DNA of 64,000 nt from Nocardiopsis potens DSM 45234 (GTDB taxonomy: Bacteria; Actinomycetota; Actinomycetes; Streptosporangiales; Streptosporangiaceae): NCBI RefSeq assembly GCF_000341105.1, contig NZ_ANBB01000068.1, forward strand, positions 1 through 64,000. Reading direction: 5' to 3'. A program made the translations under genes and the position numbers. The notes beneath the pieces were generated by a model. That model was not told where the DNA came from. It did not search any database and saw only the letters and a program-made list of their open reading frames with translations. Below are positions 1 to 64,000 of the stretch, piece after piece. The stretch's first letter is position 1; each line of letters opens with the position of its first letter.

Positions 1-125
1 CCGTTGGTCTTGACCTTCGCTCTGCGGGGCGCCGCGCCGGACCGACCGGCCGGTCCCCCTCCCCGCCGTCGCCGCCTGCTTGAACCCCCGCTCCGCGAGG
101 CGCCGCGCCCGGACGGGGATCCTCC
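1..125. repeat. Intergenic A/B dimer repeat, cut by the window edge
   Basis: A B half (core GTCTTGACCTTCGCTCTGCG at about 9-28) is followed by an A half (TGCTTGAACCCCCGCTCCGC at about 78-97). The same two halves, in the same order or reverse complemented, recur near 30.5-30.9 kb and 31.5-31.8 kb. Between the halves lies the palindrome GACCGGCCGGTC. No convincing gene reads through it. The copy probably continues to the left of the window. I see no gene between here and the helicase stop at 264. Confidence 0.75.
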
Positions 126-191
126 CGTCCCTCGGCCCTTCCCGGGATCCTCGGTGCAACGGCCGCTTGCCGACGAGGCGCTCTGATGGGG

Positions 192-211
192 CCGCAACGT
201 CGAGATCATCG
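192..211 (-). repeat. Dispersed 3'-end motif CGATGATCTCGACGTTGCGG
   Basis: The 20-mer CCGCAACGTCGAGATCATCG is present here and again, identical, at 58740-58759. Related versions lie at 40785-40837 and 55741-55760. All copies are intergenic and lie at or beyond gene 3' ends. It may be part of a termination or REP-like element. Confidence 0.6.
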
Positions 212-220
212 CCCTGGGGC

Positions 221-265
221 GGACCCGCGGACCCGCGGACCCGCGGACCCGCGGGTCCGCGGGTC
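221..265. terminator. GGACCCGC tandem repeat ending in a perfect hairpin
   Basis: Four exact copies of the octamer GGACCCGC (221-252) run into a perfect 28-bp palindrome (238-265). The palindrome overlaps the TGA of the helicase gene (264-266, minus strand). It would fold as a strong GC hairpin at the transcript end. There is no U-tract, as is usual in actinomycetes. Octamer number may vary between strains. Confidence 0.55.
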
Positions 266-2783
266 ACATCCTGTCGACGCCGGTCACCTGGAGCACCGCG
301 TGGCCCTCCTCGTCGGAGGCGGTCAGGTCGACCTCGGCGCTGATCCCCCAGTCGCGGTCGCCCGCCGGGTCCTCGAAGACCTGGCGGACCCGCCACAGGG
401 CGTCCTCCGGGACCTCCTCGATCAGCAGCAGCTTGGGGCCGCGGGCGTCGGGGCCGGTGCCGATCGACTCGTGCTCGGCGTAGTACTCCTCCAGCGCCTC
501 CCGCCACTCCTCGGCGTCCCAGCCGCCCTCGCCGTCGAGGCGGCCCAGCTCGGTGTAGCGGCGCAGCGCGGCCAGCTCGACCCGGCGGAACATCTCGTTG
601 CGGACCAGCACCCGGAACGCGCGGGTGTTGGCGGTGACCGGCTTGTGCCGCTCCTCCAGGGCCGACTCCCGCTCCTCGTCCTCCTGCGGGTTGGTCAGCT
701 GCTCCCACTCGTCCAGCAGGCTGGAGTCGACCTGGCGGACCAGCTCGCCGAGCCACTCGATCAGGTCGCGCAGCTCCTCGGTGCGGGCGTCCTCCGGGAC
801 GGTCTGGGCGAGCGCCTTGTAGGCGCCGGCCAGGTAGCGCAGCACCAGCCCCTCGGAGCGGGCCAGCTCGTAGAAGCCGACGTACTCGGTGAAGGTCATC
901 GCCCGCTCGTACAGGTCGCGCGCGATCGACTTGGGCCGCAGCGGGTGGTCGCCGACCCACGGGTGCCCGCGCCGGTACACCTGGTAGGCGTGGTCGAGCA
1001 GCTCCTCCAGCGGCTTGGGGTACTCGATCTCCTCCAGCCGCTCCATCCGCTCCTCGTACTCGATGCCGTCGGCCTTCATCTCGGCGACGGCCTCCCCGCG
1101 GGCCTTGTTCAGCTGCGCGCCGAGGATCTGCCGGGGGTCGTCCAGGGTCGCCTCGACGACGCTGAGCACGTCCAGCGGGTACTCCGGCGACTCCCGGTCC
1201 AGCAGCTCGAACGCGGCCAGCGAGAAGGTGGACAGCGGCTGGTTCAGCGCGAAGTCGGGCTGCAGGTCGACGGTGAGCCGGGCGGTGCGGCCGTCCGGAC
1301 CGGGCTCGGGGATCCGCTCCACGATGCCGCCGTCGATCAGCGACCGGTAGATCGCGATCGCCTCGCTGATCTGCCGCCGCTGCGACGCCCGGTCCTCGTG
1401 GTTGTCGGTGAGCAGGTGGCGCATCCCGGCGAAGCAGTCGCCAGGGCGGGCGATGACGCTGAGCAGCATCGCGTTGCTCACCTTGAACCGGGACTTCAGC
1501 GGCTCGGGGGAGGCGGCGATCAGCTTCTCGAAGGTGGACTGGTCCCAGCCGACGAAGCCCTCGGGCGCCTTCTTGCGCACCACCTTGCGCCGCTTCTTCG
1601 GGTCGTCGCCCGCCTTGGCCAGCGCCTTCTCGTTCTCCACCACGTGCTCGGGGGCCTGGGCGACGACCTTGCCCACGGTGTCGAAGCCGGCCCGCCCGGC
1701 CCGCCCGGCGATCTGGTGGAACTCCCGCGCGCCGAGCCGGCGCACCCGGGTGCCGTCGTACTTGCTGAGCGCGGTGAACAGCACCGTGCGGATCGGCACG
1801 TTCACCCCCACCCCCAGGGTGTCGGTGCCGCAGATGACCTTGAGCAGCCCGGCCTGGGCCAGCCGCTCCACCAGCCGCCGGTACTTGGGCAGCATGCCCG
1901 CGTGGTGCACGCCGATGCCGTGCCGCACGTACCGGGAGAGGTTCCGGCCGAACCGGGTGGTGAACCGGAAGTTCCCGATCTCATTGGCGATCGCGTCCTT
2001 CTCCGCCCGGGTGCACATGTTGATGCTGGTCAGCGACTGGGCGCGCTCGACCGCCTGGGCCTGGGTGAAGTGCACGATGTAGATGGGGGCCTCCCGGTTC
2101 TCCAGGAGCTCCTCCAGGGTCTCGTGCAGCGGGGTCTTCCGGTAGTCGTAGTAGAGCGGGACCGGGCGCTCCGCGGAGCTGACCACGGAGGTGGTGCGGC
2201 CGGTGCGCCGGGTCAGGTCGTCCTCGAACCGGGTGACGTCGCCCAGCGTCGCCGACATCAGCAGGAACTGGGCCTGGGGCAGCTCCAGCAGCGGCACCTG
2301 CCAGGCCCAGCCGCGCTCCGGGTCGCCGTAGAAGTGGAACTCGTCCATCACCACGGTGCCGATGTCGGCGTCGGAGCCGTCCCGCAGCGCGATGTTGGCC
2401 AGCACCTCGGCGGTGCAGCAGATGATCGGGGCGTCGGCGTTGACGCTGGCGTCGCCGGTCATCATGCCGACGTTCTCGGTGCCGAACATCGCGCACAGGT
2501 CGAAGAACTTCTCCGACACCAGGGCCTTGATCGGGGCGGTGTAGAAGGCGCACTCGTCCCGGGCCAGCGCGGCGAACAGCGCCCCCGCCGCCACCAGGCT
2601 CTTGCCCGACCCGGTGGGGGTGCTCAGGATGACGTTGCTCCCCGAGACCACCTCGATCAGGGCCTCTTCCTGGTGCGGGTAGAGGGTGAGGCCACGCTCC
2701 TCGGCCCAGGAGGCGAAGGCCTCGTAGACGGTGTCGGGCTCGGGCCGGGCCGGAAGAAGATCGATGAGACTCACGCTCTCCAT
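264..2783 (-). CDS. SKI2-like superfamily II RNA helicase (DUF3516)
   Basis: This 839-aa protein is a superfamily II DEAD/DEAH helicase, probably acting in the cytoplasm on structured RNA. Visible motifs are Walker A TPTGSGKS (55-62), motif II DEFH (147-150), SAT (177-179), the HHAG element typical of Ski2/Mtr4 helicases, and motif VI QIAGRAGRAGFD. The C-terminal half is an acidic helical region matching the DUF3516 extension of actinobacterial homologues. The start ATG gives the conserved N-terminus directly before the Q-motif-like YPHQEEA. The next gene upstream (2794-4185) lies only 10 bp away on the same strand, so the two may be cotranscribed. Family assignment is secure; the substrate is unknown. 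Confidence 0.93.
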   Translation of the reverse strand: MESVSLIDLLPARPEPDTVYEAFASWAEERGLTLYPHQEEALIEVVSGSNVILSTPTGSGKSLVAAGALFAALARDECAFYTAPIKALVSEKFFDLCAMFGTENVGMMTGDASVNADAPIICCTAEVLANIALRDGSDADIGTVVMDEFHFYGDPERGWAWQVPLLELPQAQFLLMSATLGDVTRFEDDLTRRTGRTTSVVSSAERPVPLYYDYRKTPLHETLEELLENREAPIYIVHFTQAQAVERAQSLTSINMCTRAEKDAIANEIGNFRFTTRFGRNLSRYVRHGIGVHHAGMLPKYRRLVERLAQAGLLKVICGTDTLGVGVNVPIRTVLFTALSKYDGTRVRRLGAREFHQIAGRAGRAGFDTVGKVVAQAPEHVVENEKALAKAGDDPKKRRKVVRKKAPEGFVGWDQSTFEKLIAASPEPLKSRFKVSNAMLLSVIARPGDCFAGMRHLLTDNHEDRASQRRQISEAIAIYRSLIDGGIVERIPEPGPDGRTARLTVDLQPDFALNQPLSTFSLAAFELLDRESPEYPLDVLSVVEATLDDPRQILGAQLNKARGEAVAEMKADGIEYEERMERLEEIEYPKPLEELLDHAYQVYRRGHPWVGDHPLRPKSIARDLYERAMTFTEYVGFYELARSEGLVLRYLAGAYKALAQTVPEDARTEELRDLIEWLGELVRQVDSSLLDEWEQLTNPQEDEERESALEERHKPVTANTRAFRVLVRNEMFRRVELAALRRYTELGRLDGEGGWDAEEWREALEEYYAEHESIGTGPDARGPKLLLIEEVPEDALWRVRQVFEDPAGDRDWGISAEVDLTASDEEGHAVLQVTGVDRM

Positions 2784-2793
2784 ACTGCCCTCT

Positions 2794-4185
2794 TCAGGAC
2801 ACCTCGCGATCCATTCCGCCGCGGCGCCGGTCCGGGCGGGCGTCCGTCCGGATGTGCCGGCCGGACACCGGCGGCGGGCCGTCCGCGACGGGGACGCGGC
2901 CGGACGGCGCGCCCTCCGCGGGCAGCGCGAAGTCCAGCTGGACCAGGCCGTCGCGGGCCATCGGGATCCGGGACGCCCGCGGGGCGTGGCCGGGAGCGGA
3001 CACCAGCAGGGTGAGTCGGCCCTCCGGCAGGCCGCGGCCGAGGTAGGAGCCGTCGGCGCGGCTCTCCAGTACGGCGATCTGCGTGCCGGAGGGGTCCACC
3101 ACGCCGACCACGGCGCCGGCGACGGGGGTGCCCGCCTCGTCGGTCACCCGGCCGATCAGGGAGAGCGGGGCGCCGGGGAACCGGTCGGGGTCCCCGGCGG
3201 CCGCGGCGGTGCGCCGGCGCGAGCGGTCCCGCCAGGTCGCGGCGGCCAGCAGCGCGGCGCCCAGTGCCAGCCAGCCGCCGAGCACCGCCAGCGCGGGGAG
3301 CAGCCCGGCGCCGTCGAAGTAGAGCACGGCGCGGATCGCGTCCAGGGCGCGGCCCATCGGCAGCACCGGGTGCAGCGCCTGGAAGAACTCCGGGACCATC
3401 GGCAGCGGGATCGCCCCGCCGCTGGAGGGCATGCTGAGCAGCACGAACAGTGACATCGCCACGCCCGGCAGCCACTTGGTGACGAACGGGGCCAGGCCCA
3501 GGCAGGTCCAGGAGACCGCCTGGGTGAGCAGGAAGGCGATCGGGACGACCCGCAGGTCGTGCGGGATCGCGTCGATCGAGACCGCCACCGCGTAGCAGAA
3601 CGCCGAGGTGAAGGCGCCGAAGCCGAGCACCGCGAGCAGCTTGCCGCCGCGGCGCATGGCCGGCGCGTGCGCGGACAGCATCAGCACCGCGATGTAGCCG
3701 GTCAGAGTCCAGGTCAGCACCAGGTAGAACAGCGACATGCCCATCCCGTCGCCGGGGGCGGCGGGTGCGGTGTCGGTGATCTTCAGTTCGGCGCCGTCGT
3801 GCGCGGCGACCGGGGTGAAGGCGGCCACCGCGGTCTGCTCCAGGGCGGCGCCGAGCGAGCCGGCCACGACGAGCTCGTGGCCGGCGGGGGAGTAGCCGGC
3901 GACGGCGTCGCGGTCGTGCACCGCGCGCTCGGCGTCGTCGACCGGGGTGACGTCGAACCCGCCGGGGGCCGCCTCCTCCAGCGCCACCGAGACGGCGGCC
4001 GCGGCCTCGCCGCCCTGGACCGCCACCGGCAGCTCGCGCGGGTGCGGGCTGTGGAACGGCAGCAGGTAGCAGAACATGAAGCCGACGGCGAAGAGCACCG
4101 GGAACCACAGCGCGTTGGCCAGGGTCTTCACGGTCTGCAGGGCGGTAGAGGCGGTGTCGGAGGGCGGCACGGTCTCAGCGGGCAA
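2794..4185 (-). CDS. ABC-2/YhgE-like membrane protein with C-terminal carboxypeptidase-regulatory-like domain
   Basis: The 463-aa protein has one N-terminal membrane helix (about 26-44), an extracytoplasmic domain of about 100 residues, then about five more helices (about 148-330). This is the topology of YhgE/Pip or ABC-2-type permeases without their own ATPase. Unusually, residues about 350-420 form a predicted beta-sandwich with the pattern GRVTDEAGTPVAGAVV...DGSYLGRGLPEGRLTLLVSAPGH. That pattern is characteristic of carboxypeptidase-regulatory-like (transthyretin-like) domains and is followed by a charged tail. The gene diverges from a TetR gene across a 132-bp region holding an 18-bp inverted repeat, so TetR control is likely. 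A role in exporting lipophilic compounds is inference. Confidence 0.72.
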   Translation of the reverse strand: MPAETVPPSDTASTALQTVKTLANALWFPVLFAVGFMFCYLLPFHSPHPRELPVAVQGGEAAAAVSVALEEAAPGGFDVTPVDDAERAVHDRDAVAGYSPAGHELVVAGSLGAALEQTAVAAFTPVAAHDGAELKITDTAPAAPGDGMGMSLFYLVLTWTLTGYIAVLMLSAHAPAMRRGGKLLAVLGFGAFTSAFCYAVAVSIDAIPHDLRVVPIAFLLTQAVSWTCLGLAPFVTKWLPGVAMSLFVLLSMPSSGGAIPLPMVPEFFQALHPVLPMGRALDAIRAVLYFDGAGLLPALAVLGGWLALGAALLAAATWRDRSRRRTAAAAGDPDRFPGAPLSLIGRVTDEAGTPVAGAVVGVVDPSGTQIAVLESRADGSYLGRGLPEGRLTLLVSAPGHAPRASRIPMARDGLVQLDFALPAEGAPSGRVPVADGPPPVSGRHIRTDARPDRRRGGMDREVS

Positions 4186-4266
4186 GGCTCACCTCGGGGT
4201 TCACGGGGCACGGGGAGGGGACGGCGCAGAACGGGGGATCATCCCACCATAGAGCCGAACCTGCAG

Positions 4267-4284
4267 TACTGCAAAAATGCAGTA
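4267..4284. promoter_or_regulatory. TetR-type operator TACTGCA-AAAA-TGCAGTA
   Basis: A perfect inverted repeat (7-bp arms, AAAA spacer) lies in the only AT-rich stretch between the divergent membrane-protein gene (start 4185) and tetR (start 4318). Its position fits a shared operator through which the TetR protein controls itself and the permease. Confidence 0.75.
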
Positions 4285-4317
4285 GTGTAATCTTCGGTGG
4301 AGCGAGAGGGGCGGCCG

Positions 4318-4923
4318 ATGCCGAAGGACGGCCCGGAGGGCCTGCGCGAACGGAAGAAGCGGATGACCCGCGCGGCGCTGCGCACCGCGGCGGTCCGGCT
4401 CTTCTCCGAGCGCGGCCCGGAGGCGGTCACCGTCGAGGAGATCTGCGCCGAGGCGGGCGTCTCCCCGCGCACCTTCTTCAACTACTTCGCCGCCAAGGAG
4501 GAGACGCTCCTCCCGTTCACCCGGGACGACTGCGAGCGGTTCGCCCGGGAGGTCGCCGAGCGCCCCGGGCACGAGCGGCCGCAGCAGGCGGTGCGCGCGG
4601 TGCTGGAGGCGGCGATCGGCCGCGCGGTCGCCGGGCCCACCTGGAGGGAGGAGGCCGCCCTGCTCCGCCGCCACCCCGCCCTGGCGCACCGCGGCGTCGC
4701 GGCCACCCGGTCGCTGCGCCGGGCGCTCACCGAGGGCCTGGCCCGGCGCCTCGGCCCGCAGGCGCCCCGGCTCTACCTGCACGTGGTCGCCTCGGTGTCG
4801 GTCGCCGCGATGCAGGCGGCGGTGAACGCCTGGCAGGAGGACCCGGAGGAGGGCGACGTGCTCCGGCTGCTCGGCGAGGCGTTCGACCGGGTGGAGGCCG
4901 GGCTGGCCCCGCCGCAGGACTGA
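4318..4923 (+). CDS. TetR/AcrR family regulator
   Basis: A 201-aa TetR regulator. The N-terminal HTH reads TRAALRTAAVRLFSERG followed by VEEICAEAGVSPRTFFNYF, with the typical F-x-Y-F at the end of the recognition helix. The effector domain is variable helical sequence. I prefer ATG 4318, preceded by AGAGGGGC; GTG 4297 in the same frame would add seven residues. The divergent membrane protein and the 18-bp palindrome 34 bp upstream suggest local autoregulation and control of that transporter. The ligand cannot be told. Confidence 0.9.
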   Translation: MPKDGPEGLRERKKRMTRAALRTAAVRLFSERGPEAVTVEEICAEAGVSPRTFFNYFAAKEETLLPFTRDDCERFAREVAERPGHERPQQAVRAVLEAAIGRAVAGPTWREEAALLRRHPALAHRGVAATRSLRRALTEGLARRLGPQAPRLYLHVVASVSVAAMQAAVNAWQEDPEEGDVLRLLGEAFDRVEAGLAPPQD

Positions 4924-4939
4924 CCCCGGAGACGCCGAA

Positions 4940-4969
4940 GGGCGCGCCCCCGGCGGAGGGGACGCGCCC
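4940..4969. terminator. Bidirectional terminator between tetR and mdh
   Basis: GGGCGCGCCCC and GGGGACGCGCCC flank a 7-nt loop and form a GC-rich stem between two convergent genes. Confidence 0.65.
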
Positions 4970-4986
4970 GAGCGGTCGCGGCAGGC

Positions 4987-6018
<1,032 letters not shown>

Positions 6019-6260
6019 TTACTCCGCGGTTCGCCACGGCACGGCGGCCGCCCCCGGCCGAACCCGCACCCGCGCGCCCACCAGGCGACCCACCGCCCCC
6101 ACCCTATTGCTCCAGCCCCGGGCCCGCCCCGGGAGCCCCCTTCCCGGCAAGCCGACGGCCGCCAGGGCCGTTCCCTATCGTCCGAGCGGCCGGGTCCGGC
6201 CGATCGGGGCGGGTAGGCGGAGGCCGCCCGCCCGAGTACCCTGGTCCTTGGATGAATGCA

Positions 6261-6290
6261 GAGGGGCCCCGCCGCGCGGCGGGGCCCCTC
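6261..6290. terminator. Perfect 30-bp palindromic terminator
   Basis: GAGGGGCCCCGCCGC and its exact reverse complement form a 15-bp stem 14 bp downstream of the DUF397 stop on the minus strand. It lies within the 5977-6303 gap, which otherwise contains only the mdh leader. Confidence 0.7.
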
Positions 6291-6303
6291 CTTCATGCCG
6301 CGG

Positions 6304-6492
6304 CTACAGATCGCCGCAGCGGACCTCTTCCAGGAAGGCGCGCCACTCGGTCGTAGGGAACTCCAGGTGGCCGAGCGTCCTGTTCTGCGTATCGCGGACC
6401 GCGGCCCCGCCGACGAAGTCGGCGACCTCGACGCAATCGCGGTTGGTGCTGCTGTAGCTGGACTTGCGGAAGTTCAGGTCGGATGAATGCAT
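6304..6492 (-). CDS. DUF397 domain protein
   Basis: A 62-aa protein made of one DUF397 domain. It shows the signature FRKSSYSSTNRDCVEVADF followed by AVRDTQNRTLGHLEF and a W-x-x-FLEEV ending. DUF397 proteins are small partners of XRE/DUF5753 regulators in actinomycetes. The gene starts 9 bp after the stop of such a regulator on the same strand, so the two form the usual cassette. Its biochemical role is not established; a link to development or antibiotic regulation is known for some members. Confidence 0.92.
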   Translation of the reverse strand: MHSSDLNFRKSSYSSTNRDCVEVADFVGGAAVRDTQNRTLGHLEFPTTEWRAFLEEVRCGDL

Positions 6493-6501
6493 GTCGGCTC
6501 T

Positions 6502-7359
6502 CTACAGGTCGTTGTACAGGGACTTCATGAGCGTCACCGATTCGGCGGCCGAGAGGGCGGTCACCTGAAGATGGTCGAACACGTGCCGGTATTCGGCCAC
6601 CTCGTCGGGCTCCTCCAGGAACAGGCCGTCTGTCCGTGCCTCCAAGAACACCAGGGACGAATCGAGCTCGTTCGGGAAATCCAAGATCACGAACGGCCCG
6701 GAGATCCCCGGATGGAGCCCTGCCGTGAACGGCAGTACCTGAACGGTGATCCCGTTGTCGGGGTCCTCTGCGGTGTCGATGAGGTGGCGGAGCTGGTCGG
6801 CCGCCACATCGTCTGCTGAGGGGAGGCGGCGGATGCACGATTCGTCGATGATCGCCCACACTGTCGGTGTCTGGTCGCCGACCAAGATCTCCTGCCGTGC
6901 GAGCCGGGCCTCGACCATGCGCGGCACGTCGCCGGAGGAGGCGTTCAGTCCGGCGCGCACGGACGCGGTGGCGTAGCCCTCGGTCTGCAACAGGCCGGGG
7001 ATGACGATCGGCTGGTAGGTCGAGATGACCGACGCCTCACCCTCGAAGCCGACCAGTGAGTCACTGCCGAAGACATCGCGGAACTTGGTCCACCACCCGC
7101 GCTCCCTGCTCTGGCGAGCCAGGTTGAGGATGGCCTCGCGTTCTTCCTCGTCGTGGACTTCATAGAGGTCGAGGAGCTGTCGGATGTTCCCGACGTCGGG
7201 GCGCGTCCACTTGTTGCCCTCCATGTGAGCGAGGCGGCCGCGGCTCCACTCCAGGTCATCGGCGGCCTGCTCGATGGTCTTGCCGCTGGAGTGGCGGTAG
7301 GCGCGGAGGGCGGCAGACAGGCGCCGGCGGCGGACTGTGGGGCTGAATCTCCTGGTCAT
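6502..7359 (-). CDS. XRE-family regulator with DUF5753 domain
   Basis: The 285-aa protein has an N-terminal helix-turn-helix (RRRRLSAALRAYRHSSGKTIEQAADDLEWSRGRLAHME, about 8-45). A DUF5753 domain follows, with the signatures RERGWWTKF, FEGEASVISTYQPIVIPGLLQTEGYA and VQVLPFTAGLHPG. I chose ATG 7359 because AGAGGTG precedes it and the HTH then starts at a normal position; an ATG further up adds 44 unrelated residues. Base composition is less GC-rich than in the flanking housekeeping genes, which fits an accessory cassette. It pairs with the adjacent DUF397 gene and probably controls its own promoter through the inverted repeat at 7379-7403. Confidence 0.9.
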   Translation of the reverse strand: MTRRFSPTVRRRRLSAALRAYRHSSGKTIEQAADDLEWSRGRLAHMEGNKWTRPDVGNIRQLLDLYEVHDEEEREAILNLARQSRERGWWTKFRDVFGSDSLVGFEGEASVISTYQPIVIPGLLQTEGYATASVRAGLNASSGDVPRMVEARLARQEILVGDQTPTVWAIIDESCIRRLPSADDVAADQLRHLIDTAEDPDNGITVQVLPFTAGLHPGISGPFVILDFPNELDSSLVFLEARTDGLFLEEPDEVAEYRHVFDHLQVTALSAAESVTLMKSLYNDL

Positions 7360-7378
7360 GGCACCTCTTCGCACGGTG

Positions 7379-7403
7379 GTAGGTCGATCGTACGGCGATC
7401 TAC
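7379..7403. promoter_or_regulatory. Candidate operator of the XRE gene
   Basis: GTAGGTCG and CGATCTAC are inverted (7 of 8 positions) around a 9-nt spacer, 20 bp upstream of the XRE start codon. The surrounding 7360-7537 stretch is the most AT-rich of this region. It must also hold the promoter of the divergent gene at 7538. Confidence 0.5.
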
Positions 7404-7537
7404 GCACAAGGGCATCTTTCGGAAACCTGGGTTCGGATTTCGTTCTCGTGCTTGCAAAGATTGGATTCCTAAGTTCATCATAGAAGGGCATTCATCCACG
7501 CCGCTTCCATCCAGCGGCCCATCACCAGGAGTTCGCC

Positions 7538-7972
7538 ATGCGACTCTCGTTCCTGATCGCTGCGGCCGCGCTGCTGCGGCTCATCCCTCCCCCCGCGTCC
7601 CGGCGCGGCCGGCACGCCCGCCCGGAAGAAGGCGGCGGGGGCGGGGGCGGCGGCTCGGCGCCGCGCCCCCGCCCCTACGCCGACCAGGCCCCCGACTACA
7701 ACGCCCTGTGCGACGCCACCGTGCGCCACGCCGCCCGCTGGTCCCTGGCCTACGAACCCGAGACCGCCGCCTGCTATGTCGCCCGCTCCCTCGTCGACGA
7801 CGGCGTCGTGCTCGCCGCCTCCGAAGTGACCGAACTCGACCGGCTGCTCATCGAGTTCGTCCCGCCGCCCCGCATCCGCCCCTACGCCGTCGACCCGCAG
7901 GCCGCCGCCATGGCCCGCGCCTCTGAGCAGCGCCTGCTGGCCCGGATGATCCGAGAGGCGGCAGCGGCATGA
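7538..7972 (+). CDS. Small hypothetical protein of XRE/DUF397 neighbourhood
   Basis: A 144-aa protein of unknown function. The first 15 residues are hydrophobic (MRLSFLIAAAALLRLIPPP). A glycine run and Pro/Arg-rich linker follow (about 30-50), then a helical domain with ATVRHAARWSLAYEPETAACYVARSLVDD. AGGAG stands six bases before the ATG. It diverges from the XRE regulator and leads a run of three small genes. The N-terminus may be a membrane anchor or simply a leader; no family is recognised. Confidence 0.6.
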   Translation: MRLSFLIAAAALLRLIPPPASRRGRHARPEEGGGGGGGGSAPRPRPYADQAPDYNALCDATVRHAARWSLAYEPETAACYVARSLVDDGVVLAASEVTELDRLLIEFVPPPRIRPYAVDPQAAAMARASEQRLLARMIREAAAA

Positions 7973-8003
7973 ACCACCGCGCAGAGGAAGGGCGGGCGGT
8001 CCG

Positions 8004-8219
8004 ATGACCTCCGCCGAGAACCGCGCCGTCATCCGCGTCCCGCGCCCGGACGCCGTCCGCGCCGAACCCGCCCCCGAGGCCCGCGCCGTGGCCCTCGTCC
8101 TCGCCCCCGAGATCGAGGTGCTGCTCGCCGGCCCGGACGCCGCCGCCTACCTCACCCGGCTCGCTTCGGCCATCGCCACCGCCCGCGGCATGCTCCACCC
8201 GCAAAGGGGCGGGCGGTGA
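8004..8219 (+). CDS. Hypothetical small protein
   Basis: A 71-aa protein rich in Ala and Arg whose C-terminal half (LAGPDAAAYLTRLASAIATA) could form an amphipathic helix. It lies 31 bp after the previous gene, and its TGA overlaps the GTG of the next one (GTGA), so translational coupling is likely. No recognised family. Confidence 0.5.
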   Translation: MTSAENRAVIRVPRPDAVRAEPAPEARAVALVLAPEIEVLLAGPDAAAYLTRLASAIATARGMLHPQRGGR

Positions 8220-8446
8220 CGCGGCGACACCCGCCCCCTCAGGAGCCGGTGACGGCGGAGCCCACCCGGTGCGGGGCATGGCTCCCCGGCCACCCGCACT
8301 CCTGCGCCCGCACCGCCGGCCACTCCGACGCACACGAGTCTGTCACCGGCCTCACCTGGGAAACCGCAGCGGAAGAGCACCCCGCCCGCCGCACCACCCC
8401 GCCGCTCCGGCCGGGTGGCGGGCGGGGCGAGCCACCGCGCACCTGA
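8216..8446 (+). CDS. Small Cys/His-rich hypothetical protein
   Basis: A 76-aa protein with a compact pattern of possible metal ligands: CGAWLPGHPHSCARTAGHSD followed by AHESVTGLTW. Two Cys and several His are spaced as in the short C-x(n)-H-x-C-x(n)-H modules seen in small actinomycete proteins that accompany XRE/DUF397 genes. It is coupled by a 4-bp overlap to the preceding gene. Metal binding is inference. The stretch 8447-8647 after it shows no gene. Confidence 0.5.
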   Translation: MTRRHPPPQEPVTAEPTRCGAWLPGHPHSCARTAGHSDAHESVTGLTWETAAEEHPARRTTPPLRPGGGRGEPPRT

Positions 8447-8647
8447 ACCGCCCGCGCGCCGGAAAGGGGAACCCGGCGCCGACCCGGCCGGCACCTGCCT
8501 GAGAAGGACGAAGAGGCCGGCCACCGCCCGCCCGGGACGTCTCCACGCCCCGGGCGGGCCCGGGGCCGCCGGGGACGCCGTCGATGAAGGCGGCGTCCTG
8601 GCGGGTGCCGGTGCCTCGTCGCCCCAGGCGGTGGAGGCCGGGCGGCG

Positions 8648-9079
8648 TCAGCGCATTTCCGCGGAGGCGCGGACGGGGAACCTGACCCTGACCCGCAGGT
8701 GGTTCCCGAGGATGAACATCACGCGGACCTCGTCGCCGGGTGCGACGGGGCGGAACGGCTCCTCCAGTACGAGGCGGCAGCGGCCCGGCGCCATCGCGAA
8801 CTCGCCCCCGGCGGGGACGGTGAACGTGTCGAGATCGACCGGCTCGGAGCCCTCGCCGCGGTCCACCGTCCGGCGGACCGCGACCTTCCGGTAGTCGGGG
8901 CTCAGGACCTTGACGACCTCGGCGTCCTCGCCGCCGGTGTTCCGGAGCGTGATGTAGCCGGCCGCGGGCAGGGCACCGGGCAGCCACCGGACCCAGAAGC
9001 TCCCGTCCACGGGTCCGATGTGCCGGGCGTTCATCCTGGAGGCCCAGAGGCTCTGCGCGGGCGCGCCTTCCGTCGCCAC
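8648..9079 (-). CDS. PCuAC-like (copper chaperone fold) protein lacking the copper ligands
   Basis: The domain reads GYITLRNTGGEDAEVVKVLS, then VDLDTFTVPAGGEFAMAPG, then RPVAPGDEVRVMFIL. This is the strand order and wording of PCuAC (DUF461) periplasmic copper chaperones. The usual His/Met ligands are absent: the expected HE and MRM positions read RR and VDL. No signal peptide is present from my preferred GTG at 9079, which is preceded by GAGGGAGG. An in-frame ATG at 9253 would add 58 Gly/Arg-rich residues. Fold assignment is by pattern only; if right, the protein has lost copper binding or does something else. Confidence 0.5.
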   Translation of the reverse strand: MATEGAPAQSLWASRMNARHIGPVDGSFWVRWLPGALPAAGYITLRNTGGEDAEVVKVLSPDYRKVAVRRTVDRGEGSEPVDLDTFTVPAGGEFAMAPGRCRLVLEEPFRPVAPGDEVRVMFILGNHLRVRVRFPVRASAEMR

Positions 9080-9371
9080 GAACACCTCCCTCACCGGAGG
9101 CCCCTTGCCCCCCGCGGCGACCCTATAAAGCAGAGAAGACGGCGACCGGCCCGGCCCAAAGGAGCCGCCCGGCAGGCTCTCCCGGTCGGCCCTCTCGCGT
9201 TCCCCGGCCCCCGGGAAGCGGCCCAGAGCCCCGGAACCCGCGTCGGCGGACATGACCGCGGAGAGCCTCCCTTCACGTTCGGTCGTCGGGGGAACCTCCG
9301 CTGTGTCACCGTCGTGCTACTGCGCTAGACTCGGCTCCGCTTGTGGATCGCCTACTGTGCAGGCGATTCCC

Positions 9372-9445
9372 GGGGCGGTAGCTCAGCTGGTCAGAGCAGG
9401 GGACTCATAATCCCTGGGTCGCGGGTTCGAGCCCCGCCCGCCCTA
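9372..9445 (+). tRNA. tRNA with anticodon CAT (Ile2 or elongator Met)
   Basis: The full cloverleaf is visible: acceptor GGGGCGG/CCGCCCT, D-arm GCTC...GAGC, anticodon stem GGGGA/TCCCT with loop CTCATAA, and T-arm GCGGG/CCCGC around TTCGAGC. The genomic 3' end reads ACC rather than a full CCA. Anticodon CAT could mean elongator Met or lysidine-modified Ile2. The D-to-anticodon wording GAGCAGGGGACTCATAA is closer to E. coli tRNA-Ile2 than to its elongator tRNA-Met, as I recall them. A strong hairpin follows 19 bp downstream. Confidence 0.95.
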
Positions 9446-9464
9446 CCTGCCCTGAACACGGAAA

Positions 9465-9500
9465 AACGCCGTTGACCTGCTGAGACAGGTCAACGGCGTT
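9465..9500 (+). terminator. tRNA terminator hairpin
   Basis: AACGCCGTTGACCTG and its exact reverse complement flank a 6-nt loop, directly after the tRNA. The 15-bp stem is perfect and preceded by an A-run. Confidence 0.85.
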
Positions 9501-9630
9501 CTTGCGCCATGTGCGGCCGACCACGGCCGGATGCGGCCTCATCCGGTCGGCCGTGTCGAATACGTGCTGAAGTTCGGCTGCTGGGCCGCCTCCGCCTCGG
9601 GCTGTCCCCGGCCCCTGCCACCATCCGGGC

Positions 9631-12243
9631 ATGACGTTCACGATCCCCGGCTCCCATGCCGAAGTCGGCCTGCTGACCGACTGGGCGCGGAAGAACCGCC
9701 CCGCCTCCCTCACCGCCGCGGAAGAGGCCCTGGAAGGGATGCGCGAGGGGCTGCCCGGTGCCCACCACCGGGCCGACGGGTTCCTCCGCTCGATGGAGCA
9801 CTACTACGCGAAGAACCTGCCGCCGGAGCTCGAACCCTGGTTCTGGGACAGCGTCGTGCAGGGGCTGCTCCTGATGGGCGGCCCCAAGTGCCTGTGGGCC
9901 GCGGCCCGTGCCTATGCCAAGGCCAGGCAGGCCGAGGCCGACTACGGGCTGCCCATCGATACGGAGCACCACACCGGGCAGGCCCTCTTCATGGCCCGCC
10001 GCGGGGCCCTGCCCGCCAAGGAGGTGCGTGCCTTCCAGAAGTGGATCGCCGAGACCCTTCCTCCGCAGCGCGCCTACCCGGCCCTCCTCGAGCTGATGAC
10101 CGCCCGCGCCGCCGGGGGCAGCGCCCCGGCGGCCAACGCCCACGGTCTTCTGGCCAAGAGCGCCAAGGCCGCCGGGGTGGGAGCGGAGGAGCAGGCCCGG
10201 GCCCTCGCCGGGCTGCTGGCCGCGTCCCGGGGCGCCGACGTCCCGGCGGCCCTGTTCAAGGGCGCGGCCAAGGTGTTCGCCAAGACCCGCCCCTCAACGG
10301 AGCACCTCGCCGCGTTCTGGGAGCTGTTCCCGCCTGGCCGATACTCGAAGAACGACGGCGGCGCGTGGCTGCACCTGCTCGACGCCTCCGGGGCGGTCGA
10401 CGCCCTGGTCCGCGGTGAGATCACCCCCGAGGGCGGGGTGGCGGGCTGGCTGCAGCGGTTCAGCCGGCTGCACAAGCACGTGCGCAGCGGGCAGGGGGTC
10501 ATGGCGCAGCGGATGCCGGCCGAGCTGTACGGCATCCTCCCCCGCCTGGCCCCGCGGCTGCGGGAGGAGGGGCACCCGATCGACACCTGGTCCTCGGAGG
10601 TGTCCTACAGCACGCTCGACGCCGCGTTCCTCGCCGCCTGCCTGGCCGAGGGGGTCCCGGTGCGGATCCCGGCGCGCGGCATGGAGTTCTCCTACCTCGA
10701 GGGCCCGCACCTGAGCGCCCTGTTCGCCCACCCGGTGCTGGGGCCGCGCGCGGAGCGGCAGGTCTCCCGCTACCACCGCGACCCGCACGACACGGTGCGC
10801 ACCGGTGCGCGCAGCGCCGTCGGGCTCTTCCCGGAGGTGCCGGAGCTGGTCCCCATGGTGCGCTCCCGGGCCGAGCGCCTCATCGGCGAGCTCGGCGGCG
10901 CCGGCCTGCCCCGGGCCGCCGACAGCCTGCGCACCCTGGACAGCCTGCTGGACGCCGCCGCCGTCGCGGCGCTGGAGGGGATCGAGGACGACCTGGCCGC
11001 CGTCGACCCGGCCGGCCCGCTGCTGCGCGCCCTGCGCTCCGGGCTGCCCGAGGAGCTGGGCTGGCCGGCCTTCGACGCGGCCGTCGCCGAACTCGGCGGC
11101 CCGGACGCGGTGCTCCGCCTCTGCCCCTCCTGGCCGACCCTCACCCTGGTGGGGCGGGACCGCGCGATCGCCGTGGACCACACCGGGCGCCTGGCCGAGC
11201 TCGACCTGCCCCCGGCGGAGGGGACGGAGCAGGGGAGCCCCCCGGTGGTACGCCACCTGGACGGCCGCTTCCTCGTCGCCGGGGTCGGCGGGCGGCCGGG
11301 GACGGCGTACTGGTCCGACCGGCCCGATGAGGCCTTCGTGCCGGACCGGGAGCAGGACTGGGAGGTGTTCGACTGGAGCCTGGAGTACTCGGCCTACTCC
11401 AGGAGCGAGTGGTCCGGATACCGGTTCCGGCCGAGCCCGCTGCACTACCAGGGCGAGCAGATGACCGACGGCGCCACCGCCTGGTTCGGCGAGCACGGGA
11501 TCGGCTCTTCCGACTGGTACGCCTGGACCGGGAGCGGCCTTGAGCTGGACCCGAGCCTGCCCGGCTTCTTCGCCGGCGGCCCGGGCGACGGCATGCGCTG
11601 GGACGGCAGGAACCTGTCCCTGGTCCGGCTCCCGGAGGGGGTGGACTCGCCGCTCGGCCACGCCGGCGGGCTCTCCGGGTTCCGCATCGCCGCCGCCACC
11701 GACCGCCCCGGCCCCTACTCCGACGACTACGTCATCGAGGGGGCCGACGGCCGCCGCGCCCTGCACCACCGCCCGCGCGCGATGGGCGCCCCCTACGCGA
11801 TCCTGCGCTTCCCCGGCACCGGCACCGACCTCGTCGTCACCCAGGGGCGCGACACCGCCCACGACGAGGAGGCCTGCTGCTACTCGGCGGAGGACGGCAC
11901 CCTCCAGTGGGAGGTGCTCGCCGCTCCCGCCCTGCGCCGCGAGCGGACCAGGGGAAGTCTGCCGTTCTACCCGCCGGTCGGCTTCTGGCACTTCCTCCGC
12001 CCCCGCGACCCGGACTCCTCCCGGGCCCTGCGCGGCGCCGGCCCCGACGAGGCCCGGGCCCTGCTGGAGGCGCACCTGGCCGGCGGTGGGGAAGGCGTGC
12101 TCCGCACCCTGGACGAGCGGCTGCCCGGGGTGGCGCACGGACCGGTCCGTACGGGCGTGGTCCGGGCGGTGGCCGCCACCGCCGGACTCCTGCGCGGCCG
12201 GGAGGAGCTGGTGCAGCGGGTCCGCGCCGACCGCGCCGGCTGA
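9631..12243 (+). CDS. Large orphan protein of 870 aa
   Basis: I do not recognise this protein. It has no signal peptide or membrane helix. The N-terminal 500 residues look alpha-helical and repeat-like (for example EHLAAFWELFPPGRYSKNDG and VAGWLQRFSRLHKHVRSGQG). A beta-rich middle part contains many Trp, Tyr and Gly residues (about 515-720), with phrases such as TLVGRDRAIAVDHTGRLAEL and FLVAGVGGRPGTAYW that resemble beta-propeller blades. The C-terminus is helical (EARALLEAHLAGGGEGVLRT). The general plan, helical repeats plus a WD/propeller-like part, recalls large cytoplasmic MolR- or DUF4132-like proteins, but that is only a guess. The gene is monocistronic. Confidence 0.8.
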   Translation: MTFTIPGSHAEVGLLTDWARKNRPASLTAAEEALEGMREGLPGAHHRADGFLRSMEHYYAKNLPPELEPWFWDSVVQGLLLMGGPKCLWAAARAYAKARQAEADYGLPIDTEHHTGQALFMARRGALPAKEVRAFQKWIAETLPPQRAYPALLELMTARAAGGSAPAANAHGLLAKSAKAAGVGAEEQARALAGLLAASRGADVPAALFKGAAKVFAKTRPSTEHLAAFWELFPPGRYSKNDGGAWLHLLDASGAVDALVRGEITPEGGVAGWLQRFSRLHKHVRSGQGVMAQRMPAELYGILPRLAPRLREEGHPIDTWSSEVSYSTLDAAFLAACLAEGVPVRIPARGMEFSYLEGPHLSALFAHPVLGPRAERQVSRYHRDPHDTVRTGARSAVGLFPEVPELVPMVRSRAERLIGELGGAGLPRAADSLRTLDSLLDAAAVAALEGIEDDLAAVDPAGPLLRALRSGLPEELGWPAFDAAVAELGGPDAVLRLCPSWPTLTLVGRDRAIAVDHTGRLAELDLPPAEGTEQGSPPVVRHLDGRFLVAGVGGRPGTAYWSDRPDEAFVPDREQDWEVFDWSLEYSAYSRSEWSGYRFRPSPLHYQGEQMTDGATAWFGEHGIGSSDWYAWTGSGLELDPSLPGFFAGGPGDGMRWDGRNLSLVRLPEGVDSPLGHAGGLSGFRIAAATDRPGPYSDDYVIEGADGRRALHHRPRAMGAPYAILRFPGTGTDLVVTQGRDTAHDEEACCYSAEDGTLQWEVLAAPALRRERTRGSLPFYPPVGFWHFLRPRDPDSSRALRGAGPDEARALLEAHLAGGGEGVLRTLDERLPGVAHGPVRTGVVRAVAATAGLLRGREELVQRVRADRAG

Positions 12244-12396
12244 CCCGCGCGGGTCGCCCGGGGATCTTGCGGGGCGGATCCACGAGCCCGGGTCCGGGCA
12301 CCCGGAGAACACCCTCGACGGGGCGCGGGCCGCCTCCGGCGCCGGGGCGATCCCGGCCCGCGGCGCCGGGGACCGGCCCGGCGCCGCGGGCGCGGC

Positions 12397-13338
12397 TCAG
12401 CCCAGCCGGGCGGTCCAGGAGCGGAGGCGGTCGAGGAAGGTGCGGGCGGTGGGCGGCGGGGCCTCGGCGAGGGCCGCGGCGTGGAAGGCGTGCGGCATGC
12501 CCTCGTACAGGTCGACGGAGGCGTCCGTTCCGGCCTCCGCGGCGGAGGCGGCGAGGCGGAGGGTGTCGTCCAGGAAGAGCTCGTCCCCGCCGACCGGGAG
12601 GAGCAGCGGGGGCAGCCCGCGCAGGTCGCCGTGGAGCGGCGACTGGGGCGCCCGGTCCGGTGCCGCGCTGGCCAGGTACTGCGGGACGATGTGGCCGAGG
12701 GCCGAGGCGGGGAGCAGGTCCCGGCCCTCGTTGGCGGTGATGGACGGGGCGGAACCGGTGAGGTCGTTCAGCCCCGAGGCCGCGACCGCGCCGGCCGGGA
12801 GCGGGGTCCCCTCCTCCTTGAGCACCAGCAGCGCCGACAGCACCAGGGTGGCGCCGGCCGACTCCCCGAAGAGGACGATCCGCGGCGCCGGGACCCCCTG
12901 GGCGAGCAGGGCGCGGTAGACCGCCGCCACGTCCTGCACCGGGGCGGGGAACGGGTGCTCCGGGGCGAGTCGGTAGCCGGCGCGCAGCGCGGGCCGTCCG
13001 GCGGCCCGGGACAGCCGGTGCGCCATCACCCGCTCCAGCGCCGGGTTCTCGTGCTCGAACCCGCCGCCGTGCACGTACAGCAGCACACCGGCGCCGATGC
13101 CGGTCCGGTCGGCGTCGATCCAGTCGCAGGGCACGCCCCCGGTCTCCGGGAGCAGCGGCTCGGTGCCGGCGCCGTCCGGCAGCGCCGCGGAGAACAGCGC
13201 ACCGGAGGTGAGCAGCTCCCGGACGGCGGTGCGCTCCTGCTCGGAGGCGGTGATGCGGGTGGTGGTCGGAAAAGCGGAAATGGCGGAGTTCCTTTCTGAA
13301 CGGCTCATTCGGTGCAGTGGGAGCGGGTTTTCGGGCAT
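12397..13338 (-). CDS. Alpha/beta-hydrolase of the hormone-sensitive-lipase (HSL) esterase family
   Basis: The sequence has the HSL oxyanion motif YVHGGGF, the nucleophile elbow FGESAG, and a C-terminal Asp and His in VGGDELFLDD and GMPHAFH. These form a complete Ser-Asp-His triad in about 313 residues. It probably hydrolyses short-chain esters or lactones in the cytoplasm. Two in-frame ATG codons (13338 and 13308) are possible and neither has a strong ribosome site, so the N-terminus is uncertain. A sigma-70-type promoter lies about 300 bp upstream (13635-13663), implying a long leader. Confidence 0.88.
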   Translation of the reverse strand: MPENPLPLHRMSRSERNSAISAFPTTTRITASEQERTAVRELLTSGALFSAALPDGAGTEPLLPETGGVPCDWIDADRTGIGAGVLLYVHGGGFEHENPALERVMAHRLSRAAGRPALRAGYRLAPEHPFPAPVQDVAAVYRALLAQGVPAPRIVLFGESAGATLVLSALLVLKEEGTPLPAGAVAASGLNDLTGSAPSITANEGRDLLPASALGHIVPQYLASAAPDRAPQSPLHGDLRGLPPLLLPVGGDELFLDDTLRLAASAAEAGTDASVDLYEGMPHAFHAAALAEAPPPTARTFLDRLRSWTARLG

Positions 13339-13634
13339 GGCGGTGCGGCGCCGGAAACACCTCGGCCGGACCCCTCGGGAAAGGGGTCGGAAACGGCCGT
13401 CGGGAATGCCGGGGGCCGTTTCGGGAAGGAGGGTGCGGCGGCGCGGGCGCCGATGCCGGGAAGAGCGCGAAGTGCGCGATCGCCGACCGCTGCGGCGCCG
13501 GGGCGCCGACGGCGGCGTGGAGGAGGATCTAGAGCAGGCCGGGGAAGACCGTCACGGCGGCATCAACTCCTCAGGGTCGGGTACCGCCCGGCCGCTTTCC
13601 GGTCACGGAAAGGGGCGGTGCGATACGAGAGAAG

Positions 13635-13663
13635 ATTGAAGCCGCTCTGCGCAATTCTGTCAA
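13635..13663 (-). promoter_or_regulatory. Consensus-like promoter TTGACA-N17-TTCAAT
   Basis: On the minus strand TTGACA (13663-13658) and TTCAAT (13640-13635) are exactly 17 bp apart. Transcription from here runs toward the esterase with a leader of roughly 290 nt. The 453-bp gap 13339-13791 otherwise holds no convincing gene. A GAGGAG-preceded ATG at 13563 opens only a three-codon frame. Confidence 0.55.
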
Positions 13664-13791
13664 GGGAAAGTTCGGGGCGCGGCGGAGATTCCGGCCGGAA
13701 TGAAACGGCCGGGCCGGTGCGGAGAGGCGGGGGAGCGCCTCTTCCCCGGGCGCGGCGGCGCCCGGGGAAGGACGGGGTGGGGCGGGGGCGG

Positions 13792-15003
13792 TCAGCGGCC
13801 GGCCGGGACCGGGGCGGCGGCCTCAGGGGAGGCGGCGGCGCCGGTGTCGGCGCCGGCCGGGGTGCGCCGCTCCAGGGAGCCGGAGACCAGCGCCAGCACC
13901 AGCGCGCTGCCGGCCAGCACGGCGCCCACCCAGTTGGGGGAGGTGTAGCCGAGCCCGGCGGCGATGGTCAGCCCGCCGAGCCAGGCCGCCAGAGCGTTGC
14001 CGAGGTTGAAGGCGCCGATGTTCATCGCCGAGGCCATGGTGGGGGCGGCCGAGGCGTGGTCCAGGATGCGCTTCTGCAGCGGCGGGACGGTGGCGAAGCC
14101 CAGCGCGCCGACGAGGAAGACCGTCGCGGCGGCCGCGGTCCGGTCGTGCGCGGTCAGGGTGAACAGCGCGAGCACCACGGCCAGCGCGGTGAGCGAGGCG
14201 TAGAGCATCGGCATCGGCCGGTGGTCGGCGAAGCGGCCGCCGACCAGGTTGCCGGTGACCATGCCCAGGCCGAACAGGACCATCAGCCAGGTGAGCGCCG
14301 AGGCCGGGTAGCCGGCGACCTCGGTCATCATCGGGGCGATGTAGGTGATCGCGGCGAACACGCCGCCGAAGCCCAGCACCGTCATCGCCATCGCCAGCAC
14401 GACCTGCGGGCTGCGGAACGCGGCCAGCTCGTGCCGGATCCGCACGCCCTGCGGCTTGGGCAGGTCGGGGACGAGCGCGGCGACGCCCACCAGCCCGGCC
14501 ACGCCCAGGGCGGCGACCGCGACGAAGGTGGTCCGCCAGCCGGCGGTCTGGCCCAGCAGCGTGCCCAGCGGTACGCCGACGACGTTGGCCACGGTCAGGC
14601 CGGTGAACATCAGCGAGATGGCGGTGGCCTGCCGCCCGGGGGCCACCAGTGCGGCGGCGATCACCGAGCCGATGCCGAAGAAGGCGCCGTGCGCCAGCGA
14701 GGCGACCACCCGGCCGGCCAGCATCAGGCCGAACGCCGGTGCGGCGGCGGAGAGCAGGTTGCCCGCGATGAACAGCACCATCAGCAGCATGAGCATCCGC
14801 TTGCGGGAGACCCGGGTCCCCAGGGCGGTCATCACCGGCGCGCCGGCCACGACGCCGAGGGCGTAGCCGGTCACCAGGAGTCCGGCGGTGGGGACCGAGA
14901 CGCCGTACTCCGCCGCGACTTCGGGCAGCAGCCCCATGATCACGAATTCGGTGGTGCCGATCCCGAAGGCCCCGATGGCGAGGGCCAGGAGCGCGATGGG
15001 CAT
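13792..15003 (-). CDS. MFS efflux transporter (DHA1, AraJ/Cmx-like)
   Basis: A 403-aa, 12-helix major facilitator with the N-terminal signature FGIGTTEFVIMGLLPEVA of the AraJ/CmlR-type DHA1 drug:proton antiporters. Motif A is represented by ALGTRVSRKRMLM between helices 2 and 3. It probably exports a small hydrophobic compound through the cytoplasmic membrane. The divergent marR gene and the 27-bp inverted repeat 19 bp upstream of the start codon indicate MarR repression relieved by the substrate. Substrate unknown. Confidence 0.9.
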   Translation of the reverse strand: MPIALLALAIGAFGIGTTEFVIMGLLPEVAAEYGVSVPTAGLLVTGYALGVVAGAPVMTALGTRVSRKRMLMLLMVLFIAGNLLSAAAPAFGLMLAGRVVASLAHGAFFGIGSVIAAALVAPGRQATAISLMFTGLTVANVVGVPLGTLLGQTAGWRTTFVAVAALGVAGLVGVAALVPDLPKPQGVRIRHELAAFRSPQVVLAMAMTVLGFGGVFAAITYIAPMMTEVAGYPASALTWLMVLFGLGMVTGNLVGGRFADHRPMPMLYASLTALAVVLALFTLTAHDRTAAAATVFLVGALGFATVPPLQKRILDHASAAPTMASAMNIGAFNLGNALAAWLGGLTIAAGLGYTSPNWVGAVLAGSALVLALVSGSLERRTPAGADTGAAASPEAAAPVPAGR

Positions 15004-15021
15004 GAGTCGTCCTTAGAAAGA

Positions 15022-15048
15022 TGTCTGCGCTGGTAACAAGCGAAGACA
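15022..15048. promoter_or_regulatory. MarR operator in the MFS/marR intergenic region
   Basis: TGTCTGCGCT and AGCGAAGACA are inverted (9 of 10 positions) around a 7-nt spacer. A half-site TGTCTTCG recurs at 15094-15101, closer to marR. A further TTGCA/TGCAA pair (15053-15075) spans an AT-rich TATATA stretch that probably contains a promoter. Confidence 0.65.
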
Positions 15049-15151
15049 ATAGTTGCAGACGCGGTATATATGCAAGCGCTGTACGATGGATCATGTCTTC
15101 GTGTGACGGCCGCCCCGCTTCCGGCGGCCGCCGACCGCTGAGGAGGTTCGG

Positions 15152-15616
15152 ATGACCGCCACGGACCCGGCGATGACCGCTCTCGCCCAGGGCTGGTGCG
15201 CCCTGTCGCTGCTGCACGGGCGGATCGAGGCCCGCGTCGAGCGCGGCCTGCAGCGGCGGCACGGCATCAGCGTGCGCGAGTTCTCCCTGCTCGACGTGTT
15301 GAGCCGGCAGCACGACGGGGAGGGCGGCCACCTGCAGATGAAGCAGGTCGCCGACGCGGTGGTGCTCAGCCCGTCGGCCGCCACCCGGCTGGTCACCCGG
15401 CTGGAGGAGCGCGGGCTGCTCACCCGCTACCTGTGCCCCACCGACCGCCGCGGCATCTACACCGACGTCAGCGAGGCCGGGCGCACCCTCCTGGAGGAGG
15501 CCCGCCCGACCAGCAACGAGGCCCTCCGCGAAGCCCTCGACGAGGCCAAAGAGGACCCCGAACTGGCCCCGCTGGCCCGCGTCGTGGAGGACCTGCAGGC
15601 CGCGCGGACCGGCTGA
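15152..15616 (+). CDS. MarR family regulator
   Basis: A 154-aa winged-helix regulator with ISVREFSLLDVLSRQ, the recognition helix region LSPSAATRLVTRLEERGLL and the wing LCPTDRRGIYTDVSEAG. GAGGAGG-like spacing precedes the ATG. It diverges from an MFS exporter and most likely represses it and itself through the inverted repeats between them. No redox Cys is present in the dimer region, so a small-molecule ligand is more likely than oxidative sensing. Confidence 0.93.
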   Translation: MTATDPAMTALAQGWCALSLLHGRIEARVERGLQRRHGISVREFSLLDVLSRQHDGEGGHLQMKQVADAVVLSPSAATRLVTRLEERGLLTRYLCPTDRRGIYTDVSEAGRTLLEEARPTSNEALREALDEAKEDPELAPLARVVEDLQAARTG

Positions 15617-15705
15617 GCGGACCGCCTCCGGGCGGAACGCCCCCGCTGGTGCTCCTCGCCCGCTCCGGGGACGACCGGTGCGGCGCGGGGGCGCGCCGTC
15701 CGGCC

Positions 15706-15737
15706 GCCTCTCCCGGCCGGTACCGGACGGGAGAGGC
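15706..15737. terminator. Bidirectional terminator marR/GNAT
   Basis: GCCTCTCCCG and its exact reverse complement flank a 12-nt loop between two convergent genes. Confidence 0.65.
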
Positions 15738-15755
15738 CGATCGGACCGCGCCCGG

Positions 15756-16274
15756 TCAGCCGATCCGCTTGTAGAAGAAGGTGCAGTCCCGCAGCGCACC
15801 GCCCGGGTCGGCGGCGTAGTCCGGGACGGTGCCGTAGCCGGTCCAGCCGGCCGAGGCGTACAGCCGGTCGGCGGCGCTGCCGGTCTCGGTGTCCAGGAGC
15901 AGCAGGGTCGCCCCGGTCGCCGCGGCGTGCCGCTCGGCGGTCTCCAGCAGCCGCCGGCCCAGCCCCCGCCCGCGCGCGGCCGGGGCGACCATCAGCTTGA
16001 CCACCTCGGCCCGGTGCGCGCCGTTGGGCTTGGGGCTGCGCGCGAGGGCGACGGTGCCCGCCGTGCCCTGCGGCCCGCGGGCCGCCCACACGGTCAGCGA
16101 CCCCTCCGCGACGGCGGTGCGCTGCGTCCGCCACCAGGCCAGCGCCTGCCCGCGGTCGAAGGGGGAGCGGAAACCCAGCGAGGCGCCGCCCGCGACGGCC
16201 TCGGCGAGCAGGGCGGCCAGCCCGCCGAGCTCGGCGTCGAACTCCTCGGCGGACAGGCGGGTGATGGCGTGCAC
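15756..16274 (-). CDS. GNAT family N-acetyltransferase
   Basis: A 172-aa acetyltransferase with GNAT motif A (VVKLMVAPAARGRGLGRRLL, the R-G-x-G-L-G pyrophosphate loop binding acetyl-CoA) and motif B LYASAGWTGYGTVPDYA. The gene follows the XRE-cupin regulator by 43 bp on the same strand, so the pair is probably an operon in which the regulator controls the enzyme. The acceptor is unknown; similar enzymes modify amines or antibiotics. Confidence 0.92.
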   Translation of the reverse strand: MHAITRLSAEEFDAELGGLAALLAEAVAGGASLGFRSPFDRGQALAWWRTQRTAVAEGSLTVWAARGPQGTAGTVALARSPKPNGAHRAEVVKLMVAPAARGRGLGRRLLETAERHAAATGATLLLLDTETGSAADRLYASAGWTGYGTVPDYAADPGGALRDCTFFYKRIG

Positions 16275-16317
16275 GGCCGTGCTCCTTCGGGAGGGAGGGG
16301 AAGGGGGTGAGGGGCGG

Positions 16318-16908
16318 TCAGGGCAGGACGACCACGACGGCGTAGCGGGCCGGGCCGGGGCCGGGGCAGCGGAACCGGGACCGCCCCCACAGCCGGAACC
16401 GCAGGCAGTCCCCGGCCGAGAGCAGGTGCGGGGTGCCCTCCGCGGTCACCTCCAGCTCCCCCTCCAGGACCCAGATGTGCTGCTCCTGGCCGGGCACCGG
16501 CGGGCCGTCGTAGGCGATGTCGGAGCCGGGGAGCAGCGTCCCCTGGGTGACCTCGCCGCGCAGCCCCGCGGCCGGGGGCGAGACCGAGCGGCGGGTGAAC
16601 CCGGAGGAGGCGTCCCGCCACACCGTCTGGTCCCCGGCCCGCACCACCCGCGGCGGCTCGGACTCGGCCTCGGCGAGCAGCAGGGAGAGCGTCCGCCCGT
16701 AGACCGCGCAGAGCCGGTTCAGCACGGCCGCGGTCGGGCTGATCTCCTGCCGCTCCGCCCGGGAGAGCGTCGACCGGCTCACCCCGGAGCGCCGCGCCAG
16801 CTCCTCCAGCGACCAGCCGCGCTCGGTGCGCAGCTCGGCCAGGCGCCGGGCCAGGCGGGCGTCGACCCCGTCGGCGCCGTCGGCACCGTCCGCTCCGTTC
16901 TCTCTCAT
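16318..16908 (-). CDS. XRE regulator with C-terminal cupin domain
   Basis: A 196-aa protein with an N-terminal HTH (LAELRTERGWSLEELARRSG then VSRSTLSRAERQE) and a C-terminal cupin barrel. The barrel contains PGQEQHIWVLEGELEVTAEG and LSAGDCLRFRLWG, the two cupin motifs. Before the HTH is a short GAD repeat (NGADGADGADGVDA). Such HTH-cupin proteins bind a small metabolite or metal in the barrel and often regulate adjacent catabolic or acetyltransferase genes. Here the GNAT gene follows directly. Confidence 0.93.
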   Translation of the reverse strand: MRENGADGADGADGVDARLARRLAELRTERGWSLEELARRSGVSRSTLSRAERQEISPTAAVLNRLCAVYGRTLSLLLAEAESEPPRVVRAGDQTVWRDASSGFTRRSVSPPAAGLRGEVTQGTLLPGSDIAYDGPPVPGQEQHIWVLEGELEVTAEGTPHLLSAGDCLRFRLWGRSRFRCPGPGPARYAVVVVLP

Positions 16909-16988
16909 AACCGGGAAGATATCCCGAATGCGGGAGGCTGGGGAACGGGGGGGAGGAGTGTGATCCGGGACGCCCCCGGGAAAGCGGA

Positions 16989-17021
16989 GGCCCCCGGCGG
17001 GAGGACGCCCCGCCGGGGGCC
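16989..17021. terminator. Terminator after the Eis-like gene
   Basis: GGCCCCCGGCGG and its exact complement flank a 9-nt loop, 22 bp beyond the stop codon of the minus-strand acetyltransferase. Confidence 0.7.
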
Positions 17022-17043
17022 GGGAAAGCGGACGGGAGAAGGG

Positions 17044-18270
17044 TCAGAAATCGTCGGCGGTGTGCGGCAGCGACTCGGTGCGGAGGGCCGCGTCGAGCGC
17101 GGCCGCGGCGCCCGGGGTGTGCTCGGTGAGCAGTCCCGCCCGGAGCAGGTCCGCCGCCCGGGTGTCGCCCAGGTAGCAGGAGGCCAGGTCGCGCACGTCC
17201 AGGGCCAGGTCGGCCGGGCCCTCGGCCGGGGTGTAGGAGCAGCCGTCCGGGGAGGCCGCCAGCCGGTGCCGCCCCGCGTTGCCGGGGAGGTGCCCGTCGC
17301 GCACGTCCAGTACCAGGTCCACCGGGGCGGCCCAGGAGCGGGCCCGCAGGGCGGCGCCGGGGTCGAGCAGGCGGAGCCTGAGCTCGGGGGCGGTGGCGGT
17401 CACCCGGACCCGGTCCCGGTCGGCGGCGAAGAGCAGGAGCGGATCGTCGGCCGGGCGGTTCCAGGCCCGCACCTTGTCGGTCAGGTCGATCGAGGCGAGG
17501 TAGCGCCAGAGCGCGGCGGCCCCGGCCGGGGTGTCGGCCTCCAGGTCGTCCAGGCGCACTTCGGGGCGCCGGTCCTCGCCGAGGTCCTTGACCCGGTAGA
17601 GCGCGTAGCCGGTGATCGGCTCGCCGAGCACCACCACCCGGGGCGGGCCGGCCTCCTCCTCGTCCGGGTCCTTCTCCGGCAGCCACTCCTCGCGCCACCA
17701 GGCCTCGGTGCGGGCGATGCGGCCGGGGCGCTCCGCGCGGGTGCGCTCGTAGTACGGCCCGATCAGGGCGGGCGCCTCGGCCGGGTCGACCAGGCGCAGC
17801 GGGCCCTCGTCGGGGTCGATGCGCAGCCGCAGCGGGGTCCGCGAGTCGATCTCGATGGTCGTGCCCCGGGTCGCGGTCCCGTAGCCGAACCGGCCGTAGA
17901 TGACGTCCTCCGAGGCCCACAGGGCGGAGACCGCCCTGCCGTTCTCGGCGGAGCGGCGGTGCAGCTCGCCGAGCATGCCGGAGAGCGCGCCGCGGCGGCG
18001 GTGCGTCGGGGCGACGCAGACGAACGAGACGCCGGCGCAGGGCAGGTCGCCGCCGGGGACCGAGAGGTCGAACCGGAAGGCCGCGGCGAGGCCGACGAGG
18101 GCGTCCCCGTCGTAGGCGCCGACGCGTTCGCAGCCGAGCAGCAGCCTGCGCTGGTGCCTGTACCGCTCCTCCTCCCTCTTCTCGTGGAAGGCGAGGTAGG
18201 CGAGGTCGAGCGCCTCGTCGAGCCGGGATTCTGGGACCTCGTCGAAGCGGAGGCCCGGGTCGTACTCCAT
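17044..18270 (-). CDS. Eis-like GNAT acetyltransferase with sterol-carrier-like C-terminus
   Basis: A 408-aa protein with the Eis-family layout: N-terminal GNAT domain with VSFVCVAPTHRRRGALSGML (acetyl-CoA loop), a second GNAT-like domain, and a C-terminal SCP2-like domain. The motif VIYGRFGYGTATRG contains the Tyr that acts as general acid in M. tuberculosis Eis. The protein ends in DDF; in Eis the C-terminal carboxylate of a final Phe serves as general base, so the catalytic ends appear conserved. Eis enzymes acetylate aminoglycosides and protein lysines; the natural substrate here is unknown. ATG 18270 gives the usual family length. Confidence 0.92.
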   Translation of the reverse strand: MEYDPGLRFDEVPESRLDEALDLAYLAFHEKREEERYRHQRRLLLGCERVGAYDGDALVGLAAAFRFDLSVPGGDLPCAGVSFVCVAPTHRRRGALSGMLGELHRRSAENGRAVSALWASEDVIYGRFGYGTATRGTTIEIDSRTPLRLRIDPDEGPLRLVDPAEAPALIGPYYERTRAERPGRIARTEAWWREEWLPEKDPDEEEAGPPRVVVLGEPITGYALYRVKDLGEDRRPEVRLDDLEADTPAGAAALWRYLASIDLTDKVRAWNRPADDPLLLFAADRDRVRVTATAPELRLRLLDPGAALRARSWAAPVDLVLDVRDGHLPGNAGRHRLAASPDGCSYTPAEGPADLALDVRDLASCYLGDTRAADLLRAGLLTEHTPGAAAALDAALRTESLPHTADDF

Positions 18271-18332
18271 GACCTCGGACGGTAGCCCCGGAGCGCGGCA
18301 GGGCGCACCTGGTTTTACCGGCGGGGCACCGG

Positions 18333-18677
18333 TCAGCGGGGCGGGGCGAGGTGCCGGAACCGCCCCGAGGCGTCCCTGCGGTAGCGGGCCCGGGACCCGT
18401 CGGGGCAGCGGAGGACGAGGGTGCGCCCCGGCAGGGGCAGGGCCGGGGCGGGGCGGCCGTCCAGCGGGCCGCCGTGCAGCTCGGCGCGGGGGAGCGCCGG
18501 CCGCGGGACGGCGTACCGGAGCACGGTCGCGGCGAGCAGGGCGCCGGCGCCGAGCGCCCAGCCGGGCGCACCGGTCCAGACCCAGAGCATGAGCGATCCG
18601 GCCACGGCCAGCAGGGCGGCGAAGGCCGCCTTCGCGGTGGACGGGGCCGGCGCGCCCCGGTCGCGGACTCCGGGCAT
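18333..18677 (-). CDS. Small membrane protein
   Basis: A 114-aa protein with two adjacent membrane helices (about 17-35 and 39-55). A cytoplasmic or extracytoplasmic tail follows, with the phrase AELHGGPLDGRPAPALPLPG and a short beta-like end (RARYRRDASGRFRHL). Function unknown. Its promoter region (18678-18730) contains the twin TTAGYGYACTAA boxes that also precede the nearby MarR gene, so it is the best candidate target of that regulator. Confidence 0.7.
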   Translation of the reverse strand: MPGVRDRGAPAPSTAKAAFAALLAVAGSLMLWVWTGAPGWALGAGALLAATVLRYAVPRPALPRAELHGGPLDGRPAPALPLPGRTLVLRCPDGSRARYRRDASGRFRHLAPPR

Positions 18678-18697
18678 GGTCCGCCCCCTCCTTCACG

Positions 18698-18724
18698 TTA
18701 GCGTACTAATGATTAGGACACTAA
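18698..18724. promoter_or_regulatory. Twin OhrR/MarR boxes upstream of the small membrane protein
   Basis: TTAGCGTACTAA (18698-18709) and TTAGGACACTAA (18713-18724) lie 15 bp apart, start to start, just upstream of the gene starting at 18677. The whole 33-bp stretch matches 24 positions of the site at 19322-19354. Confidence 0.8.
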
Positions 18725-18766
18725 TTGAATGCGCGGAGAAGGGCTCGGCGGGGTGCGGAAAGCGGG

Positions 18767-19267
18767 TCAGGCGGTGCCGGGGACGCCGAGGCGCCGCTGC
18801 TCGGCGCCGTCCGGGGCGGTGCTGAGCGCGGCGGAGATGAGCCGGTTCAGGGTGGTGTTGAGGGCGAGCAGGTCGGAGACGTCCATGCCGAGCCGCTCCA
18901 TCATCCGGGAGGGGATGGACTCGGCCTGCTCGCGCAGGGCGCGGCCGGAGGGGGTCAGGCTGATCAGCAGCCGGCGCTCGTCCTCGGCGGCGCGCTCCCT
19001 GCGCACCAGGCCGGAGGCCTCCAGGCGCTTCAGCAGCGGGGAGAGGGTGGCCGGCTCCAGCTCCAGCAGGGCGGAGAGCTCCTTGACCGACAGCGGGGCG
19101 AACTGCCACAGCGCGAGCATCACCAGGTACTGCGGGTGGGTCAGGCCCAGCGGCTCCAGCACCGGCCGGTAGAGGGCGATCACGCTGCGGGACGCCACCG
19201 ACAGGGCGAAGCAGACCTGGTGCTCCAAGGCCAGCGGGTCCTCGATCTCGGGAGTGCCCTCGCTCAT
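18767..19267 (-). CDS. OhrR-like MarR family regulator (one-Cys peroxide sensor type)
   Basis: The 166-aa protein follows OhrR closely: LEHQVCFALSVASRSVIALY carries the single N-terminal Cys that senses organic peroxides in OhrR. The Tyr 14 residues later, which forms part of the sensing triad, is kept, while the Tyr at +4 is replaced by Ser. LTHPQYLVMLALW, LEPATLSPLLKRLEASGLV and EDERRLLISLT are typical. No ohr peroxidase gene is nearby; its neighbours are a small membrane protein and ctaD. Twin operators on both sides of the gene point to autoregulation and control of these neighbours. Confidence 0.9.
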   Translation of the reverse strand: MSEGTPEIEDPLALEHQVCFALSVASRSVIALYRPVLEPLGLTHPQYLVMLALWQFAPLSVKELSALLELEPATLSPLLKRLEASGLVRRERAAEDERRLLISLTPSGRALREQAESIPSRMMERLGMDVSDLLALNTTLNRLISAALSTAPDGAEQRRLGVPGTA

Positions 19268-19321
19268 TTCGGCCCCCTCGATGCGCGGTTCCGGAACGGT
19301 GTGCCACGATCCTACTGGTTC

Positions 19322-19348
19322 ATAGTGCACTAACCATTCGTGCACTAA
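19322..19348. promoter_or_regulatory. Twin OhrR/MarR boxes between the regulator and ctaD
   Basis: ATAGTGCACTAA (19322-19333) and TTCGTGCACTAA (19337-19348) are 15 bp apart. They sit in the 138-bp divergent region between the regulator start (19267) and the oxidase gene (19406). Each box is a near-perfect 12-bp palindrome. Confidence 0.82.
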
Positions 19349-19405
19349 TCGAATCTGCGGGCCGGTCCGGTCCGCATCCGCGAACGCACCGAGGAGGGGA
19401 TCCCC

Positions 19406-21064
19406 CTGTCCACCGAGGCCCTGCCGCGAGCCGACTCGCGGCCGACGACGACCGCGGCCCCCGGCAGGCGGCCCGGGAGCCGGCTGGTCGGGCTCCTGAC
19501 CACCACCGACCACAAGGTCATCGGCTACATGTACCTGGTGACCGCGATGGCCTTCTTCCTCATCGGCGGGGCCATGGCGCTGCTGATCAGGGCCGAGCTG
19601 TTCTACCCGGGGCAGCAGGTGATGTCGTACGAGCAGTTCAACCAGATGTTCACCATGCACGGCACGATCATGCTGTTCGCGTTCGCCACGCCCCTGTTCT
19701 CCGGGTTCGGCAACGTGCTGATGCCGCTGCAGATCGGCGCGCCCGACGTGGCGTTCCCGCGGATGAACCTGCTCTCCTACTACCTGTACCTGTTCGGCAG
19801 CCTCATCGTGCTGGCGGGCTTCCTGACCCCGGGCGGCGCGGCGAGCTTCGGCTGGTTCGCCTACACCCCGCTCTCCGACGCGGTCCGCTCCCCGGGCCTC
19901 GGCGGCGACCTGTGGATCCTCGGCCTGGTCATCACCGGGCTCTCCACCATCCTGGGCGCGGTCAACTTCATCACCACCGGGCTGTGCATGCGCGCCCCCG
20001 GCATGACCATGTTCCGCACCCCGCTGTTCACCTGGAACATCATCCTGACCAGCACGCTCGTCCTGGTGGCGTTCCCGCCGCTGGCGGCGGCGCTGATCGC
20101 GCTGGGCGCCGACCGGATGGTCGGGACGCACGTGTTCGACTCCGCGCACGGCGGCGCCGTCCTCTGGCAGCACCTGTTCTGGTTCTTCGGCCACCCGGAG
20201 GTCTACATCATCGCGCTGCCGTTCTTCGGCATCGTCACCGAGATCCTGCCGGTCTTCAGCCGCAAGCCGGTCTTCGGCTACAAGAGCCTGATCGGGGCCA
20301 CCATCGCGATCACGGGGCTGTCCGTGACGGTCTGGGCGCACCACATGTTCGCCACCGGGGCGGTCCTGCTGCCGTTCTTCTCCTTCATGACGTTCCTGAT
20401 CGCCGTCCCGACCGGGGTGAAGTTCTTCAACTGGATCGGCACCATGTGGGGCGGCCGGATCGTGCTGGCCACGCCGATGCTGTTCGCCATCGGGTTCCTG
20501 GTGACCTTCCTGTTCGGCGGCCTGACCGGGGTGGTCCTCGCGTCACCGCCGATCGACTTCCACGTCACCGACTCCTACTTCGTGGTGGCCCACTTCCACT
20601 ACGTCCTCTTCGGCACCGTGGTCTTCGCGATGTTCGCCGGGTTCTACTTCTGGTGGCCCAAGTTCACCGGCAAGATGCTCGACGAGCGGCTCGGCAGGCT
20701 GCACTTCTGGGGCCTGTTCCTCGGGTTCCACATGACGTTCCTGGTGCAGCACTGGCTGGGCGCCGCGGGCTTCCCGTGCCGCTACGCCGACTACCTGCCC
20801 ACCGACGGGTTCACCGAGCTCAACCAGATCTCCTCCATCGGCGCCTTCATCCTGGGCATCTCCACGCTGGTGTTCTTCTGGAACATGTGGGTCACCCACC
20901 GCAAGGGAGAAAAGGTCGAGGTCGACGATCCGTGGGGCTACGGCTGCTCGCTGGAGTGGGCGACGTCCTGCCCGCCGCCGCGGCACAACTTCACCTCGCT
21001 GCCGCGGATCCGCTCCGAGCGGCCGGCCTTCGACCTGAACCACCCGCACGCGGCGGACGCCTAG
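19406..21064 (+). CDS. ctaD: Cytochrome c oxidase subunit I
   Basis: A 552-aa, 12-helix aa3-type heme-copper oxidase core subunit. Visible ligands are the low-spin heme His in FTMHGTIML, the CuB His and cross-linked Tyr in [12 protein letters not shown], the CuB HH in WAHHMF, and the two heme His in VAHFHYVLF. The first ATG (19529) falls inside helix 1. The conserved leader [10 protein letters not shown]...[13 protein letters not shown] needs a start further up. CTG 19406 lies 6 bases after GAGGAGGGG and is the only sensible candidate, so initiation at CTG is inferred. It stands alone, without ctaC or ctaE, and diverges from the OhrR-like gene. Confidence 0.95.
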
Positions 21065-21186
21065 CACCCGGGGCGCGGGCCCTCCGCGCCCCGCTTCCGG
21101 GGAACGCGCGCGCCGCCCCTCCGGGCGACCGTAGTGTTGAGGGTGTGACGGATGCCCGGAACGGGCCGAGACCGGAGGGGCCGACC

Positions 21187-22467
21187 TTGACCGAGAACAC
21201 CCCGGACGCGGAGGCGCTCTCCGGAGCGGTGTCAGCGGCCGACGTGGAGAAGGCGGCGGAGCGGTTCGCCGGGGTGATTCCGCCCACCCCGCTGCAGAGC
21301 GGTGAGCGGCTCTCCGAGCGGTACGGCCTGAACGTGCTGCTCAAGCGGGAGGACCTGAACAAGGTCCGCTCCTACAAGGGGCGCGGGGCGCTCAACCTGG
21401 TCCGGTCGCTCGACCCGGAGCAGCGCCGGCGCGGGGTGGTCTGCGCCAGCGCCGGCAACCACGCCCAGGGCGTCGCGTTCGCCTGCGCCTCCATCGGCGC
21501 CGAGGCCCGGGTGTACCTGCCGCGGACCACGCCCAGGCAGAAGCGCGACCGGGTGGCCCGGCTGGGCGGCGCGGCGGTGGAGGTCGTCATGGTCGGCGAG
21601 ACCTACGACGACGCCGCGGCCGCGGCCCGCTCGGACGCCGAGGCCACGGGGCGGACGCTGGTCCCCGCCTTCGACGACCCGCGCACCATCGCCGGCCAGG
21701 GCACCGTCGTCAAGGAGGCGGTGGAGCAGCTGGGCCGCGCCCCCGACGCGGTGATCGTCCCGGTCGGCGGCGGCGGGCTGCTCGCCGGTACCATCGCCTG
21801 GCTCCGGGAGAACCACCCCGGGGTGCGGGTGATCGGCGCCGAGCCGGCCGGCGCCGCGAGCATGGCGCGCGCACTGGAGGCCGGGTACCCGGTCGAGCTG
21901 GAGCACATCGACCCGTTCGTGGACGGCGCCGCGGTGCGCAAGGTGGGCCGCTACACCCACGCGATCGCCGCCGCCGGGCGGCCGCGCATGGTCGCTGTCC
22001 CCGAGGGGCGGCTCTGCACCGAGATGCTCGACCTCTACCAGGTCGACGGGATCATCAGCGAGCCCGCGGGGGCGCTGGCCACCGCGGCGCTCGACACCGA
22101 CCACGGCCTGCCCGAGGGCGCGACCGCGGTCTGCGTGGTCTCCGGCGGCAACAACGATGTGAGCCGCTACGCCGAGATCGTCGAGCGCTCGCTCATCCAC
22201 GAGGGCCGCAAGCACTACTTCCTGGTCGAGTTCCCCCAGGAGCCGGGGGCGCTCCGCCGCTTCCTGGACGACGTGCTCGGGCCGGACGACGACATCACCC
22301 GGTTCGAGTACGTCAAGCGGAACAACCGGGAGACCGGCCCGGCCCTGGTCGGCATCGAGCTCGGCGCGCCGGAGAACCTCCAGCCCATCCTGAAGCGGAT
22401 GGAGGCGGCCCCGCACCGGATCCAGCCGGTCTCCCCGGACAGCCCGCTCTTCGCCTTCCTGGTCTGA
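21187..22467 (+). CDS. ilvA: Threonine ammonia-lyase (threonine deaminase)
   Basis: The PLP enzyme converts threonine to 2-oxobutyrate, the first step to isoleucine. Lys64 in VRSYKGRGA is the PLP lysine, and VGGGGLLAGT is the phosphate-binding loop. SAGNHAQGVAFAC and VSGGNNDVSRYAEI are family signatures. The short ACT-like C-terminus (YFLVEFPQEPGALRRFLDDV) places it with the short, Corynebacterium-type biosynthetic enzymes. I chose TTG 21187, 6 bases after GGAGGGG; the total is 426 aa. The gene seems monocistronic, with its own terminator. Confidence 0.94.
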   Translation: MTENTPDAEALSGAVSAADVEKAAERFAGVIPPTPLQSGERLSERYGLNVLLKREDLNKVRSYKGRGALNLVRSLDPEQRRRGVVCASAGNHAQGVAFACASIGAEARVYLPRTTPRQKRDRVARLGGAAVEVVMVGETYDDAAAAARSDAEATGRTLVPAFDDPRTIAGQGTVVKEAVEQLGRAPDAVIVPVGGGGLLAGTIAWLRENHPGVRVIGAEPAGAASMARALEAGYPVELEHIDPFVDGAAVRKVGRYTHAIAAAGRPRMVAVPEGRLCTEMLDLYQVDGIISEPAGALATAALDTDHGLPEGATAVCVVSGGNNDVSRYAEIVERSLIHEGRKHYFLVEFPQEPGALRRFLDDVLGPDDDITRFEYVKRNNRETGPALVGIELGAPENLQPILKRMEAAPHRIQPVSPDSPLFAFLV

Positions 22468-22495
22468 CCCGGCCCCGGACCGGGTCGGACCAGGG

Positions 22496-22528
22496 CCGGC
22501 CCGGGTCGGGAAGGCCGACCCGGGCCGG
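22496..22528. terminator. Bidirectional terminator ilvA/acyl-CoA ligase
   Basis: A 14-bp perfect GC stem (core GGCCCGGGTCGG/CCGACCCGGGCC) with a 5-nt loop separates the convergent ilvA and acyl-CoA ligase genes. Confidence 0.75.
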
Positions 22529-22536
22529 GGCCGGGT

Positions 22537-24096
22537 TCAGGCCCGGCCGCCGGCCCCGGCGGCCCGGTCGAACCGGGCCGAGGGCTCCGCGGCGAGCAGC
22601 CTCCGCAGCTCGCCCTTTGCGACCCGCTCCGAGGCCGTCATCGGCAGCCCGGACCGGAAGGTCCAGTACCGCGGCACCTTGAAGTAGGCGAGCCGCTCGG
22701 CGCAGAACCCGGCCAGCTCCTCGGGCGGGCACGCGCTCCCGCGCGGCACCACCACGGCGTGCACCTCCTCGCCGCGCAGCCCGTCCGGCTCGGCCAGCAC
22801 CGCGGCGGCCTCGACCGCCGGGTGCAGCTCCAGGACCCGCTCCACCTCCGCGGCGGCGATGTTCTCGCCGCTGCGCCGGATCATGTCCTTGGTCCGGCCG
22901 GCGTGGTAGAGCCGCCCCTCGGCGTCCATCCGGGCCAGGTCGCCGGTGCGGAACCAGCCGCCGCGGAACGCCCGCTCGGTCGCCTCGGGATCCCGGAAGT
23001 ACCCGTGCATCAGCCCGGTCCCGCGGATCGCCAGCTCGCCGACCTCCCCGCGGGGCAGCGGCGCCCCGTCGGCGCCGAGGACCGCCGCCTCGCGCCCGGG
23101 GACGGCCCGGCCGAGGCAGCCGGTGCCGACGCAGGCGTCGTGGTCCTCCGGCCCCATCCGGATGTCGCCGCCGGTCTCGGTCATGCCGAAGGCCTCGAAC
23201 CAGGGGGCGCCCCACCGCCGCTCCAGGGCGGCGTGCAGGTCGGCCGGGATGGCCGAGGCGCTGACCGCCCGGACCCGGTGCGCCCGGTCGTCCGGCGAGG
23301 CCGGCATCTCCAGCAGCAGCCTGGGCATCATCCCCAGGCAGTAGAACCAGGTCACCCCGTACTCGCGCACCTTCGACCAGAAGGATGTGGGGTGGAACCG
23401 GTCCAGCACCACCAGCCGCGCCCCGGAGGCCAGGCCCAGTGCGACGTTCCACTGCGGGTCGACGTAGTGGAACGGCTGCGCGGTCAGCACCGTGTCGTCC
23501 GCGCCGATGTCCGGGAACCCCTCGACCAGGCCGGCGGCGAGCGAGGCCCAGTACCGGTGCGGCAGCAGGCAGCCCTTCGGGGCGCCGGTGGTGCCCGAGG
23601 TGTACTGCACGTTGGCGACGGTCTCGGAGACCGGGGGGACGGGGGCGGTGAACCGGGCCGGGGGCGGGGCGAACGCGTCCAGGTCGACGATCAGCTCCAG
23701 TGAGGTCGACTCGCGGATCCGCTCCAGCAGCCCGGTGCACCCGCCCGAGGCCAGTGCGATCCGCGCGCCGGAGTGCGCGAGGACGTGCGCGGCGTCGTGG
23801 TCGCGGTAGCGGTCGTTGACCGGGACCGCGACCGCGCCGAGCTTGCCCGCGGCGAGCCAGGCGAGCGGGAACTCGGGCCGGTTGCCGGTCATCAGGGCGA
23901 CCCGGTCGCCGGGCCGGGCGCCGGCCTCGGCGAGGAAGGCGGCGAACGCGTCGGTGAGCCGGTCGACTTCGGCGAAGGTGAGGTCGCGGCCGGTCTCGTC
24001 GAAGGTCCAGGCGGTCCGGTCGGGCCAGCGGCGCGCCGCCCTGCGCACCAGGTCGGCCAGGGAGAGTTCGGCCAGGGGCGGCTCGGCGGCGCTCAC
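22537..24096 (-). CDS. Acyl-CoA synthetase (ANL superfamily)
   Basis: A 519-aa AMP-forming ligase. The P-loop reads YTSGTTGAPKG (165-175). The adenylate region is FGMTETGGD, the hinge contains GGWFRTGDLARMD and GRTKDMIRRSGENIAAAEVE, and the catalytic Lys is in TASERVAKGEL. It resembles crotonobetaine/carnitine or medium-chain acyl-CoA ligases more than long-chain FadD. GTG 24096 overlaps the TGA of the upstream enoyl-CoA hydratase gene (GTGA), so the two are translationally coupled. Together they activate and hydrate an unidentified carboxylic acid. Confidence 0.9.
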   Translation of the reverse strand: MSAAEPPLAELSLADLVRRAARRWPDRTAWTFDETGRDLTFAEVDRLTDAFAAFLAEAGARPGDRVALMTGNRPEFPLAWLAAGKLGAVAVPVNDRYRDHDAAHVLAHSGARIALASGGCTGLLERIRESTSLELIVDLDAFAPPPARFTAPVPPVSETVANVQYTSGTTGAPKGCLLPHRYWASLAAGLVEGFPDIGADDTVLTAQPFHYVDPQWNVALGLASGARLVVLDRFHPTSFWSKVREYGVTWFYCLGMMPRLLLEMPASPDDRAHRVRAVSASAIPADLHAALERRWGAPWFEAFGMTETGGDIRMGPEDHDACVGTGCLGRAVPGREAAVLGADGAPLPRGEVGELAIRGTGLMHGYFRDPEATERAFRGGWFRTGDLARMDAEGRLYHAGRTKDMIRRSGENIAAAEVERVLELHPAVEAAAVLAEPDGLRGEEVHAVVVPRGSACPPEELAGFCAERLAYFKVPRYWTFRSGLPMTASERVAKGELRRLLAAEPSARFDRAAGAGGRA

Positions 24097-24878
24097 CGGG
24101 CGTCCCGGGCCCGGCTGGCGCCGACCGGGTCGGCGAAGAGCGCGGCGGGCCGCTCGGTCCGGAGCGCGTGCCGCACCTCCAGCTCCAGCGCGGCCTCCAC
24201 GCCCTGCTCGGTCCCGGCGGTCAGGGCCTCCTTGGCCAGGGCGGTGGCGGCGCGCGGCTGGCCGGCCAGCCGCGCGGCCCGCTCCAGGGCCGCGTCCATC
24301 AGCGCCCCGGCCGGGACGACGGTGTTGACCAGGCCGATCCGGTGCGCCTCGGCGGCGTCCACCGGTTCGCCGAGCAGCACCAGCTCCTTGGCCTTGAGCG
24401 GGCCGACCAGGAGGGGGAGCAGCCGGGAGGCCGCGTTGGTGATGCTGAGCCCCAGCCCCGCCTCGGGGAAGCGGAACCGGGCGTCCTCGGCGGCGATCAC
24501 CAGGTCGCAGCAGAGCGCGAGCTCGACCCCGATGCCGACGGCGTGGCCGTGCACGGCGGCGATCACCGGGGCGGGGCAGGCGCGGATCCGCCGGGTGAGA
24601 TCCTGGGTGCGCTCCAGCCGCGCGGGCAGCTCCGCCGGGTCGGCGGCGGGCTCCTTCAGGTCGTGGCCGGCGCAGAACGCCCGGCCGCGGCCGGCCAGCA
24701 CCACCGCGCCGGCGTGCGCCCGGGCGACCCGGTCGAACGCCTCGCCCAGCTCCTCGACGAGCGCGCCGTCGACCGCGTTCAGGCACTCCGGGCGGTTCAG
24801 CCGGATGACGCCGACCCCGCCCTCGACCTCGCACTCGACCGACGGCGGCCGCCCGCCGCCGGACCGCGTTTCGGACAC
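24093..24878 (-). CDS. Enoyl-CoA hydratase/isomerase family protein
   Basis: A 261-aa crotonase-fold protein with the CoA-binding FCAGHDLKE, the oxyanion-hole region AVHGHAVGIGVELALCCDLV and FRFPEAGLGLSITNAASRLL. The second catalytic Glu position is kept (PEAGLG). It is the first gene of a two-gene operon with the acyl-CoA ligase. The promoter carries a TCGATC-type box shared with the nearby tetR and amino-acid permease. Possible roles are beta-oxidation of an unusual acid or a detoxification side path. Confidence 0.92.
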   Translation of the reverse strand: MSETRSGGGRPPSVECEVEGGVGVIRLNRPECLNAVDGALVEELGEAFDRVARAHAGAVVLAGRGRAFCAGHDLKEPAADPAELPARLERTQDLTRRIRACPAPVIAAVHGHAVGIGVELALCCDLVIAAEDARFRFPEAGLGLSITNAASRLLPLLVGPLKAKELVLLGEPVDAAEAHRIGLVNTVVPAGALMDAALERAARLAGQPRAATALAKEALTAGTEQGVEAALELEVRHALRTERPAALFADPVGASRARDAR

Positions 24879-24926
24879 CTGGAGCCTCCCGGAGGACGTG
24901 CCGAGCGACGGCCGACGCCGTCACTA

Positions 24927-24942
24927 TCGATCGATTGATCGA
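24927..24942. promoter_or_regulatory. CGATCGAT box in front of the ECH/acyl-CoA ligase operon
   Basis: TCGATCGATTGATCGA is a 16-bp near-palindrome (7 of 8 per arm) 49 bp upstream of the enoyl-CoA hydratase start. Close relatives lie in the tetR promoter (25824-25841) and the permease promoter (25948-25965). Confidence 0.72.
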
Positions 24943-25081
24943 CTGCGGTAACGCTAAGCACCCCGCCCCGCCCGCGTCAACAGCCCGGGGCCGGCCCCGG
25001 TGGGCGTCGGGCTTCTCCCGGCGGGGCCCGCCCAGGGCGGGGGGAGGGGCCTCCGCCGGTCCGGGGCGCCCCGGCGGAGGG

Positions 25082-25780
25082 TCAGCCGGGGTGCGGGGCG
25101 CGGGCGCGCAGGGACGGGAGGCGGATCTGCCAGATCTCCTCGACCAGGGCGGGGATACCGGAGGTGTCCGGTGCGGCGGACGCCCCGCCGGCGGGGGCGC
25201 CGAGCATCTGCAGCACCAGGACGGCGTGGGCCGCCGAGACCGCGTCCAGGTCCAGCGGGCCCGAAGGGGAGTACCACTTGGCCACGCCCGAGCACATCTC
25301 CAGCGCCGCCATCCGGGCCAGCCGGCGGTCCGGGACCGAGAAGGCGCCCCGGTCGCAGCCGTCGGCGATGGCGTCCCGCCAGAACTCCTCGTACCGGTCG
25401 CGCAGGCGCACCATCTCGGTCCGGTGCCCGGGGGCGAGGGCGCCGATCTCGTTGTCCACCACGGTGGTCTCGTCCCGGTGCAGTGCGTGCGTGAGCACGT
25501 GCACGTGGACGAGGCGGGTGATGACCGCCTCCGGCCCGCCCCCCTCGCCGGCCACCCGCTCGGCCGCCCGGATCAGCCGGTCCAGGCAGGTGCGCATGAC
25601 CGAGAAGAGCAGGTCCTCCTTGGTGCCCATGTAGTGGTAGAGGGTCGCCGAGGTCAGCCCGGCGCCCTCGGCGAGCTCCCGGATGCCGGTCCCGTGGAAC
25701 CCCTGCGCGGCGAACAGGCGGACGGCCGCCTCCCAGACCCGCCGCTGGGTGCCGTCCCCGGAACGGCCTCGTGCGCTCAT
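25082..25780 (-). CDS. TetR family regulator (FadR/KstR2-like)
   Basis: A 232-aa TetR protein with the HTH TQRRVWEAAVRLFAAQGFHG / TGIRELAEGAGLTSATLYHYMGTKEDLL. The effector region contains MAALEMCSGVAKWYSPSGPLDLDAV, wording common in TetR regulators that bind acyl-CoA thioesters. ATG 25780 is preceded by GGAGGCAGGG; an upstream ATG at 25834 adds 18 residues and lies in the operator region. It stands between the acyl-CoA operon and the amino-acid permease. CGATCGAT palindromes precede all three promoters. Confidence 0.92.
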   Translation of the reverse strand: MSARGRSGDGTQRRVWEAAVRLFAAQGFHGTGIRELAEGAGLTSATLYHYMGTKEDLLFSVMRTCLDRLIRAAERVAGEGGGPEAVITRLVHVHVLTHALHRDETTVVDNEIGALAPGHRTEMVRLRDRYEEFWRDAIADGCDRGAFSVPDRRLARMAALEMCSGVAKWYSPSGPLDLDAVSAAHAVLVLQMLGAPAGGASAAPDTSGIPALVEEIWQIRLPSLRARAPHPG

Positions 25781-25823
25781 CGTGCCCTGCCTCCGTCTCC
25801 CGGCCGGTCGGACGGCCGCCTCC

Positions 25824-25841
25824 CGATCGATCACCCGATCG
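25824..25841. promoter_or_regulatory. CGATCG double box in the tetR promoter
   Basis: Two CGATCG palindromes 12 bp apart (25824-25829 and 25836-25841) lie 44 bp upstream of the TetR start codon. This site would allow autoregulation. Confidence 0.6.
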
Positions 25842-25947
25842 CCCTGACTCCTGGAGACGGTACCGGCAGCGGCGGGCCCGGCCGCGCGATTCCGGCCCGG
25901 ACCCCCTTGACCGCCCGAATCGCGCCGGTCTACCGTGCATGCACTTT

Positions 25948-25965
25948 CTCGATCGATCGATCGAG
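25948..25965. promoter_or_regulatory. Perfect 18-bp palindrome in front of the permease
   Basis: CTCGATCGATCGATCGAG is an exact palindrome ending 15 bp before the permease ATG. A TetR dimer here would block the promoter or leader. A separate 10-bp palindrome GTGCATGCAC sits at 25935-25944. Confidence 0.78.
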
Positions 25966-25980
25966 CGATGAGGAGGCGGT

Positions 25981-27444
25981 ATGAGCGACGAATCGGCGCC
26001 CGTCCGGCAGGCCCGGCCCCCCGCCGGCCCGGAAGAGGGGACCGCCTCCCGGCGGGGCCTGCGCCCGGGGCTCGGCGACCGGCAGATGAGCATGATCGCG
26101 ATCGGCGGGGTGATCGGCGCCGGCCTGTTCGTCGGGACCGGCAGCGTGGTGCACACGGCGGGGCCGGCGGCGCTGCTCGCCTACGCCGCCTCGGGGCTCC
26201 TGGTCATCATGGTCATGCGGATGCTGGCCGAGCTCTCCGTCGCCTCCCCGAGCACCGGCTCGTTCGCCGGCTACGCCTCGCGCGAGTTCGGCGGCTGGAT
26301 GGGCATGGCCATCGGCTGGCTCTACACCTACGCGTGGTGGGTCACCGTCGGCGTGGAGGCGGTCATCGGCGGCGGACTGGTGCACGGGCTGCTGCCCTCG
26401 GTCCCCGCCTGGGCGGCGGCGCTGCTGTTCATGCTGGTGCTCACCGCCTCCAACCTGGCCGCGGTGCGCGCCTTCGGCGAGCTGGAGTACTGGTTCGCGC
26501 TGATCAAGGTGGCCGCGATCGTGCTGTTCATCGGGCTCGGCCTGGCCGCGATCGCCGGACTGCTGCCCGGGGTCCCCGCGCCCGGCACCGGCAACCTCCT
26601 CGGCCAGGGCGGGTTCGCCCCCAACGGCTGGTACGCGCTGCTCCCCGCCGCCCTCGTGGCGACCTTCGCCTTCAACGGCGCCGAAGTGGTCACCATCGCG
26701 GCCGGCGAGGCCCGCCGCCCGGCCGAGGCGGTGCGCCGCGCCATCCGCTCCACGGTCGTCCGCATCCTGGTCTTCTACATCGGCTCCGTCGCGGTCATCG
26801 TCACCCTGCTGCCGCACGGAGAGGCCGGCATCGACGAGAGCCCCTACTCCGCCGTCCTGGGCCGGCTGGGCATCCCGAACGCGGACCTGATCATGGACCT
26901 GGTGGTGCTGGTCGCCGTGCTCTCCTGCCTGAACGCCGGCATCTACACCTCCTCCCGGATGGCCTACGCGCTGGCCGCCCGCGGCGAGGCGCCGCGCCTG
27001 CTCGGCCGGTCCAACGCGGCCGGGGTCCCGGTCCCCGCGGTGCTCGCCTCCGGCCTGGCCGGGCTCCTCACCGCCTGCGCGAACTACTTCTTCAGCACCG
27101 ACGCCGTCTTCGACTTCCTGGTCGCCTCCAGCGGCTCGGTGATCGTGCTGCTCTACCTCTGCATCGCCGCCACCCAGATCCGCGCCCGCGGCCGGGCCGA
27201 GCGCGAGGGCCGCCGCCTCACCGTGCGCATGTGGGGCCACCCCTACCTGCCGTGGGCGGTGATCGCCGTGCTGGCCGGGCTCTTCGCCCTGCTCGCCCTC
27301 GACCCGGAGACCCGCCGCTCGCTGCTGCTGACCCTGGTGGTCGCGGCGGTCGCGGTGACCGCCGGGCTGATCCGGCAGCGCAGGCGCCGGGACACACCGG
27401 CCGACTCCGGCCTGAGCGGCCCGCCCCGGGGCGGAACACCGTAG
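25981..27444 (+). CDS. APC-family amino acid permease
   Basis: A 487-aa, 12-helix transporter of the amino acid-polyamine-organocation family. The first helix carries the substrate-binding motif AIGGVIGAGLFVGTG, and ATFAFNGAEVVTIAAGEARRP matches the AnsP/GabP/ProY group. ATG follows GAGGAGG. It probably imports an amino acid with protons. The palindromic TetR box just upstream suggests joint control with the acyl-CoA operon. The next gene (helicase-membrane fusion) starts 9 bp after its stop, so they may share a transcript. Confidence 0.93.
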   Translation: MSDESAPVRQARPPAGPEEGTASRRGLRPGLGDRQMSMIAIGGVIGAGLFVGTGSVVHTAGPAALLAYAASGLLVIMVMRMLAELSVASPSTGSFAGYASREFGGWMGMAIGWLYTYAWWVTVGVEAVIGGGLVHGLLPSVPAWAAALLFMLVLTASNLAAVRAFGELEYWFALIKVAAIVLFIGLGLAAIAGLLPGVPAPGTGNLLGQGGFAPNGWYALLPAALVATFAFNGAEVVTIAAGEARRPAEAVRRAIRSTVVRILVFYIGSVAVIVTLLPHGEAGIDESPYSAVLGRLGIPNADLIMDLVVLVAVLSCLNAGIYTSSRMAYALAARGEAPRLLGRSNAAGVPVPAVLASGLAGLLTACANYFFSTDAVFDFLVASSGSVIVLLYLCIAATQIRARGRAEREGRRLTVRMWGHPYLPWAVIAVLAGLFALLALDPETRRSLLLTLVVAAVAVTAGLIRQRRRRDTPADSGLSGPPRGGTP

Positions 27445-27453
27445 GGTGCAGTC

Positions 27454-30420
27454 GTGACCGACGCGTTGCGGCCGCTGGACGGGGCGCACTGGCCCGGAGG
27501 GCTCCGGCCCTACCAGCGCACGGCGGTGCGGCGCGTCGCCGAGCGCTGGGACGCCGGGCGGCGCCGCACCTGGGTGGTGCTGCCGCCCGGCGCGGGCAAG
27601 ACCCTGGTCGGCCTGGAGGCCGCGCGCGAGCTGGGCCGGCGCACCGTGGTGTTCGCACCCAACACCGCGATCCAGGGCCAGTGGACCGCGCACTGGCGCG
27701 CCTTCGAACGGCCCGACGGGTGCACCGCCGGGACCCGGCGCGACCTGCGCGACCCCGTCACCGTGCTCACCTACCAGTCACTGGCGGTGTTCGACCCCGA
27801 CGCCGAGACCGACGAGGACGGCCGCCCCCGCGCCTCGCCCCGGGAGCGGCTGCACGGCAACGGCGCCGCCCTGGTCGCGGCGCTGCACCGGGCGGGCCCG
27901 ATCACGGTGCTGCTGGACGAGTGCCACCACCTTCTCCAGGTGTGGGGCCGCCTCCTCGACGAGGTGCTGGCGGAGCTGGACGACGCCTACGTGATCGGGC
28001 TGACCGGCACCCCCGCGGCGAGCCTCACCGCCGCCGAGGCCCGGCTGGTGGACCGCCTGTTCGGCCCGCCGGTGGTCGGCGCCTCCATCCCGGCGCTGGT
28101 CCGCGACGGCCACCTCGCCCCGTTCGCCGAACTCGCCTACCTCACCGCGCCGACCCGGCTGGAGCGGGACCACCTCGCCGAGCAGGGCACCCGGTTCGCC
28201 GAGATGTGCACCGACCTGCTCGCCCCCGGGTTCGCCGACACCGACTTCCTGCCCTGGGTGGACGCCAGGTTCGGCGAGCGGGCCACCGCGGACGGCGAAC
28301 GGCTGCCCTGGCCGCGGCTGGCCGCCCAGGAGCCCGAACTCACCGACGCGGTGCTCCGGCTGCACCACGCCGGGCTGTGCGCCCTGCCCGAAGGCGCCCG
28401 GATGCTGGAGCGCCACCGGCACCCGCCGCGTGCCGAGGACTGGACCGCGCTGATCGGCGACTACGCGCGCAACCGGCTGGACGGCGGCTCGGCGCGGGAC
28501 CGCGCCGCGCGCGAGCGCATCCGGGCCGCGCTGCCCTCGGTCGGCTACCACCTGACCGCGCGCGGCGTCCGGGCCGGCGCCTCACCGGCCGACCGGGTCC
28601 TCGCCCGCAGCGCCGCCAAGTCCTACGCCACGGTGGAGATCCTCTCCGCCGAGAGCGCCTCGATCGGCGCGAGGCTGCGCGCCCTGGTCCTGTGCGACCA
28701 CGAGCGGGCCGCGGCGCGCCCGCCCGCCCGGCTCCGCGGCGTGCTCGCCGACGACGCCGGATCGGCCCGGCTCCAGCTGGAGCTGCTGGCCGCCGACGCG
28801 CGCACCGAGGGCCTGTCCCCGATGCTGGTCACCGGCCGCACCGTGGCGGCCGCGCCGGGCACCGCCGCCGACTTCATCGCCTTCGCCGCGCGCGAGCGCC
28901 CCGACCTGGACCTGCGGGCCGTGCCGAGCGGCCCGCTCCACCAGGTCGAGGGCGGCTGGAGCTCCCGGATCTGGGTCGCCCTGGCCACCCGGTTCTTCGA
29001 GGCCGGCCGCTGCCAGGTGCTGGTGGGCACCCGCGCGCTGCTCGGCGAGGGCTGGGACGCGCGCGGCGTCAACACCGTCGTCGACCTGACCACCGCGACC
29101 ACCTCCACCGCGGTGGTGCAGAGCCGGGGCCGCGCGCTGCGGCTGGACCCGGCGTGGCCGGAGAAGACCGCGAACACCTGGACCGTGGTCTGCAGCACCG
29201 ACGGGCACCCGCGCGGCTCCGCCGACTGGAACCGCTTCGTCCGCAAGCACGAGGGGTACCTGGGCGTCGACGCCGAGGGCGAGGTGATGAGCGGCGTCGC
29301 CCACGTCGACCCGGCGTTCTCCCCGTTCGAACCGCCGCCGGAGGAGGAGCTGGACGCGGTCAACGCCCGGATGCTGGCCCGGGCCGAGCGGCGGGACGAG
29401 ACCCGCCGCCGCTGGAGCCTGGGCGCCTCCTACCGGGACGAGCTCCTGCCCACGCTGCGGGTGCGCGCCGCCCGAGGCCGGGCCGCCGCCCCGGCCGGCG
29501 ACGTTCCACCGCCGGAGCCCCCGACAGCACTGCCGGCGGCCGCGGGCGCGATTCCCGGCCCCGGCGCCCCGCCCGCCTCGAGCCTTGTGCCGCTGGCCAC
29601 GCTCCCCACTCGGGCCGCGGCCCTGCTCGTCGCCGTGCCCGCCCCGCTCGCCGCTCTGCTCGCGCCCGTGTTCGCCGTCCTACCCGCCCCGCTCGCCGCT
29701 CTGCTCGCGCTCCTGCTCGACCTGCTCGTCTGCCTCGGTGTGATCCTCACCTTCTTCGGGGCGCCGCTCCTGGTGGTCGTGGCCTTCGTGGCGCTTCCCT
29801 GGTGGGCGCTGATCGGGCTGTTCGCCCTGCCCCCGACCCTGCTCATGATCGTGGAGGGGCGCCGGGAGCAGGCCCGGGTGCGCGGCGTGGTGCGGATGCA
29901 GGAGATCGCGGCGGAGCCGGTGGACACCGCGCGCTACGCGTCCGCGGTCGCCGACGGCCTGCGCGCGGCGGGCCGCTCCGAGGCGGGCGCCGAGGCCGTC
30001 AGGATCCGGGTGGACGCAGACGGGGTGTACCGCTACACGCTGACCGGGGCCGGGGCGACGGCGGCGGAGGAGTTCGCCACCGCCCTGGACGAGGTCCTGG
30101 CACCGCTGGTGGGCACCCCCCGCTACCTCATCCCGAGGTACCTGCCGGACGCCCCGGCGAACGGTCGCGACGCCCGCGCACGGGCCCGCGCCCAGCTGGC
30201 CGGCCGCCCCCGCGCCAACCGCGCCGCCTACCACGCGGTCCCCGGCGTCTTCGGCCGGAACAAGGAGGCGGTCCGCGCCTTCACCGGGGCCTGGAACACC
30301 TGGGTCTCCGCCGGCGAGGCGGTCTACGCCGCGAGCGCTGCGGGCCGCGAGATCCTCGCCGAGCACTACGGCACCGACCCGACCGGGACCGCCACCGCCC
30401 GCCGGATGTCCTGGTCCTGA
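27454..30420 (+). CDS. Superfamily II helicase fused to a membrane region
   Basis: A 988-aa protein. Residues 1-600 form a complete SF2 helicase core: LRPYQRTAV, Walker A PPGAGKT (44-50), DECHH (155-159), LTGTPA (183-188), VGTRALLGEGWDARGVN (524-540) and QSRGRALR (556-563). A long Arg-rich insert lies between the two RecA lobes. After a Pro/Ala linker comes a hydrophobic block (about 718-800) long enough for three helices, then a soluble C-terminal domain of about 190 aa with VDADGVYRYTLTGAGATAAE. A helicase tethered to the membrane is unusual; a defence or DNA-uptake role is only conjecture. GTG 27454 lies 9 bp after the permease stop. Confidence 0.88.
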   Translation: MTDALRPLDGAHWPGGLRPYQRTAVRRVAERWDAGRRRTWVVLPPGAGKTLVGLEAARELGRRTVVFAPNTAIQGQWTAHWRAFERPDGCTAGTRRDLRDPVTVLTYQSLAVFDPDAETDEDGRPRASPRERLHGNGAALVAALHRAGPITVLLDECHHLLQVWGRLLDEVLAELDDAYVIGLTGTPAASLTAAEARLVDRLFGPPVVGASIPALVRDGHLAPFAELAYLTAPTRLERDHLAEQGTRFAEMCTDLLAPGFADTDFLPWVDARFGERATADGERLPWPRLAAQEPELTDAVLRLHHAGLCALPEGARMLERHRHPPRAEDWTALIGDYARNRLDGGSARDRAARERIRAALPSVGYHLTARGVRAGASPADRVLARSAAKSYATVEILSAESASIGARLRALVLCDHERAAARPPARLRGVLADDAGSARLQLELLAADARTEGLSPMLVTGRTVAAAPGTAADFIAFAARERPDLDLRAVPSGPLHQVEGGWSSRIWVALATRFFEAGRCQVLVGTRALLGEGWDARGVNTVVDLTTATTSTAVVQSRGRALRLDPAWPEKTANTWTVVCSTDGHPRGSADWNRFVRKHEGYLGVDAEGEVMSGVAHVDPAFSPFEPPPEEELDAVNARMLARAERRDETRRRWSLGASYRDELLPTLRVRAARGRAAAPAGDVPPPEPPTALPAAAGAIPGPGAPPASSLVPLATLPTRAAALLVAVPAPLAALLAPVFAVLPAPLAALLALLLDLLVCLGVILTFFGAPLLVVVAFVALPWWALIGLFALPPTLLMIVEGRREQARVRGVVRMQEIAAEPVDTARYASAVADGLRAAGRSEAGAEAVRIRVDADGVYRYTLTGAGATAAEEFATALDEVLAPLVGTPRYLIPRYLPDAPANGRDARARARAQLAGRPRANRAAYHAVPGVFGRNKEAVRAFTGAWNTWVSAGEAVYAASAAGREILAEHYGTDPTGTATARRMSWS
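29638..29710 (+). repeat. In-frame 28-nt direct repeat inside the helicase gene
   Basis: CCCGCCCCGCTCGCCGCTCT, continuing for 8 further identical bases, occurs at 29638 and again at 29683. The 45-nt offset keeps frame and duplicates PAPLAALLA in the membrane block, indicating a recent tandem duplication. Confidence 0.8.
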
Positions 30421-30549
30421 CCAGGGGACCGGCCGGAGAGGCCCGGCCTCGGGGAGGGGTCGGCCTGCCGGGGGCTGCCGGGTATGCGGCCGACTCGGCG
30501 CGGCGACGATGACGGCGGAGGAGGGGAGACGGCCAGGCCTCTCACCAGG

Positions 30550-30925
30550 GCACGGCGCCTCACGGGGCGGGGGTTCAAGCTGGCGGCGACGGCGGGAGGG
30601 GGACCGGCTGGTCGGTTGGGCGCGGCGCCTCGCGGGGCGGGGGTTCAGGCGGGCGGCGACGGCGGCGGTGGGGGCGGGGCGGAGGCGGTCGCCCGGGTGT
30701 CGGGCCCCACGGGGCGGGGGTTCAGGCGGGCGGCGACGGCGGCGGTGGGGACCGGCCGGTCGGTCGGTCGGGTACGGCACCCCGCAGAGCGAAGGTCAAG
30801 ACGCGCGGCGACGGCGAAGGCAGGGCCGGGGCCGGGCACCCCAGCCGCGCGCGGCACCTCGCGGAGCGAAGGTTCAAGCTCGCGGCGACGGCGGCGGGTG
30901 GGGACCGGCTGGTCGGTCGGGGGTG
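30550..30925 (-). repeat. A/B repeat cluster, five units, reverse orientation
   Basis: Five units of about 70-77 bp follow each other. Each contains a GNGNGGAGCGAAGGTTCAAG-like core followed by GCGGCGACGGCGGCGG and usually GGACCGGCYGGTCGGT. Units 1-3 are degenerate A types (cores at 30571, 30641, 30718). Unit 4 is B type (GAAGGTCAAG at 30791) and unit 5 is A type (GGTTCAAG at 30871). Read on the minus strand, the order A-B matches the cluster at 31.5 kb. Confidence 0.8.
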
Positions 30926-31066
30926 GCAGAGCAGGGAGGGGCGGCCGGGGCGGGCAGAGGGAGCGGGTTCGCCGTGTCCGCGTCGCCCGGGGCGTCGGGG
31001 CCGGCCGCCGCTGAAACCGCTACCCCTCTCTGAACTGGGCGAATACGCAGGGGGATGGTGGGGTGG

Positions 31067-31371
31067 GGTGCCCTGCGCACCGCGAGAGCACCCCGGTGAT
31101 TCCTGGGCGCGCATCCTGGGCCGGATCGGGCCCCGGGAGGCCCGGTTCGCCCTGATCGGGCCGGTGACGGAGGGTTCGAGCCGCCCGCAAGACCGGGATG
31201 CAGGGGGCCGGAACCCGGGGAGAGGCGGAGCGGGGGTGGGATGTCGCTTTTGTTCTCTCGGGGAGCCCCGTTTGGCCACTCTGGGTGATCGGTGAGAGGG
31301 TGGTGGGGGCTTGGGGGCTTACTACTCGCTGGTAGATGTAATCGGGGTGCTGCGGAGGTGCGCAGGGCGCC
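31067..31371. repeat. 305-bp core element with terminal inverted repeats
   Basis: The left end GGTGCCCTGCGCACC (31067-31081) is the complement of the right end GGTGCGCAGGGCGCC (31357-31371) at 14 of 15 positions. Pairing continues inward through GAGCACCCC...GATT (31085-31101) against AATCGGGGTGCT (31340-31351), giving imperfect arms of 32-35 bp. The interior is less GC-rich than its surroundings and carries no gene. It could be a small non-autonomous element or a structured RNA. Confidence 0.6.
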
Positions 31372-31488
31372 CCCGCTCCTGTCCGTTCCTCGCCGCAAAC
31401 CCGGCATAGGGGATAAGGTCGCCCCCTGGCGGGAGCACGTGCCGGGCCTGGCCGGTGAACGCGGCGCCCGGCTCCCTCCCACCCTCGC

Positions 31489-31790
31489 CGCCTGCTTGAA
31501 CCTTCGCTCCGCGAGGCGCCGCGCTCGGGTGAGGCGCCCGGCCCTGCCCCTACCTTCACCGTCGCTGCCCGTCTTGACCTTCGCTCTGCGGGACGCCGCG
31601 CCTGATCGACCGGCCGGTCCCCGAGCGCTGCCTTCGCTGCCTGCTTGAACCTTCGCTCCGCGAGGTGCCGCGCTCGGCTGAGGCGCCCGGCCCTGCTCCT
31701 ACCGGCGCCGTCGCTGCCCGTCTTGACCTTCGCTCCGTGGGGCGCCGCGTTCGGGGGATGTCGGTGCCCCGGCCCTTTCTCGGCCGTTGT
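31489..31790 (+). repeat. Two tandem 149-bp A/B dimers
   Basis: A halves start at 31490 and 31639 (GCCTGCTTGAACCTTCGCTC) and B halves at 31561 and 31710 (GTCGCTGCCCGTCTTGACCT). Both pairs are exactly 149 bp apart. The two A halves differ at only about four of 65 positions. In each half CCTTCGC and GCGAGG or GCGGGR can pair around a 3-nt loop, with the pairing partly kept by G-U in the B type. Confidence 0.85.
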
Positions 31791-31916
31791 CGCGGAGGTG
31801 CCTCGATGGCCTTCGCTGGTTTTTCGGCGCGCGGGTGCGGGAGCGGATCGGCTGATCTCGGGCGAAAGCGCTTCGGGGGTGGGCCGCGCGGCTGCGGATC
31901 GGGCACAATCGCGGCC

Positions 31917-32852
31917 ATGAGCGACCTGCGCATGCTCGACCCCCTCTACCAGCCTGCGGAAGAGACCGCGGAGGGCTGGTGCACCCGCGTCCATCCGGGG
32001 AACACCCCGCAGGGCGGCCGGGACGCGCTGGCCCACCACTTCCTCAAGGAGGAGGCCGCGGCCGGCGGCGACCCGGAGCGCGCGCGGGAGTTCGCCGACG
32101 CCGCCAACCTGATGGACTGGGAGAAGCACGACGAGGTGACGGTGCTCGGCCACCGGTACAGGATCGTGCGGATCGAGCGCTACGTCCTGTTCACCGGGGA
32201 CGAACCGGAACCGCCCGGCCCCGCCGACGCGGATCCGCCGCGCGGCCCGGTCGGCCTCGGCGCCGACTCCGACCCCGCCCCGCGCGCCGCCGGACTCAAG
32301 GAGGAGATCGCCGGCGTGGTCCCCGCGGGCGGCCCGATCCCGCCCGAGGTCACCGAGGACGCCCTGGTCGGCAGCATGGCCTACCCCGACCTGGTGACCA
32401 TGCCGCCCGACTTCCAGCTGCTCTCCAAGGGGCGCGGCGACCCGGGCTGGCGCCCGATGGGCCAGGAGCACGCCACGCTGGAGGAGGCCCGGGACGCCCT
32501 CCGCCGGTTCTTCGAGAACATGGTCCGCGAGGACGAGGAGGGCTCCTCGCTCCGCCCCGGGGTGGGCGACGCCTGCCGCAGGGAGCTGCGCCGCTGGTCG
32601 GAGGAGGACGGCCCGATCGACGCCGCCGACGTGCTGGAGCACCGCTTCCGGGTGGCGCGGGTGCTGCGCGTGGTCCGGGTGGGCTTCGACGGACCGGAAC
32701 CGCCCCGGGCCAGCGACCCCGACCCCGAGCTCCCGCCCGCTGTCCTGCACCTGGAGGCGGCCGAGGCCGGCGAGCTCTCCCCGGACGACGCACCGGTCCC
32801 GCCCCGCCCCGGTCCGGAGGCGCGGCGCTTCCTCCCCGGCGACTCGCCCTAG
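31917..32852 (+). CDS. DUF5954-like protein with two repeated halves
   Basis: A 311-aa acidic soluble protein. Each half ends with the DUF5954-like phrase: VLGHRYRIVRIERYVLFTGD ... EPEPPGPADADPP in the first, VLEHRFRVARVLRVVRVGFD ... GPEPPRASDPDPE in the second. The halves look like an internal duplication. ATG 31917 follows the last intergenic repeat. DUF5954 proteins are common in Streptomyces relatives but have no known function. A 12-bp hairpin follows the stop. Confidence 0.75.
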   Translation: MSDLRMLDPLYQPAEETAEGWCTRVHPGNTPQGGRDALAHHFLKEEAAAGGDPERAREFADAANLMDWEKHDEVTVLGHRYRIVRIERYVLFTGDEPEPPGPADADPPRGPVGLGADSDPAPRAAGLKEEIAGVVPAGGPIPPEVTEDALVGSMAYPDLVTMPPDFQLLSKGRGDPGWRPMGQEHATLEEARDALRRFFENMVREDEEGSSLRPGVGDACRRELRRWSEEDGPIDAADVLEHRFRVARVLRVVRVGFDGPEPPRASDPDPELPPAVLHLEAAEAGELSPDDAPVPPRPGPEARRFLPGDSP

Positions 32853-32855
32853 GTG

Positions 32856-32893
32856 CACCGCCCCCGGCGGGGAGGCCCGTCCCGGGGGCGGTG
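32856..32893 (+). terminator. Terminator after the DUF5954-like gene
   Basis: CACCGCCCCCGG and CCGGGGGCGGTG pair perfectly around a 14-nt loop, 3 bp after the TAG. The rest of the 326-bp gap to 33179 holds no gene; an extended -10-like TGCTAGCAT at 33115-33123 may start the next operon. Confidence 0.75.
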
Positions 32894-33178
32894 GCCTGGC
32901 GCCGCCGGTGCCCGGAGCCGGTGTCCGCACCTGCGGCGCGGCTCCGCCGGGAGCGGAGGGCGGTCCGCGCGCCGGGCCGCCCCGAGGGCTCCGAACCCGC
33001 CCCCCAAGGCCTTGCGAGTCCCGGGGAGAGGGGCCCCGCCCCCGGTGAACTCGCCCCGGAATGCCCCGGAACGGGGCGAAATCCCTGGTCTGTGCCATCG
33101 GAGGGGGCGCGGCGTTGCTAGCATGAGCGCGCCCCGGAGACGGGGCGGCAGACGATGGAAGAGGCGGAGGAGGCGGGC

Positions 33179-35338
33179 GTGGCACGGATGCGGCCGTTCA
33201 CCGGAATGGCGGCGGTGCTCCTGGCCGCGCTGATCGCGATGGCCGTGCCCGGCGCGCCGGCGGCCCTCGCCGACGGGCCCGGCGAGGCCCGGACCCCGGC
33301 GGCCTTCTTCGCCGAGCGGCTCGCCGAGGACCGGCCGGGGAGCGCGGTCTACGTCAGCGACGCCTTGGCGGGCGCCTACGACACCGAGGCCCTCGACGCC
33401 GAGCTGCACGGCGTGTTCGACCCGCTGGACGTCCCCTACTACGTGGTGGCCGCCCCGCCCGCGCACTCCTACGCCGAGACCGGCGCCCCGGTGTCGGCGC
33501 TGATGGACCGGGTGGGCGAGGACGGCGTCTACGTGCTGATCTCCCCCGGCACCGCCATGGTGGAGGCCGCCGCCAAGGGCGTGGACCTCCCCGCCGAGGA
33601 GGCCGCGCGGCAGCTCCTCTACAGCACCGACCTCGGCTCCGACCCGAGCATCGACGACACCGCCCGGGCCTTCGCCGAGGCGCTGACCGACCCCGCCGTC
33701 GCGGAGCGGGGCGCCGACACCGGCGCGTCCCCGCCCGACGACGGGGAGCCGTGGGACTTCCTCCCCTCGGACCTGAACCCGGGCCGGGAGACGCCCGCCG
33801 CCAATCTGGGCCTGCTCTGCGGGATGCTGGGCAGCGCCGCGGGGATCCTCCTCCTGGCCGCGGTGGTGCGCCGGTCCCTCCGGGACGGCGGGCCCTCCGC
33901 CGGGAAGAGCGGCGGGAACGGGAAGAAGGGCGGGGCGGCGCGGCGGCCGCTTCCGCTCCGGGCGGCCTGGGTGCTCGCCGGCGCGCCGCTGATGGTCCTC
34001 GCCGCGCTGGCCGCCGCGGCGCTGCCGGTCGCCGGCGGCGCGGCGCTGACCGTCGCGGTCGGGAACGACATGGACGCCTACGAGGCCGAGCAGGCCGAGC
34101 AGGCCGCCGGTTCGGGCGGGGTGCGCCGGAGCGAGGACGAGTCGTTCCGGCCCGAACCGCCCTACGTCCGGGACACCGTCCGGGTGGAGCGGATCGCCGC
34201 CGGCCTGGAGGAGAGCCGGTTCTACCTCGACCCGCTGGCCTCCTCCGCGCTGCCCCCGGAGGAGGCGGAGGAGCTGGCCGAGCGGGCCGCCGGAGCGGAC
34301 GTCCCGGTCCGGGTGGCGGTCGTCGCGATGGACGGCGCCGACGAGTCCGGCGGCGACCCGGAGATCCTGGCGCACGCCCTGCACTCGGTGCTCGGCGATG
34401 ACGCGGTCTACATCGTCGCCGCCGCCGGCCAGAGCGGCTACGGGGTGACCGCCGTCCCGTTCGGCGCCGGCCCCTCCGAGTACGACATCCGCGAGGGGAT
34501 GAGCCGGGAGCAGGAGAAGGAGGACCCCGGCACCGCGCAGGTGATCGGCGCCGCCCTCAGCACCGTCGAGCAGGGCGACCCGGACGGCTGGAAGACCTAC
34601 CCGGTCCCCGAGCCGTACCTGCCCGAACCGCCCGAGCCGGCGGACCGCCCCTACCTCGGCGACTATTTCGGCGGCGAGGGGGTGATCCCCGGGTCGGCCG
34701 TCATGGGGCCGCTGCTCGCCGCGGCGCTCGGCGCCGCCTGGTGGGCGCTGAGGCGCTTCGGGCCCCTGCTGCCGCTCCGCCTCCCGATGCCCGGCACCGC
34801 TGGGTCGGCGGCCCGGGCCGGGGCCGACCTGGGCGACCCGGACGCCCCGCGCCGCCCCGGCCGGTCCGCGCTGAACCGGATGTTCGACCGGGAGTGCGCG
34901 GAGCTCAAGCAGGCGGTCGAAGAGGCCGGCGAGGGGCACCGCCGCTACCCCGAGGCGATGTCGGCGCTGGACGCCGCGCTGCTGCTCGCCGACGAGGAGC
35001 ACGACGAACTCGACCTGGTCGGCCTGGTGGTGCTGCTGCGCACCGCCCGCGGCCGGCTGCGCGGCCTCGCCTCGGCCGACCGGCCGGTGTGCGGAATCAA
35101 CCCGCTGCACGGTCCGGCCCAGGGCAGGAGAGGGGGCCGCGACGGGCGGCTCTCGGCCTTCTGCCCCGCCTGCGCCGCTCTCACCTCGGCCGAGCGGGCC
35201 GAGCGGGTGCTGCTGGTCCGGGCCGGCGGGCGCGCGGTGCCGCACACCGAAGTGGACCGGTTCTGGACCGCGACCGGCTACGGTGCGGACGGCACCGACC
35301 TCGCCGGCGAGGTCCGGGCCCGGCTGGGGGTGCGGTGA
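33179..35338 (+). CDS. Secreted, membrane-anchored protein with C-x(n)-CxxC tail (paralogue 1)
   Basis: A 719-aa protein from GTG 33179, which has AGGAGG six bases upstream. A signal peptide (1-31, ending PAALA) is followed by an extracytoplasmic domain and helices at about 209-231 and 263-295. A second copy of the same extracytoplasmic domain (about 338-480), a third helix (about 508-525) and a cytoplasmic tail follow. The tail has Cys638, NPLHG and CPAC (662-665), a possible zinc site. The repeated domain (SSALPPEEAEELAERAAG, VPVRVAVVAM) resembles TPM-type domains, but I cannot name the family with certainty. The next gene is a shorter relative and overlaps or follows immediately. Confidence 0.8.
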   Translation: MARMRPFTGMAAVLLAALIAMAVPGAPAALADGPGEARTPAAFFAERLAEDRPGSAVYVSDALAGAYDTEALDAELHGVFDPLDVPYYVVAAPPAHSYAETGAPVSALMDRVGEDGVYVLISPGTAMVEAAAKGVDLPAEEAARQLLYSTDLGSDPSIDDTARAFAEALTDPAVAERGADTGASPPDDGEPWDFLPSDLNPGRETPAANLGLLCGMLGSAAGILLLAAVVRRSLRDGGPSAGKSGGNGKKGGAARRPLPLRAAWVLAGAPLMVLAALAAAALPVAGGAALTVAVGNDMDAYEAEQAEQAAGSGGVRRSEDESFRPEPPYVRDTVRVERIAAGLEESRFYLDPLASSALPPEEAEELAERAAGADVPVRVAVVAMDGADESGGDPEILAHALHSVLGDDAVYIVAAAGQSGYGVTAVPFGAGPSEYDIREGMSREQEKEDPGTAQVIGAALSTVEQGDPDGWKTYPVPEPYLPEPPEPADRPYLGDYFGGEGVIPGSAVMGPLLAAALGAAWWALRRFGPLLPLRLPMPGTAGSAARAGADLGDPDAPRRPGRSALNRMFDRECAELKQAVEEAGEGHRRYPEAMSALDAALLLADEEHDELDLVGLVVLLRTARGRLRGLASADRPVCGINPLHGPAQGRRGGRDGRLSAFCPACAALTSAERAERVLLVRAGGRAVPHTEVDRFWTATGYGADGTDLAGEVRARLGVR

Positions 35339-35406
35339 GCGGCGGACGGAACACGGACCGGGCGCCGGTACGGCGCGGAACGACGGGGAACACGGGAGGC
35401 GGAACG

Positions 35407-36777
35407 GTGCTCGGCAGGACTGGAAACGGCCCGGCGGCCGCGGGGCGGCGGGCCGCGCGCGCGGCGGCGCTGCTGCTCGGCGCGGCCGCACTGCTCGGTG
35501 CGGCCCCGGCGGCGGCCGACGCGGCGGCCGACACGGACGGCGGCGCGGCCCCCGGCGGCGCGGCCGAGATCGCCGAGGCGCTGCAGGAGTCGCCGGTCCT
35601 GGTGGACCCCGCCTACGCCTCGGCGCTGCCCGAGGAGAAGGCCGGCGCCATCGCGGAGAGCATCGAGGAGAGCGGCGAGCCGCTGTTCGTGGTCGTGCTG
35701 CCCGTCGCCAAGGGCGACCGGTGGCAGGGCGAGGTCGACAACCTCCTCGAAGCGGTGCACGACCGGTCCGGCCTGTCCGAGGCGCACTACATCGCCTTCG
35801 GCGGGCAGTCGGTGGAGGGCGCGGACTACCCGGCGGACAGCGCCTACGAGGAGGGCGGCGTCAACGCCTCCCTCGCGGCCCTGGCCCCCTCCTACGAGAG
35901 CGACTTCGAGGGCACCCCCGGCGAGGAGATCGAGCGCGCGGTGGAGATCGCCCTCTCCGGGGAGGCGGAGCGGCTCTACGAGGACGCCAAGGCGGGCTAC
36001 GAGGAGCGCAACGGCGGCCTGTTCGACACGTCGGGGCCGCTCACCTGGCCGATCCTGCTGGCCTGGGCGGCCGGAGCGGCGGCGCTGATCGCCGGGGCGG
36101 TGCTGCTGCTGGTCCGGGTGCGGCGCAGGGCCGCGCGGACCAGGCACGCGGTCCGGGCCGCCCCGCTCACCGCCTTCGACAACGCCGACGCGGCCCGGCT
36201 CGACGAGCTGTCCGAGCGGGTCGGCGCGGAGATCGTGGCGGTCGGCGAGCGGCTGAGCCGCGCCGAGACCGGCGGCCGCGGCGGCGCGGAGGCCACCGAG
36301 GCGCTGCAGGGCGCGCTCAACGCGCACACCGCGGCGGGCAAGGCGCACGACGCCGCCCGGGACGGCGAGGCGGACCTCGCCGACGAGGTCGGTGCGCTGG
36401 TCCTGCTCGACGTCGCCGAGTACCGGATGGCGCGGGCGGCGGCGCTGGCCGCGGGCCGGCGGCCGCCCCGGGAGCGGCGGCACTGCTACGCCAACCCGCT
36501 GCACGGCACCTCCACCGCCGACACGGAGTGGCGGCCGGTGGGCAGCCGGCGCTCCGCCACCGTGCCGCTCTGCTCCGACTGCGCCCGCGCGGTGCGCCGC
36601 AGGGCCGCACCCAAGGCGCTGGTGGTCCGGCACGGCGGCGCGGACCTCCCGTACTACACGGTTCCGGCGGAGGAGAGCGTCTGGTCGGCCACCGGCTTCG
36701 GCGCGCTCCGCTCCGACCTGGTGGACCGGATCCTCCGCGGCGACCTGCGCACCCCGGACCGGGAGCCCCGCGGCTGA
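35407..36777 (+). CDS. Secreted, membrane-anchored protein with C-x(n)-CxxC tail (paralogue 2)
   Basis: A 456-aa relative of the preceding protein with a single extracytoplasmic domain (about 54-200: LVDPAYASALPEEKAGAIAE, LFVVVLPVAKG). It has one helix (about 213-236) and a cytoplasmic tail with Cys360, NPLHG (363-367) and CSDC (389-392). Both proteins then share V(L/V)VR-x-GG ... W-(S/T)-ATG(F/Y)GA near the end. GTG 35407 has GGGAGG upstream and gives a signal peptide; an earlier GTG (35335) overlaps the previous stop as GTGA. The two genes form an operon. Confidence 0.8.
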   Translation: MLGRTGNGPAAAGRRAARAAALLLGAAALLGAAPAAADAAADTDGGAAPGGAAEIAEALQESPVLVDPAYASALPEEKAGAIAESIEESGEPLFVVVLPVAKGDRWQGEVDNLLEAVHDRSGLSEAHYIAFGGQSVEGADYPADSAYEEGGVNASLAALAPSYESDFEGTPGEEIERAVEIALSGEAERLYEDAKAGYEERNGGLFDTSGPLTWPILLAWAAGAAALIAGAVLLLVRVRRRAARTRHAVRAAPLTAFDNADAARLDELSERVGAEIVAVGERLSRAETGGRGGAEATEALQGALNAHTAAGKAHDAARDGEADLADEVGALVLLDVAEYRMARAAALAAGRRPPRERRHCYANPLHGTSTADTEWRPVGSRRSATVPLCSDCARAVRRRAAPKALVVRHGGADLPYYTVPAEESVWSATGFGALRSDLVDRILRGDLRTPDREPRG

Positions 36778-36834
36778 CCCCGGAGCGGGGCCGCCGGGGC
36801 GGCGGGGGAGGCTGGGATGCGGTAGAAACGCCCC

Positions 36835-37284
36835 ATGAACTCCTCCTCCACCGCCGACGGCCGCGCCGACCACCCGCTGCGCGGCGAAGTCCGCGAGATC
36901 GCGACCAGGGCCGGCGCCACCAGCCTGGAGTACGCCCCCGAGCCCGACGGGCGGGCCGACACCGGCGAGGTCGTCTGGACCTGGGTGCCCTACGAGGAGA
37001 ACGACGGCCGGGGCAAGGACCGCCCGCTGCTGGTCGTCGGCCGCAAGGGCACCCGGCTGCACGCTCTGATGCTCTCCTCCCAGGAGCCCGACCCGCACGA
37101 GGAGCACGACTGGCTCGAACTCGGCGAGGGCCCCTGGGACTCCGGCGGCCGCACCTCCTACCTCTGCCTGGACCGGCTCTTCGAGATGGAGGAGGACGAC
37201 ATCCGCCGGGAGGGCGCGGTCCTCGACGGCCGCCGCTTCGCCGAGGTCGCCGCGGTCCTCCGTCGCCGCTACGGCTGGCGCTGA
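36835..37284 (+). CDS. PemK/MazF-like protein without antitoxin partner
   Basis: A 149-aa protein whose core GEVVWTWVPYEENDGRGKDR and PLLVVGRKGTRLHALMLSSQ, followed by DWLELGEGPWDSGGRTSYL and LDRLFEM, matches the actinobacterial PemK/MazF-like family. The R-P-x-L-V and T/S strand residues of the ribonuclease fold are recognisable. No small antitoxin gene lies next to it; upstream are the two membrane proteins, downstream a terminator. Whether it still cleaves RNA is doubtful, since many solo members of this subfamily are uncharacterised. Confidence 0.8.
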   Translation: MNSSSTADGRADHPLRGEVREIATRAGATSLEYAPEPDGRADTGEVVWTWVPYEENDGRGKDRPLLVVGRKGTRLHALMLSSQEPDPHEEHDWLELGEGPWDSGGRTSYLCLDRLFEMEEDDIRREGAVLDGRRFAEVAAVLRRRYGWR

Positions 37285-37297
37285 CCCCGCCTCGGGA

Positions 37298-37343
37298 AGA
37301 GGGGCCGCCGGGCGGGGCGCACGTGCCGCCCGGCGGCCCCTCT
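37298..37343. terminator. Strong bidirectional terminator
   Basis: An 18-bp perfect stem (AGAGGGGCCGCCGGGCGG and complement) with a 10-nt loop stands between the convergent PemK-like and luciferase-like genes. The remainder of the gap (37344-37618) is extremely GC-rich and shows no gene. Confidence 0.8.
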
Positions 37344-37618
37344 CCCCGCCGACCCGGCCCCTCGCCTCCGGCAGCGGGCGCGGTGCCGGGATCGGCGCCC
37401 TGGGCGGGCTTCCGCCGTGGGCGGCCCCGGCGGCCCGCCCCGGAAGGCCCGGGGCGCGCAGGCGCCGTCCGGCGGCCTCCGCAGTCGGAGCGCCCGCCGG
37501 GGCCGGGCCGCCCGGTGCGCCCGTCCGGCGCCCGCCGTCCGCGCCCCGGAGCCGGAGGACGCGGACGGGCCCCGCTCCGAGCGGGCGGACCGGGTCCGAG
37601 GTGCGCCGGCCGGTGCGG

Positions 37619-38623
37619 TCAGGCGGCGGGCAGGGCGGCGGCCTCCGCGATGAGTTCGGCGGAGCGGAGGCGGGACGCCGGGTCGCCGGCCTGGAAGGCG
37701 ATGATGAGCTCGTCGGCCCGGGCGTGCGCGGCGAAGTCGTTGAGGTAGGCGACGACCTCCTTGGGGTCGCCGACCGCGGAGTAGGTGGCCATCTGCTGCA
37801 CGTGCCGGCCGGCGGGCGACTCCAGCGCGGCGTCGGCCTCCTCCGGGCTGAGCGTGCGGCCCCGGGCCAGCAGCTGGGCGGCCATCCGGCGGCGGGCCAG
37901 GTGCGCCTGGCGCCGGGCCTCCTCGGAGGTGTCGGCGGCGGTGGCGTTCACCCCGGCGATCACGTACGGCTCGGCCAGCTGCTCGGAGGGGGAGAACTCG
38001 GCGCGGTAGACCGCGACGGCCTCCTCCAGCGCGGCCGGGGCGAAGTGCGAGGCGAACGCGTACGGCAGGCCCAGCGCCGCGGCGAGCTTCGCGCCGAACA
38101 GCGAGGAGCCGAGGATGTACAGCGGGACGTCGGTGCCCTTGCCCGGGGTGGCCTCCACGCCGGGAACCACCGACCGGCCGGAGAGGTAGCCCCGCAGTTC
38201 CAGCACGTCGTCGGGGAAGGCGTCGGCCGCGGACGGGTCGCGGCGCAGCGCCCGCACCGTGTTCTGGTCGCTGCCGGGCGCGCGGCCCAGGCCCAGGTCG
38301 ATCCGGCCGGGGTGCAGCGTCTCCAGGGTTCCGAACTGCTCGGCGACGGTCAGCGGGGCGTGATTGGGCAGCATCACGCCGCCCGCGCCGACCCGGATCC
38401 GCTCGGTGTGCGCGGCGATGTGCGCGATGAGCACGGCGGTGGCCGAGGATGCGATGGTCGCCATGTTGTGGTGCTCGGCGTACCAGACCCGGCGGTAGCC
38501 CAGCCGGTCGGCGGCCTGCGCCAGTTCCAGGCTGGCCTGCAGGCTCTCCCGGGCGGTTCCCCCCTCCGGGATGTGCGCGAGGTCGAGGACGGACAGCGTG
38601 GGGGCGGAACCGGGCGCGGACAA
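37619..38623 (-). CDS. Luciferase-like flavin/F420 monooxygenase
   Basis: A 334-aa bacterial luciferase-like protein of the MsnO8-type subgroup: [11 protein letters not shown] at the N-terminus, [40 protein letters not shown] and [13 protein letters not shown]. It probably uses FMNH2 or F420 to oxidise or reduce an unknown substrate in the cytosol. I start at TTG 38623, preceded by GAAAGG, because no ATG or GTG lies upstream of the conserved region in frame. The gene diverges from the SGNH hydrolase gene across about 285 bp that contain no other gene. Confidence 0.92.
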
Positions 38624-38908
38624 GGTCGGCGGCCTTTCGTGACGGGGTCTCGGGGCGCGGCCGCGGGAGGGTCGCCCTTCGCTCAACCGCGCCGCTCCGC
38701 CCGTTATTTCTGATCCGTCCCCGCCGCACCCGCCCCGCCGCGCCCCGCCGCAGGCCGGAGCGGGCGGCGGGAGGGCGGCGCGGCGCGCCCGCCCCGGGCC
38801 CGGAAAGCCCCGCCGCGGGGCCGTTTTCGTGTCGGACGCCCGGAATCCACCCCGGGGACGGGGGCGGAGGTGACAATGAGGCCCGTGTCTCTCGGAGAGG
38901 ACGGTCAC

Positions 38909-40729
38909 ATGGCCCGCACATCCCCCGGAACGTTCACGAGACGGCTGATGCTGTACTCCGCGGCGCTCGCCCTGGTCACCGCGGTCGGCGTGCTGGGGCC
39001 GCCGCCCCGGGAGGCGGCGGCCGAACCGGCCCCGCCGGGCGGCGTCGCCCGGTTCTACGACAACGAGGGCATCTCCGACGACGGCGAACCGGACGGGGCG
39101 GACCTGGACGGGGACGGGCGCAGCCTGTCCGCCCAGGCGCTGGCCGCCGCCGGCTGGGGCCCCGGGGACGCCGTCGTCCTGCACGGCACCGAGCTGCGGA
39201 TGCCCGACACCCGCCCGGGCGAACCGGACAACGCGGTCGCCGACGGGCAGCGGGTGCGGCTGCGCGGCGCGGTCCGGGCCGTCACCTTTCTGGCCGCGGC
39301 CACCGGCGGCGACGCCACCGGCACCGGGCGGATCATCTACCGGGACGGCTCCGAGGAGTACAGCGTCACCACCCCCGACTGGGAGACCGGCCCCCTGGCG
39401 ACCAAGGCGGTGGCGCTGCCCTACGCAAACACCCCGGACGGGCCGGCCGGGGAGCAGGTGCGGCTGTACGCCGTCACCGTGCCGGTCGACCCGGACCGCA
39501 GGCCCACCGGCATCGAGCTGCCGGAGATCGGGGGCGGCGCCCGGATGCACGTCTTCGACCTCGGCGTGCGCAGGGAGCAGCGGGACTGGACCGGGACCTG
39601 GTCGGCCTCGGCCTCCGGCTACGCCGAGGTGGGCCCCTGGGAGGACCAGACCCTGCGGCTGGCGGTGCGGACCGGCGCCGGCGGTCCGGACACCCGGCTC
39701 CACCTGGACAACGTCTTCGCCGCGGCACCGGTCGAGATCGGCGCGGTCACGGTCGCGCTGCGGGACGAGGGGGCCGCGGCCGCGCAGCGGCCGGTCCCGG
39801 TGGAGTTCGGCGGGGAGCGGTCCGCGGTCATCCCGGCCGGGGGCAGGCTGACCAGCGACCCGATCGGCCTCGCGCTGTCGGACGCCGCCGAACTGCTGGT
39901 CAGCATCCACCTGCCGGGGCGGGTGGAGGCGGCGCCGGTGCACACCGCGGCCACCGGGACCAGCTACGCGGGCGAACCGGGGACCGATCTGAGCGGGGAG
40001 GCGGACGGCTCCGGCTTCACCCGGACCTTCGAGAGCTGGCCGTTCCTCGCCGGGATCGACACGGCCGGCGGGACCGGCTCGGTGGTCGCGCTGGGCGACT
40101 CGATCACCGACGGCGTCGGCTCCACCCCCGGGGCGGACCGCCGCTGGCCGGACGTGCTCACCGACCGGCTCCTGGACCAGGACCGGGTGCCCCGCTACGG
40201 GGTGCTCAACCAGGGCATCTCGGCCAACCAGGTGCTGGCCGACCGGTACGGCGGCGACGGGGTGAGCAGCGACACCGGCGGGGTGAGCGCGCTGAACCGG
40301 CTGGACCGGGACGTGTTCGCGCAGACCGGGGCCCGGACGGTGGTGGTGTTCCAGGGGATCAACGACGTCCGCTGGGGGGCTGGCGCGGACGAGCTCGCGG
40401 ACGGCCTGCGCACCATCGCCGAGCGCTCCCGCGCGCACGGGCTGCGGGTGGTGGCGGCGACCATCGCGCCCTGCGGCGGCTACCCGGACTGCACGGCGGA
40501 CGTGGACGCCCGCCGCACCGAGGTGAACGCCTTCATCCGGGAGAACTCCGGCCCGGGCGGCCTGTTCGACGCGGTGCTCGACTTCGACGAGGTGCTCCGC
40601 GACCCCGAGGACCCGTCCCGGCTGCTGCCCGAGTACGACTCCGGCGACCACCTGCACCCGGGCGACGCGGGCCTGCGCGCGATCGCGCACTCGGTCGACC
40701 TGCGCCTGCTGGTCCCCGAGGAGTCCTAG
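38909..40729 (+). CDS. Secreted SGNH/GDSL hydrolase
   Basis: A 606-aa exported esterase. After a signal peptide ([20 protein letters not shown], cleavage near AAA) comes a beta domain with [20 protein letters not shown] and [16 protein letters not shown]. That phrase recurs in actinobacterial glycoside hydrolases and is perhaps carbohydrate-binding. A second beta domain and the catalytic SGNH domain follow: [12 protein letters not shown] (Ser), NQGISANQV (Gly), FQGINDVRW (Asn) and [11 protein letters not shown] (Asp/His). ATG 38909 has GGAGAGG upstream; ATG 38876 or GTG 38870 would lengthen the signal region. Likely substrates are acetylated polysaccharides or lipids. Confidence 0.9.
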
Positions 40730-40785
40730 CCCGCCGGCGGGGGAGGGGCGGGCAGGGGAGCCCGGCCGCCGCCCCTCCCCGTTGA

Positions 40786-40837
40786 TCTTGGTGCTGCGGG
40801 CCCATCAGAGCGCTCTGATGGGCCCGCAGCACCAAGA
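40786..40837. terminator. Perfect 52-bp palindrome between convergent genes
   Basis: TCTTGGTGCTGCGGGCCCAT plus CAGAGC is followed by its exact reverse complement with no unpaired base, centred on GAGCGCTC. It lies between the hydrolase stop and the stop of the frameshifted XRE gene. Each arm contains the dispersed motif GATCTYGRYGYYGCGG or a near variant also seen at 192, 55741 and 58702. Confidence 0.85.
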
Positions 40838-40877
40838 ACATCGCCCGGGGAGCGGGACCCCGGGCGGGCGTTCCGGC

Positions 40878-41782
40878 TCAGGCGAAGTTCTTCATGATGG
40901 AGCCGAGGAAGCGCGCGGTCTCGGAGGCCGGGGCGGCGTCCACGCACAGCCGGTCCATCACCACCATGTACTTGTCCGTCTCCTCCGGCTTGTCCAGGTA
41001 GACGGCGCTGGCGAGCTGCTCCAGGTAGACCACGTCGGGCAGCTCGGCCCCGGTGAAGCGGAGGATGCTGAACGGGCCCCGGCGGCCGCGTGCCCGCCCT
41101 TGGCGAACGGCACGATCTGCAGCGTGACGTTGGGCAGCGTGGCCATGTCGATGAGGTGCTCGATCTGGCGCCGCATGGCGCCGGTCCCGCCGAGCGGGCG
41201 GTGCAGCGCGGCCTCGTCCACCACGGCCCACAGCTTGGGCGCGCCGGGCTCGGTCAGCCGGCGCTGCCGCTTCATCCGCAGCGCCACCCGGCGCTCGATC
41301 TCGTCCCCGGGGGCGTCGCCGTGGCCCAGCATGACCACCGCGCGGGCGTACTCCTCGGTCTGCAGCAGGCCGGGCACGAACTGCAGCTCGTAGCTGCGGA
41401 TGATGGAGGCGGCCTCCTCCAGGCCGACGTAGACCTCGAACCAGCTCGGCAGGACGTCGCTGTACTTGTGCCACCAGCCGGGGTTGTTGGCCTGCCGGGC
41501 CAGGGCGACCAGGCTCTCCCGCTCCTCGGGGTCGGTCACCCCGTAGAGGGTGAGCAGGTCGGCCACGTCGCGCTCCTTGAAGCTGACCTGGCCGAGCTCC
41601 AGCCGGCTGATCTTGGCGTGCGAGGCGCGGATCTCGTATCCGGCGTCCTCGCGCGAGATGCCCTTCTCCGTGCGCAGGCGGCGCAGCTGGGTGCCGAGGA
41701 GGATCCTCAGGACCGTGGGGCCGCCGCGGGGCGGGGAGAGGACGTTCGCGGTGGGGACCGCTTCCGTGCGCGCTAATTGCAT
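40878..41782 (-). pseudogene. XRE/DUF5753 regulator broken by a one-base frameshift
   Basis: The N-terminal 240 residues (HTH RRLRTEKGISREDAGYEIRA, then NNPGWWHKYSDVLPSWFEVY and LQFVPGLLQTEEYA) and the C-terminal 65 residues (PFSILRFTGAELPDVVYLEQ to GSIMKNFA) are perfect family matches but lie in different frames. The break is at the CCCC run 41077-41080, where one extra G on the coding strand would restore GGPFSI. Restored, the protein would be 301 aa, the normal size. Either the gene is recently inactivated or the assembly lost one base. GGAGGGCAC precedes ATG 41782. It pairs with the DUF397 gene upstream. Confidence 0.85.
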
Positions 41783-41951
41783 GTGCCCTCCGGGGGGTGC
41801 GGTTCGCGCGGGGTCGGTGGAACAGGATAGGGGGAAACCGAGCCCGGGGCTCCCGGACCGCGTTCCTTCTCACCATGCGGACCGGGTTCTCACACCTCGG
41901 AGGCAACGGTAACCCCCGGGCGGGCGCCCGACAACACCCTGGGACGATATC

Positions 41952-41984
41952 TGCACGGAGCACCTGCACGGGGCGCATGCACGG
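41952..41984. promoter_or_regulatory. Three TGCACGG iterons with 13-bp spacing
   Basis: TGCACGG occurs at 41952, 41965 and 41978, upstream of the frameshifted XRE gene. TGCACG cores recur in the promoters of the DUF397 gene and of the ATPase gene. The rest of the gap 41783-42113 holds only the XRE leader and the DUF397 terminator. Confidence 0.6.
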
Positions 41985-42035
41985 GAATGTGTCTGAAATG
42001 TGCCGAAAACCCGGTCTGGACGGGAGAAGAAGGAC

Positions 42036-42063
42036 GCCGCCCTCCCCGGCGGAGGAGGGCGGC
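42036..42063 (-). terminator. Terminator after the second DUF397 gene
   Basis: GCCGCCCTCC and GGAGGGCGGC form a perfect 10-bp stem with an 8-nt loop, 50 bp past the stop. Confidence 0.7.
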
Positions 42064-42113
42064 GCCCGGTCCTGGGGGCCCGCAGCGCGAACGGGGAACG
42101 CTGCGGGCGGGGG

Positions 42114-42377
42114 TCAGAGCGCGCTGTCGAGGGGCGTGGCGAGGTCGTCGAAGTCGCCGCGCTTGGCGCCCTGGACGAAGGCGGAGATCTCGGCGGGGGT
42201 GTAGACGAGCGCGGGCCCGCTCGGGTGTCGGGAGTTGCGTACCGCGATCTCGCCACCGGGCAGCCGGGCCAGCTCGACGCAGTTCCCGCTGGGGTTGCTC
42301 AGCGAGCTCTTGCGCCACACGGCGCCCGCGATCCGGTCGGCGGGGGCGCCGTTGCCGACCTGGGCGGACTGACTCAT
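42114..42377 (-). CDS. DUF397 domain protein
   Basis: An 87-aa DUF397 protein with the core VWRKSSLSNPSGNCVELARL, then IAVRNSRHPSGPALVYTPAE and FVQGAKRGDFDDL. ATG 42377 has GAAGGAGG eight bases upstream. It sits between an XRE/DUF5753 regulator and a divergent HATPase protein, the classic three-gene arrangement. Its promoter carries the TGCACGTGCAT element shared with the ATPase gene. Confidence 0.93.
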   Translation of the reverse strand: MSQSAQVGNGAPADRIAGAVWRKSSLSNPSGNCVELARLPGGEIAVRNSRHPSGPALVYTPAEISAFVQGAKRGDFDDLATPLDSAL

Positions 42378-42441
42378 GCGTTCCTCCTTCGTCGCTCTCC
42401 GGGCGGACCGGGCCGCCCGGGGTGCTGCCGCGAGTATTGCA

Positions 42442-42464
42442 TGCACGTGCATTCGTGTTTGCAC
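42442..42464. promoter_or_regulatory. TGCACGTGCATYCGTG element upstream of DUF397
   Basis: TGCACGTGCATTCGTG followed by TTTGCAC matches the element at 42809-42831 at 20 of 23 positions. It begins with the perfect 10-bp palindrome TGCACGTGCA. It lies 65 bp upstream of the DUF397 start codon, in the 576-bp gap 42378-42953 that has no other gene. Confidence 0.7.
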
Positions 42465-42808
42465 CGGTGCTTGCGTCGGTAAGCACAATAATCTTCGCTA
42501 AACGCTCGAAATCAGTGCGCCGGTGACGATTCAGACAGTGACCGGTGCGCCTCTGTCGGTGTCCCGGCGGAGGTCACGGCGGCGGAGCGGGTCCGGGGCC
42601 GGTGCGGCCCGGCCGGCGGCGCCGCGGGCGGCCGCCGCGGCGGCGGCCGGCCGATAGATCCGATGAACCTGCAGTTCGCGACCTATTTGTGAAATGGTGC
42701 GCGGCGGGGCAACGGTGACCCGAGGGGAGAACGGCGGGCAGGGGGCACGTTTCAATAACAAAGAGGTGCGGGGGCGACACTTTGCCCGAGCCTCACTAGA
42801 CTGCGGTG

Positions 42809-42831
42809 TGCACGTGCATCCGTGCTTACAC
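42809..42831. promoter_or_regulatory. TGCACGTGCATYCGTG element upstream of the ATPase gene
   Basis: TGCACGTGCATCCGTG followed by CTTACAC repeats the element near the DUF397 gene. A GCTTAC/GTAAGC inverted repeat overlaps its right end. A -10-like TAGACT sits just upstream at 42797-42802. Confidence 0.7.
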
Positions 42832-42953
42832 TCGTAAGCGACGGCGAACCGGTCGAAACCCGGCCGGAGGGCGTTGGACGTGCGGAAACCCCGCGGACGG
42901 CGCGAGCCGGCCGAGACCAAGCCATCCAGCAGCCCAGCGGTACGAGGGATGAC

Positions 42954-43511
42954 ATGACGGCCTACCCCGCACACTCCGGCCCCGGCGACCTGTCCGCGGT
43001 CCCCTTCTTCGCGCCGCGGTCCTACCTCCGCGCGAACCCCGCACCCGCCCCCTGGGACTGGACCGGACTCTCCGCCGCCCCGCTCCCCGCCGGAGACCTC
43101 TTCGTGAACGCGGCCACCGCCGTCCAAGGGCTCGCGTTCAACGCAGCCTCGGTCAAGGCCGCCCGCGACTTCACCACCCGGGTGCTCCGGGAGTGGGAGC
43201 TGGAACCGCTCCGCTCCGACACCCTGCTCGTCGTCTCCGAACTGGTCACCAACGCCTGCCGGCACGCAGTCCCCGGCGCGGGCGCGCTGTCCGACTGGTC
43301 CATCCAGTTCGGCCTGGTCCGGCACGAGTCGCGGCTGGCGTGCCTGGTCTTCGACCCCAGCACCGAGGAGCCGGTCCGGGTCGACCCGGACGAGCGCGCC
43401 GAGGGCGGCCGCGGCCTGGCGCTCATCGAGGCGTTCAGCTCCGACTGGGGCTGGCGGGCGCTGCGCGGCCAGGGCAAGGTCGTCTGGGCCTCCTTCGACA
43501 CCGCGGCCTGA
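42954..43511 (+). CDS. ATP-binding protein, anti-sigma-factor kinase (RsbW-like HATPase)
   Basis: A 185-aa GHKL-type ATPase. The N-box reads VVSELVTNACRHAVPGAGAL and the G-boxes are VDPDERAEGGRGLALIEAFS. The N-terminal 60 residues are Pro/Ala-rich and probably disordered. Proteins of this type in actinomycetes inhibit sigma factors or phosphorylate anti-anti-sigma factors and commonly neighbour XRE and DUF397 genes. ATG 42954 has GAGGGAT upstream; an in-frame ATG at 42822 falls inside the promoter element and is unlikely. The partner sigma factor is not in this window. Confidence 0.9.
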   Translation: MTAYPAHSGPGDLSAVPFFAPRSYLRANPAPAPWDWTGLSAAPLPAGDLFVNAATAVQGLAFNAASVKAARDFTTRVLREWELEPLRSDTLLVVSELVTNACRHAVPGAGALSDWSIQFGLVRHESRLACLVFDPSTEEPVRVDPDERAEGGRGLALIEAFSSDWGWRALRGQGKVVWASFDTAA

Positions 43512-43625
43512 GCACGCCCGGACGCTCGCGGCCCCTATCGCACGCCGTTCCTGAGAGGGCCGGTCCTCCGCACCGTCCACGGGGGACCGGTCCTCTCACG
43601 AGCGGCGTCCCGGCACCGCGACCCG

Positions 43626-43665
43626 GATGAAGATTTCTTCATCGGCGTTTCATCTTCACTTGAAA
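43626..43665. promoter_or_regulatory. Operator-rich promoter of the two-component operon
   Basis: GATGAAG-ATTT-CTTCATC (43626-43643) is a perfect inverted repeat. TTTCATCTTCACTTGAAA (43648-43665) is a second inverted repeat, and CTTCATC/TTCATCTTCA form direct repeats 11-12 bp apart as used by OmpR-type regulators. Autoregulation by the response regulator at 45589 is likely. The site argues against the in-frame ATG at 43627 being the start. Confidence 0.65.
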
Positions 43666-43686
43666 CCGGTCCGGGATGCTCTTCCC

Positions 43687-44046
43687 ATGAGACCGCTGCA
43701 CCGATTCGCCCTGATCGGGGTGGTCTGCGCCGTCCTGGCGGTGGCCGCCGCCATGGCCTGGAGCGCGGGCCGCACGGCTCCCGACTCGCGCCCGCCCGGC
43801 GAGGTGGTCGTCGGGGAGTCGCCGGAACCCCCCTCCGCCTCCTCCACCACCGGGCCGGGGGAGGGCGGCGACGAGGGCGTCGTCGACCCGCCGCCCGCGG
43901 TCTCCGGCGACGGCTCGGAACCCCCGCCCCCCGAGTCCTCGCGCTCCCCGGGACCCCCGGGGTCCCAGGAGACCCCCGCCCCGCCGCAGCCCCTGCCCGG
44001 GGGCGATGACGACCTCGACGATGATGATGACGATGACGATGACTGA
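43687..44046 (+). CDS. Small exported protein with polyaspartate tail
   Basis: A 119-aa protein: an N-terminal helix or uncleaved signal (RFALIGVVCAVLAVAAAMAW), then a long Pro/Ser/Glu-rich unstructured region. The extreme C-terminus reads DDDLDDDDDDDDD. It is the first gene of an operon with a histidine kinase and response regulator; its last 8 bases overlap the kinase start (ATG 44039). A polyacidic tail facing outside the membrane could bind divalent cations or cationic peptides and report to the kinase, but that is inference. No family recognised. Confidence 0.75.
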   Translation: MRPLHRFALIGVVCAVLAVAAAMAWSAGRTAPDSRPPGEVVVGESPEPPSASSTTGPGEGGDEGVVDPPPAVSGDGSEPPPPESSRSPGPPGSQETPAPPQPLPGGDDDLDDDDDDDDD

Positions 44047-45592
44047 CGGCCCGGACCGCGGCCCCAGACCGGTGATCGGGCCGACCGCGCCGCTCGCCGA
44101 GGACCTGGTCACCACCGACCCGCAGGGCACCGGCACCGACGGCGCCCGGCCGCGGCTCCGCCTCCCCGCCAGAGTGCGGATCATGCTCTGGGTCGCCTCG
44201 CTGACCGCCGCCGTGCTCCTGCTCGTCGTGCTGGTCACCTGGCAGTCGCTGCTCGGCGGCATGAACGGGCGGGTGGACGCCGCCCTCGACCAGGAGATCG
44301 AGGAGTTCGAGGAGTACGCCCGGGTGGGCATCGACCCCGAGACCGGGCGGAGCTTCACGCACACCGAGGCGCTGATGCGCACCTACCTCACCCACCAGCA
44401 GCCCGACGACTCCGAGATCCTCTTCGGCCACGTCGACGAGGCCCCCGGCGCGCAGGTGCCCACCGGCCGGGTCCGGCAGGGCCCGGAACCGGTCCACGAC
44501 GTCTCCGCCGACGGCGCGCTGCTCCGGGAGATCCTCGACGACTCCGCGGCCCGCGGCTCGGTGAACACCCCCGAGGGGGAGATGCACTGGGAGAAGCTGC
44601 GGGTCAGGGCACCGGCCGGCAGCGGCAACCCGGACGGCTGGTTCGTGGTCGGCTACTTCACCGCCGCCGACCTGGCCGAGCTGGGCGCCACCACGCGCAC
44701 CGTGGGGCTGGTCGGCGCGGTCGGCCTGCTGCTCACCGGCACCGCGGCCTGGTGGGTCTCCGGGCGGATCCTCGCCCCGGTCCGGCTGGTCCGCCAGGCC
44801 GCCGCGGAGATCTCCGAGGAGGACCTCACCCGCCGCATCGACGTGCCCGGCAACGACGACGTCGCCGCGCTGGCCGAGCAGTTCAACGGCATGCTCGACC
44901 GCCTGCACGACGCCTTCGACGTGCAGCGCCGGTTCATCGACGACGCCGGGCACGAGCTGCGCACCCCGATCACCATCGTCCGCGGCCACCTGGAGCTGAT
45001 GGGCGACGACCCCGAGGAGCGCCGCGAGGTGGTCCGGCTGGTCACCGACGAACTGGACCGGATGGCCCGGATCGTGGAGGACCTGCTCCTGCTGGCCAAG
45101 GCCGAGCGGCCGGACTTCCTGCACTACGAGCGGGTCTCGGTGGAGGAGCTCACCATCGACATCGACGCCAAGGTGCGCGCACTGGGCGACCGGGAGTGGC
45201 GCCTGGAGGAGATCGGCGAGGGCCCGATCCGGGCCGACCCGCAGCGGGTCACCCAGGCCATGGTGCAGCTCGCCGCCAACGCCGTCCGCTACACCCCGCC
45301 CGGCTCGATGATCTCGATCGGCTCCCGCGTCTCCGGCGACGGCGAGCAGGCGTCGTTCTGGGTGCGCGACACCGGACCCGGCATCGCCCCCGCCGACCAG
45401 GAGCGCATCTTCGCCCGGTTCGCCCGCGGCACCTCCGCCGGCGGCGACCGCGCCGGGGCCGGCCTGGGCCTGGCCATCGTCCGCGCCATCGTGGACGCGC
45501 ACCACGGATCGGTGCACCTGCGCTCGGCGCCCGGCGAGGGCGCCTCCTTCACCCTGACCTTTCCGACCGGCGCGAGGAGTGACCGCCCGTGA
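44039..45592 (+). CDS. Sensor histidine kinase
   Basis: A 517-aa membrane kinase. Two helices (about 47-70 and 220-242) enclose an extracytoplasmic sensor domain of about 150 aa. HAMP (RILAPVRLVRQAAAEIS) and the dimerisation H-box FIDDAGHELRTPIT with the phosphorylated His follow. The N-box QLAANAVRYTPPGS and G-boxes DTGPGIAP and GAGLGLAIV complete the kinase core. ATG 44039 overlaps the preceding acidic peptide gene; two further in-frame ATG codons lie just upstream in the GATGAC repeats. Its TGA overlaps the GTG of the response regulator. The stimulus is unknown. Confidence 0.95.
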   Translation: MTDGPDRGPRPVIGPTAPLAEDLVTTDPQGTGTDGARPRLRLPARVRIMLWVASLTAAVLLLVVLVTWQSLLGGMNGRVDAALDQEIEEFEEYARVGIDPETGRSFTHTEALMRTYLTHQQPDDSEILFGHVDEAPGAQVPTGRVRQGPEPVHDVSADGALLREILDDSAARGSVNTPEGEMHWEKLRVRAPAGSGNPDGWFVVGYFTAADLAELGATTRTVGLVGAVGLLLTGTAAWWVSGRILAPVRLVRQAAAEISEEDLTRRIDVPGNDDVAALAEQFNGMLDRLHDAFDVQRRFIDDAGHELRTPITIVRGHLELMGDDPEERREVVRLVTDELDRMARIVEDLLLLAKAERPDFLHYERVSVEELTIDIDAKVRALGDREWRLEEIGEGPIRADPQRVTQAMVQLAANAVRYTPPGSMISIGSRVSGDGEQASFWVRDTGPGIAPADQERIFARFARGTSAGGDRAGAGLGLAIVRAIVDAHHGSVHLRSAPGEGASFTLTFPTGARSDRP

Positions 45593-46248
45593 CCCGCATC
45601 CTCATCGCAGAGGACGAGGAGCGCATCGCCTCCTTCGTCCGCAAGGGCCTGACCGCCAACGGCTTCGCCACCACCGTGGTGGGCACCGCCCGGGAGGCCG
45701 TCGAGTACGCGCTGACCGGCGACTACGACCTGATGGTGCTCGACCTGGGGCTCCCCGACGACGACGGGTTCGCCGTGCTGCGCAAGGTCCGCGACAGCGG
45801 CTCCCCGCTCCCGGTGGTGGTGCTCACCGCCCGCGACGGGGTGCGGGACACCGTCACCGGGCTGGAGATCGGCGCCGACGACTACATGACCAAGCCGTTC
45901 CGGTTCGAGGAGCTGCTGGCCCGGGTCCGGCTCCGGATGCGCGGCGAGCGCACCGGCGAGGCCACCGTCCTCGCGCACGGCGACCTCTCCCTGGACCTGC
46001 GCACCCGGCGGGCCACCGCCGGGCGGGAGACCGTCGACCTCACCGCCCGCGAGTTCGCCCTGCTCGAACTGCTGATGCGCCACCGCGGCCAGGTCCTCTC
46101 CCGGCAGCAGATGCTCTCCCAGGTGTGGGGGTACGACTACGACCCCGGGTCCAACGTGGTCGACGTCTTCATCCGGGCGCTGCGCAAGAAGGTCGGCGCC
46201 GGCCGGATCCAGACCGTGCGCGGCATGGGCTACCGGCTCGCCGACTGA
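45589..46248 (+). CDS. OmpR-family response regulator
   Basis: A 219-aa regulator with a receiver domain (acidic pocket EDE near 8-10, phosphorylated Asp52 in VLDLGLPDDDG, Thr in VVLTARD, Lys102 in DDYMTKPF). A winged-helix DNA-binding domain (TAREFALLELLMRHRGQVLS, VDVFIRALRKKVGA, VRGMGYRL) follows. It is coupled to the kinase gene by a 4-bp GTGA overlap. Probable target: the direct/inverted TTCATC repeats in front of its own operon. Confidence 0.96.
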   Translation: MTRILIAEDEERIASFVRKGLTANGFATTVVGTAREAVEYALTGDYDLMVLDLGLPDDDGFAVLRKVRDSGSPLPVVVLTARDGVRDTVTGLEIGADDYMTKPFRFEELLARVRLRMRGERTGEATVLAHGDLSLDLRTRRATAGRETVDLTAREFALLELLMRHRGQVLSRQQMLSQVWGYDYDPGSNVVDVFIRALRKKVGAGRIQTVRGMGYRLAD

Positions 46249-46311
46249 GCCGGGCCGCGCCGGGGTACCTATCCCACCGGGCCCGGAGGCCGGAACGGCG
46301 AAGGGAGCGGC

Positions 46312-47484
46312 ATGGCGGCGCTGAAGGCGGGGATCCTCTCCACCCCGGGGCAGCGGCGGGCGGCGGTCGTCCCGGCGGGGGTCGGGGCGCTGCGCGACGC
46401 GGGCCTGGAGGTCCTGGTCGAGACCGGGGCCGGCGCGGGCGCCCGGTTCCGCGACGACGACTACACCGCGGCCGGCGCGCGGGTCCTCCCCGCCGAGCAG
46501 GTGCGCGGCACCGCCGACCTGTGGCTCTGCCTCACCCGCCCGGAGGCCGCCGTGCTGCGCGGCCTCCGCGCCGGCCAGGCGGTCGCCGGCATGCTGCGCC
46601 CGATGCAGGCCCCCGGGCTCATGCGCGAACTGGCCGAGCGCGGCGCGACCCTGGTCAGCCTGGACGGCCTGCCCCGCACGCTGAGCCGCGCCCAGCCGAT
46701 GGACGCGCTCACCTCGCAGGCCAGCGTGGCCGGGTACAAGGCGGTGATCACCGCCGCCGCGGCCTACGACCGCTACCTGCCGCTGCTGATGACCGCGGCC
46801 GGGGTGGCCCGCCCGGCGCAGGTCCTGGTCCTGGGGGCCGGCGTCGCCGGGCTGCAGGCCATCGCCACCGCGCACCGCCTCGGCGCGGTCGTCACCGGCT
46901 ACGACGTCCGCCCCGAGGCGCGCGAGGAGATCGCCTCGGTGGGCGCCTCCGTGCTGGAGGCCGACGCCCCCGCCGGGGCCGGCGAGGGCGGGTACGCCCG
47001 CGCCCTCACCGCCGGCGAGCAGCGGGCCCAGGGCGGCGCGCTGGCCGCCGCCGCCGGCCGGTTCGACATCGTGGTGTGCACCGCCCAGGTCCCCGCCGGG
47101 CCCCCGCCGCTGCTGCTCGACGCCGCCGCCCTGGACCGGCTGCGCCCCGGCGCGGTGGTGGTCGACCTGGCGGCCGGCCCGGACGGCGGCAACACCGAGC
47201 TGAGCGTGCCCGGCCGGACCGTGGAGACCCCGGGCGGCGCGCTGGTCATCGGCGCCGCGGAGCTGGCCGACACGGTCCCCAGGGCCGCCTCCGAGGCCTA
47301 CTCGCGCAACATCTCGGCGCTCCTGGCCCACCTGCTGGACGGCGGCCGGCTGGCGGTCGGCCCGGACGACGCCCCCGGCGACGAGATCCGCGCCGGCGTG
47401 GTCGTCGCGCACGGCGGCCGGCTGCTCCGCCCCGACGTGGCCGCGGCGGCCGGCGCCGACCCGGCGTCCTCCCCGGTCCGGTAG
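46312..47484 (+). CDS. pntAA: NAD(P) transhydrogenase subunit alpha part 1
   Basis: A 390-aa soluble NAD(H)-binding domain I of proton-translocating transhydrogenase. Recognisable stretches are ATLVSLDGLPRTLSRAQPMD ALTSQASVAGYKAV, the nucleotide loop VLVLGAGVAGLQAIATAHRLGAVVTGYDVR and SRNISALLAHLLDGG near the end. GAAGGGAG precedes the ATG. It is followed, after a 258-bp gap without a believable gene, by pntAB and pntB. The complex couples hydride transfer from NADH to NADP with proton entry. Confidence 0.95.
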   Translation: MAALKAGILSTPGQRRAAVVPAGVGALRDAGLEVLVETGAGAGARFRDDDYTAAGARVLPAEQVRGTADLWLCLTRPEAAVLRGLRAGQAVAGMLRPMQAPGLMRELAERGATLVSLDGLPRTLSRAQPMDALTSQASVAGYKAVITAAAAYDRYLPLLMTAAGVARPAQVLVLGAGVAGLQAIATAHRLGAVVTGYDVRPEAREEIASVGASVLEADAPAGAGEGGYARALTAGEQRAQGGALAAAAGRFDIVVCTAQVPAGPPPLLLDAAALDRLRPGAVVVDLAAGPDGGNTELSVPGRTVETPGGALVIGAAELADTVPRAASEAYSRNISALLAHLLDGGRLAVGPDDAPGDEIRAGVVVAHGGRLLRPDVAAAAGADPASSPVR

Positions 47485-47742
47485 ACCGCCGATGGGAGCG
47501 GAGAGGCGCGAGCAGGGCACCCCGCCCGCCCTTCCCCCGACGGACGCGGCACCGCGGGGGCACCGGGGGACCCCCGCCCGGCACCGGTACCGCCGCCGGG
47601 GGAGGCCGCCCCCGGAGGCCGGGCGCGCCGGCCCGCGGCCGCCGGCCGGGGAGCGCGATCCCCGCCGGCGGCGCGGGCCCGCCGCACCGGGCCCGCCCGC
47701 TCCTCCCGACCCAGCCGAGACCGACAGCCGCAGGGAGTGCCC

Positions 47743-48036
47743 ATGACGCCCGACGCGATCGGCGACCTCACCGTCTTCGTCCTGAGCCTGCTGGTGGGCT
47801 TCGAGGTGATCAGCAGGGTGCCGGCCACCCTGCACACGCCGCTGATGTCGGCGGCCAACGCGGTGCACGGGGTGGTGCTGGTCGGCGCCATCGCGATCGG
47901 TACCACCGCGCACACCCCGTTCGGCTACGCGCTGGCCTTCCTGGCCTGCGCCTTCGCCGCGATGAACGTGGTCGGCGGGTACGCGGTCACCGACCGGATG
48001 CTGCACATGTTCCGCTCCCCGGCGGGCCGGCGGTGA
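47743..48036 (+). CDS. pntAB: NAD(P) transhydrogenase subunit alpha part 2
   Basis: A 97-aa membrane protein with three helices (FVLSLLVGFEVISRVPATLH, ANAVHGVVLVGAIAIG, GYALAFLACAFAAMNVVGGY). This is the normal form of the split alpha subunit in actinobacteria. ATG 47743 follows AGGGAG. Its TGA overlaps the GTG of pntB. It forms part of the proton channel (domain II). Confidence 0.95.
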   Translation: MTPDAIGDLTVFVLSLLVGFEVISRVPATLHTPLMSAANAVHGVVLVGAIAIGTTAHTPFGYALAFLACAFAAMNVVGGYAVTDRMLHMFRSPAGRR

Positions 48037-49442
48037 GCCCCGCGGAGAGCGCCGTCGCGGTGGTCTACCTCGCGGCGGCCGCCTGCTTCGTGGTCGGCCT
48101 GCACCTGATGAACGCCCCGGCCACCGCGCGCCGGGGCAACACGCTGTCCGGCGCGGGCATGGCCGCGGCGGTCGCCGCCACCCTGGTGCTCGCCGCGGTC
48201 TCCGGGGAGGCCTCCCCGATCGCGTGGGCGGTGATCGCCGCGGGGACGTCGCTGGGCGCCGCCGCCGGCCTGTACGCCGCACTGAACGTGCGGATGACCG
48301 CGATGCCGCAGCTGGTCAGCCTCTTCAACGCGGTGGGCGGCGGCGCGGCGGCGCTGATCGGCGGCTACGAGTACCTCCGCCTGGCGGAGGAGGGGCGGCC
48401 CGGCGCCGCGGTCACCGCGCTGGTCGCGCTGGACGCGGTGATCGGCGCGGTCGCCTTCTCCGGGTCGCTGGTCGCCGCCGGCAAGCTGCACGGGCTGGTC
48501 GCCGGGCACCCGGTGGTGTTCCGCGGCCGGGGCGCCCTCGACGCGCTGCTGGTGCTGGCCGCGGCCGGCGGCTGCGCGGCACTGGTCGCCGGGGCCGGCG
48601 GGGCCTGGCCGCTGGCCGCCGCGGTCGCCGCCGCGCTGGCGCTCGGCGTGGTCGGCGTGCTCGCCATCGGCGGCGCCGACATGCCGGTGGTGGTGTCGCT
48701 GCTCAACGCCTGCACCGGGATCGCGGTGGCGATGGCCGGCTTCGTGGTCGGCAACGCGATGATGGTCATCGCCGGGGCGCTGGTCGGCGCCTCCGGTGCG
48801 ATCCTGACCAAGCTGATGGCGGACGCGATGAACCGGCCGCTCCGCGCCATCCTGGTCGGCGGGTACGGCACCGGGGACGAGGACGCGGGCGGCGGGCCCG
48901 CCCGGCAGGGCGTCGCCACCGTCACCGCCGACGACGCGGCGATCCGGCTGGCCTACGCCTCCCGGGTGATCATGGTGCCGGGCTACGGGCTGGCCGCCGC
49001 CCAGGCCCAGCACGAGCTGCGCGAGCTCGCCGAGCGGCTGGAGGCGGGCGGCGTCCGGGTGGACTACGCGGTGCACCCGGTCGCCGGGCGGATGCCCGGC
49101 CACATGAACGTGCTGCTGGCCGAGGCCAAGGTCCCCTACCCGCAGATGAAGGAGATGGAGGAGGTCAACCCCGAGTTCGCCCGGGCCGACGTGGCGCTGG
49201 TGGTGGGGGCCAACGACGTGACCAACCCGGCCGCGCGCCGCCCCGGCAACGCGGTCTCCGGGATGCCGATCCTGGACGTGGACAAGGCGGAGACGGTGAT
49301 CGTGATCAAGCGCTCCCTGGGGCACGGCTACGCCGGCATCGACAACGAGCTCTACACCGACCCGCGGACCCGGATGTTCCTCGGCGACGCCAAGCAGGCG
49401 CTGGCCGAGCTCACCGCGGCGGTGAAGGCACTGGCCGCCTGA
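48033..49442 (+). CDS. pntB: NAD(P) transhydrogenase subunit beta
   Basis: A 469-aa protein with eight or nine membrane helices and the C-terminal NADP(H)-binding domain III. Visible are VIMVPGYGLAAAQAQHELRE (GYG-x-A loop), YAVHPVAGRMPGHMNVLLAE, ALVVGANDVTNPAARR and VIKRSLGHGYAGIDNELY. GTG 48033 overlaps pntAB by 4 bp, and a hairpin terminator follows. The operon supplies NADPH. Confidence 0.96.
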   Translation: MSPAESAVAVVYLAAAACFVVGLHLMNAPATARRGNTLSGAGMAAAVAATLVLAAVSGEASPIAWAVIAAGTSLGAAAGLYAALNVRMTAMPQLVSLFNAVGGGAAALIGGYEYLRLAEEGRPGAAVTALVALDAVIGAVAFSGSLVAAGKLHGLVAGHPVVFRGRGALDALLVLAAAGGCAALVAGAGGAWPLAAAVAAALALGVVGVLAIGGADMPVVVSLLNACTGIAVAMAGFVVGNAMMVIAGALVGASGAILTKLMADAMNRPLRAILVGGYGTGDEDAGGGPARQGVATVTADDAAIRLAYASRVIMVPGYGLAAAQAQHELRELAERLEAGGVRVDYAVHPVAGRMPGHMNVLLAEAKVPYPQMKEMEEVNPEFARADVALVVGANDVTNPAARRPGNAVSGMPILDVDKAETVIVIKRSLGHGYAGIDNELYTDPRTRMFLGDAKQALAELTAAVKALAA

Positions 49443-49461
49443 GACCGCGGCAAGGCGATGA

Positions 49462-49497
49462 CCGGGGCCCGGCCAGAGCGTTCCGGCAGGGCCCCGG
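49462..49497. terminator. Bidirectional terminator after pntB
   Basis: CCGGGGCCC and GGGCCCCGG pair perfectly around an 18-nt loop between convergent genes. Confidence 0.6.
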
Positions 49498-49505
49498 CGC
49501 CGCGG

Positions 49506-50039
49506 TCATCGGGGGCCGGCGGGCGGGCCGAGCATCCGGCGCACCACCAGGTCGACGTAGGCCTCGGCGAGCACGTGCTCGGGCGGCGCGCCGGGCGACC
49601 CGAGCCAGCTGGAGGCCGAGTCCAGCACCGCGAGCACCCGCCGGGCGGCCCCGGCCGCGGCGGCCCGCGCGGGCAGCCCCGCGGGGGCGCCGGGGAGTCC
49701 GAGGGACCCCTCGGCCAGGCCCTGGGCGATCACCGTGCGGACCCGCTCCCGGTACCGGCCCAGGGCGGCGGAGAGCTCACGGTCGCCGCTCTGGGCCGGC
49801 ACCGGGGCGGTGCCGCGCAGCCGCCGCCACGCGGTCTGCTCGGCGCAGTGCCGCACGTGGCGGCGGACGATCGCGCCGAGCACCAGGTCGGCGCGGCGGG
49901 GCAGCGGACCGGGCGCGCCGCCGCCGGCCTCGGCGTCGGCGCCGTCGGCCAGCGCCCGGGCGGAGCGCAGTGCGAGCAGGCGGACGGGGTCGTCCGGTTC
50001 GGCGAGGCGTTCAGGGGAGGGAGACAGTTCGGCCGTCAT
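49506..50039 (-). CDS. TetR effector-domain-like protein without a DNA-binding domain
   Basis: A 177-aa helical protein. Its C-terminal half (YRERVRTVIAQGLAEGSLGL, VLDSASSWLGSPGAPPEHVL AEAYVDLVVRRMLG) strongly recalls the ligand-binding domain of TetR regulators of the KstR2/FadR type. The N-terminal 55 residues show no HTH and no upstream reading frame adds one. It may be a regulator that lost its HTH, or a stand-alone ligand-binding protein. The gene ends convergently with pntB; the GDPD gene lies 82 bp upstream on the same strand. Confidence 0.6.
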   Translation of the reverse strand: MTAELSPSPERLAEPDDPVRLLALRSARALADGADAEAGGGAPGPLPRRADLVLGAIVRRHVRHCAEQTAWRRLRGTAPVPAQSGDRELSAALGRYRERVRTVIAQGLAEGSLGLPGAPAGLPARAAAAGAARRVLAVLDSASSWLGSPGAPPEHVLAEAYVDLVVRRMLGPPAGPR

Positions 50040-50121
50040 CGAGAGGATTCACCGACGTGCGCCGACCCGGGGGACGGCGCGGGCTTGAGGGGGCGGCCCC
50101 GCGTCGGGACCGCCCACCAGC

Positions 50122-51078
50122 CTAGCCCGCACGGGGGCGGGAATCCGGGGAATTCGCGAAAAAGCCCCGCTCGTCCCCGTTCCCTACGGGACCGCCGCCC
50201 GGGACGGCCCTCCCGGCGGCGCTCCGCGGCGGCCCGGCGCCCGGACCGGTCCGGGCGCCGGGCCGCGGGGCAGGCCCGCGCCGACCGGCCCGCCCGGGAG
50301 GGCAGCCGCTGTGCCGGCCGCGGGGGCGGTCCGCGCCGACCGGGGCGCCCGCGGCCCCCACCGTCCCCGGCACGGGCTCGGCCTGGCCGCGGCCCTCGGC
50401 GGTGAGCTTGGCCAGCTCCGCGATCTCCTCGGTGACCAGCGCGTCCACCCCCATCCCGATGAACCGGGCCATCTCCGCGAAGTCGTTGACGGTCCAGGCG
50501 GCCACCCCGTGGCCGCTCCGGTGCGCCTCGGCGATCAGGTCCCGGGTGATCAGGTCGGCCCGGTAGCGGAGGAACCGGGGGTGCAGGCCGTGCCGGAGGT
50601 CGCCGGGCGGGGCCTCCTCCTGCTCCCGGTCGAGCACGGTGCCGGCGCCGGGCCGCCGGGCCGCGAGCGCCTGCAGCGCCTCGGCCGGGCCGCTGTAGAG
50701 CATGTGCTCGGTGAAGGAGTGCTCGGCGGCCACCGCGTCGGCGGCCAGCGCCGCCTCGGCCGAGGCCACATCGGCCAGCAGCGGCACCACGCGCGGCCGG
50801 GCGGTCTCGGCGAGGGCCTCCATCAGGGTGGGGATGCGCTGCCCGCCCTCGCTGGTGACCGCCGCGATCTCGGCCAGGGTGAGCTCCCGCACCGGCCGGT
50901 GCAGGCCCCAGCTCCGTTCGGCGGCCTCCTCCCGGATGAGCACCACGTGGTCGTCCGCGGTGAGCCGGAGGTCGACCGCGATCGCGTCGGCCCCCTTGTC
51001 GATGGCGGATCTGAGCGCGGGGATGGTGTTCTCCCGGAACCGGGGTGTGTCGCCTCGGAGGGCGATCGCCAGAGTCAT
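50122..51078 (-). CDS. Degenerate glycerophosphodiester phosphodiesterase-like protein
   Basis: A 318-aa protein. Residues 1-225 have the GDPD TIM-barrel wording (RENTIPALRSAIDKGADAIA, LTLAEIAAVTSEGGQRIPTL MEAL, AWTVNDFAEMARFIGMGVDALVT). Every catalytic position appears changed: the usual HRG is LRG, the E-x-D pair is replaced by VDLR, and the HD by IR. An enzymatic role is therefore unlikely unless the motif is shifted. The last 90 residues are low-complexity Pro/Gly/Arg. The 312-bp divergent gap to DeoR (51079-51390) contains no gene. Confidence 0.72.
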   Translation of the reverse strand: MTLAIALRGDTPRFRENTIPALRSAIDKGADAIAVDLRLTADDHVVLIREEAAERSWGLHRPVRELTLAEIAAVTSEGGQRIPTLMEALAETARPRVVPLLADVASAEAALAADAVAAEHSFTEHMLYSGPAEALQALAARRPGAGTVLDREQEEAPPGDLRHGLHPRFLRYRADLITRDLIAEAHRSGHGVAAWTVNDFAEMARFIGMGVDALVTEEIAELAKLTAEGRGQAEPVPGTVGAAGAPVGADRPRGRHSGCPPGRAGRRGPAPRPGARTGPGAGPPRSAAGRAVPGGGPVGNGDERGFFANSPDSRPRAG

Positions 51079-51390
51079 GAAACCTCTCCGTTGCGGGACG
51101 GATCGACGACCTCACTACCGGGGGGTTCGGGACCAAGGTTGCCACCCCGGGACGTCCTATGTGGGGAAGACGGCAAAAACGTCGAAAAGAACGCGTTCCC
51201 GCTGGCCGGAACCGGACCCGTGGGGGGATGCGAGGCGATTCACCCGTGGGGGATCGCGGTGTCCGCCGGGGAGCTGGGAAACTGGTGGTGCAGCCCGAAC
51301 GTTCATCACAGCAGTGCACATCCGTCCCGGCCGGCGGCACAGCCGCGGTCCGCGCACCGGGCACGACCACGAAGGCGAAAAAGGCGAAAG

Positions 51391-52161
51391 ATGATCCCCG
51401 ACCAGCGTCGCGAGCACATCCTCAAACTCCTGCAGGAACGCCATGTGCTGAGCATCAACGAGCTCACATCGCTGCTGTCGGTCTCGCACATGACGGTGCG
51501 CCGGGACATCCAGGCGCTGGAGAACGACGGCAAGGTGCTGTCGGTCACCGGCGGCGTGCGCCTGGCGGCGCGGCTGAAGAGCGAGCCCTCCTACCTGGCC
51601 AAGGCGCAGCTGGAGGTGCCCGCCAAGCGGGCCATCAGCCGGGCGGCCGCGGCCCTGGTGCGGGAGAACTTCACCATCTTCCTGGACGCGGGGACCACCA
51701 CCCTGCAGATGGTGCCGATGCTCACCGACAAGGCGGGCCTGACGGTGATCACCAACGACTTCAACGTCGTCGGCCACCTGATGGAGTATCCCAACATCGA
51801 GCTGATCCACACCGGGGGCGTGGTCTCGCACACCGACCACTCGTCGGTCGGCCAGTTCACCGCGGACTTCCTCGGCCGGGTCAACGTCGACCTCGCGTTC
51901 ATCGCGAGCAGCTCCTGGGACGTGGACCGCGGCTCCACCACGCCCTCGGAGGCCAAGGTGGTCGCCAAGCAGCAGCTGCTGAGGATCGCCTCCAAGAGCG
52001 TGCTCACCGTGGACAGCACCAAGTACGGCAAGTTCGGCACGTTCCGGGTGGCCCGGCTGGAGGAGTTCGACGCGATCATCACCGACGACCGGCTGCCCCA
52101 GTCGGCGGTGGAGGACATGCGGAGCAGGGACGTCCGGCTGCAGCTGGTGCGGCCGGAGTAG
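51391..52161 (+). CDS. DeoR/GlpR family regulator
   Basis: A 256-aa DeoR regulator: HTH IPDQRREHILKLLQERHVLS and TSLLSVSHMTVRRDIQAL, then the sugar-phosphate-sensing domain with FTIFLDAGTTTLQMVPML, VITNDFNVVGHL and TPSEAKVVAKQQLLRIASKS. ATG 51391 follows GGCGAAAG, a weak ribosome site. No sugar-utilisation gene stands next to it, so its target is remote or the divergent GDPD-like gene. The effector is probably a phosphorylated sugar or glycerol compound. Confidence 0.93.
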   Translation: MIPDQRREHILKLLQERHVLSINELTSLLSVSHMTVRRDIQALENDGKVLSVTGGVRLAARLKSEPSYLAKAQLEVPAKRAISRAAAALVRENFTIFLDAGTTTLQMVPMLTDKAGLTVITNDFNVVGHLMEYPNIELIHTGGVVSHTDHSSVGQFTADFLGRVNVDLAFIASSSWDVDRGSTTPSEAKVVAKQQLLRIASKSVLTVDSTKYGKFGTFRVARLEEFDAIITDDRLPQSAVEDMRSRDVRLQLVRPE

Positions 52162-52181
52162 AGGAGCGGGAGCGGTGGCGG

Positions 52182-52209
52182 CCGCCGGAGCGCCCCGGGC
52201 GCCCGGCGG
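52182..52209. terminator. Bidirectional terminator deoR/VOC
   Basis: CCGCCGG-A-GCGCC and GGCGCCCGGCGG pair with one bulged A and a tiny loop between convergent genes. Confidence 0.6.
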
Positions 52210-52211
52210 TC

Positions 52212-52622
52212 TCAGTCGCCGTCGTCGCCGATCTCGGCGGGGGCGAACAGCTCCAGCTGTATTCCGTCGGGGTCGCTGAAGGCCAGCACCGAGCCGTCCG
52301 GGCCGTGCACGATCGGCGCGTGGTCCACGTCCAGCTCGGTCAGCCGCTCCTCCCACAGCTCCAGCTCGGCCACGGAGGCGGCCTGGAAGGCGATGTGGTC
52401 GGCACCGGCGTGCCGCGGGTCGAACAGCGAGTTGAAGTGGTCCTCGTGCTGGGTGAGGAAGAGGACCATGCCGCAGGCGCTGCGGCACTCCGTGGTCAGC
52501 ATCCGCTTGCCGTCCTTGGTCCGGACGGCCTTGAACCCGAGGACGGTCCGGTAGAAGTCGAGGCTCTCGCGGATGTCGCGCACCGACAGGGTGATGTGCG
52601 CGATCCCGGTCACCTGGGGCAC
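52212..52622 (-). CDS. VOC (glyoxalase/bleomycin-resistance) superfamily protein
   Basis: A 136-aa single-domain VOC protein of two beta-alpha-beta-beta-beta modules: VTGIAHITLSVRDIRESLDF YRTVLGFKA, then HAGADHIAFQAASVAELELW, ending FSDPDGIQLELFAP. Metal-ligand positions are present (His in AHITL, His in DHIAF, Glu in QLELF). GTG 52622 has AGAGAGG upstream. It probably acts as a dioxygenase, lyase or binding protein for a small ligand; the neighbours do not help. Confidence 0.9.
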   Translation of the reverse strand: MPQVTGIAHITLSVRDIRESLDFYRTVLGFKAVRTKDGKRMLTTECRSACGMVLFLTQHEDHFNSLFDPRHAGADHIAFQAASVAELELWEERLTELDVDHAPIVHGPDGSVLAFSDPDGIQLELFAPAEIGDDGD

Positions 52623-52795
52623 GGGCACCTCTCTTCGGCGCGGGGGCGTCCGACGCATCCGGGGTGGGAACAACGTAAGCACGTCGAACGACACTACGCC
52701 GCTCCCGAGCGTGCTTCGTCCCTGTTAACGGCGCTTTAACGCCCCCGGGCCGGCGACGTGGGACACACCCCGCCGCCGGCCCCCGGGGACCCCTG

Positions 52796-54025
52796 TCAGA
52801 CCGCGCCGGCCGGGGCCGGAGAGCCCTGCCCGGCCGCCCGGTACCAGCGGGACCGGACCACCCCGGCGGCGACGGCCAGAGCGGTCGCCGACGCGCCGAG
52901 GCTGAGCAGGAAGGCGCCGTGGAAGCCGAACTCCTCGGCCAGCCTCCCGGCCGCCATCGACCCCAGCGACTGGCCGACGATCAGGCTGCTCAGGATGACG
53001 GTCATCGCCTGCCCCAGCCGGGCGGCCGGAGCGGCCCGCTCGGCCAGCCCGAACAGCGAGACGATGTGCGGGCCGATGCCGCAGCCCAGCGCGAGCATGG
53101 CCAGGGCCAGGCCGACCGGGCCGGGGGCGAGCAGCAGCGGCACCGAGCAGACCGTCATCATCAGTGCGGCGGCGCGGAGCCGGAGCGGGAGCGGCACCGA
53201 GGCCGGCACCGAGGCCATCAGCAGCCCGGAGAGCGCGCTGCTGACGCCCATCACCGCGTACATCAGGCCGGCCATGTCGCCGTGCCCGGCCTCCTGGGTG
53301 AACGCGGTGACCCCGGTGGAGGTCGCGCCGAAGAACAGGCCCTGGCAGAACATCGGGACGGTGAGGACCAGCAGGCCGATCCGGGCCAGCGACTCCTTCG
53401 CCGCCCCGCCGGGCGCGCCGGGGAGCGCGGTGGGGTGCAGGGCGAACGCGGAGCCGAAGACGCCGATCAGGAACGCGGCGCCGAGCACCGCGATGCCCGG
53501 GTCGGCGGCCACGGCGAGCAGCCCGACCAGGGCCGGGCCGACCACGAAGCCGGTCTCGTCCAGGACGCCCTCCACCGAGAGCGCGGCGGCCACCGAGCGC
53601 TCCCGGTCGTGCTCGCGCCGGTTGGCCAGGGCGATCCAGCGGGACCGGGCCAGCGGGCCGATCTGCGGCATGCACAGCCCGGCCAGCGCGGCGGAGGCGA
53701 CCAGCAGCGGCAGCGGGGCGCCGGAGTAGACCGCGGCGACCATGGCGGCGATCAGCGCGGCGTCCAGGACCGAGGTCGCCAGCACCACCGGGCGCTGGCC
53801 GAGCCGGTCGGCGAACCGGGCGATGACCGGGCCGCCGAGCGCCTCGCCGAGGGCGATCGCGCCGGAGACCAGGCCGCCCGCGGCGACGCTGCCGGTCTCC
53901 GCGGTGACCAGGGTGAGGGTGCCGATGAGCACCATCGAGACCGGGAGGCGGGCGAGGAAGGAGACGATCAGCTGCGGGGCTCCGGCGATCGCATGCATGC
54001 GGCGCAGGGTTCCCAACGGGGACAT
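52796..54025 (-). CDS. MFS transporter
   Basis: A 409-aa, 12-helix major facilitator. Motif A is represented by ARFADRLGQRPVVL, and the second half starts at KESLARIGLLVLTVPMFCQG. The overall wording (GLVSGAIALGEALGGPVIAR, STGVTAFTQEAG) fits uncharacterised actinobacterial sugar- or drug-efflux MFS proteins. It diverges from the phzF-like gene across an AT-rich 291-bp promoter region. A shared regulator is not encoded nearby. Confidence 0.88.
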   Translation of the reverse strand: MSPLGTLRRMHAIAGAPQLIVSFLARLPVSMVLIGTLTLVTAETGSVAAGGLVSGAIALGEALGGPVIARFADRLGQRPVVLATSVLDAALIAAMVAAVYSGAPLPLLVASAALAGLCMPQIGPLARSRWIALANRREHDRERSVAAALSVEGVLDETGFVVGPALVGLLAVAADPGIAVLGAAFLIGVFGSAFALHPTALPGAPGGAAKESLARIGLLVLTVPMFCQGLFFGATSTGVTAFTQEAGHGDMAGLMYAVMGVSSALSGLLMASVPASVPLPLRLRAAALMMTVCSVPLLLAPGPVGLALAMLALGCGIGPHIVSLFGLAERAAPAARLGQAMTVILSSLIVGQSLGSMAAGRLAEEFGFHGAFLLSLGASATALAVAAGVVRSRWYRAAGQGSPAPAGAV

Positions 54026-54166
54026 GGGGCTCCTCTTCGGAACGTCGGACCGGTGCGCTGACGGGCGCGGCGGCCGACGCGGAAGAGCCGCGTGTGCCGC
54101 TCTCGCCGCCTCCGGGGACGGGGCGACGGGCGCGGGGATTGACGATAGAAGTCGGTAAAGATCCCA

Positions 54167-54184
54167 TCGTCAGCTGAATGACGA
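54167..54184. promoter_or_regulatory. TCGTCA-N6-TGACGA inverted repeat in the MFS/phzF promoter region
   Basis: A perfect 6-bp inverted repeat with 6-nt spacer is centred in the AT-rich part of 54026-54316. It is a candidate operator for one or both divergent genes. A TTGACGATA precedes it at about 54139. Confidence 0.45.
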
Positions 54185-54316
54185 CTTAAAGATACTACTT
54201 TCGGTACTTCTGTCGAGGCGCGGAGAGAGCGCCCGCAGTGTGATCTAAGTTCTGCTTACCAGTGGGTTGAGAAGTAATCAGTTGTGCTTCAGTCGCTCGG
54301 GTGGCAGGGTGGGCGC

Positions 54317-55015
54317 ATGGGCAACGACACCACCCCCCTGCACGTCGCCACCGTCTTCCAGGGCGGCGAGAAGTCCGCCCCCACCGGGGGCAACCTGCTC
54401 GGCGTCTTCTTCGACGCCCCCGGCCTCGGCGCGGAGCTGCGCCAGAAGATCGCCGCCGACCTCGGCTTCTCCGAGACGGTCTTCGTCGAGGACCCGGAGA
54501 CCGCCCGGCTGCACATCCACACGCCCGGGGTCGAGCTCCCGTTCGCCGGGCACCCGCTCATCGGCACCTCCTGGCTGCTGGAGCGGCGCGGGGCGCGCCC
54601 CGCCGCGCTGCTGCCGCCGGCCGGCCCGGTGCCCACCTGGACCGAGGGCGACCTCACCTGGATCCGCGCCGACCCCGCGACCGCGCCGGAGTTCACCAGC
54701 GTGCAGCTGGGCTCGGCGGCCGAGGTGGACGCGGCCGAAGGGCGCCCCGGGGCCGACCTGCACGTGTGGGCCTGGGAGGACGAGGAGCGCGGCCTGGCCC
54801 GGGTCCGGGTCTTCCCCCGGCTGATGGGCATCGAGGAGGACGAGGCGACCGGCGCGGCCGCGGTCCGCCTGGGGGAGCGGCTCCGCCGCCCGGTCAGCAT
54901 CCGCCAGGGCGTCGGCTCGCGGATCGAGGTGCGTCCCGGCCCGGACGGCACGGTCGAGGTCGGCGGCCGCTCGGCGCTGGTGGAGACCAGGGACTACCGG
55001 ATTCCCGCACTGTGA
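54317..55015 (+). CDS. PhzF-family isomerase-like protein
   Basis: A 232-aa member of the PhzF/diaminopimelate-epimerase fold. ADLGFSETVFVED contains the catalytic Glu of PhzF. TPGVELPFAGHPLIGTSWLL is the family hallmark, and DEATGAAA lies at the expected C-terminal half. It is shorter than typical 270-300-aa members because of compact loops. It may isomerise an amino- or hydroxy-acid; no phenazine genes are present. ATG 54317 is chosen because the earlier frame start lacks a ribosome site. Confidence 0.88.
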   Translation: MGNDTTPLHVATVFQGGEKSAPTGGNLLGVFFDAPGLGAELRQKIAADLGFSETVFVEDPETARLHIHTPGVELPFAGHPLIGTSWLLERRGARPAALLPPAGPVPTWTEGDLTWIRADPATAPEFTSVQLGSAAEVDAAEGRPGADLHVWAWEDEERGLARVRVFPRLMGIEEDEATGAAAVRLGERLRRPVSIRQGVGSRIEVRPGPDGTVEVGGRSALVETRDYRIPAL

Positions 55016-55095
55016 TTCCCGCGACGTGACCGCCCGGCCCTAACCTCGGGGGAGGGGCGCCCGCCCGGGCGCCCCGACCCGGGGAGGGGCGGGCG

Positions 55096-55716
55096 ATGTC
55101 GGCGACGCGGTTGCTGGTGCTGGGCGTGGTGCGGTCCTGGGGCCGGGCCCACGGCTACCAGGTCCGGCGCGAGCTGCTCTCCTGGGGCGTGGAGCAGTGG
55201 GCCAGCGTCAAGCCCGGCTCGATCTACCACGCCCTGCGCCAGCTGCTGAAGACCGGCGCGCTGCGCACCGCGGGCGTGGAGGAGAGCGGCGAGGGCCCGG
55301 AGCGGACGCTCTTCGAGGTCACCGAGGCCGGCGAGGACGAGTTCCGCAGGCTGGTCGCCCGGGCGCTCTCCGACGGCGGGGCCAAGCCCGAGGTCTTCGG
55401 CGCCGGCCTGGTCTTCATGACCTGCCTGCCGCGCGAGCAGGTCGTGCCGCTGCTGGAGCACCGGCTCCACGAGCTGGAGGCCGAGCTGCGCAGCAGCGAG
55501 TCGCTGCTCGCCCCCGAGGTGCTGGGGTACAAGCCCGCGCACGTGGCCGAGCTGTTCCAGTGGTGGGCGCGCTCGGCCGAGGCCTCGGTCCGGTTCAACC
55601 GGGAGCTGCTGGACCGGGTCCGCGGCGGCGCCTACACCATGGCGGGCGAGCCGGGGGCGGCCTTCGGCGAGCCCCCGGCCGGCGGCCCTCCGGCCGGGGA
55701 GCCCGAGCGGGCCTGA
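55096..55716 (+). CDS. PadR family regulator
   Basis: A 206-aa PadR protein: the N-terminal winged helix has LLVLGVVRSWGRAHGYQVRR, VKPGSIYHALRQLLKTGAL and ERTLFEVTEAGEDEF. The long helical C-terminal dimerisation domain (VVPLLEHRLHELEAELRSSE) and a Pro/Gly tail follow. GGGGAGGGGC precedes the ATG. It lies directly upstream of a DrrAB-type ABC exporter operon in the same direction, the usual place for a PadR repressor of such exporters. Confidence 0.92.
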   Translation: MSATRLLVLGVVRSWGRAHGYQVRRELLSWGVEQWASVKPGSIYHALRQLLKTGALRTAGVEESGEGPERTLFEVTEAGEDEFRRLVARALSDGGAKPEVFGAGLVFMTCLPREQVVPLLEHRLHELEAELRSSESLLAPEVLGYKPAHVAELFQWWARSAEASVRFNRELLDRVRGGAYTMAGEPGAAFGEPPAGGPPAGEPERA

Positions 55717-55740
55717 CCCCGCTCTCCGCGCTCTCCCCGC

Positions 55741-55760
55741 GTTGATCTCGGCGCCGCGGG
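55741..55760 (+). repeat. Dispersed 3'-end motif GTTGATCTCGGCGCCGCGGG
   Basis: This is a further copy of the GATCTYGRYGYYGCGG family, 24 bp after the PadR stop. The first 20 bases of the 40781 copy read GTTGATCTTGGTGCTGCGGG, identical except for three C/T changes. Confidence 0.55.
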
Positions 55761-55804
55761 GGAGGGGCCGTCATCGCTTCGGCCGCTTTTCCGGGCCGAG
55801 GTAT

Positions 55805-55814
55805 TCAAATTTGA
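55805..55814. promoter_or_regulatory. TCAAATTTGA palindrome upstream of the ABC exporter
   Basis: A perfect 10-bp palindrome in an AT-rich island between padR and the exporter. It is followed by a TTGAC...GTCAA inverted pair (55811-55836). It is a candidate operator or promoter for the drrA-like gene, 73 bp downstream. Confidence 0.5.
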
Positions 55815-55887
55815 CTACCGGGGTGCGGCGGGGTCAAGCTGAACCCGTCCGAAGCACCGCCCGCCCCTTCGACGGGATGAGAGAACC

Positions 55888-56844
55888 GTGATCCACACCC
55901 GGAACCTGACCCGCGAGTTCCGCACCGGCGGAGGCACCGTCCAGGCCGTCAAGGGCCTGGACATCGACGTCGGGGCCGGCGAGCTGGTCTCCTTCCTCGG
56001 CCCCAACGGCGCCGGGAAGTCCACCTGCCTGCGCATGCTCACCACACTGCTGCTGCCCACCTCCGGCAGCGCCACCGTGGCCGGCCGCGACGTGGTCGCC
56101 GACCCGGACGGGGTGCGCGCCGCGATCGGCTACGTCGGCCAGGGCCACGGCTCCGGCGGCGACCAGCGGGTCCGCGACGAGCTGGCCGCCCAGGGCCGCT
56201 TCTACGGCCTGACCAAGGCCGAGGCGCGCACCCGCGCCGCGGAACTGCTCGAAATGCTGGAGCTGGACGCCGCGGCCGACCGCCCCGCCGCCCGGCTCTC
56301 CGGCGGCCAGCGGCGCCGCCTGGACATCGCGATGGGCCTGATCCACCGCCCGCGGCTGCTCTTCCTGGACGAGCCCAGCACCGGCCTGGACCCGCACAGC
56401 CGGGCCAACCTCTGGGAGCACATCCTGCGGCTCCGCGCCGAGCAGGGCACCACCGTCTTCATGACCACCCACTACCTGGACGAGGCCGACGCCATGGCCG
56501 AGCGGGTCGTGGTGATCGACGACGGCCGGGTCATCGCCGACGGGACCGCCGACGAGCTCAAGGGGAAGGTCTCCGGCGACCTGGTCGCCTTCGGCGTCGC
56601 CGACCCCGGGGAGGCCGAGCGCGCGGCGGCCGCCGCCCGGCCGCTGGCCGGCGCCGACGGGGTGCAGGCCGACGGCACCGAGCTGCGGATGCGCGTCACC
56701 CGGGGCGAAGAGGCCCTCCCCGGCCTGCTCCGCGCCCTGGACCGGGCCGGCGTCGGGCTCACCACCGTGCGGGTCCAGCGCCCCACCCTGGACGACGTCT
56801 TCCTCACCCTCACCGGGCGCAGCCTGCGCGAGGGGGACGGATGA
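55888..56844 (+). CDS. DrrA-type ABC transporter ATPase
   Basis: A 318-aa ATPase of the daunorubicin-resistance family: Walker A GPNGAGKST (38-46), Q-loop YVGQGHGSGGDQRVRDEL, signature LSGGQRRRLDIAMGL, Walker B LLFLDEPSTGLD and switch His TTHYLDEAD. A C-terminal DrrA extension ends in TLDDVFLTLTGRSLRE. GTG 55888 is the start. Its TGA overlaps the ATG of the permease gene. It powers export of a hydrophobic compound. Confidence 0.95.
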   Translation: MIHTRNLTREFRTGGGTVQAVKGLDIDVGAGELVSFLGPNGAGKSTCLRMLTTLLLPTSGSATVAGRDVVADPDGVRAAIGYVGQGHGSGGDQRVRDELAAQGRFYGLTKAEARTRAAELLEMLELDAAADRPAARLSGGQRRRLDIAMGLIHRPRLLFLDEPSTGLDPHSRANLWEHILRLRAEQGTTVFMTTHYLDEADAMAERVVVIDDGRVIADGTADELKGKVSGDLVAFGVADPGEAERAAAAARPLAGADGVQADGTELRMRVTRGEEALPGLLRALDRAGVGLTTVRVQRPTLDDVFLTLTGRSLREGDG

Positions 56845-57728
56845 GCACCGCCGCCGCCCGCACCGGGCCGCCCGGCACCGCCCCCGCCCCCGACCCGCGC
56901 CGACCCCCGGGCGCCCCGATCCCCGCGGGCCGCCGGCCTCCCCGGCGCCCGCCCCTACCCGAGGAGTTCTCCGTGAAGGTCCTCAAGGACACCGGCATCA
57001 TGTTCCAGCGGCAGATGGCGCCGACCCTGCGCAACCCGCTGTTCTTCCTGGTGTTCGGCATGATGCAGCCGGTGCTCTACCTGGTGCTGTTCGGGCCGCT
57101 GCTGTCCGGCATGCCCGGGCCGCTCGGAGCCGACCCGATGCGCTGGTTCGTCCCCGGCATGCTCTGCATGCTCGCCGTCTTCGGCACCGCCTACGCCGGC
57201 TTCGGCCTGCTCCCCGAGATGCAGGAGGGGGTGCACGAGCGGCTGCTGGCCGCCCCGGTCAGCCGGACCGCCCTGCTGCTCGGCCGGGTGCTGCGCGACG
57301 TCGCCGTGCTGATCGCCCAGGCGCTGGTCGTCATCGCCGGCGCCGCCGCCTTCGGCGTGCGGCCGTCCGTCCCCGGCGCACTGGCCGGCCTGCTCCTGCT
57401 GGCCGTGCTCGGCGTCGGCCTGGGCACCCTCTCCTACCTGCTCGCCATGGTGCTCAAGGCGCCGTTCAAGTTCTCCGGCGCGCTGCAGGCCGTCATCATG
57501 CCGCTGATCCTGCTCTCCGGGGTGATGCTGCCGATGGACCTGGCACCGGGCTGGCTGTACGCGCTCTCCCGGATCAACCCGGTCAGCCACGTGGTCGACG
57601 CCGAGCGCGCGCTGTTCGGCGGCGGGTTCGCCGCCGCCGAGGTCGGCCTGGGCGCCGCGGTCGCGGCCGGGACGGCCGTCCTCGCCCTGGCCCTGGGAGT
57701 CAGGTCGATGCACCGACTCAACGCCTGA
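56841..57728 (+). CDS. DrrB-type ABC-2 permease
   Basis: A 295-aa permease with six helices after a Pro-rich N-terminal tail of about 45 aa. The ABC-2 signature LYALSRINPVSHVVDAERAL occurs before the last helix, and VHERLLAAPVSRTALLLGRVL is typical of DrrB. The ATG overlaps the ATPase stop (ATGA), so the two subunits are coupled. The substrate is unknown; no biosynthetic cluster is in view. Confidence 0.94.
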   Translation: MSTAAARTGPPGTAPAPDPRRPPGAPIPAGRRPPRRPPLPEEFSVKVLKDTGIMFQRQMAPTLRNPLFFLVFGMMQPVLYLVLFGPLLSGMPGPLGADPMRWFVPGMLCMLAVFGTAYAGFGLLPEMQEGVHERLLAAPVSRTALLLGRVLRDVAVLIAQALVVIAGAAAFGVRPSVPGALAGLLLLAVLGVGLGTLSYLLAMVLKAPFKFSGALQAVIMPLILLSGVMLPMDLAPGWLYALSRINPVSHVVDAERALFGGGFAAAEVGLGAAVAAGTAVLALALGVRSMHRLNA

Positions 57729-57770
57729 CCCGCCGCCCGGGCGCGGCGGCGGCCGGGGCAGACTGGTCCC

Positions 57771-58424
57771 ATGGAGCATGCGGACCTCCGCCGCGCATGG
57801 CGGGCCCTGGCCGGGACCGGCGGGCGGGCCGAGGCGGTCGGCGCGGAACTGCTCGCCCGGTGGGGCGAGCCGCACCGGCACTACCACGGCCCGGACCACC
57901 TGCGGGCGGTGCTGGCCGGGGTGGACGCGCTGGCCGCCGAGGCCGCCGACGCCGACCTGGTGCGCTTCGCCGCCTGGTTCCACGACGCGGTGTACGACGG
58001 GGTGCCCGGCCGGGACGAGGAGCGCAGCGCGGCCCTGGCCGAGCGGCTGGTGCCGGAGTGCGGCCGCTCTGCGGGGTTCGCCGCCGGGGTCGCCCGGCTG
58101 GTCCGGGCCACCGCCGGGCACCGGCCGGACTCCGGCGACGCCGACGCCGAAGTGCTCTGCGACGCCGACCTGGCCGTGCTCGGCCGGGACCCGGAGGGCT
58201 ACCGGGACTACGCCGCCGCGGTGCGCCGGGACTACGCCCACGTGGGGGAGGCGGACTTCCGCGCGGGGCGGGCGGCCGTGCTGCGCGGCCTACTCGCCGC
58301 CGACCCGCTGTTCCGCACCGCCGGGGGGCGGGCCCGCTGGGAGGCGGCCGCCCGGCGCAACCTCGCCGCCGAACTCGCCGCGCTGGACGGCGAGCCGCCC
58401 CCGCTTGCGCCGCCGCAGGCCTGA
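57771..58424 (+). CDS. HD-superfamily metal-dependent phosphohydrolase
   Basis: A 217-aa protein with the HD pattern H-x-H...HD...D: RHYHGPDHLRAVL (37-49), WFHDAVYD (69-76), then TAGHRP and LCDADLAVLGRDPEGYRDYA. These are metal ligands of the HD fold. It is a common actinobacterial family often found beside, or fused to, DUF4031. Its last 135 bp overlap the 3' end of the DUF4031 gene on the opposite strand. Confidence 0.9.
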   Translation: MEHADLRRAWRALAGTGGRAEAVGAELLARWGEPHRHYHGPDHLRAVLAGVDALAAEAADADLVRFAAWFHDAVYDGVPGRDEERSAALAERLVPECGRSAGFAAGVARLVRATAGHRPDSGDADAEVLCDADLAVLGRDPEGYRDYAAAVRRDYAHVGEADFRAGRAAVLRGLLAADPLFRTAGGRARWEAAARRNLAAELAALDGEPPPLAPPQA

Positions 58425-58658
58425 GGCGGTCAGCCGCGCGACCAGCTCCCTGCTGCTCACCGGGGCCGCGCCCAGCCGCACCGCCCGGTCGTACAGGGTC
58501 TCCGGGACGTCGTAGTGGTCCCGCTCGAAGGCGCGCGGCGGCACGCCCAGCTCGCGGGCGAAGGCGTGCAGCTCCTCCAGGGAGGCGTCGCCGGCCAGGT
58601 GGGAGAAGAGCAGCCCGCGCGGGCCGGGCCAGGCGGGCGGGTCGATCAGTACGGTCAC
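58290..58658 (-). CDS. DUF4031 domain protein
   Basis: A 122-aa protein whose first 85 residues are a DUF4031 domain: TVLIDPPAWPGPRGLLFSHL, ASLEELHAFARELGVPPRAF, ERDHYDVPETLYDRAVRLGA and RLTASGLRRRKRG. GTG 58658 is the start. The domain is complete before the overlap, and the remaining 40 residues are read antisense to the HD gene and are low in complexity. DUF4031 usually accompanies HD-type hydrolases; its function is unknown. Confidence 0.85.
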   Translation of the reverse strand: MTVLIDPPAWPGPRGLLFSHLAGDASLEELHAFARELGVPPRAFERDHYDVPETLYDRAVRLGAAPVSSRELVARLTASGLRRRKRGRLAVQRGEFGGEVAPGGRLPAGPPPGGAEQRVGGE

Positions 58659-58701
58659 GGATCCGACTGTAGAACGTCGCCCGCTGCGGCCCGTCCCGAG
58701 G

Positions 58702-58759
58702 CGATGATCGCGACGCTGCGAGGGCGGAGCGCTCCCCCCCCGCAACGTCGAGATCATCG
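58702..58759. terminator. Long hairpin built from the dispersed 3'-end motif
   Basis: CGATGATCGCGACGCTGCG (58702-58720) and CGCAACGTCGAGATCATCG (58741-58759) pair at 17 of 19 positions around a 20-nt loop. The right arm is identical to the copy at 192-211. It lies 5 bp beyond the stop of the MFS gene. Confidence 0.75.
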
Positions 58760-58763
58760 GGGG

Positions 58764-60095
58764 TCAGGCGGGGGCCGGCCGGCCGCGGCGCACCGCCCCG
58801 GCCAGGACCAGCGGCACCGAGACCGCCGCCATCACCGCCGCCGCGGTGTGCAGCCCGGCGTCGTCCGCGCCGTCGGCGAAGACCGAACCGACGACCACCG
58901 CCGCGGTGATCGAACCGAAGAAGCGGAAGGTCTGGAAGAGCCCGGAGACCACGCCGATCCGGTCGTCCGGCGCCGCCCGGTACATCGCCGACTGCAGGCC
59001 CAGGTTGTTGAAGGCGTTGGGCAGCCCGAGCAGCGCGGTCAGCGCCGCCAGCGCCCACACCGGGGTGTCCGCGCCCACCAGCAGCAGCGACCCCGAGCCG
59101 CAGAGCAGCAGGGTGCTCCCGGCCAGCAGCACCGGGCGCTCGCCGAACCGCCGCAGCCCGCGGGCGACCAGCGGCAGCAGCAGCGCGCTGACCCCGGTCA
59201 GCGGCAGCATCACCAGGCCCGCCGCGGCCGGGTCCAGCCCGCGGCCGCCCTGCAGCCACTGCGGCACCCCGATGAAGGACAGGTAGAACACCACGGCGAC
59301 CGCGGTGTTCTGCGCGAAGACCAGCGGCAGCCGGCGGTCGGCGGCCATCGCGCGCAGGTCCAGGAAGGGCGTGCCGGTGCGGGTCTCGCGGAGCACCAGC
59401 AGCGCCCCGGCGGCCGCCGCGATGCCCAGCAGGACCCGGCTCGGGCCGTCGGAGAGCCCCAGCAGGAAGGCGACCAGGCAGCCGGCGGCCGCGGCGTAGG
59501 CGGCGATCCCCGGCAGGTCGAGGTCGGCCAGGGCGCCGCGGACCGAGGCCGGGGCGCGCGGCGGCACCGGCGGCAGCAGCACCAGGGCGAGCACCATGCC
59601 GAGGACCGTCACCGGCACGTTCACCAGCCAGATCGCCTGCCAGCCCCAGGCCTGCACCAGCAGGCCGCCCAGCACCGGGCCGAACGCGGCGGCCGACGAG
59701 TTGGCGGCGCCCACCAGCGCCATCGCGCCCTGCGGCGGGCCGCCGGGCAGCGCCGCGCGGAACACCGCCATCGCGGCGGGGAAGGCGACCGAGGTGCCCG
59801 CGGCCAGCAGCACCCGGGCCGCGACCAGCCAGCCGATGTCCGGCGCCAGCGGGGCGAGCGCGGAGGTCGCGCAGACCAGGGCCAGGCCGGAGACGAACAC
59901 CCGGCGCGCCCCGAACCGGTCGGCCAGCCGGCCCATCAGCGGCATGCACACCGTCGCGGCCAGATAGAACGCCGAGATCAGCCAGGAGGCGGCGGCCAGG
60001 CCCACCCCGTAGTCCCGCTCGATGGGCACCAGCGCCAGCACGATCATCGACGAGTTCAGCGCGTTGAGCAGGGTTCCGGGGACGACGGCCGCCAC
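58764..60095 (-). CDS. DHA2-family MFS multidrug transporter
   Basis: An EmrB/QacA-like transporter of about 14 helices. PGTLLNALNSSMIVLALVPI is helix 1, LMGRLADRFGARRVFVSGL is motif A, and VLLAAGTSVAFPAAMAVFRA is a DHA2 motif. GTG 60095 lacks a ribosome site. The frame stays open upstream through a Gly/Pro-rich stretch to a GAGGAGG near 60159-60165, so the true start may be a non-standard codon near 60150. The 371-bp gap 60096-60466 holds no other gene except the MetP leader. Confidence 0.88.
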   Translation of the reverse strand: MAAVVPGTLLNALNSSMIVLALVPIERDYGVGLAAASWLISAFYLAATVCMPLMGRLADRFGARRVFVSGLALVCATSALAPLAPDIGWLVAARVLLAAGTSVAFPAAMAVFRAALPGGPPQGAMALVGAANSSAAAFGPVLGGLLVQAWGWQAIWLVNVPVTVLGMVLALVLLPPVPPRAPASVRGALADLDLPGIAAYAAAAGCLVAFLLGLSDGPSRVLLGIAAAAGALLVLRETRTGTPFLDLRAMAADRRLPLVFAQNTAVAVVFYLSFIGVPQWLQGGRGLDPAAAGLVMLPLTGVSALLLPLVARGLRRFGERPVLLAGSTLLLCGSGSLLLVGADTPVWALAALTALLGLPNAFNNLGLQSAMYRAAPDDRIGVVSGLFQTFRFFGSITAAVVVGSVFADGADDAGLHTAAAVMAAVSVPLVLAGAVRRGRPAPA

Positions 60096-60466
60096 CAGCC
60101 GTCCGGGGGCCGGGCCGGGGCCCGGGCCGCCGGGAGCGCCGCCGCTCGTGTCGATCGCCTCCTCGGTTCCTGGGGGCGGCCGGGCGGCCGCCGAGTGGCG
60201 ACTATGCCACCCGGCCGCGCCGGGCGGAGCGGTGGCCCCCGCCCCCCGCCCGCCGCCCGGGCCGGGGCCGGGTGAAGCCGGGGCGGAGGCGCATCCCCGG
60301 TCCGGGGCGCGGCGGGCCGGGCGCCGCGGGGCGGAGAGAGCGGAGAACGCACTGGTCGCGGCGGCGAAGGGGACGGGCGGGTCCGAAGTGCCGCAAAATG
60401 TTCAGCGGTGCTACGGTCAGGCCCGTAGTTTCACTTCACTCCGCATCATCGGAAAGAGTCCCCGAC

Positions 60467-62029
60467 ATGCCAAAAGCCAACCGCGAGCAGTGGGGCAGCC
60501 GGACAGGCTTCCTGCTGGCGGCGATCGGGTCCGCCATCGGATTGGGGAACATCTGGCGCTTCCCCTACGTGGCCTATGAGAACGGCGGCGGCGCGTTCAT
60601 CGTGCCCTACCTGGTCGCCCTCCTGACGGCGGGGATCCCGCTGCTCATCCTGGAGTACGCGATCGGGCACCGCTTCCGAGCATCGCCGCCGGTGGCGATG
60701 CGCCGACTGGCCAAACCCGCCGAGGCCCTCGGCTGGTGGCAGGTGGCCATCCCGTTCGTCGTCGGCGTCTACTACGCGGTCATCATCGCCTGGGCGGTGC
60801 GCTACGCCGGATTCTCCCTCGGGCAGCAGTGGGGCGCCGACCCGGACGGCTTCTTCTTCGGCGAGTTCCTGCGGGTGGCCGACGGCCCGGGCGCCCCGGG
60901 CGGCTACAACGCCGACGTGGCCCTGCCGCTGATCGCGGTCTGGATCGTGGTGCTGGTGCTGCTGGCCATGGGCGTGCGGCGCGGCATCGAGCGCGCCAAC
61001 AAGGTGTTCATCCCGCTGCTGGTGGTGCTGTTCGGGGTGCTGGTGGTGCAGGCGCTGCTCCTGGAGGGCGCCTCCACCGGCCTGGACGCGCTGTTCACCC
61101 CGGACTGGTCGGCCATCACCGACGGCTCGGTGTGGGTGGCGGCCTACGGGCAGATCTTCTTCTCGCTGTCCATCGGCTTCGGCATCATGGTCACCTACGC
61201 CTCCTACCTGCGCCGCAGGGTCGACCTGAGCGGTTCGGCGCTGGTCGCCGGGTTCGCCAACAGCTCCTTCGAGCTGCTCGCCGGCATCGGCGTGTTCGCC
61301 GCGCTGGGCTTCATGGCGGTGCAGAGCGGGGTGGCCGTGGACGAGGTGGCGACCTCCGGCATCGGCCTGGCGTTCGTCGCCTTCCCGCAGATCATCTCCA
61401 CCCTGCCGGTCGGCGCGAACCTGTTCGGCCTGCTGTTCTTCGGCTCGCTGGTGATCGCGGGCATCAGCTCGCTGCTCAGCATCGTGCAGGTGGTCGTCTC
61501 CGCGGTGCAGGACCGCACCGGGATGGGCCGGGTCCCCGCGGTGCTCTCCGTGGGCGGGGCCACCGCGCTGGTGTCCATCGCGGTCTTCCCCACCGACCAG
61601 GGCCTGTTCGTCCTGGACGCGGTGGACCACTTCATCAACGCCTACGGCATCGCGCTGGCCGGCCTGGTCATGGTGGTCGTCGTCGCCTGGGCGCTGCGCC
61701 GCCTGCCCGAGATGCAGCGGCACGTCGAGTCGATCTCCTCGGTGCCGCTGCGCATCTGGTGGATGGTGGCGCTGGGCGCGATCACCCCGCTGGTGCTGGG
61801 CTGGATGATGATCGACGGCCTGATCACCGAGCTGACCGTGCCCTACGAGGACTACCCGCAGTGGTTCCTGAACGCGGCCGGCTGGGGCGTCGCCGGCGGA
61901 GCGCTGCTGGTGGGGATCGTCCTCGCCGTGCTGTTCCGCAACCGCGAGGTGACCAGCGTCGACGAGGACCTGGAAGAAGAGGAGCGCAACGGCGCGAAGG
62001 CCGCCGGCGCGGAGGAGGGAGGAAGCTGA
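60467..62029 (+). CDS. Methionine/alanine importer, NSS family (MetP-like)
   Basis: A 520-aa sodium-coupled symporter of the NSS (LeuT) family. Helix 1 has the signature FLLAAIGSAIGLGNIWRFPY with the unwound substrate/sodium site, followed by ENGGGAFIVPYLVAL. YGQIFFSLSIGFGIMVTYAS YLRR is helix 6. The length and the tiny gene directly following (ATG overlapping TGA at 62029) match the corynebacterial methionine/alanine importer MetPS. The promoter region upstream is AT-rich at 60390-60450. Confidence 0.93.
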   Translation: MPKANREQWGSRTGFLLAAIGSAIGLGNIWRFPYVAYENGGGAFIVPYLVALLTAGIPLLILEYAIGHRFRASPPVAMRRLAKPAEALGWWQVAIPFVVGVYYAVIIAWAVRYAGFSLGQQWGADPDGFFFGEFLRVADGPGAPGGYNADVALPLIAVWIVVLVLLAMGVRRGIERANKVFIPLLVVLFGVLVVQALLLEGASTGLDALFTPDWSAITDGSVWVAAYGQIFFSLSIGFGIMVTYASYLRRRVDLSGSALVAGFANSSFELLAGIGVFAALGFMAVQSGVAVDEVATSGIGLAFVAFPQIISTLPVGANLFGLLFFGSLVIAGISSLLSIVQVVVSAVQDRTGMGRVPAVLSVGGATALVSIAVFPTDQGLFVLDAVDHFINAYGIALAGLVMVVVVAWALRRLPEMQRHVESISSVPLRIWWMVALGAITPLVLGWMMIDGLITELTVPYEDYPQWFLNAAGWGVAGGALLVGIVLAVLFRNREVTSVDEDLEEEERNGAKAAGAEEGGS

Positions 62030-62154
62030 TGTCCACCGGAGCCGTCGTGATGATGGGCGTTTCCATGGTGATCCTGTGGGGCGGGCTGATCGCCTCCGCG
62101 CTGTGGCTGCGCGCCCACCCCGACCCTGAGGACCAGGGCGGGGCCCAGGGCTGA
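62029..62154 (+). CDS. MetS-like small transporter subunit (41 aa)
   Basis: A one-helix protein (GAVVMMGVSMVILWGGLIAS ALWLR) with an acidic tail (HPDPEDQGG). Its ATG overlaps the stop of the NSS transporter by one base. Size, topology and position are those of MetS, the small subunit required by MetP-type importers. It is short enough to be missed by gene finders. Confidence 0.88.
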   Translation: MSTGAVVMMGVSMVILWGGLIASALWLRAHPDPEDQGGAQG

Positions 62155-62184
62155 CCCGCGCATCCTCCCCCGGAGCGCCTCACG

Positions 62185-62220
62185 GGAGCGCCCCGACCGG
62201 TCCGCCGGTCGGGGCGCTCC
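62185..62220. terminator. Perfect 16-bp stem terminator
   Basis: GGAGCGCCCCGACCGG and its exact complement around TCCG end the metPS-like operon and the convergent Lrp gene. Confidence 0.85.
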
Positions 62221-62242
62221 GGCGTTCCGGGCCCTCCGCGGG

Positions 62243-62686
62243 TCAGCCGCCCGGCGCCTGGACCGCCCGCCACGGGATGGGGCTGGACAGCACCATCGTG
62301 CTGGACGGCCGGCCGTGCTCGGCCAGCCGGTCGATCAGCTCCTCGAAGTGGGCCATCGAGCGGACCGCGATGAACAGCACGCAGCAGGTGTCGCCGGTGA
62401 CCCGGTGCAGCTGGAGGATCTCCGGGCGGGCCATGGCGGCCTCGTCGCGGAGCAGGCAGCGCGCGCCGAAGCACTCCATCCGCACCAGCGCGGTCACCGG
62501 GAGCCCGGCCGCGGCCGGGTCCACCCGGGCGTGGTGGCCGGTGATCACGCCGCGCTCGGACAGCCGCCGCACCCGCTCGGCGACGGCCGGCGCGGACCGG
62601 CCCACCCGGCGGGCCAGCTCGTTGTAGGAGAGCCGGCCGTCGGCCTGGAGCTCGCTGAGGATACGCCGGTCGACTCGGTCCAGCAT
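62243..62686 (-). CDS. Lrp/AsnC family regulator
   Basis: A 147-aa regulator: HTH LDRVDRRILSELQADGRLSY and GRSAPAVAERVRRLSERGVI, followed by a RAM ligand-binding domain ending with SSPIPWRAVQ. It diverges from kynA (152 bp between starts), the usual position of a KynR-like activator or repressor of tryptophan catabolism responding to kynurenine or a related amino acid. It could also sense methionine for the metPS genes on its other side. Confidence 0.93.
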   Translation of the reverse strand: MLDRVDRRILSELQADGRLSYNELARRVGRSAPAVAERVRRLSERGVITGHHARVDPAAAGLPVTALVRMECFGARCLLRDEAAMARPEILQLHRVTGDTCCVLFIAVRSMAHFEELIDRLAEHGRPSSTMVLSSPIPWRAVQAPGG

Positions 62687-62838
62687 GGCCTTCCGATCGT
62701 GAGGTCCTTCGCGGTTCCCCCATTATGAACGCCAAGTCGGACACGGCGTACGAAAGCCACCGGCCATTCTCCCGGGGAGCGATCTGCTGCAAGCTGTAAG
62801 CCCAGGTCGAACCGGTCGAGAATGGAGAGGTGGGCACG

Positions 62839-63702
62839 ATGGCGTCCCAGAGCACGGCGGTACCGGGCGGTCCCCGGGGTGCACAGGAGGACGGGCGCCC
62901 CCGGCTCGACTTCGAGGGCGGCACCCCCTACGCGGAGTACGCGGCCATCGACACCCTGCTCGACCTGCGGCGGCCGCGCACCGACGAGCCGGCCGAGACC
63001 GACTTCATCGTCGCCACCCAGGTGATGGAGCTCCTGTTCGACCTGCTCGCCGAGCACTGGGTGCGGGCCCGCGACGCCCTGGAGGGCGACGACGTCCCGG
63101 CCGCCCTGGCCGAGCTGCGCAAGGGCGCCCGGGTGCAGGACGTGCTGGTCTCCTCCTGGGACCTGCTCGCCGACCTGACCCCCACCGAGTTCGGCCGGTT
63201 CCGGTCCTCCTTCGGCGAGGCGTCCGGGTTCCAGTCGCACACCTACCGCCGGCTGGAGTTCCTGATCGGGAACAAGTCCGCGGCGATGCTCCGGCCCTAC
63301 CAGGACGCCCCGCGCGCCCGCGCCGAACTGGAGCGGGCCCTGGCCGAGCCGGGCCTGTACGACGCGGCGCTGCGGCTGCTCGCCCGCCGCGGCCTGCCGG
63401 TCCCCGCCGGGGCGGTGGAGCGCGACTGGACCCGCCCCTACCGGCCCGACCCCGGGGTGGAGCGCGCCTGGGGCGAGGTCTACGCCGACGACACCCCCGG
63501 AAACGAGCTGTTCGCCCTGGCGGAGGCGCTGCTGGACACCGCCGAGCGGGTGACCCGGTGGCGCTGGCGGCACCTGTCCGCGGTCAAGCGGTCGCTGGGC
63601 CCCAAGCCGGGCAGCGGCGGCTCCGACGGGGTGCGCTGGCTGGCCGGCAACGCCGCCCGCGACGTCTTCCCCGAACTGTGGTCGCTGCGCGCGGCCCTGT
63701 GA
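62839..63702 (+). CDS. kynA: Tryptophan 2,3-dioxygenase
   Basis: A 287-aa heme enzyme opening the tryptophan indole ring to N-formylkynurenine. Family marks are TDFIVATQVMELLFDLL, SGFQSHTYRRLEFLIGNK and TRWRWRHLSAVKRSLGPKPG, which contains the axial heme His, with GGSDGVRWL at the end. ATG 62839 has GGAGAGG upstream. The next gene, 62 bp later, is kynureninase, so this is a tryptophan-to-anthranilate operon; kynB, if present, lies outside the window. Confidence 0.97.
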   Translation: MASQSTAVPGGPRGAQEDGRPRLDFEGGTPYAEYAAIDTLLDLRRPRTDEPAETDFIVATQVMELLFDLLAEHWVRARDALEGDDVPAALAELRKGARVQDVLVSSWDLLADLTPTEFGRFRSSFGEASGFQSHTYRRLEFLIGNKSAAMLRPYQDAPRARAELERALAEPGLYDAALRLLARRGLPVPAGAVERDWTRPYRPDPGVERAWGEVYADDTPGNELFALAEALLDTAERVTRWRWRHLSAVKRSLGPKPGSGGSDGVRWLAGNAARDVFPELWSLRAAL

Positions 63703-63764
63703 CCGCACCGGGGTAGGACACCGGGGAGCCCCGGACCGCAGCACCGAGGAACAAGAGGAGAGCA

Positions 63765-64000
63765 GTGACCCAGATCAGCCGCGAGGCCTGCCGCAAGCTG
63801 GACGCCGCCGACCCGCTGGCCCCCTTCCGCGAGGAGTTCCTCCTCCCCGAGGGCATCGTCTACCTCGACGGCAACTCCCTGGGCGCGCTGCCCAGGGCCA
63901 CCCCCGACCGGGTCGCCGACACGGTGCGGCGGGAGTGGGGCCGCGACCTCATCGCCAGCTGGAACAAGGCCGGCTGGTGGGACAAGCCGCGCACGCTGGG
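63765..64000 (+). CDS. kynU: Kynureninase, 5' end only
   Basis: The first 78 codons are present: CRKLDAADPLAPFREEFLLP EGIVYLDGNSLGALPR is the characteristic N-terminus of kynureninase, and WNKAGWWDKPRTLG begins the next conserved block. GTG 63765 follows AAGAGGAGAG. The PLP enzyme cleaves kynurenine to anthranilate and alanine. The gene runs out of the window. Confidence 0.95.
   Translation, partial: MTQISREACRKLDAADPLAPFREEFLLPEGIVYLDGNSLGALPRATPDRVADTVRREWGRDLIASWNKAGWWDKPRTL

Follow-up and report, generated by a model that had tools for sequence, protein, structure and literature searches.

The gene described here occupies positions 27454–30420 on the forward strand of the window, the whole stretch of 64,000 nucleotides that was analysed. 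It starts 9 bases after an amino acid permease gene and is followed downstream by a DUF5954 gene. An AGGG lies about 9 nt 5′ of the GTG start at 27454, and the third-codon GC of the reading frame is 0.97, in a window whose overall GC content is about 75%. An earlier, sequence-only reading had seen in this protein a complete helicase that runs through a Pro/Ala linker into about three membrane helices and then into a soluble domain of about 190 aa, which it could not assign. As a whole, that observation is confirmed. The features are:

27454..30420, forward strand: whole coding sequence, a single unbroken reading frame of 988 aa with a GTG start
27502..29463, forward strand: SF2 helicase core, residues 17–670 (Pfam, secondary structure of the model, VIA-align)
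27583..27603, forward strand: Walker A, PPGAGKT, residues 44–50; G46, G48, K49 and T50 invariant in 40 homologues
27916..27930, forward strand: motif II, DECHH, residues 155–159; D155, E156, H158 and H159 invariant in 40 homologues
29023..29058, forward strand: motif V region, VGTRALLGEGWD, residues 524–535; contains residues invariant in 40 homologues
29119..29142, forward strand: motif VI, QSRGRALR, residues 556–563; Q556, R558, R560 and R563 invariant in 40 homologues
29464..29595, forward strand: Pro/Ala-rich linker, residues 671–714, from the translation; in part of low pLDDT
29596..29853, forward strand: hydrophobic block, residues 715–800, from hydropathy and its low identity to the nearest relative
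29620..29708, forward strand: 21-bp tandem repeat, 4.1 copies, encoding APLAALL-type repeats (TRF)
29707..29844, forward strand: presumed counterpart of a two-helix hairpin, residues 752–797, with a PW turn; from linker comparison, by eye
29896..30417, forward strand: C-terminal alpha/beta domain, residues 815–988 (about 175 aa), from alignment A1 and the predicted model

Is the helicase complete? The core divides into a first RecA domain (residues ~17–230), a helical insertion (~235–407) and a second RecA domain (~408–610). Pfam ResIII matches residues 17–188 (E 6.9e-18) and Helicase_C residues 515–564 (E 2.8e-5), both above the gathering score. An LTGTP motif (residues 183–187) and GEGWD are likewise intact. 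With both RecA domains present, carrying Walker A, a DExH box and motif VI whose key residues are invariant, the protein belongs to the SF2 helicases, and the claim of a complete helicase is borne out.

Which helicases does it most resemble? By sequence, the first RecA domain comes closest to XPB/Rad25 (NF045503; PDB 2fwr, 6p4f), at E 1.6e-12; RadD, more weakly, and restriction R subunits are the other nearest families, and the PHROG matches are DNA helicases. It is not XPB itself, since NF045503 scores 46.7 bits against an equivalog cut-off of 610 bits and covers residues 16–112 only; compared with XPB, the window protein adds the helical insertion, the hydrophobic block and a C-terminal domain of its own. 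In VIA-align the core reaches Z scores of up to 20 to XPB, RIG-I and FANCM. XPB/Rad25 is among the top structural matches, and close to it, at Z 17–19, lie RIG-I/MDA5 and Hef/FANCM, whose DExH core likewise carries helical segments inside its RecA domains or between them. Because the Z scores of XPB, RIG-I and FANCM fall within about 2 units and the mean pLDDT of the full-length model is only 65.6, the structural comparison does not decide between DNA and RNA. These scores, together with those of DEAD-box RNA helicases, which also come near XPB's, would suit a membrane-associated RNA helicase that remodels ribonucleoprotein or mRNA at the membrane; we consider this distinctly unlikely, as both the nearest sequence families and the PHROG matches act on DNA.

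What is the nature of the hydrophobic block? Non-overlapping Kyte–Doolittle peaks of 19 residues fall at residues 724–742 (2.35), 747–765 (2.89) and 772–790 (2.50), and a scan of the whole 988-residue protein found no fourth such peak outside the block. We compared 87 homologues in which both domains were measurable. A peak of at least 1.6 lies between helicase and C-terminal domain in 76, whereas the helicase core contains one anywhere in only nine; in 78 the linker has the higher peak of the two. Counted over distinct C-domain ORFs, a peak that reaches 1.6 precedes that domain in 78 of 90. Most linker peaks reach 2.0–2.9, and their position is shared by the majority of homologues, those of Bacillota included. 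Within-linker shuffles, a weaker test, returned p<0.05 for 58 of the 76 and p<0.01 for 28. Homologues without the block were the outcome that the sequence-only reading had itself set against its claim, and such homologues are the minority; the claim has largely survived.

The linker comparison showed that in many homologues the block reads as two helices and a short turn, often with PW in the turn, and that in many a basic stretch of the RRR type follows it. Basic residues at that place fit an even number of crossings. From these sequences the usual form of the block looks like a two-helix hairpin. Its presumed counterpart here, residues 752–797, has a PW turn that recurs in several homologues. 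The number of about three membrane helices proposed earlier thus holds for the window copy, which has three peaks, and fails for most relatives, which look like two.

Where, then, does the third stretch come from? Between the window protein and its nearest relative, from a sister species (L064), identity is 93% in the helicase core, 86% in the C-terminal domain and 41% in the block, the last figure counting aligned positions only and leaving 43 residues unaligned. The 21-bp tandem repeat overlaps the extra, lineage-specific hydrophobic stretch of the window copy and is missing from the relative. Since the block differs in this way, down to a repeat present only in the window copy, the third ‘helix’ looks, at the level of sequence, like a local and recent expansion. 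The possibility that the block was copied from elsewhere in the genome was rejected, as no second full copy occurs there. So long as hydrophobicity is kept, the block seems to tolerate drift in its sequence. The three hydrophobic stretches of the window copy count against reading its own topology as a plain hairpin.

A block that never enters the membrane, being instead a buried or disordered Ala/Leu-rich linker, is a reading we regard as very unlikely. GC-rich coding drift toward Ala and Leu might produce it, 11 of the 87 homologues lack a strong peak, and the AF2 fragment model runs one long helix, not a hairpin, through the block. Such drift would sit poorly with peaks of this height at one position in most homologues and in Bacillota, with a core that rarely reaches 1.6, and with the many homologues that read as two helices joined by a short turn, with basic residues following. 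We infer that the block is a putative membrane insertion, on the evidence of hydropathy and conservation.

The clear exceptions are L108, L151 and L152 (one family), L111, L095, L140 and L141, and L155, an alphaproteobacterial homologue from Tritonibacter. Since these block-less members sit at five places on the helicase tree, several losses or gains of the hairpin are implied, and membrane attachment appears not to be essential to the family. Its invariant core is the helicase plus the C-terminal domain; the hairpin, which several lineages lack, is probably a tether and not the active part.

What can be said of the C-terminal domain? Its core is modelled mostly at pLDDT 83–98, with a lower-scoring tail, and alignment A1 has invariant or nearly invariant positions at G43, G55, R88, Y89, R93, H125, V127, P128, W145 and W185. 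Pfam gave no match that recurred among members or exceeded its cut-off, and no nuclease; the PHROGs search gave no match, the PDB sequence search nothing significant, and Foldseek against PDB and BFVD no match at E ≤ 0.001. The best VIA Z score, 4.2, falls on the long helix, and the domain itself reaches at most 3.6. The earlier inability to assign this domain is thus upheld by every one of these searches. For the predicted model a fold match is absent, which does not make the fold new. Of 90 ORFs with the domain, 85 have a scored helicase ahead of it; the remaining five are short or broken, or only part of them was retrieved. In every intact gene found, the domain is fused to the helicase.

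Two characterised kinds of protein, RIG-I-like receptors and Hna, are separated from this one in the C-terminal part. The RIG-I zinc domain requires cysteines, and the C-domain alignment of 40 homologues conserves none; Pfam detects neither a CARD nor a Hef-type nuclease in the window protein. Hna is an anti-phage, single-gene helicase–nuclease, DinG/XPD-like, with a PD-(D/E)XK nuclease (PMC13381803). The two are alike in being single-gene SF2 helicases with an extra C-terminal domain (PMC13381803). The 40 C-domains share no invariant or nearly invariant lysine and have no Pfam nuclease, so, by sequence, a PD-(D/E)XK domain of the Hna kind appears to be absent. The window protein has an XPB-like core and a hydrophobic block, whereas the main text on Hna does not use the word ‘transmembrane’ (PMC13381803). 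A full-length homologue with all three parts is WP_152404286.1 of Paenibacillus, named by NCBI ‘DEAD/DEAH box helicase family protein’; that name is generic, and no NCBIfam model spans the whole architecture. The open-access full-text literature yielded no bacterial membrane-anchored helicase of this kind.

How widespread is the gene, and how is it inherited? Within the order, 65 of 297 genomes have a match to the C-terminal domain; for the class the figure is 46 of 395, and for the phylum 8 of 396. Full-length distant homologues with the hydrophobic block come from Paenibacillus and from two gut-sample scaffolds; these Bacillota members (L154, L156, L157), the gut scaffolds being so labelled because they group with Paenibacillus in the tree, retain the order helicase, hydrophobic hairpin, C-terminal domain. 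On this comparison the three-part architecture is old and conserved, recurring in many actinobacteria and some Firmicutes. The two gut scaffolds (L156, MT838455.1; L157, MT836806.1) are short, faecal and deposited as UNVERIFIED ‘Bacteriophage sp.’. One of them also carries an ORF that we take to be pyruvate formate-lyase-like, and both scaffolds may therefore be pieces of bacterial DNA under a phage label. An origin from phage or plasmid was rejected: the gene is found on 4 of 72,556 plasmid records, at 28% identity, and on no convincing phage, and IMG/VR holds no confirmed phage carrier. The homologue on the Rhodovulum plasmid pRSMBA (L158:7407-10297) is divided between two annotated genes and appears to be broken.

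In the helicase tree, homologues cluster by bacterial family; its 14 labels require 13 changes, the minimum possible. Remnants or broken copies occur in genomes G001, G005, G014, G316 and G196. Such copies lie at L084:9397-9705, L086:9846-10244, L085:9413-9652 and L098:7622-10481; the remnants in G001 and G005 share flanking genes with the intact copies of G002 and G003. As the gene is missing from most related genomes and has decayed or broken in several, it is, by this genomic measure, dispensable. Mostly vertical inheritance with frequent loss gives it the look of an accessory rather than a mobile gene.

Do the neighbouring genes point to a function? Flanking genes vary with genus, and the nearest relative lacks the upstream permease at its locus. 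A conserved operon partner was rejected, since no neighbour cluster is common to more than 9 of about 43 loci. In the 109 flanking genes scanned, the most frequent Pfam families belong to ordinary metabolism and regulation. A ComFA-like motor that drives DNA uptake or conjugative transfer is the least probable reading that we considered and is highly doubtful. ComFA is a membrane-associated helicase, and a membrane location would fit; with no conserved neighbour at all, the recurrent neighbours include neither com nor transfer genes, nor do the 25 commonest flanking Pfam families.

Defence against phages or plasmids is a stronger candidate, though still on the unlikely side. Here the helicase would sense foreign nucleic acid, and the hairpin and C-terminal domain would form an effector or place the sensor at the point of DNA entry. 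The patchy distribution and gene decay are consistent with this, as are the structural likeness to RIG-I/MDA5, on a par with XPB, and the frequency of SF2 helicases in defence, Hna being one (PMC13381803). PADLOC gives the helicase weak, partial matches only (PbeA, E 1e-7, helicase region only); no model covers the protein and the neighbourhood is not one of defence, so it is not assigned to any described anti-phage system. The gene is rare on plasmids, its two phage-labelled scaffolds are UNVERIFIED, its tree follows families instead of showing frequent transfer, and several lineages lack the hairpin. A defence island was rejected: at E ≤ 1e-10 the raw count over the 109 flanking genes is one hit each to three PADLOC models, none of them convincing. 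The survey of neighbourhoods for defence genes, suggested earlier, has thus produced little. The envelope role then envisaged (DNA uptake, segregation or phage defence) finds no support, given the want of a conserved neighbour, the scarce defence hits, the rarity on mobile elements and the family-following tree.

What does the protein do? Bacterial helicases are mostly soluble, or are brought to the membrane by partners. From its sequence, this is a single-gene chromosomal protein with an intact ATPase core of the XPB/Hef/RIG-I class. We tentatively favour an SF2 translocase, tethered to the membrane, that is inherited vertically and can be dispensed with, and that would help to maintain nucleic acid at the membrane's inner face. 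The hairpin would dip into the cytoplasmic membrane and back, as hydropathy suggests, leaving helicase and C-terminal domain both on the cytoplasmic side. Driven by ATP, the motor would travel along duplex nucleic acid near the membrane, probably DNA, or remodel it, while the C-terminal domain might recognise a substrate or partner. If the hairpin merely concentrates the enzyme at the membrane, this would explain both the free drift of its sequence and the lineages that lack it. The role would then be one of accessory genome maintenance, useful but dispensable. An unlikely alternative is a membrane-tethered sensor: at the membrane's inner face the helicase would recognise foreign or abnormal nucleic acid, and the C-terminal domain and hairpin would trigger a response, all within one protein. 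If true, this would be a switch for bacterial immunity or stress of a hitherto undescribed kind. A helicase with an apparent membrane hairpin of its own and an unmatched C-terminal domain, in Actinomycetota and Bacillota, marks an uncharacterised family, and its natural hairpin-less homologues offer a ready comparison for what tethering adds.

Other features lie downstream of the gene. A cluster of GC-rich repeats of about 75 bp occupies window positions 30511–30928, with inverted copies at 31466–31758. Sites of this repeat number 141 in the window genome, 134 in its nearest relative (G004) and only 12–20 in the four other genomes of the genus; it seems to be a high-copy, dispersed repeat that has expanded in one sub-lineage. 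Two long neighbouring ORFs, at 33155–35338 and 34741–36777, have no Pfam match and show hydrophobic stretches by eye. A small ORF at 36835–37284 gives a marginal PemK/MazF-like toxin match, 25.3 bits against a cut-off of 23.1.
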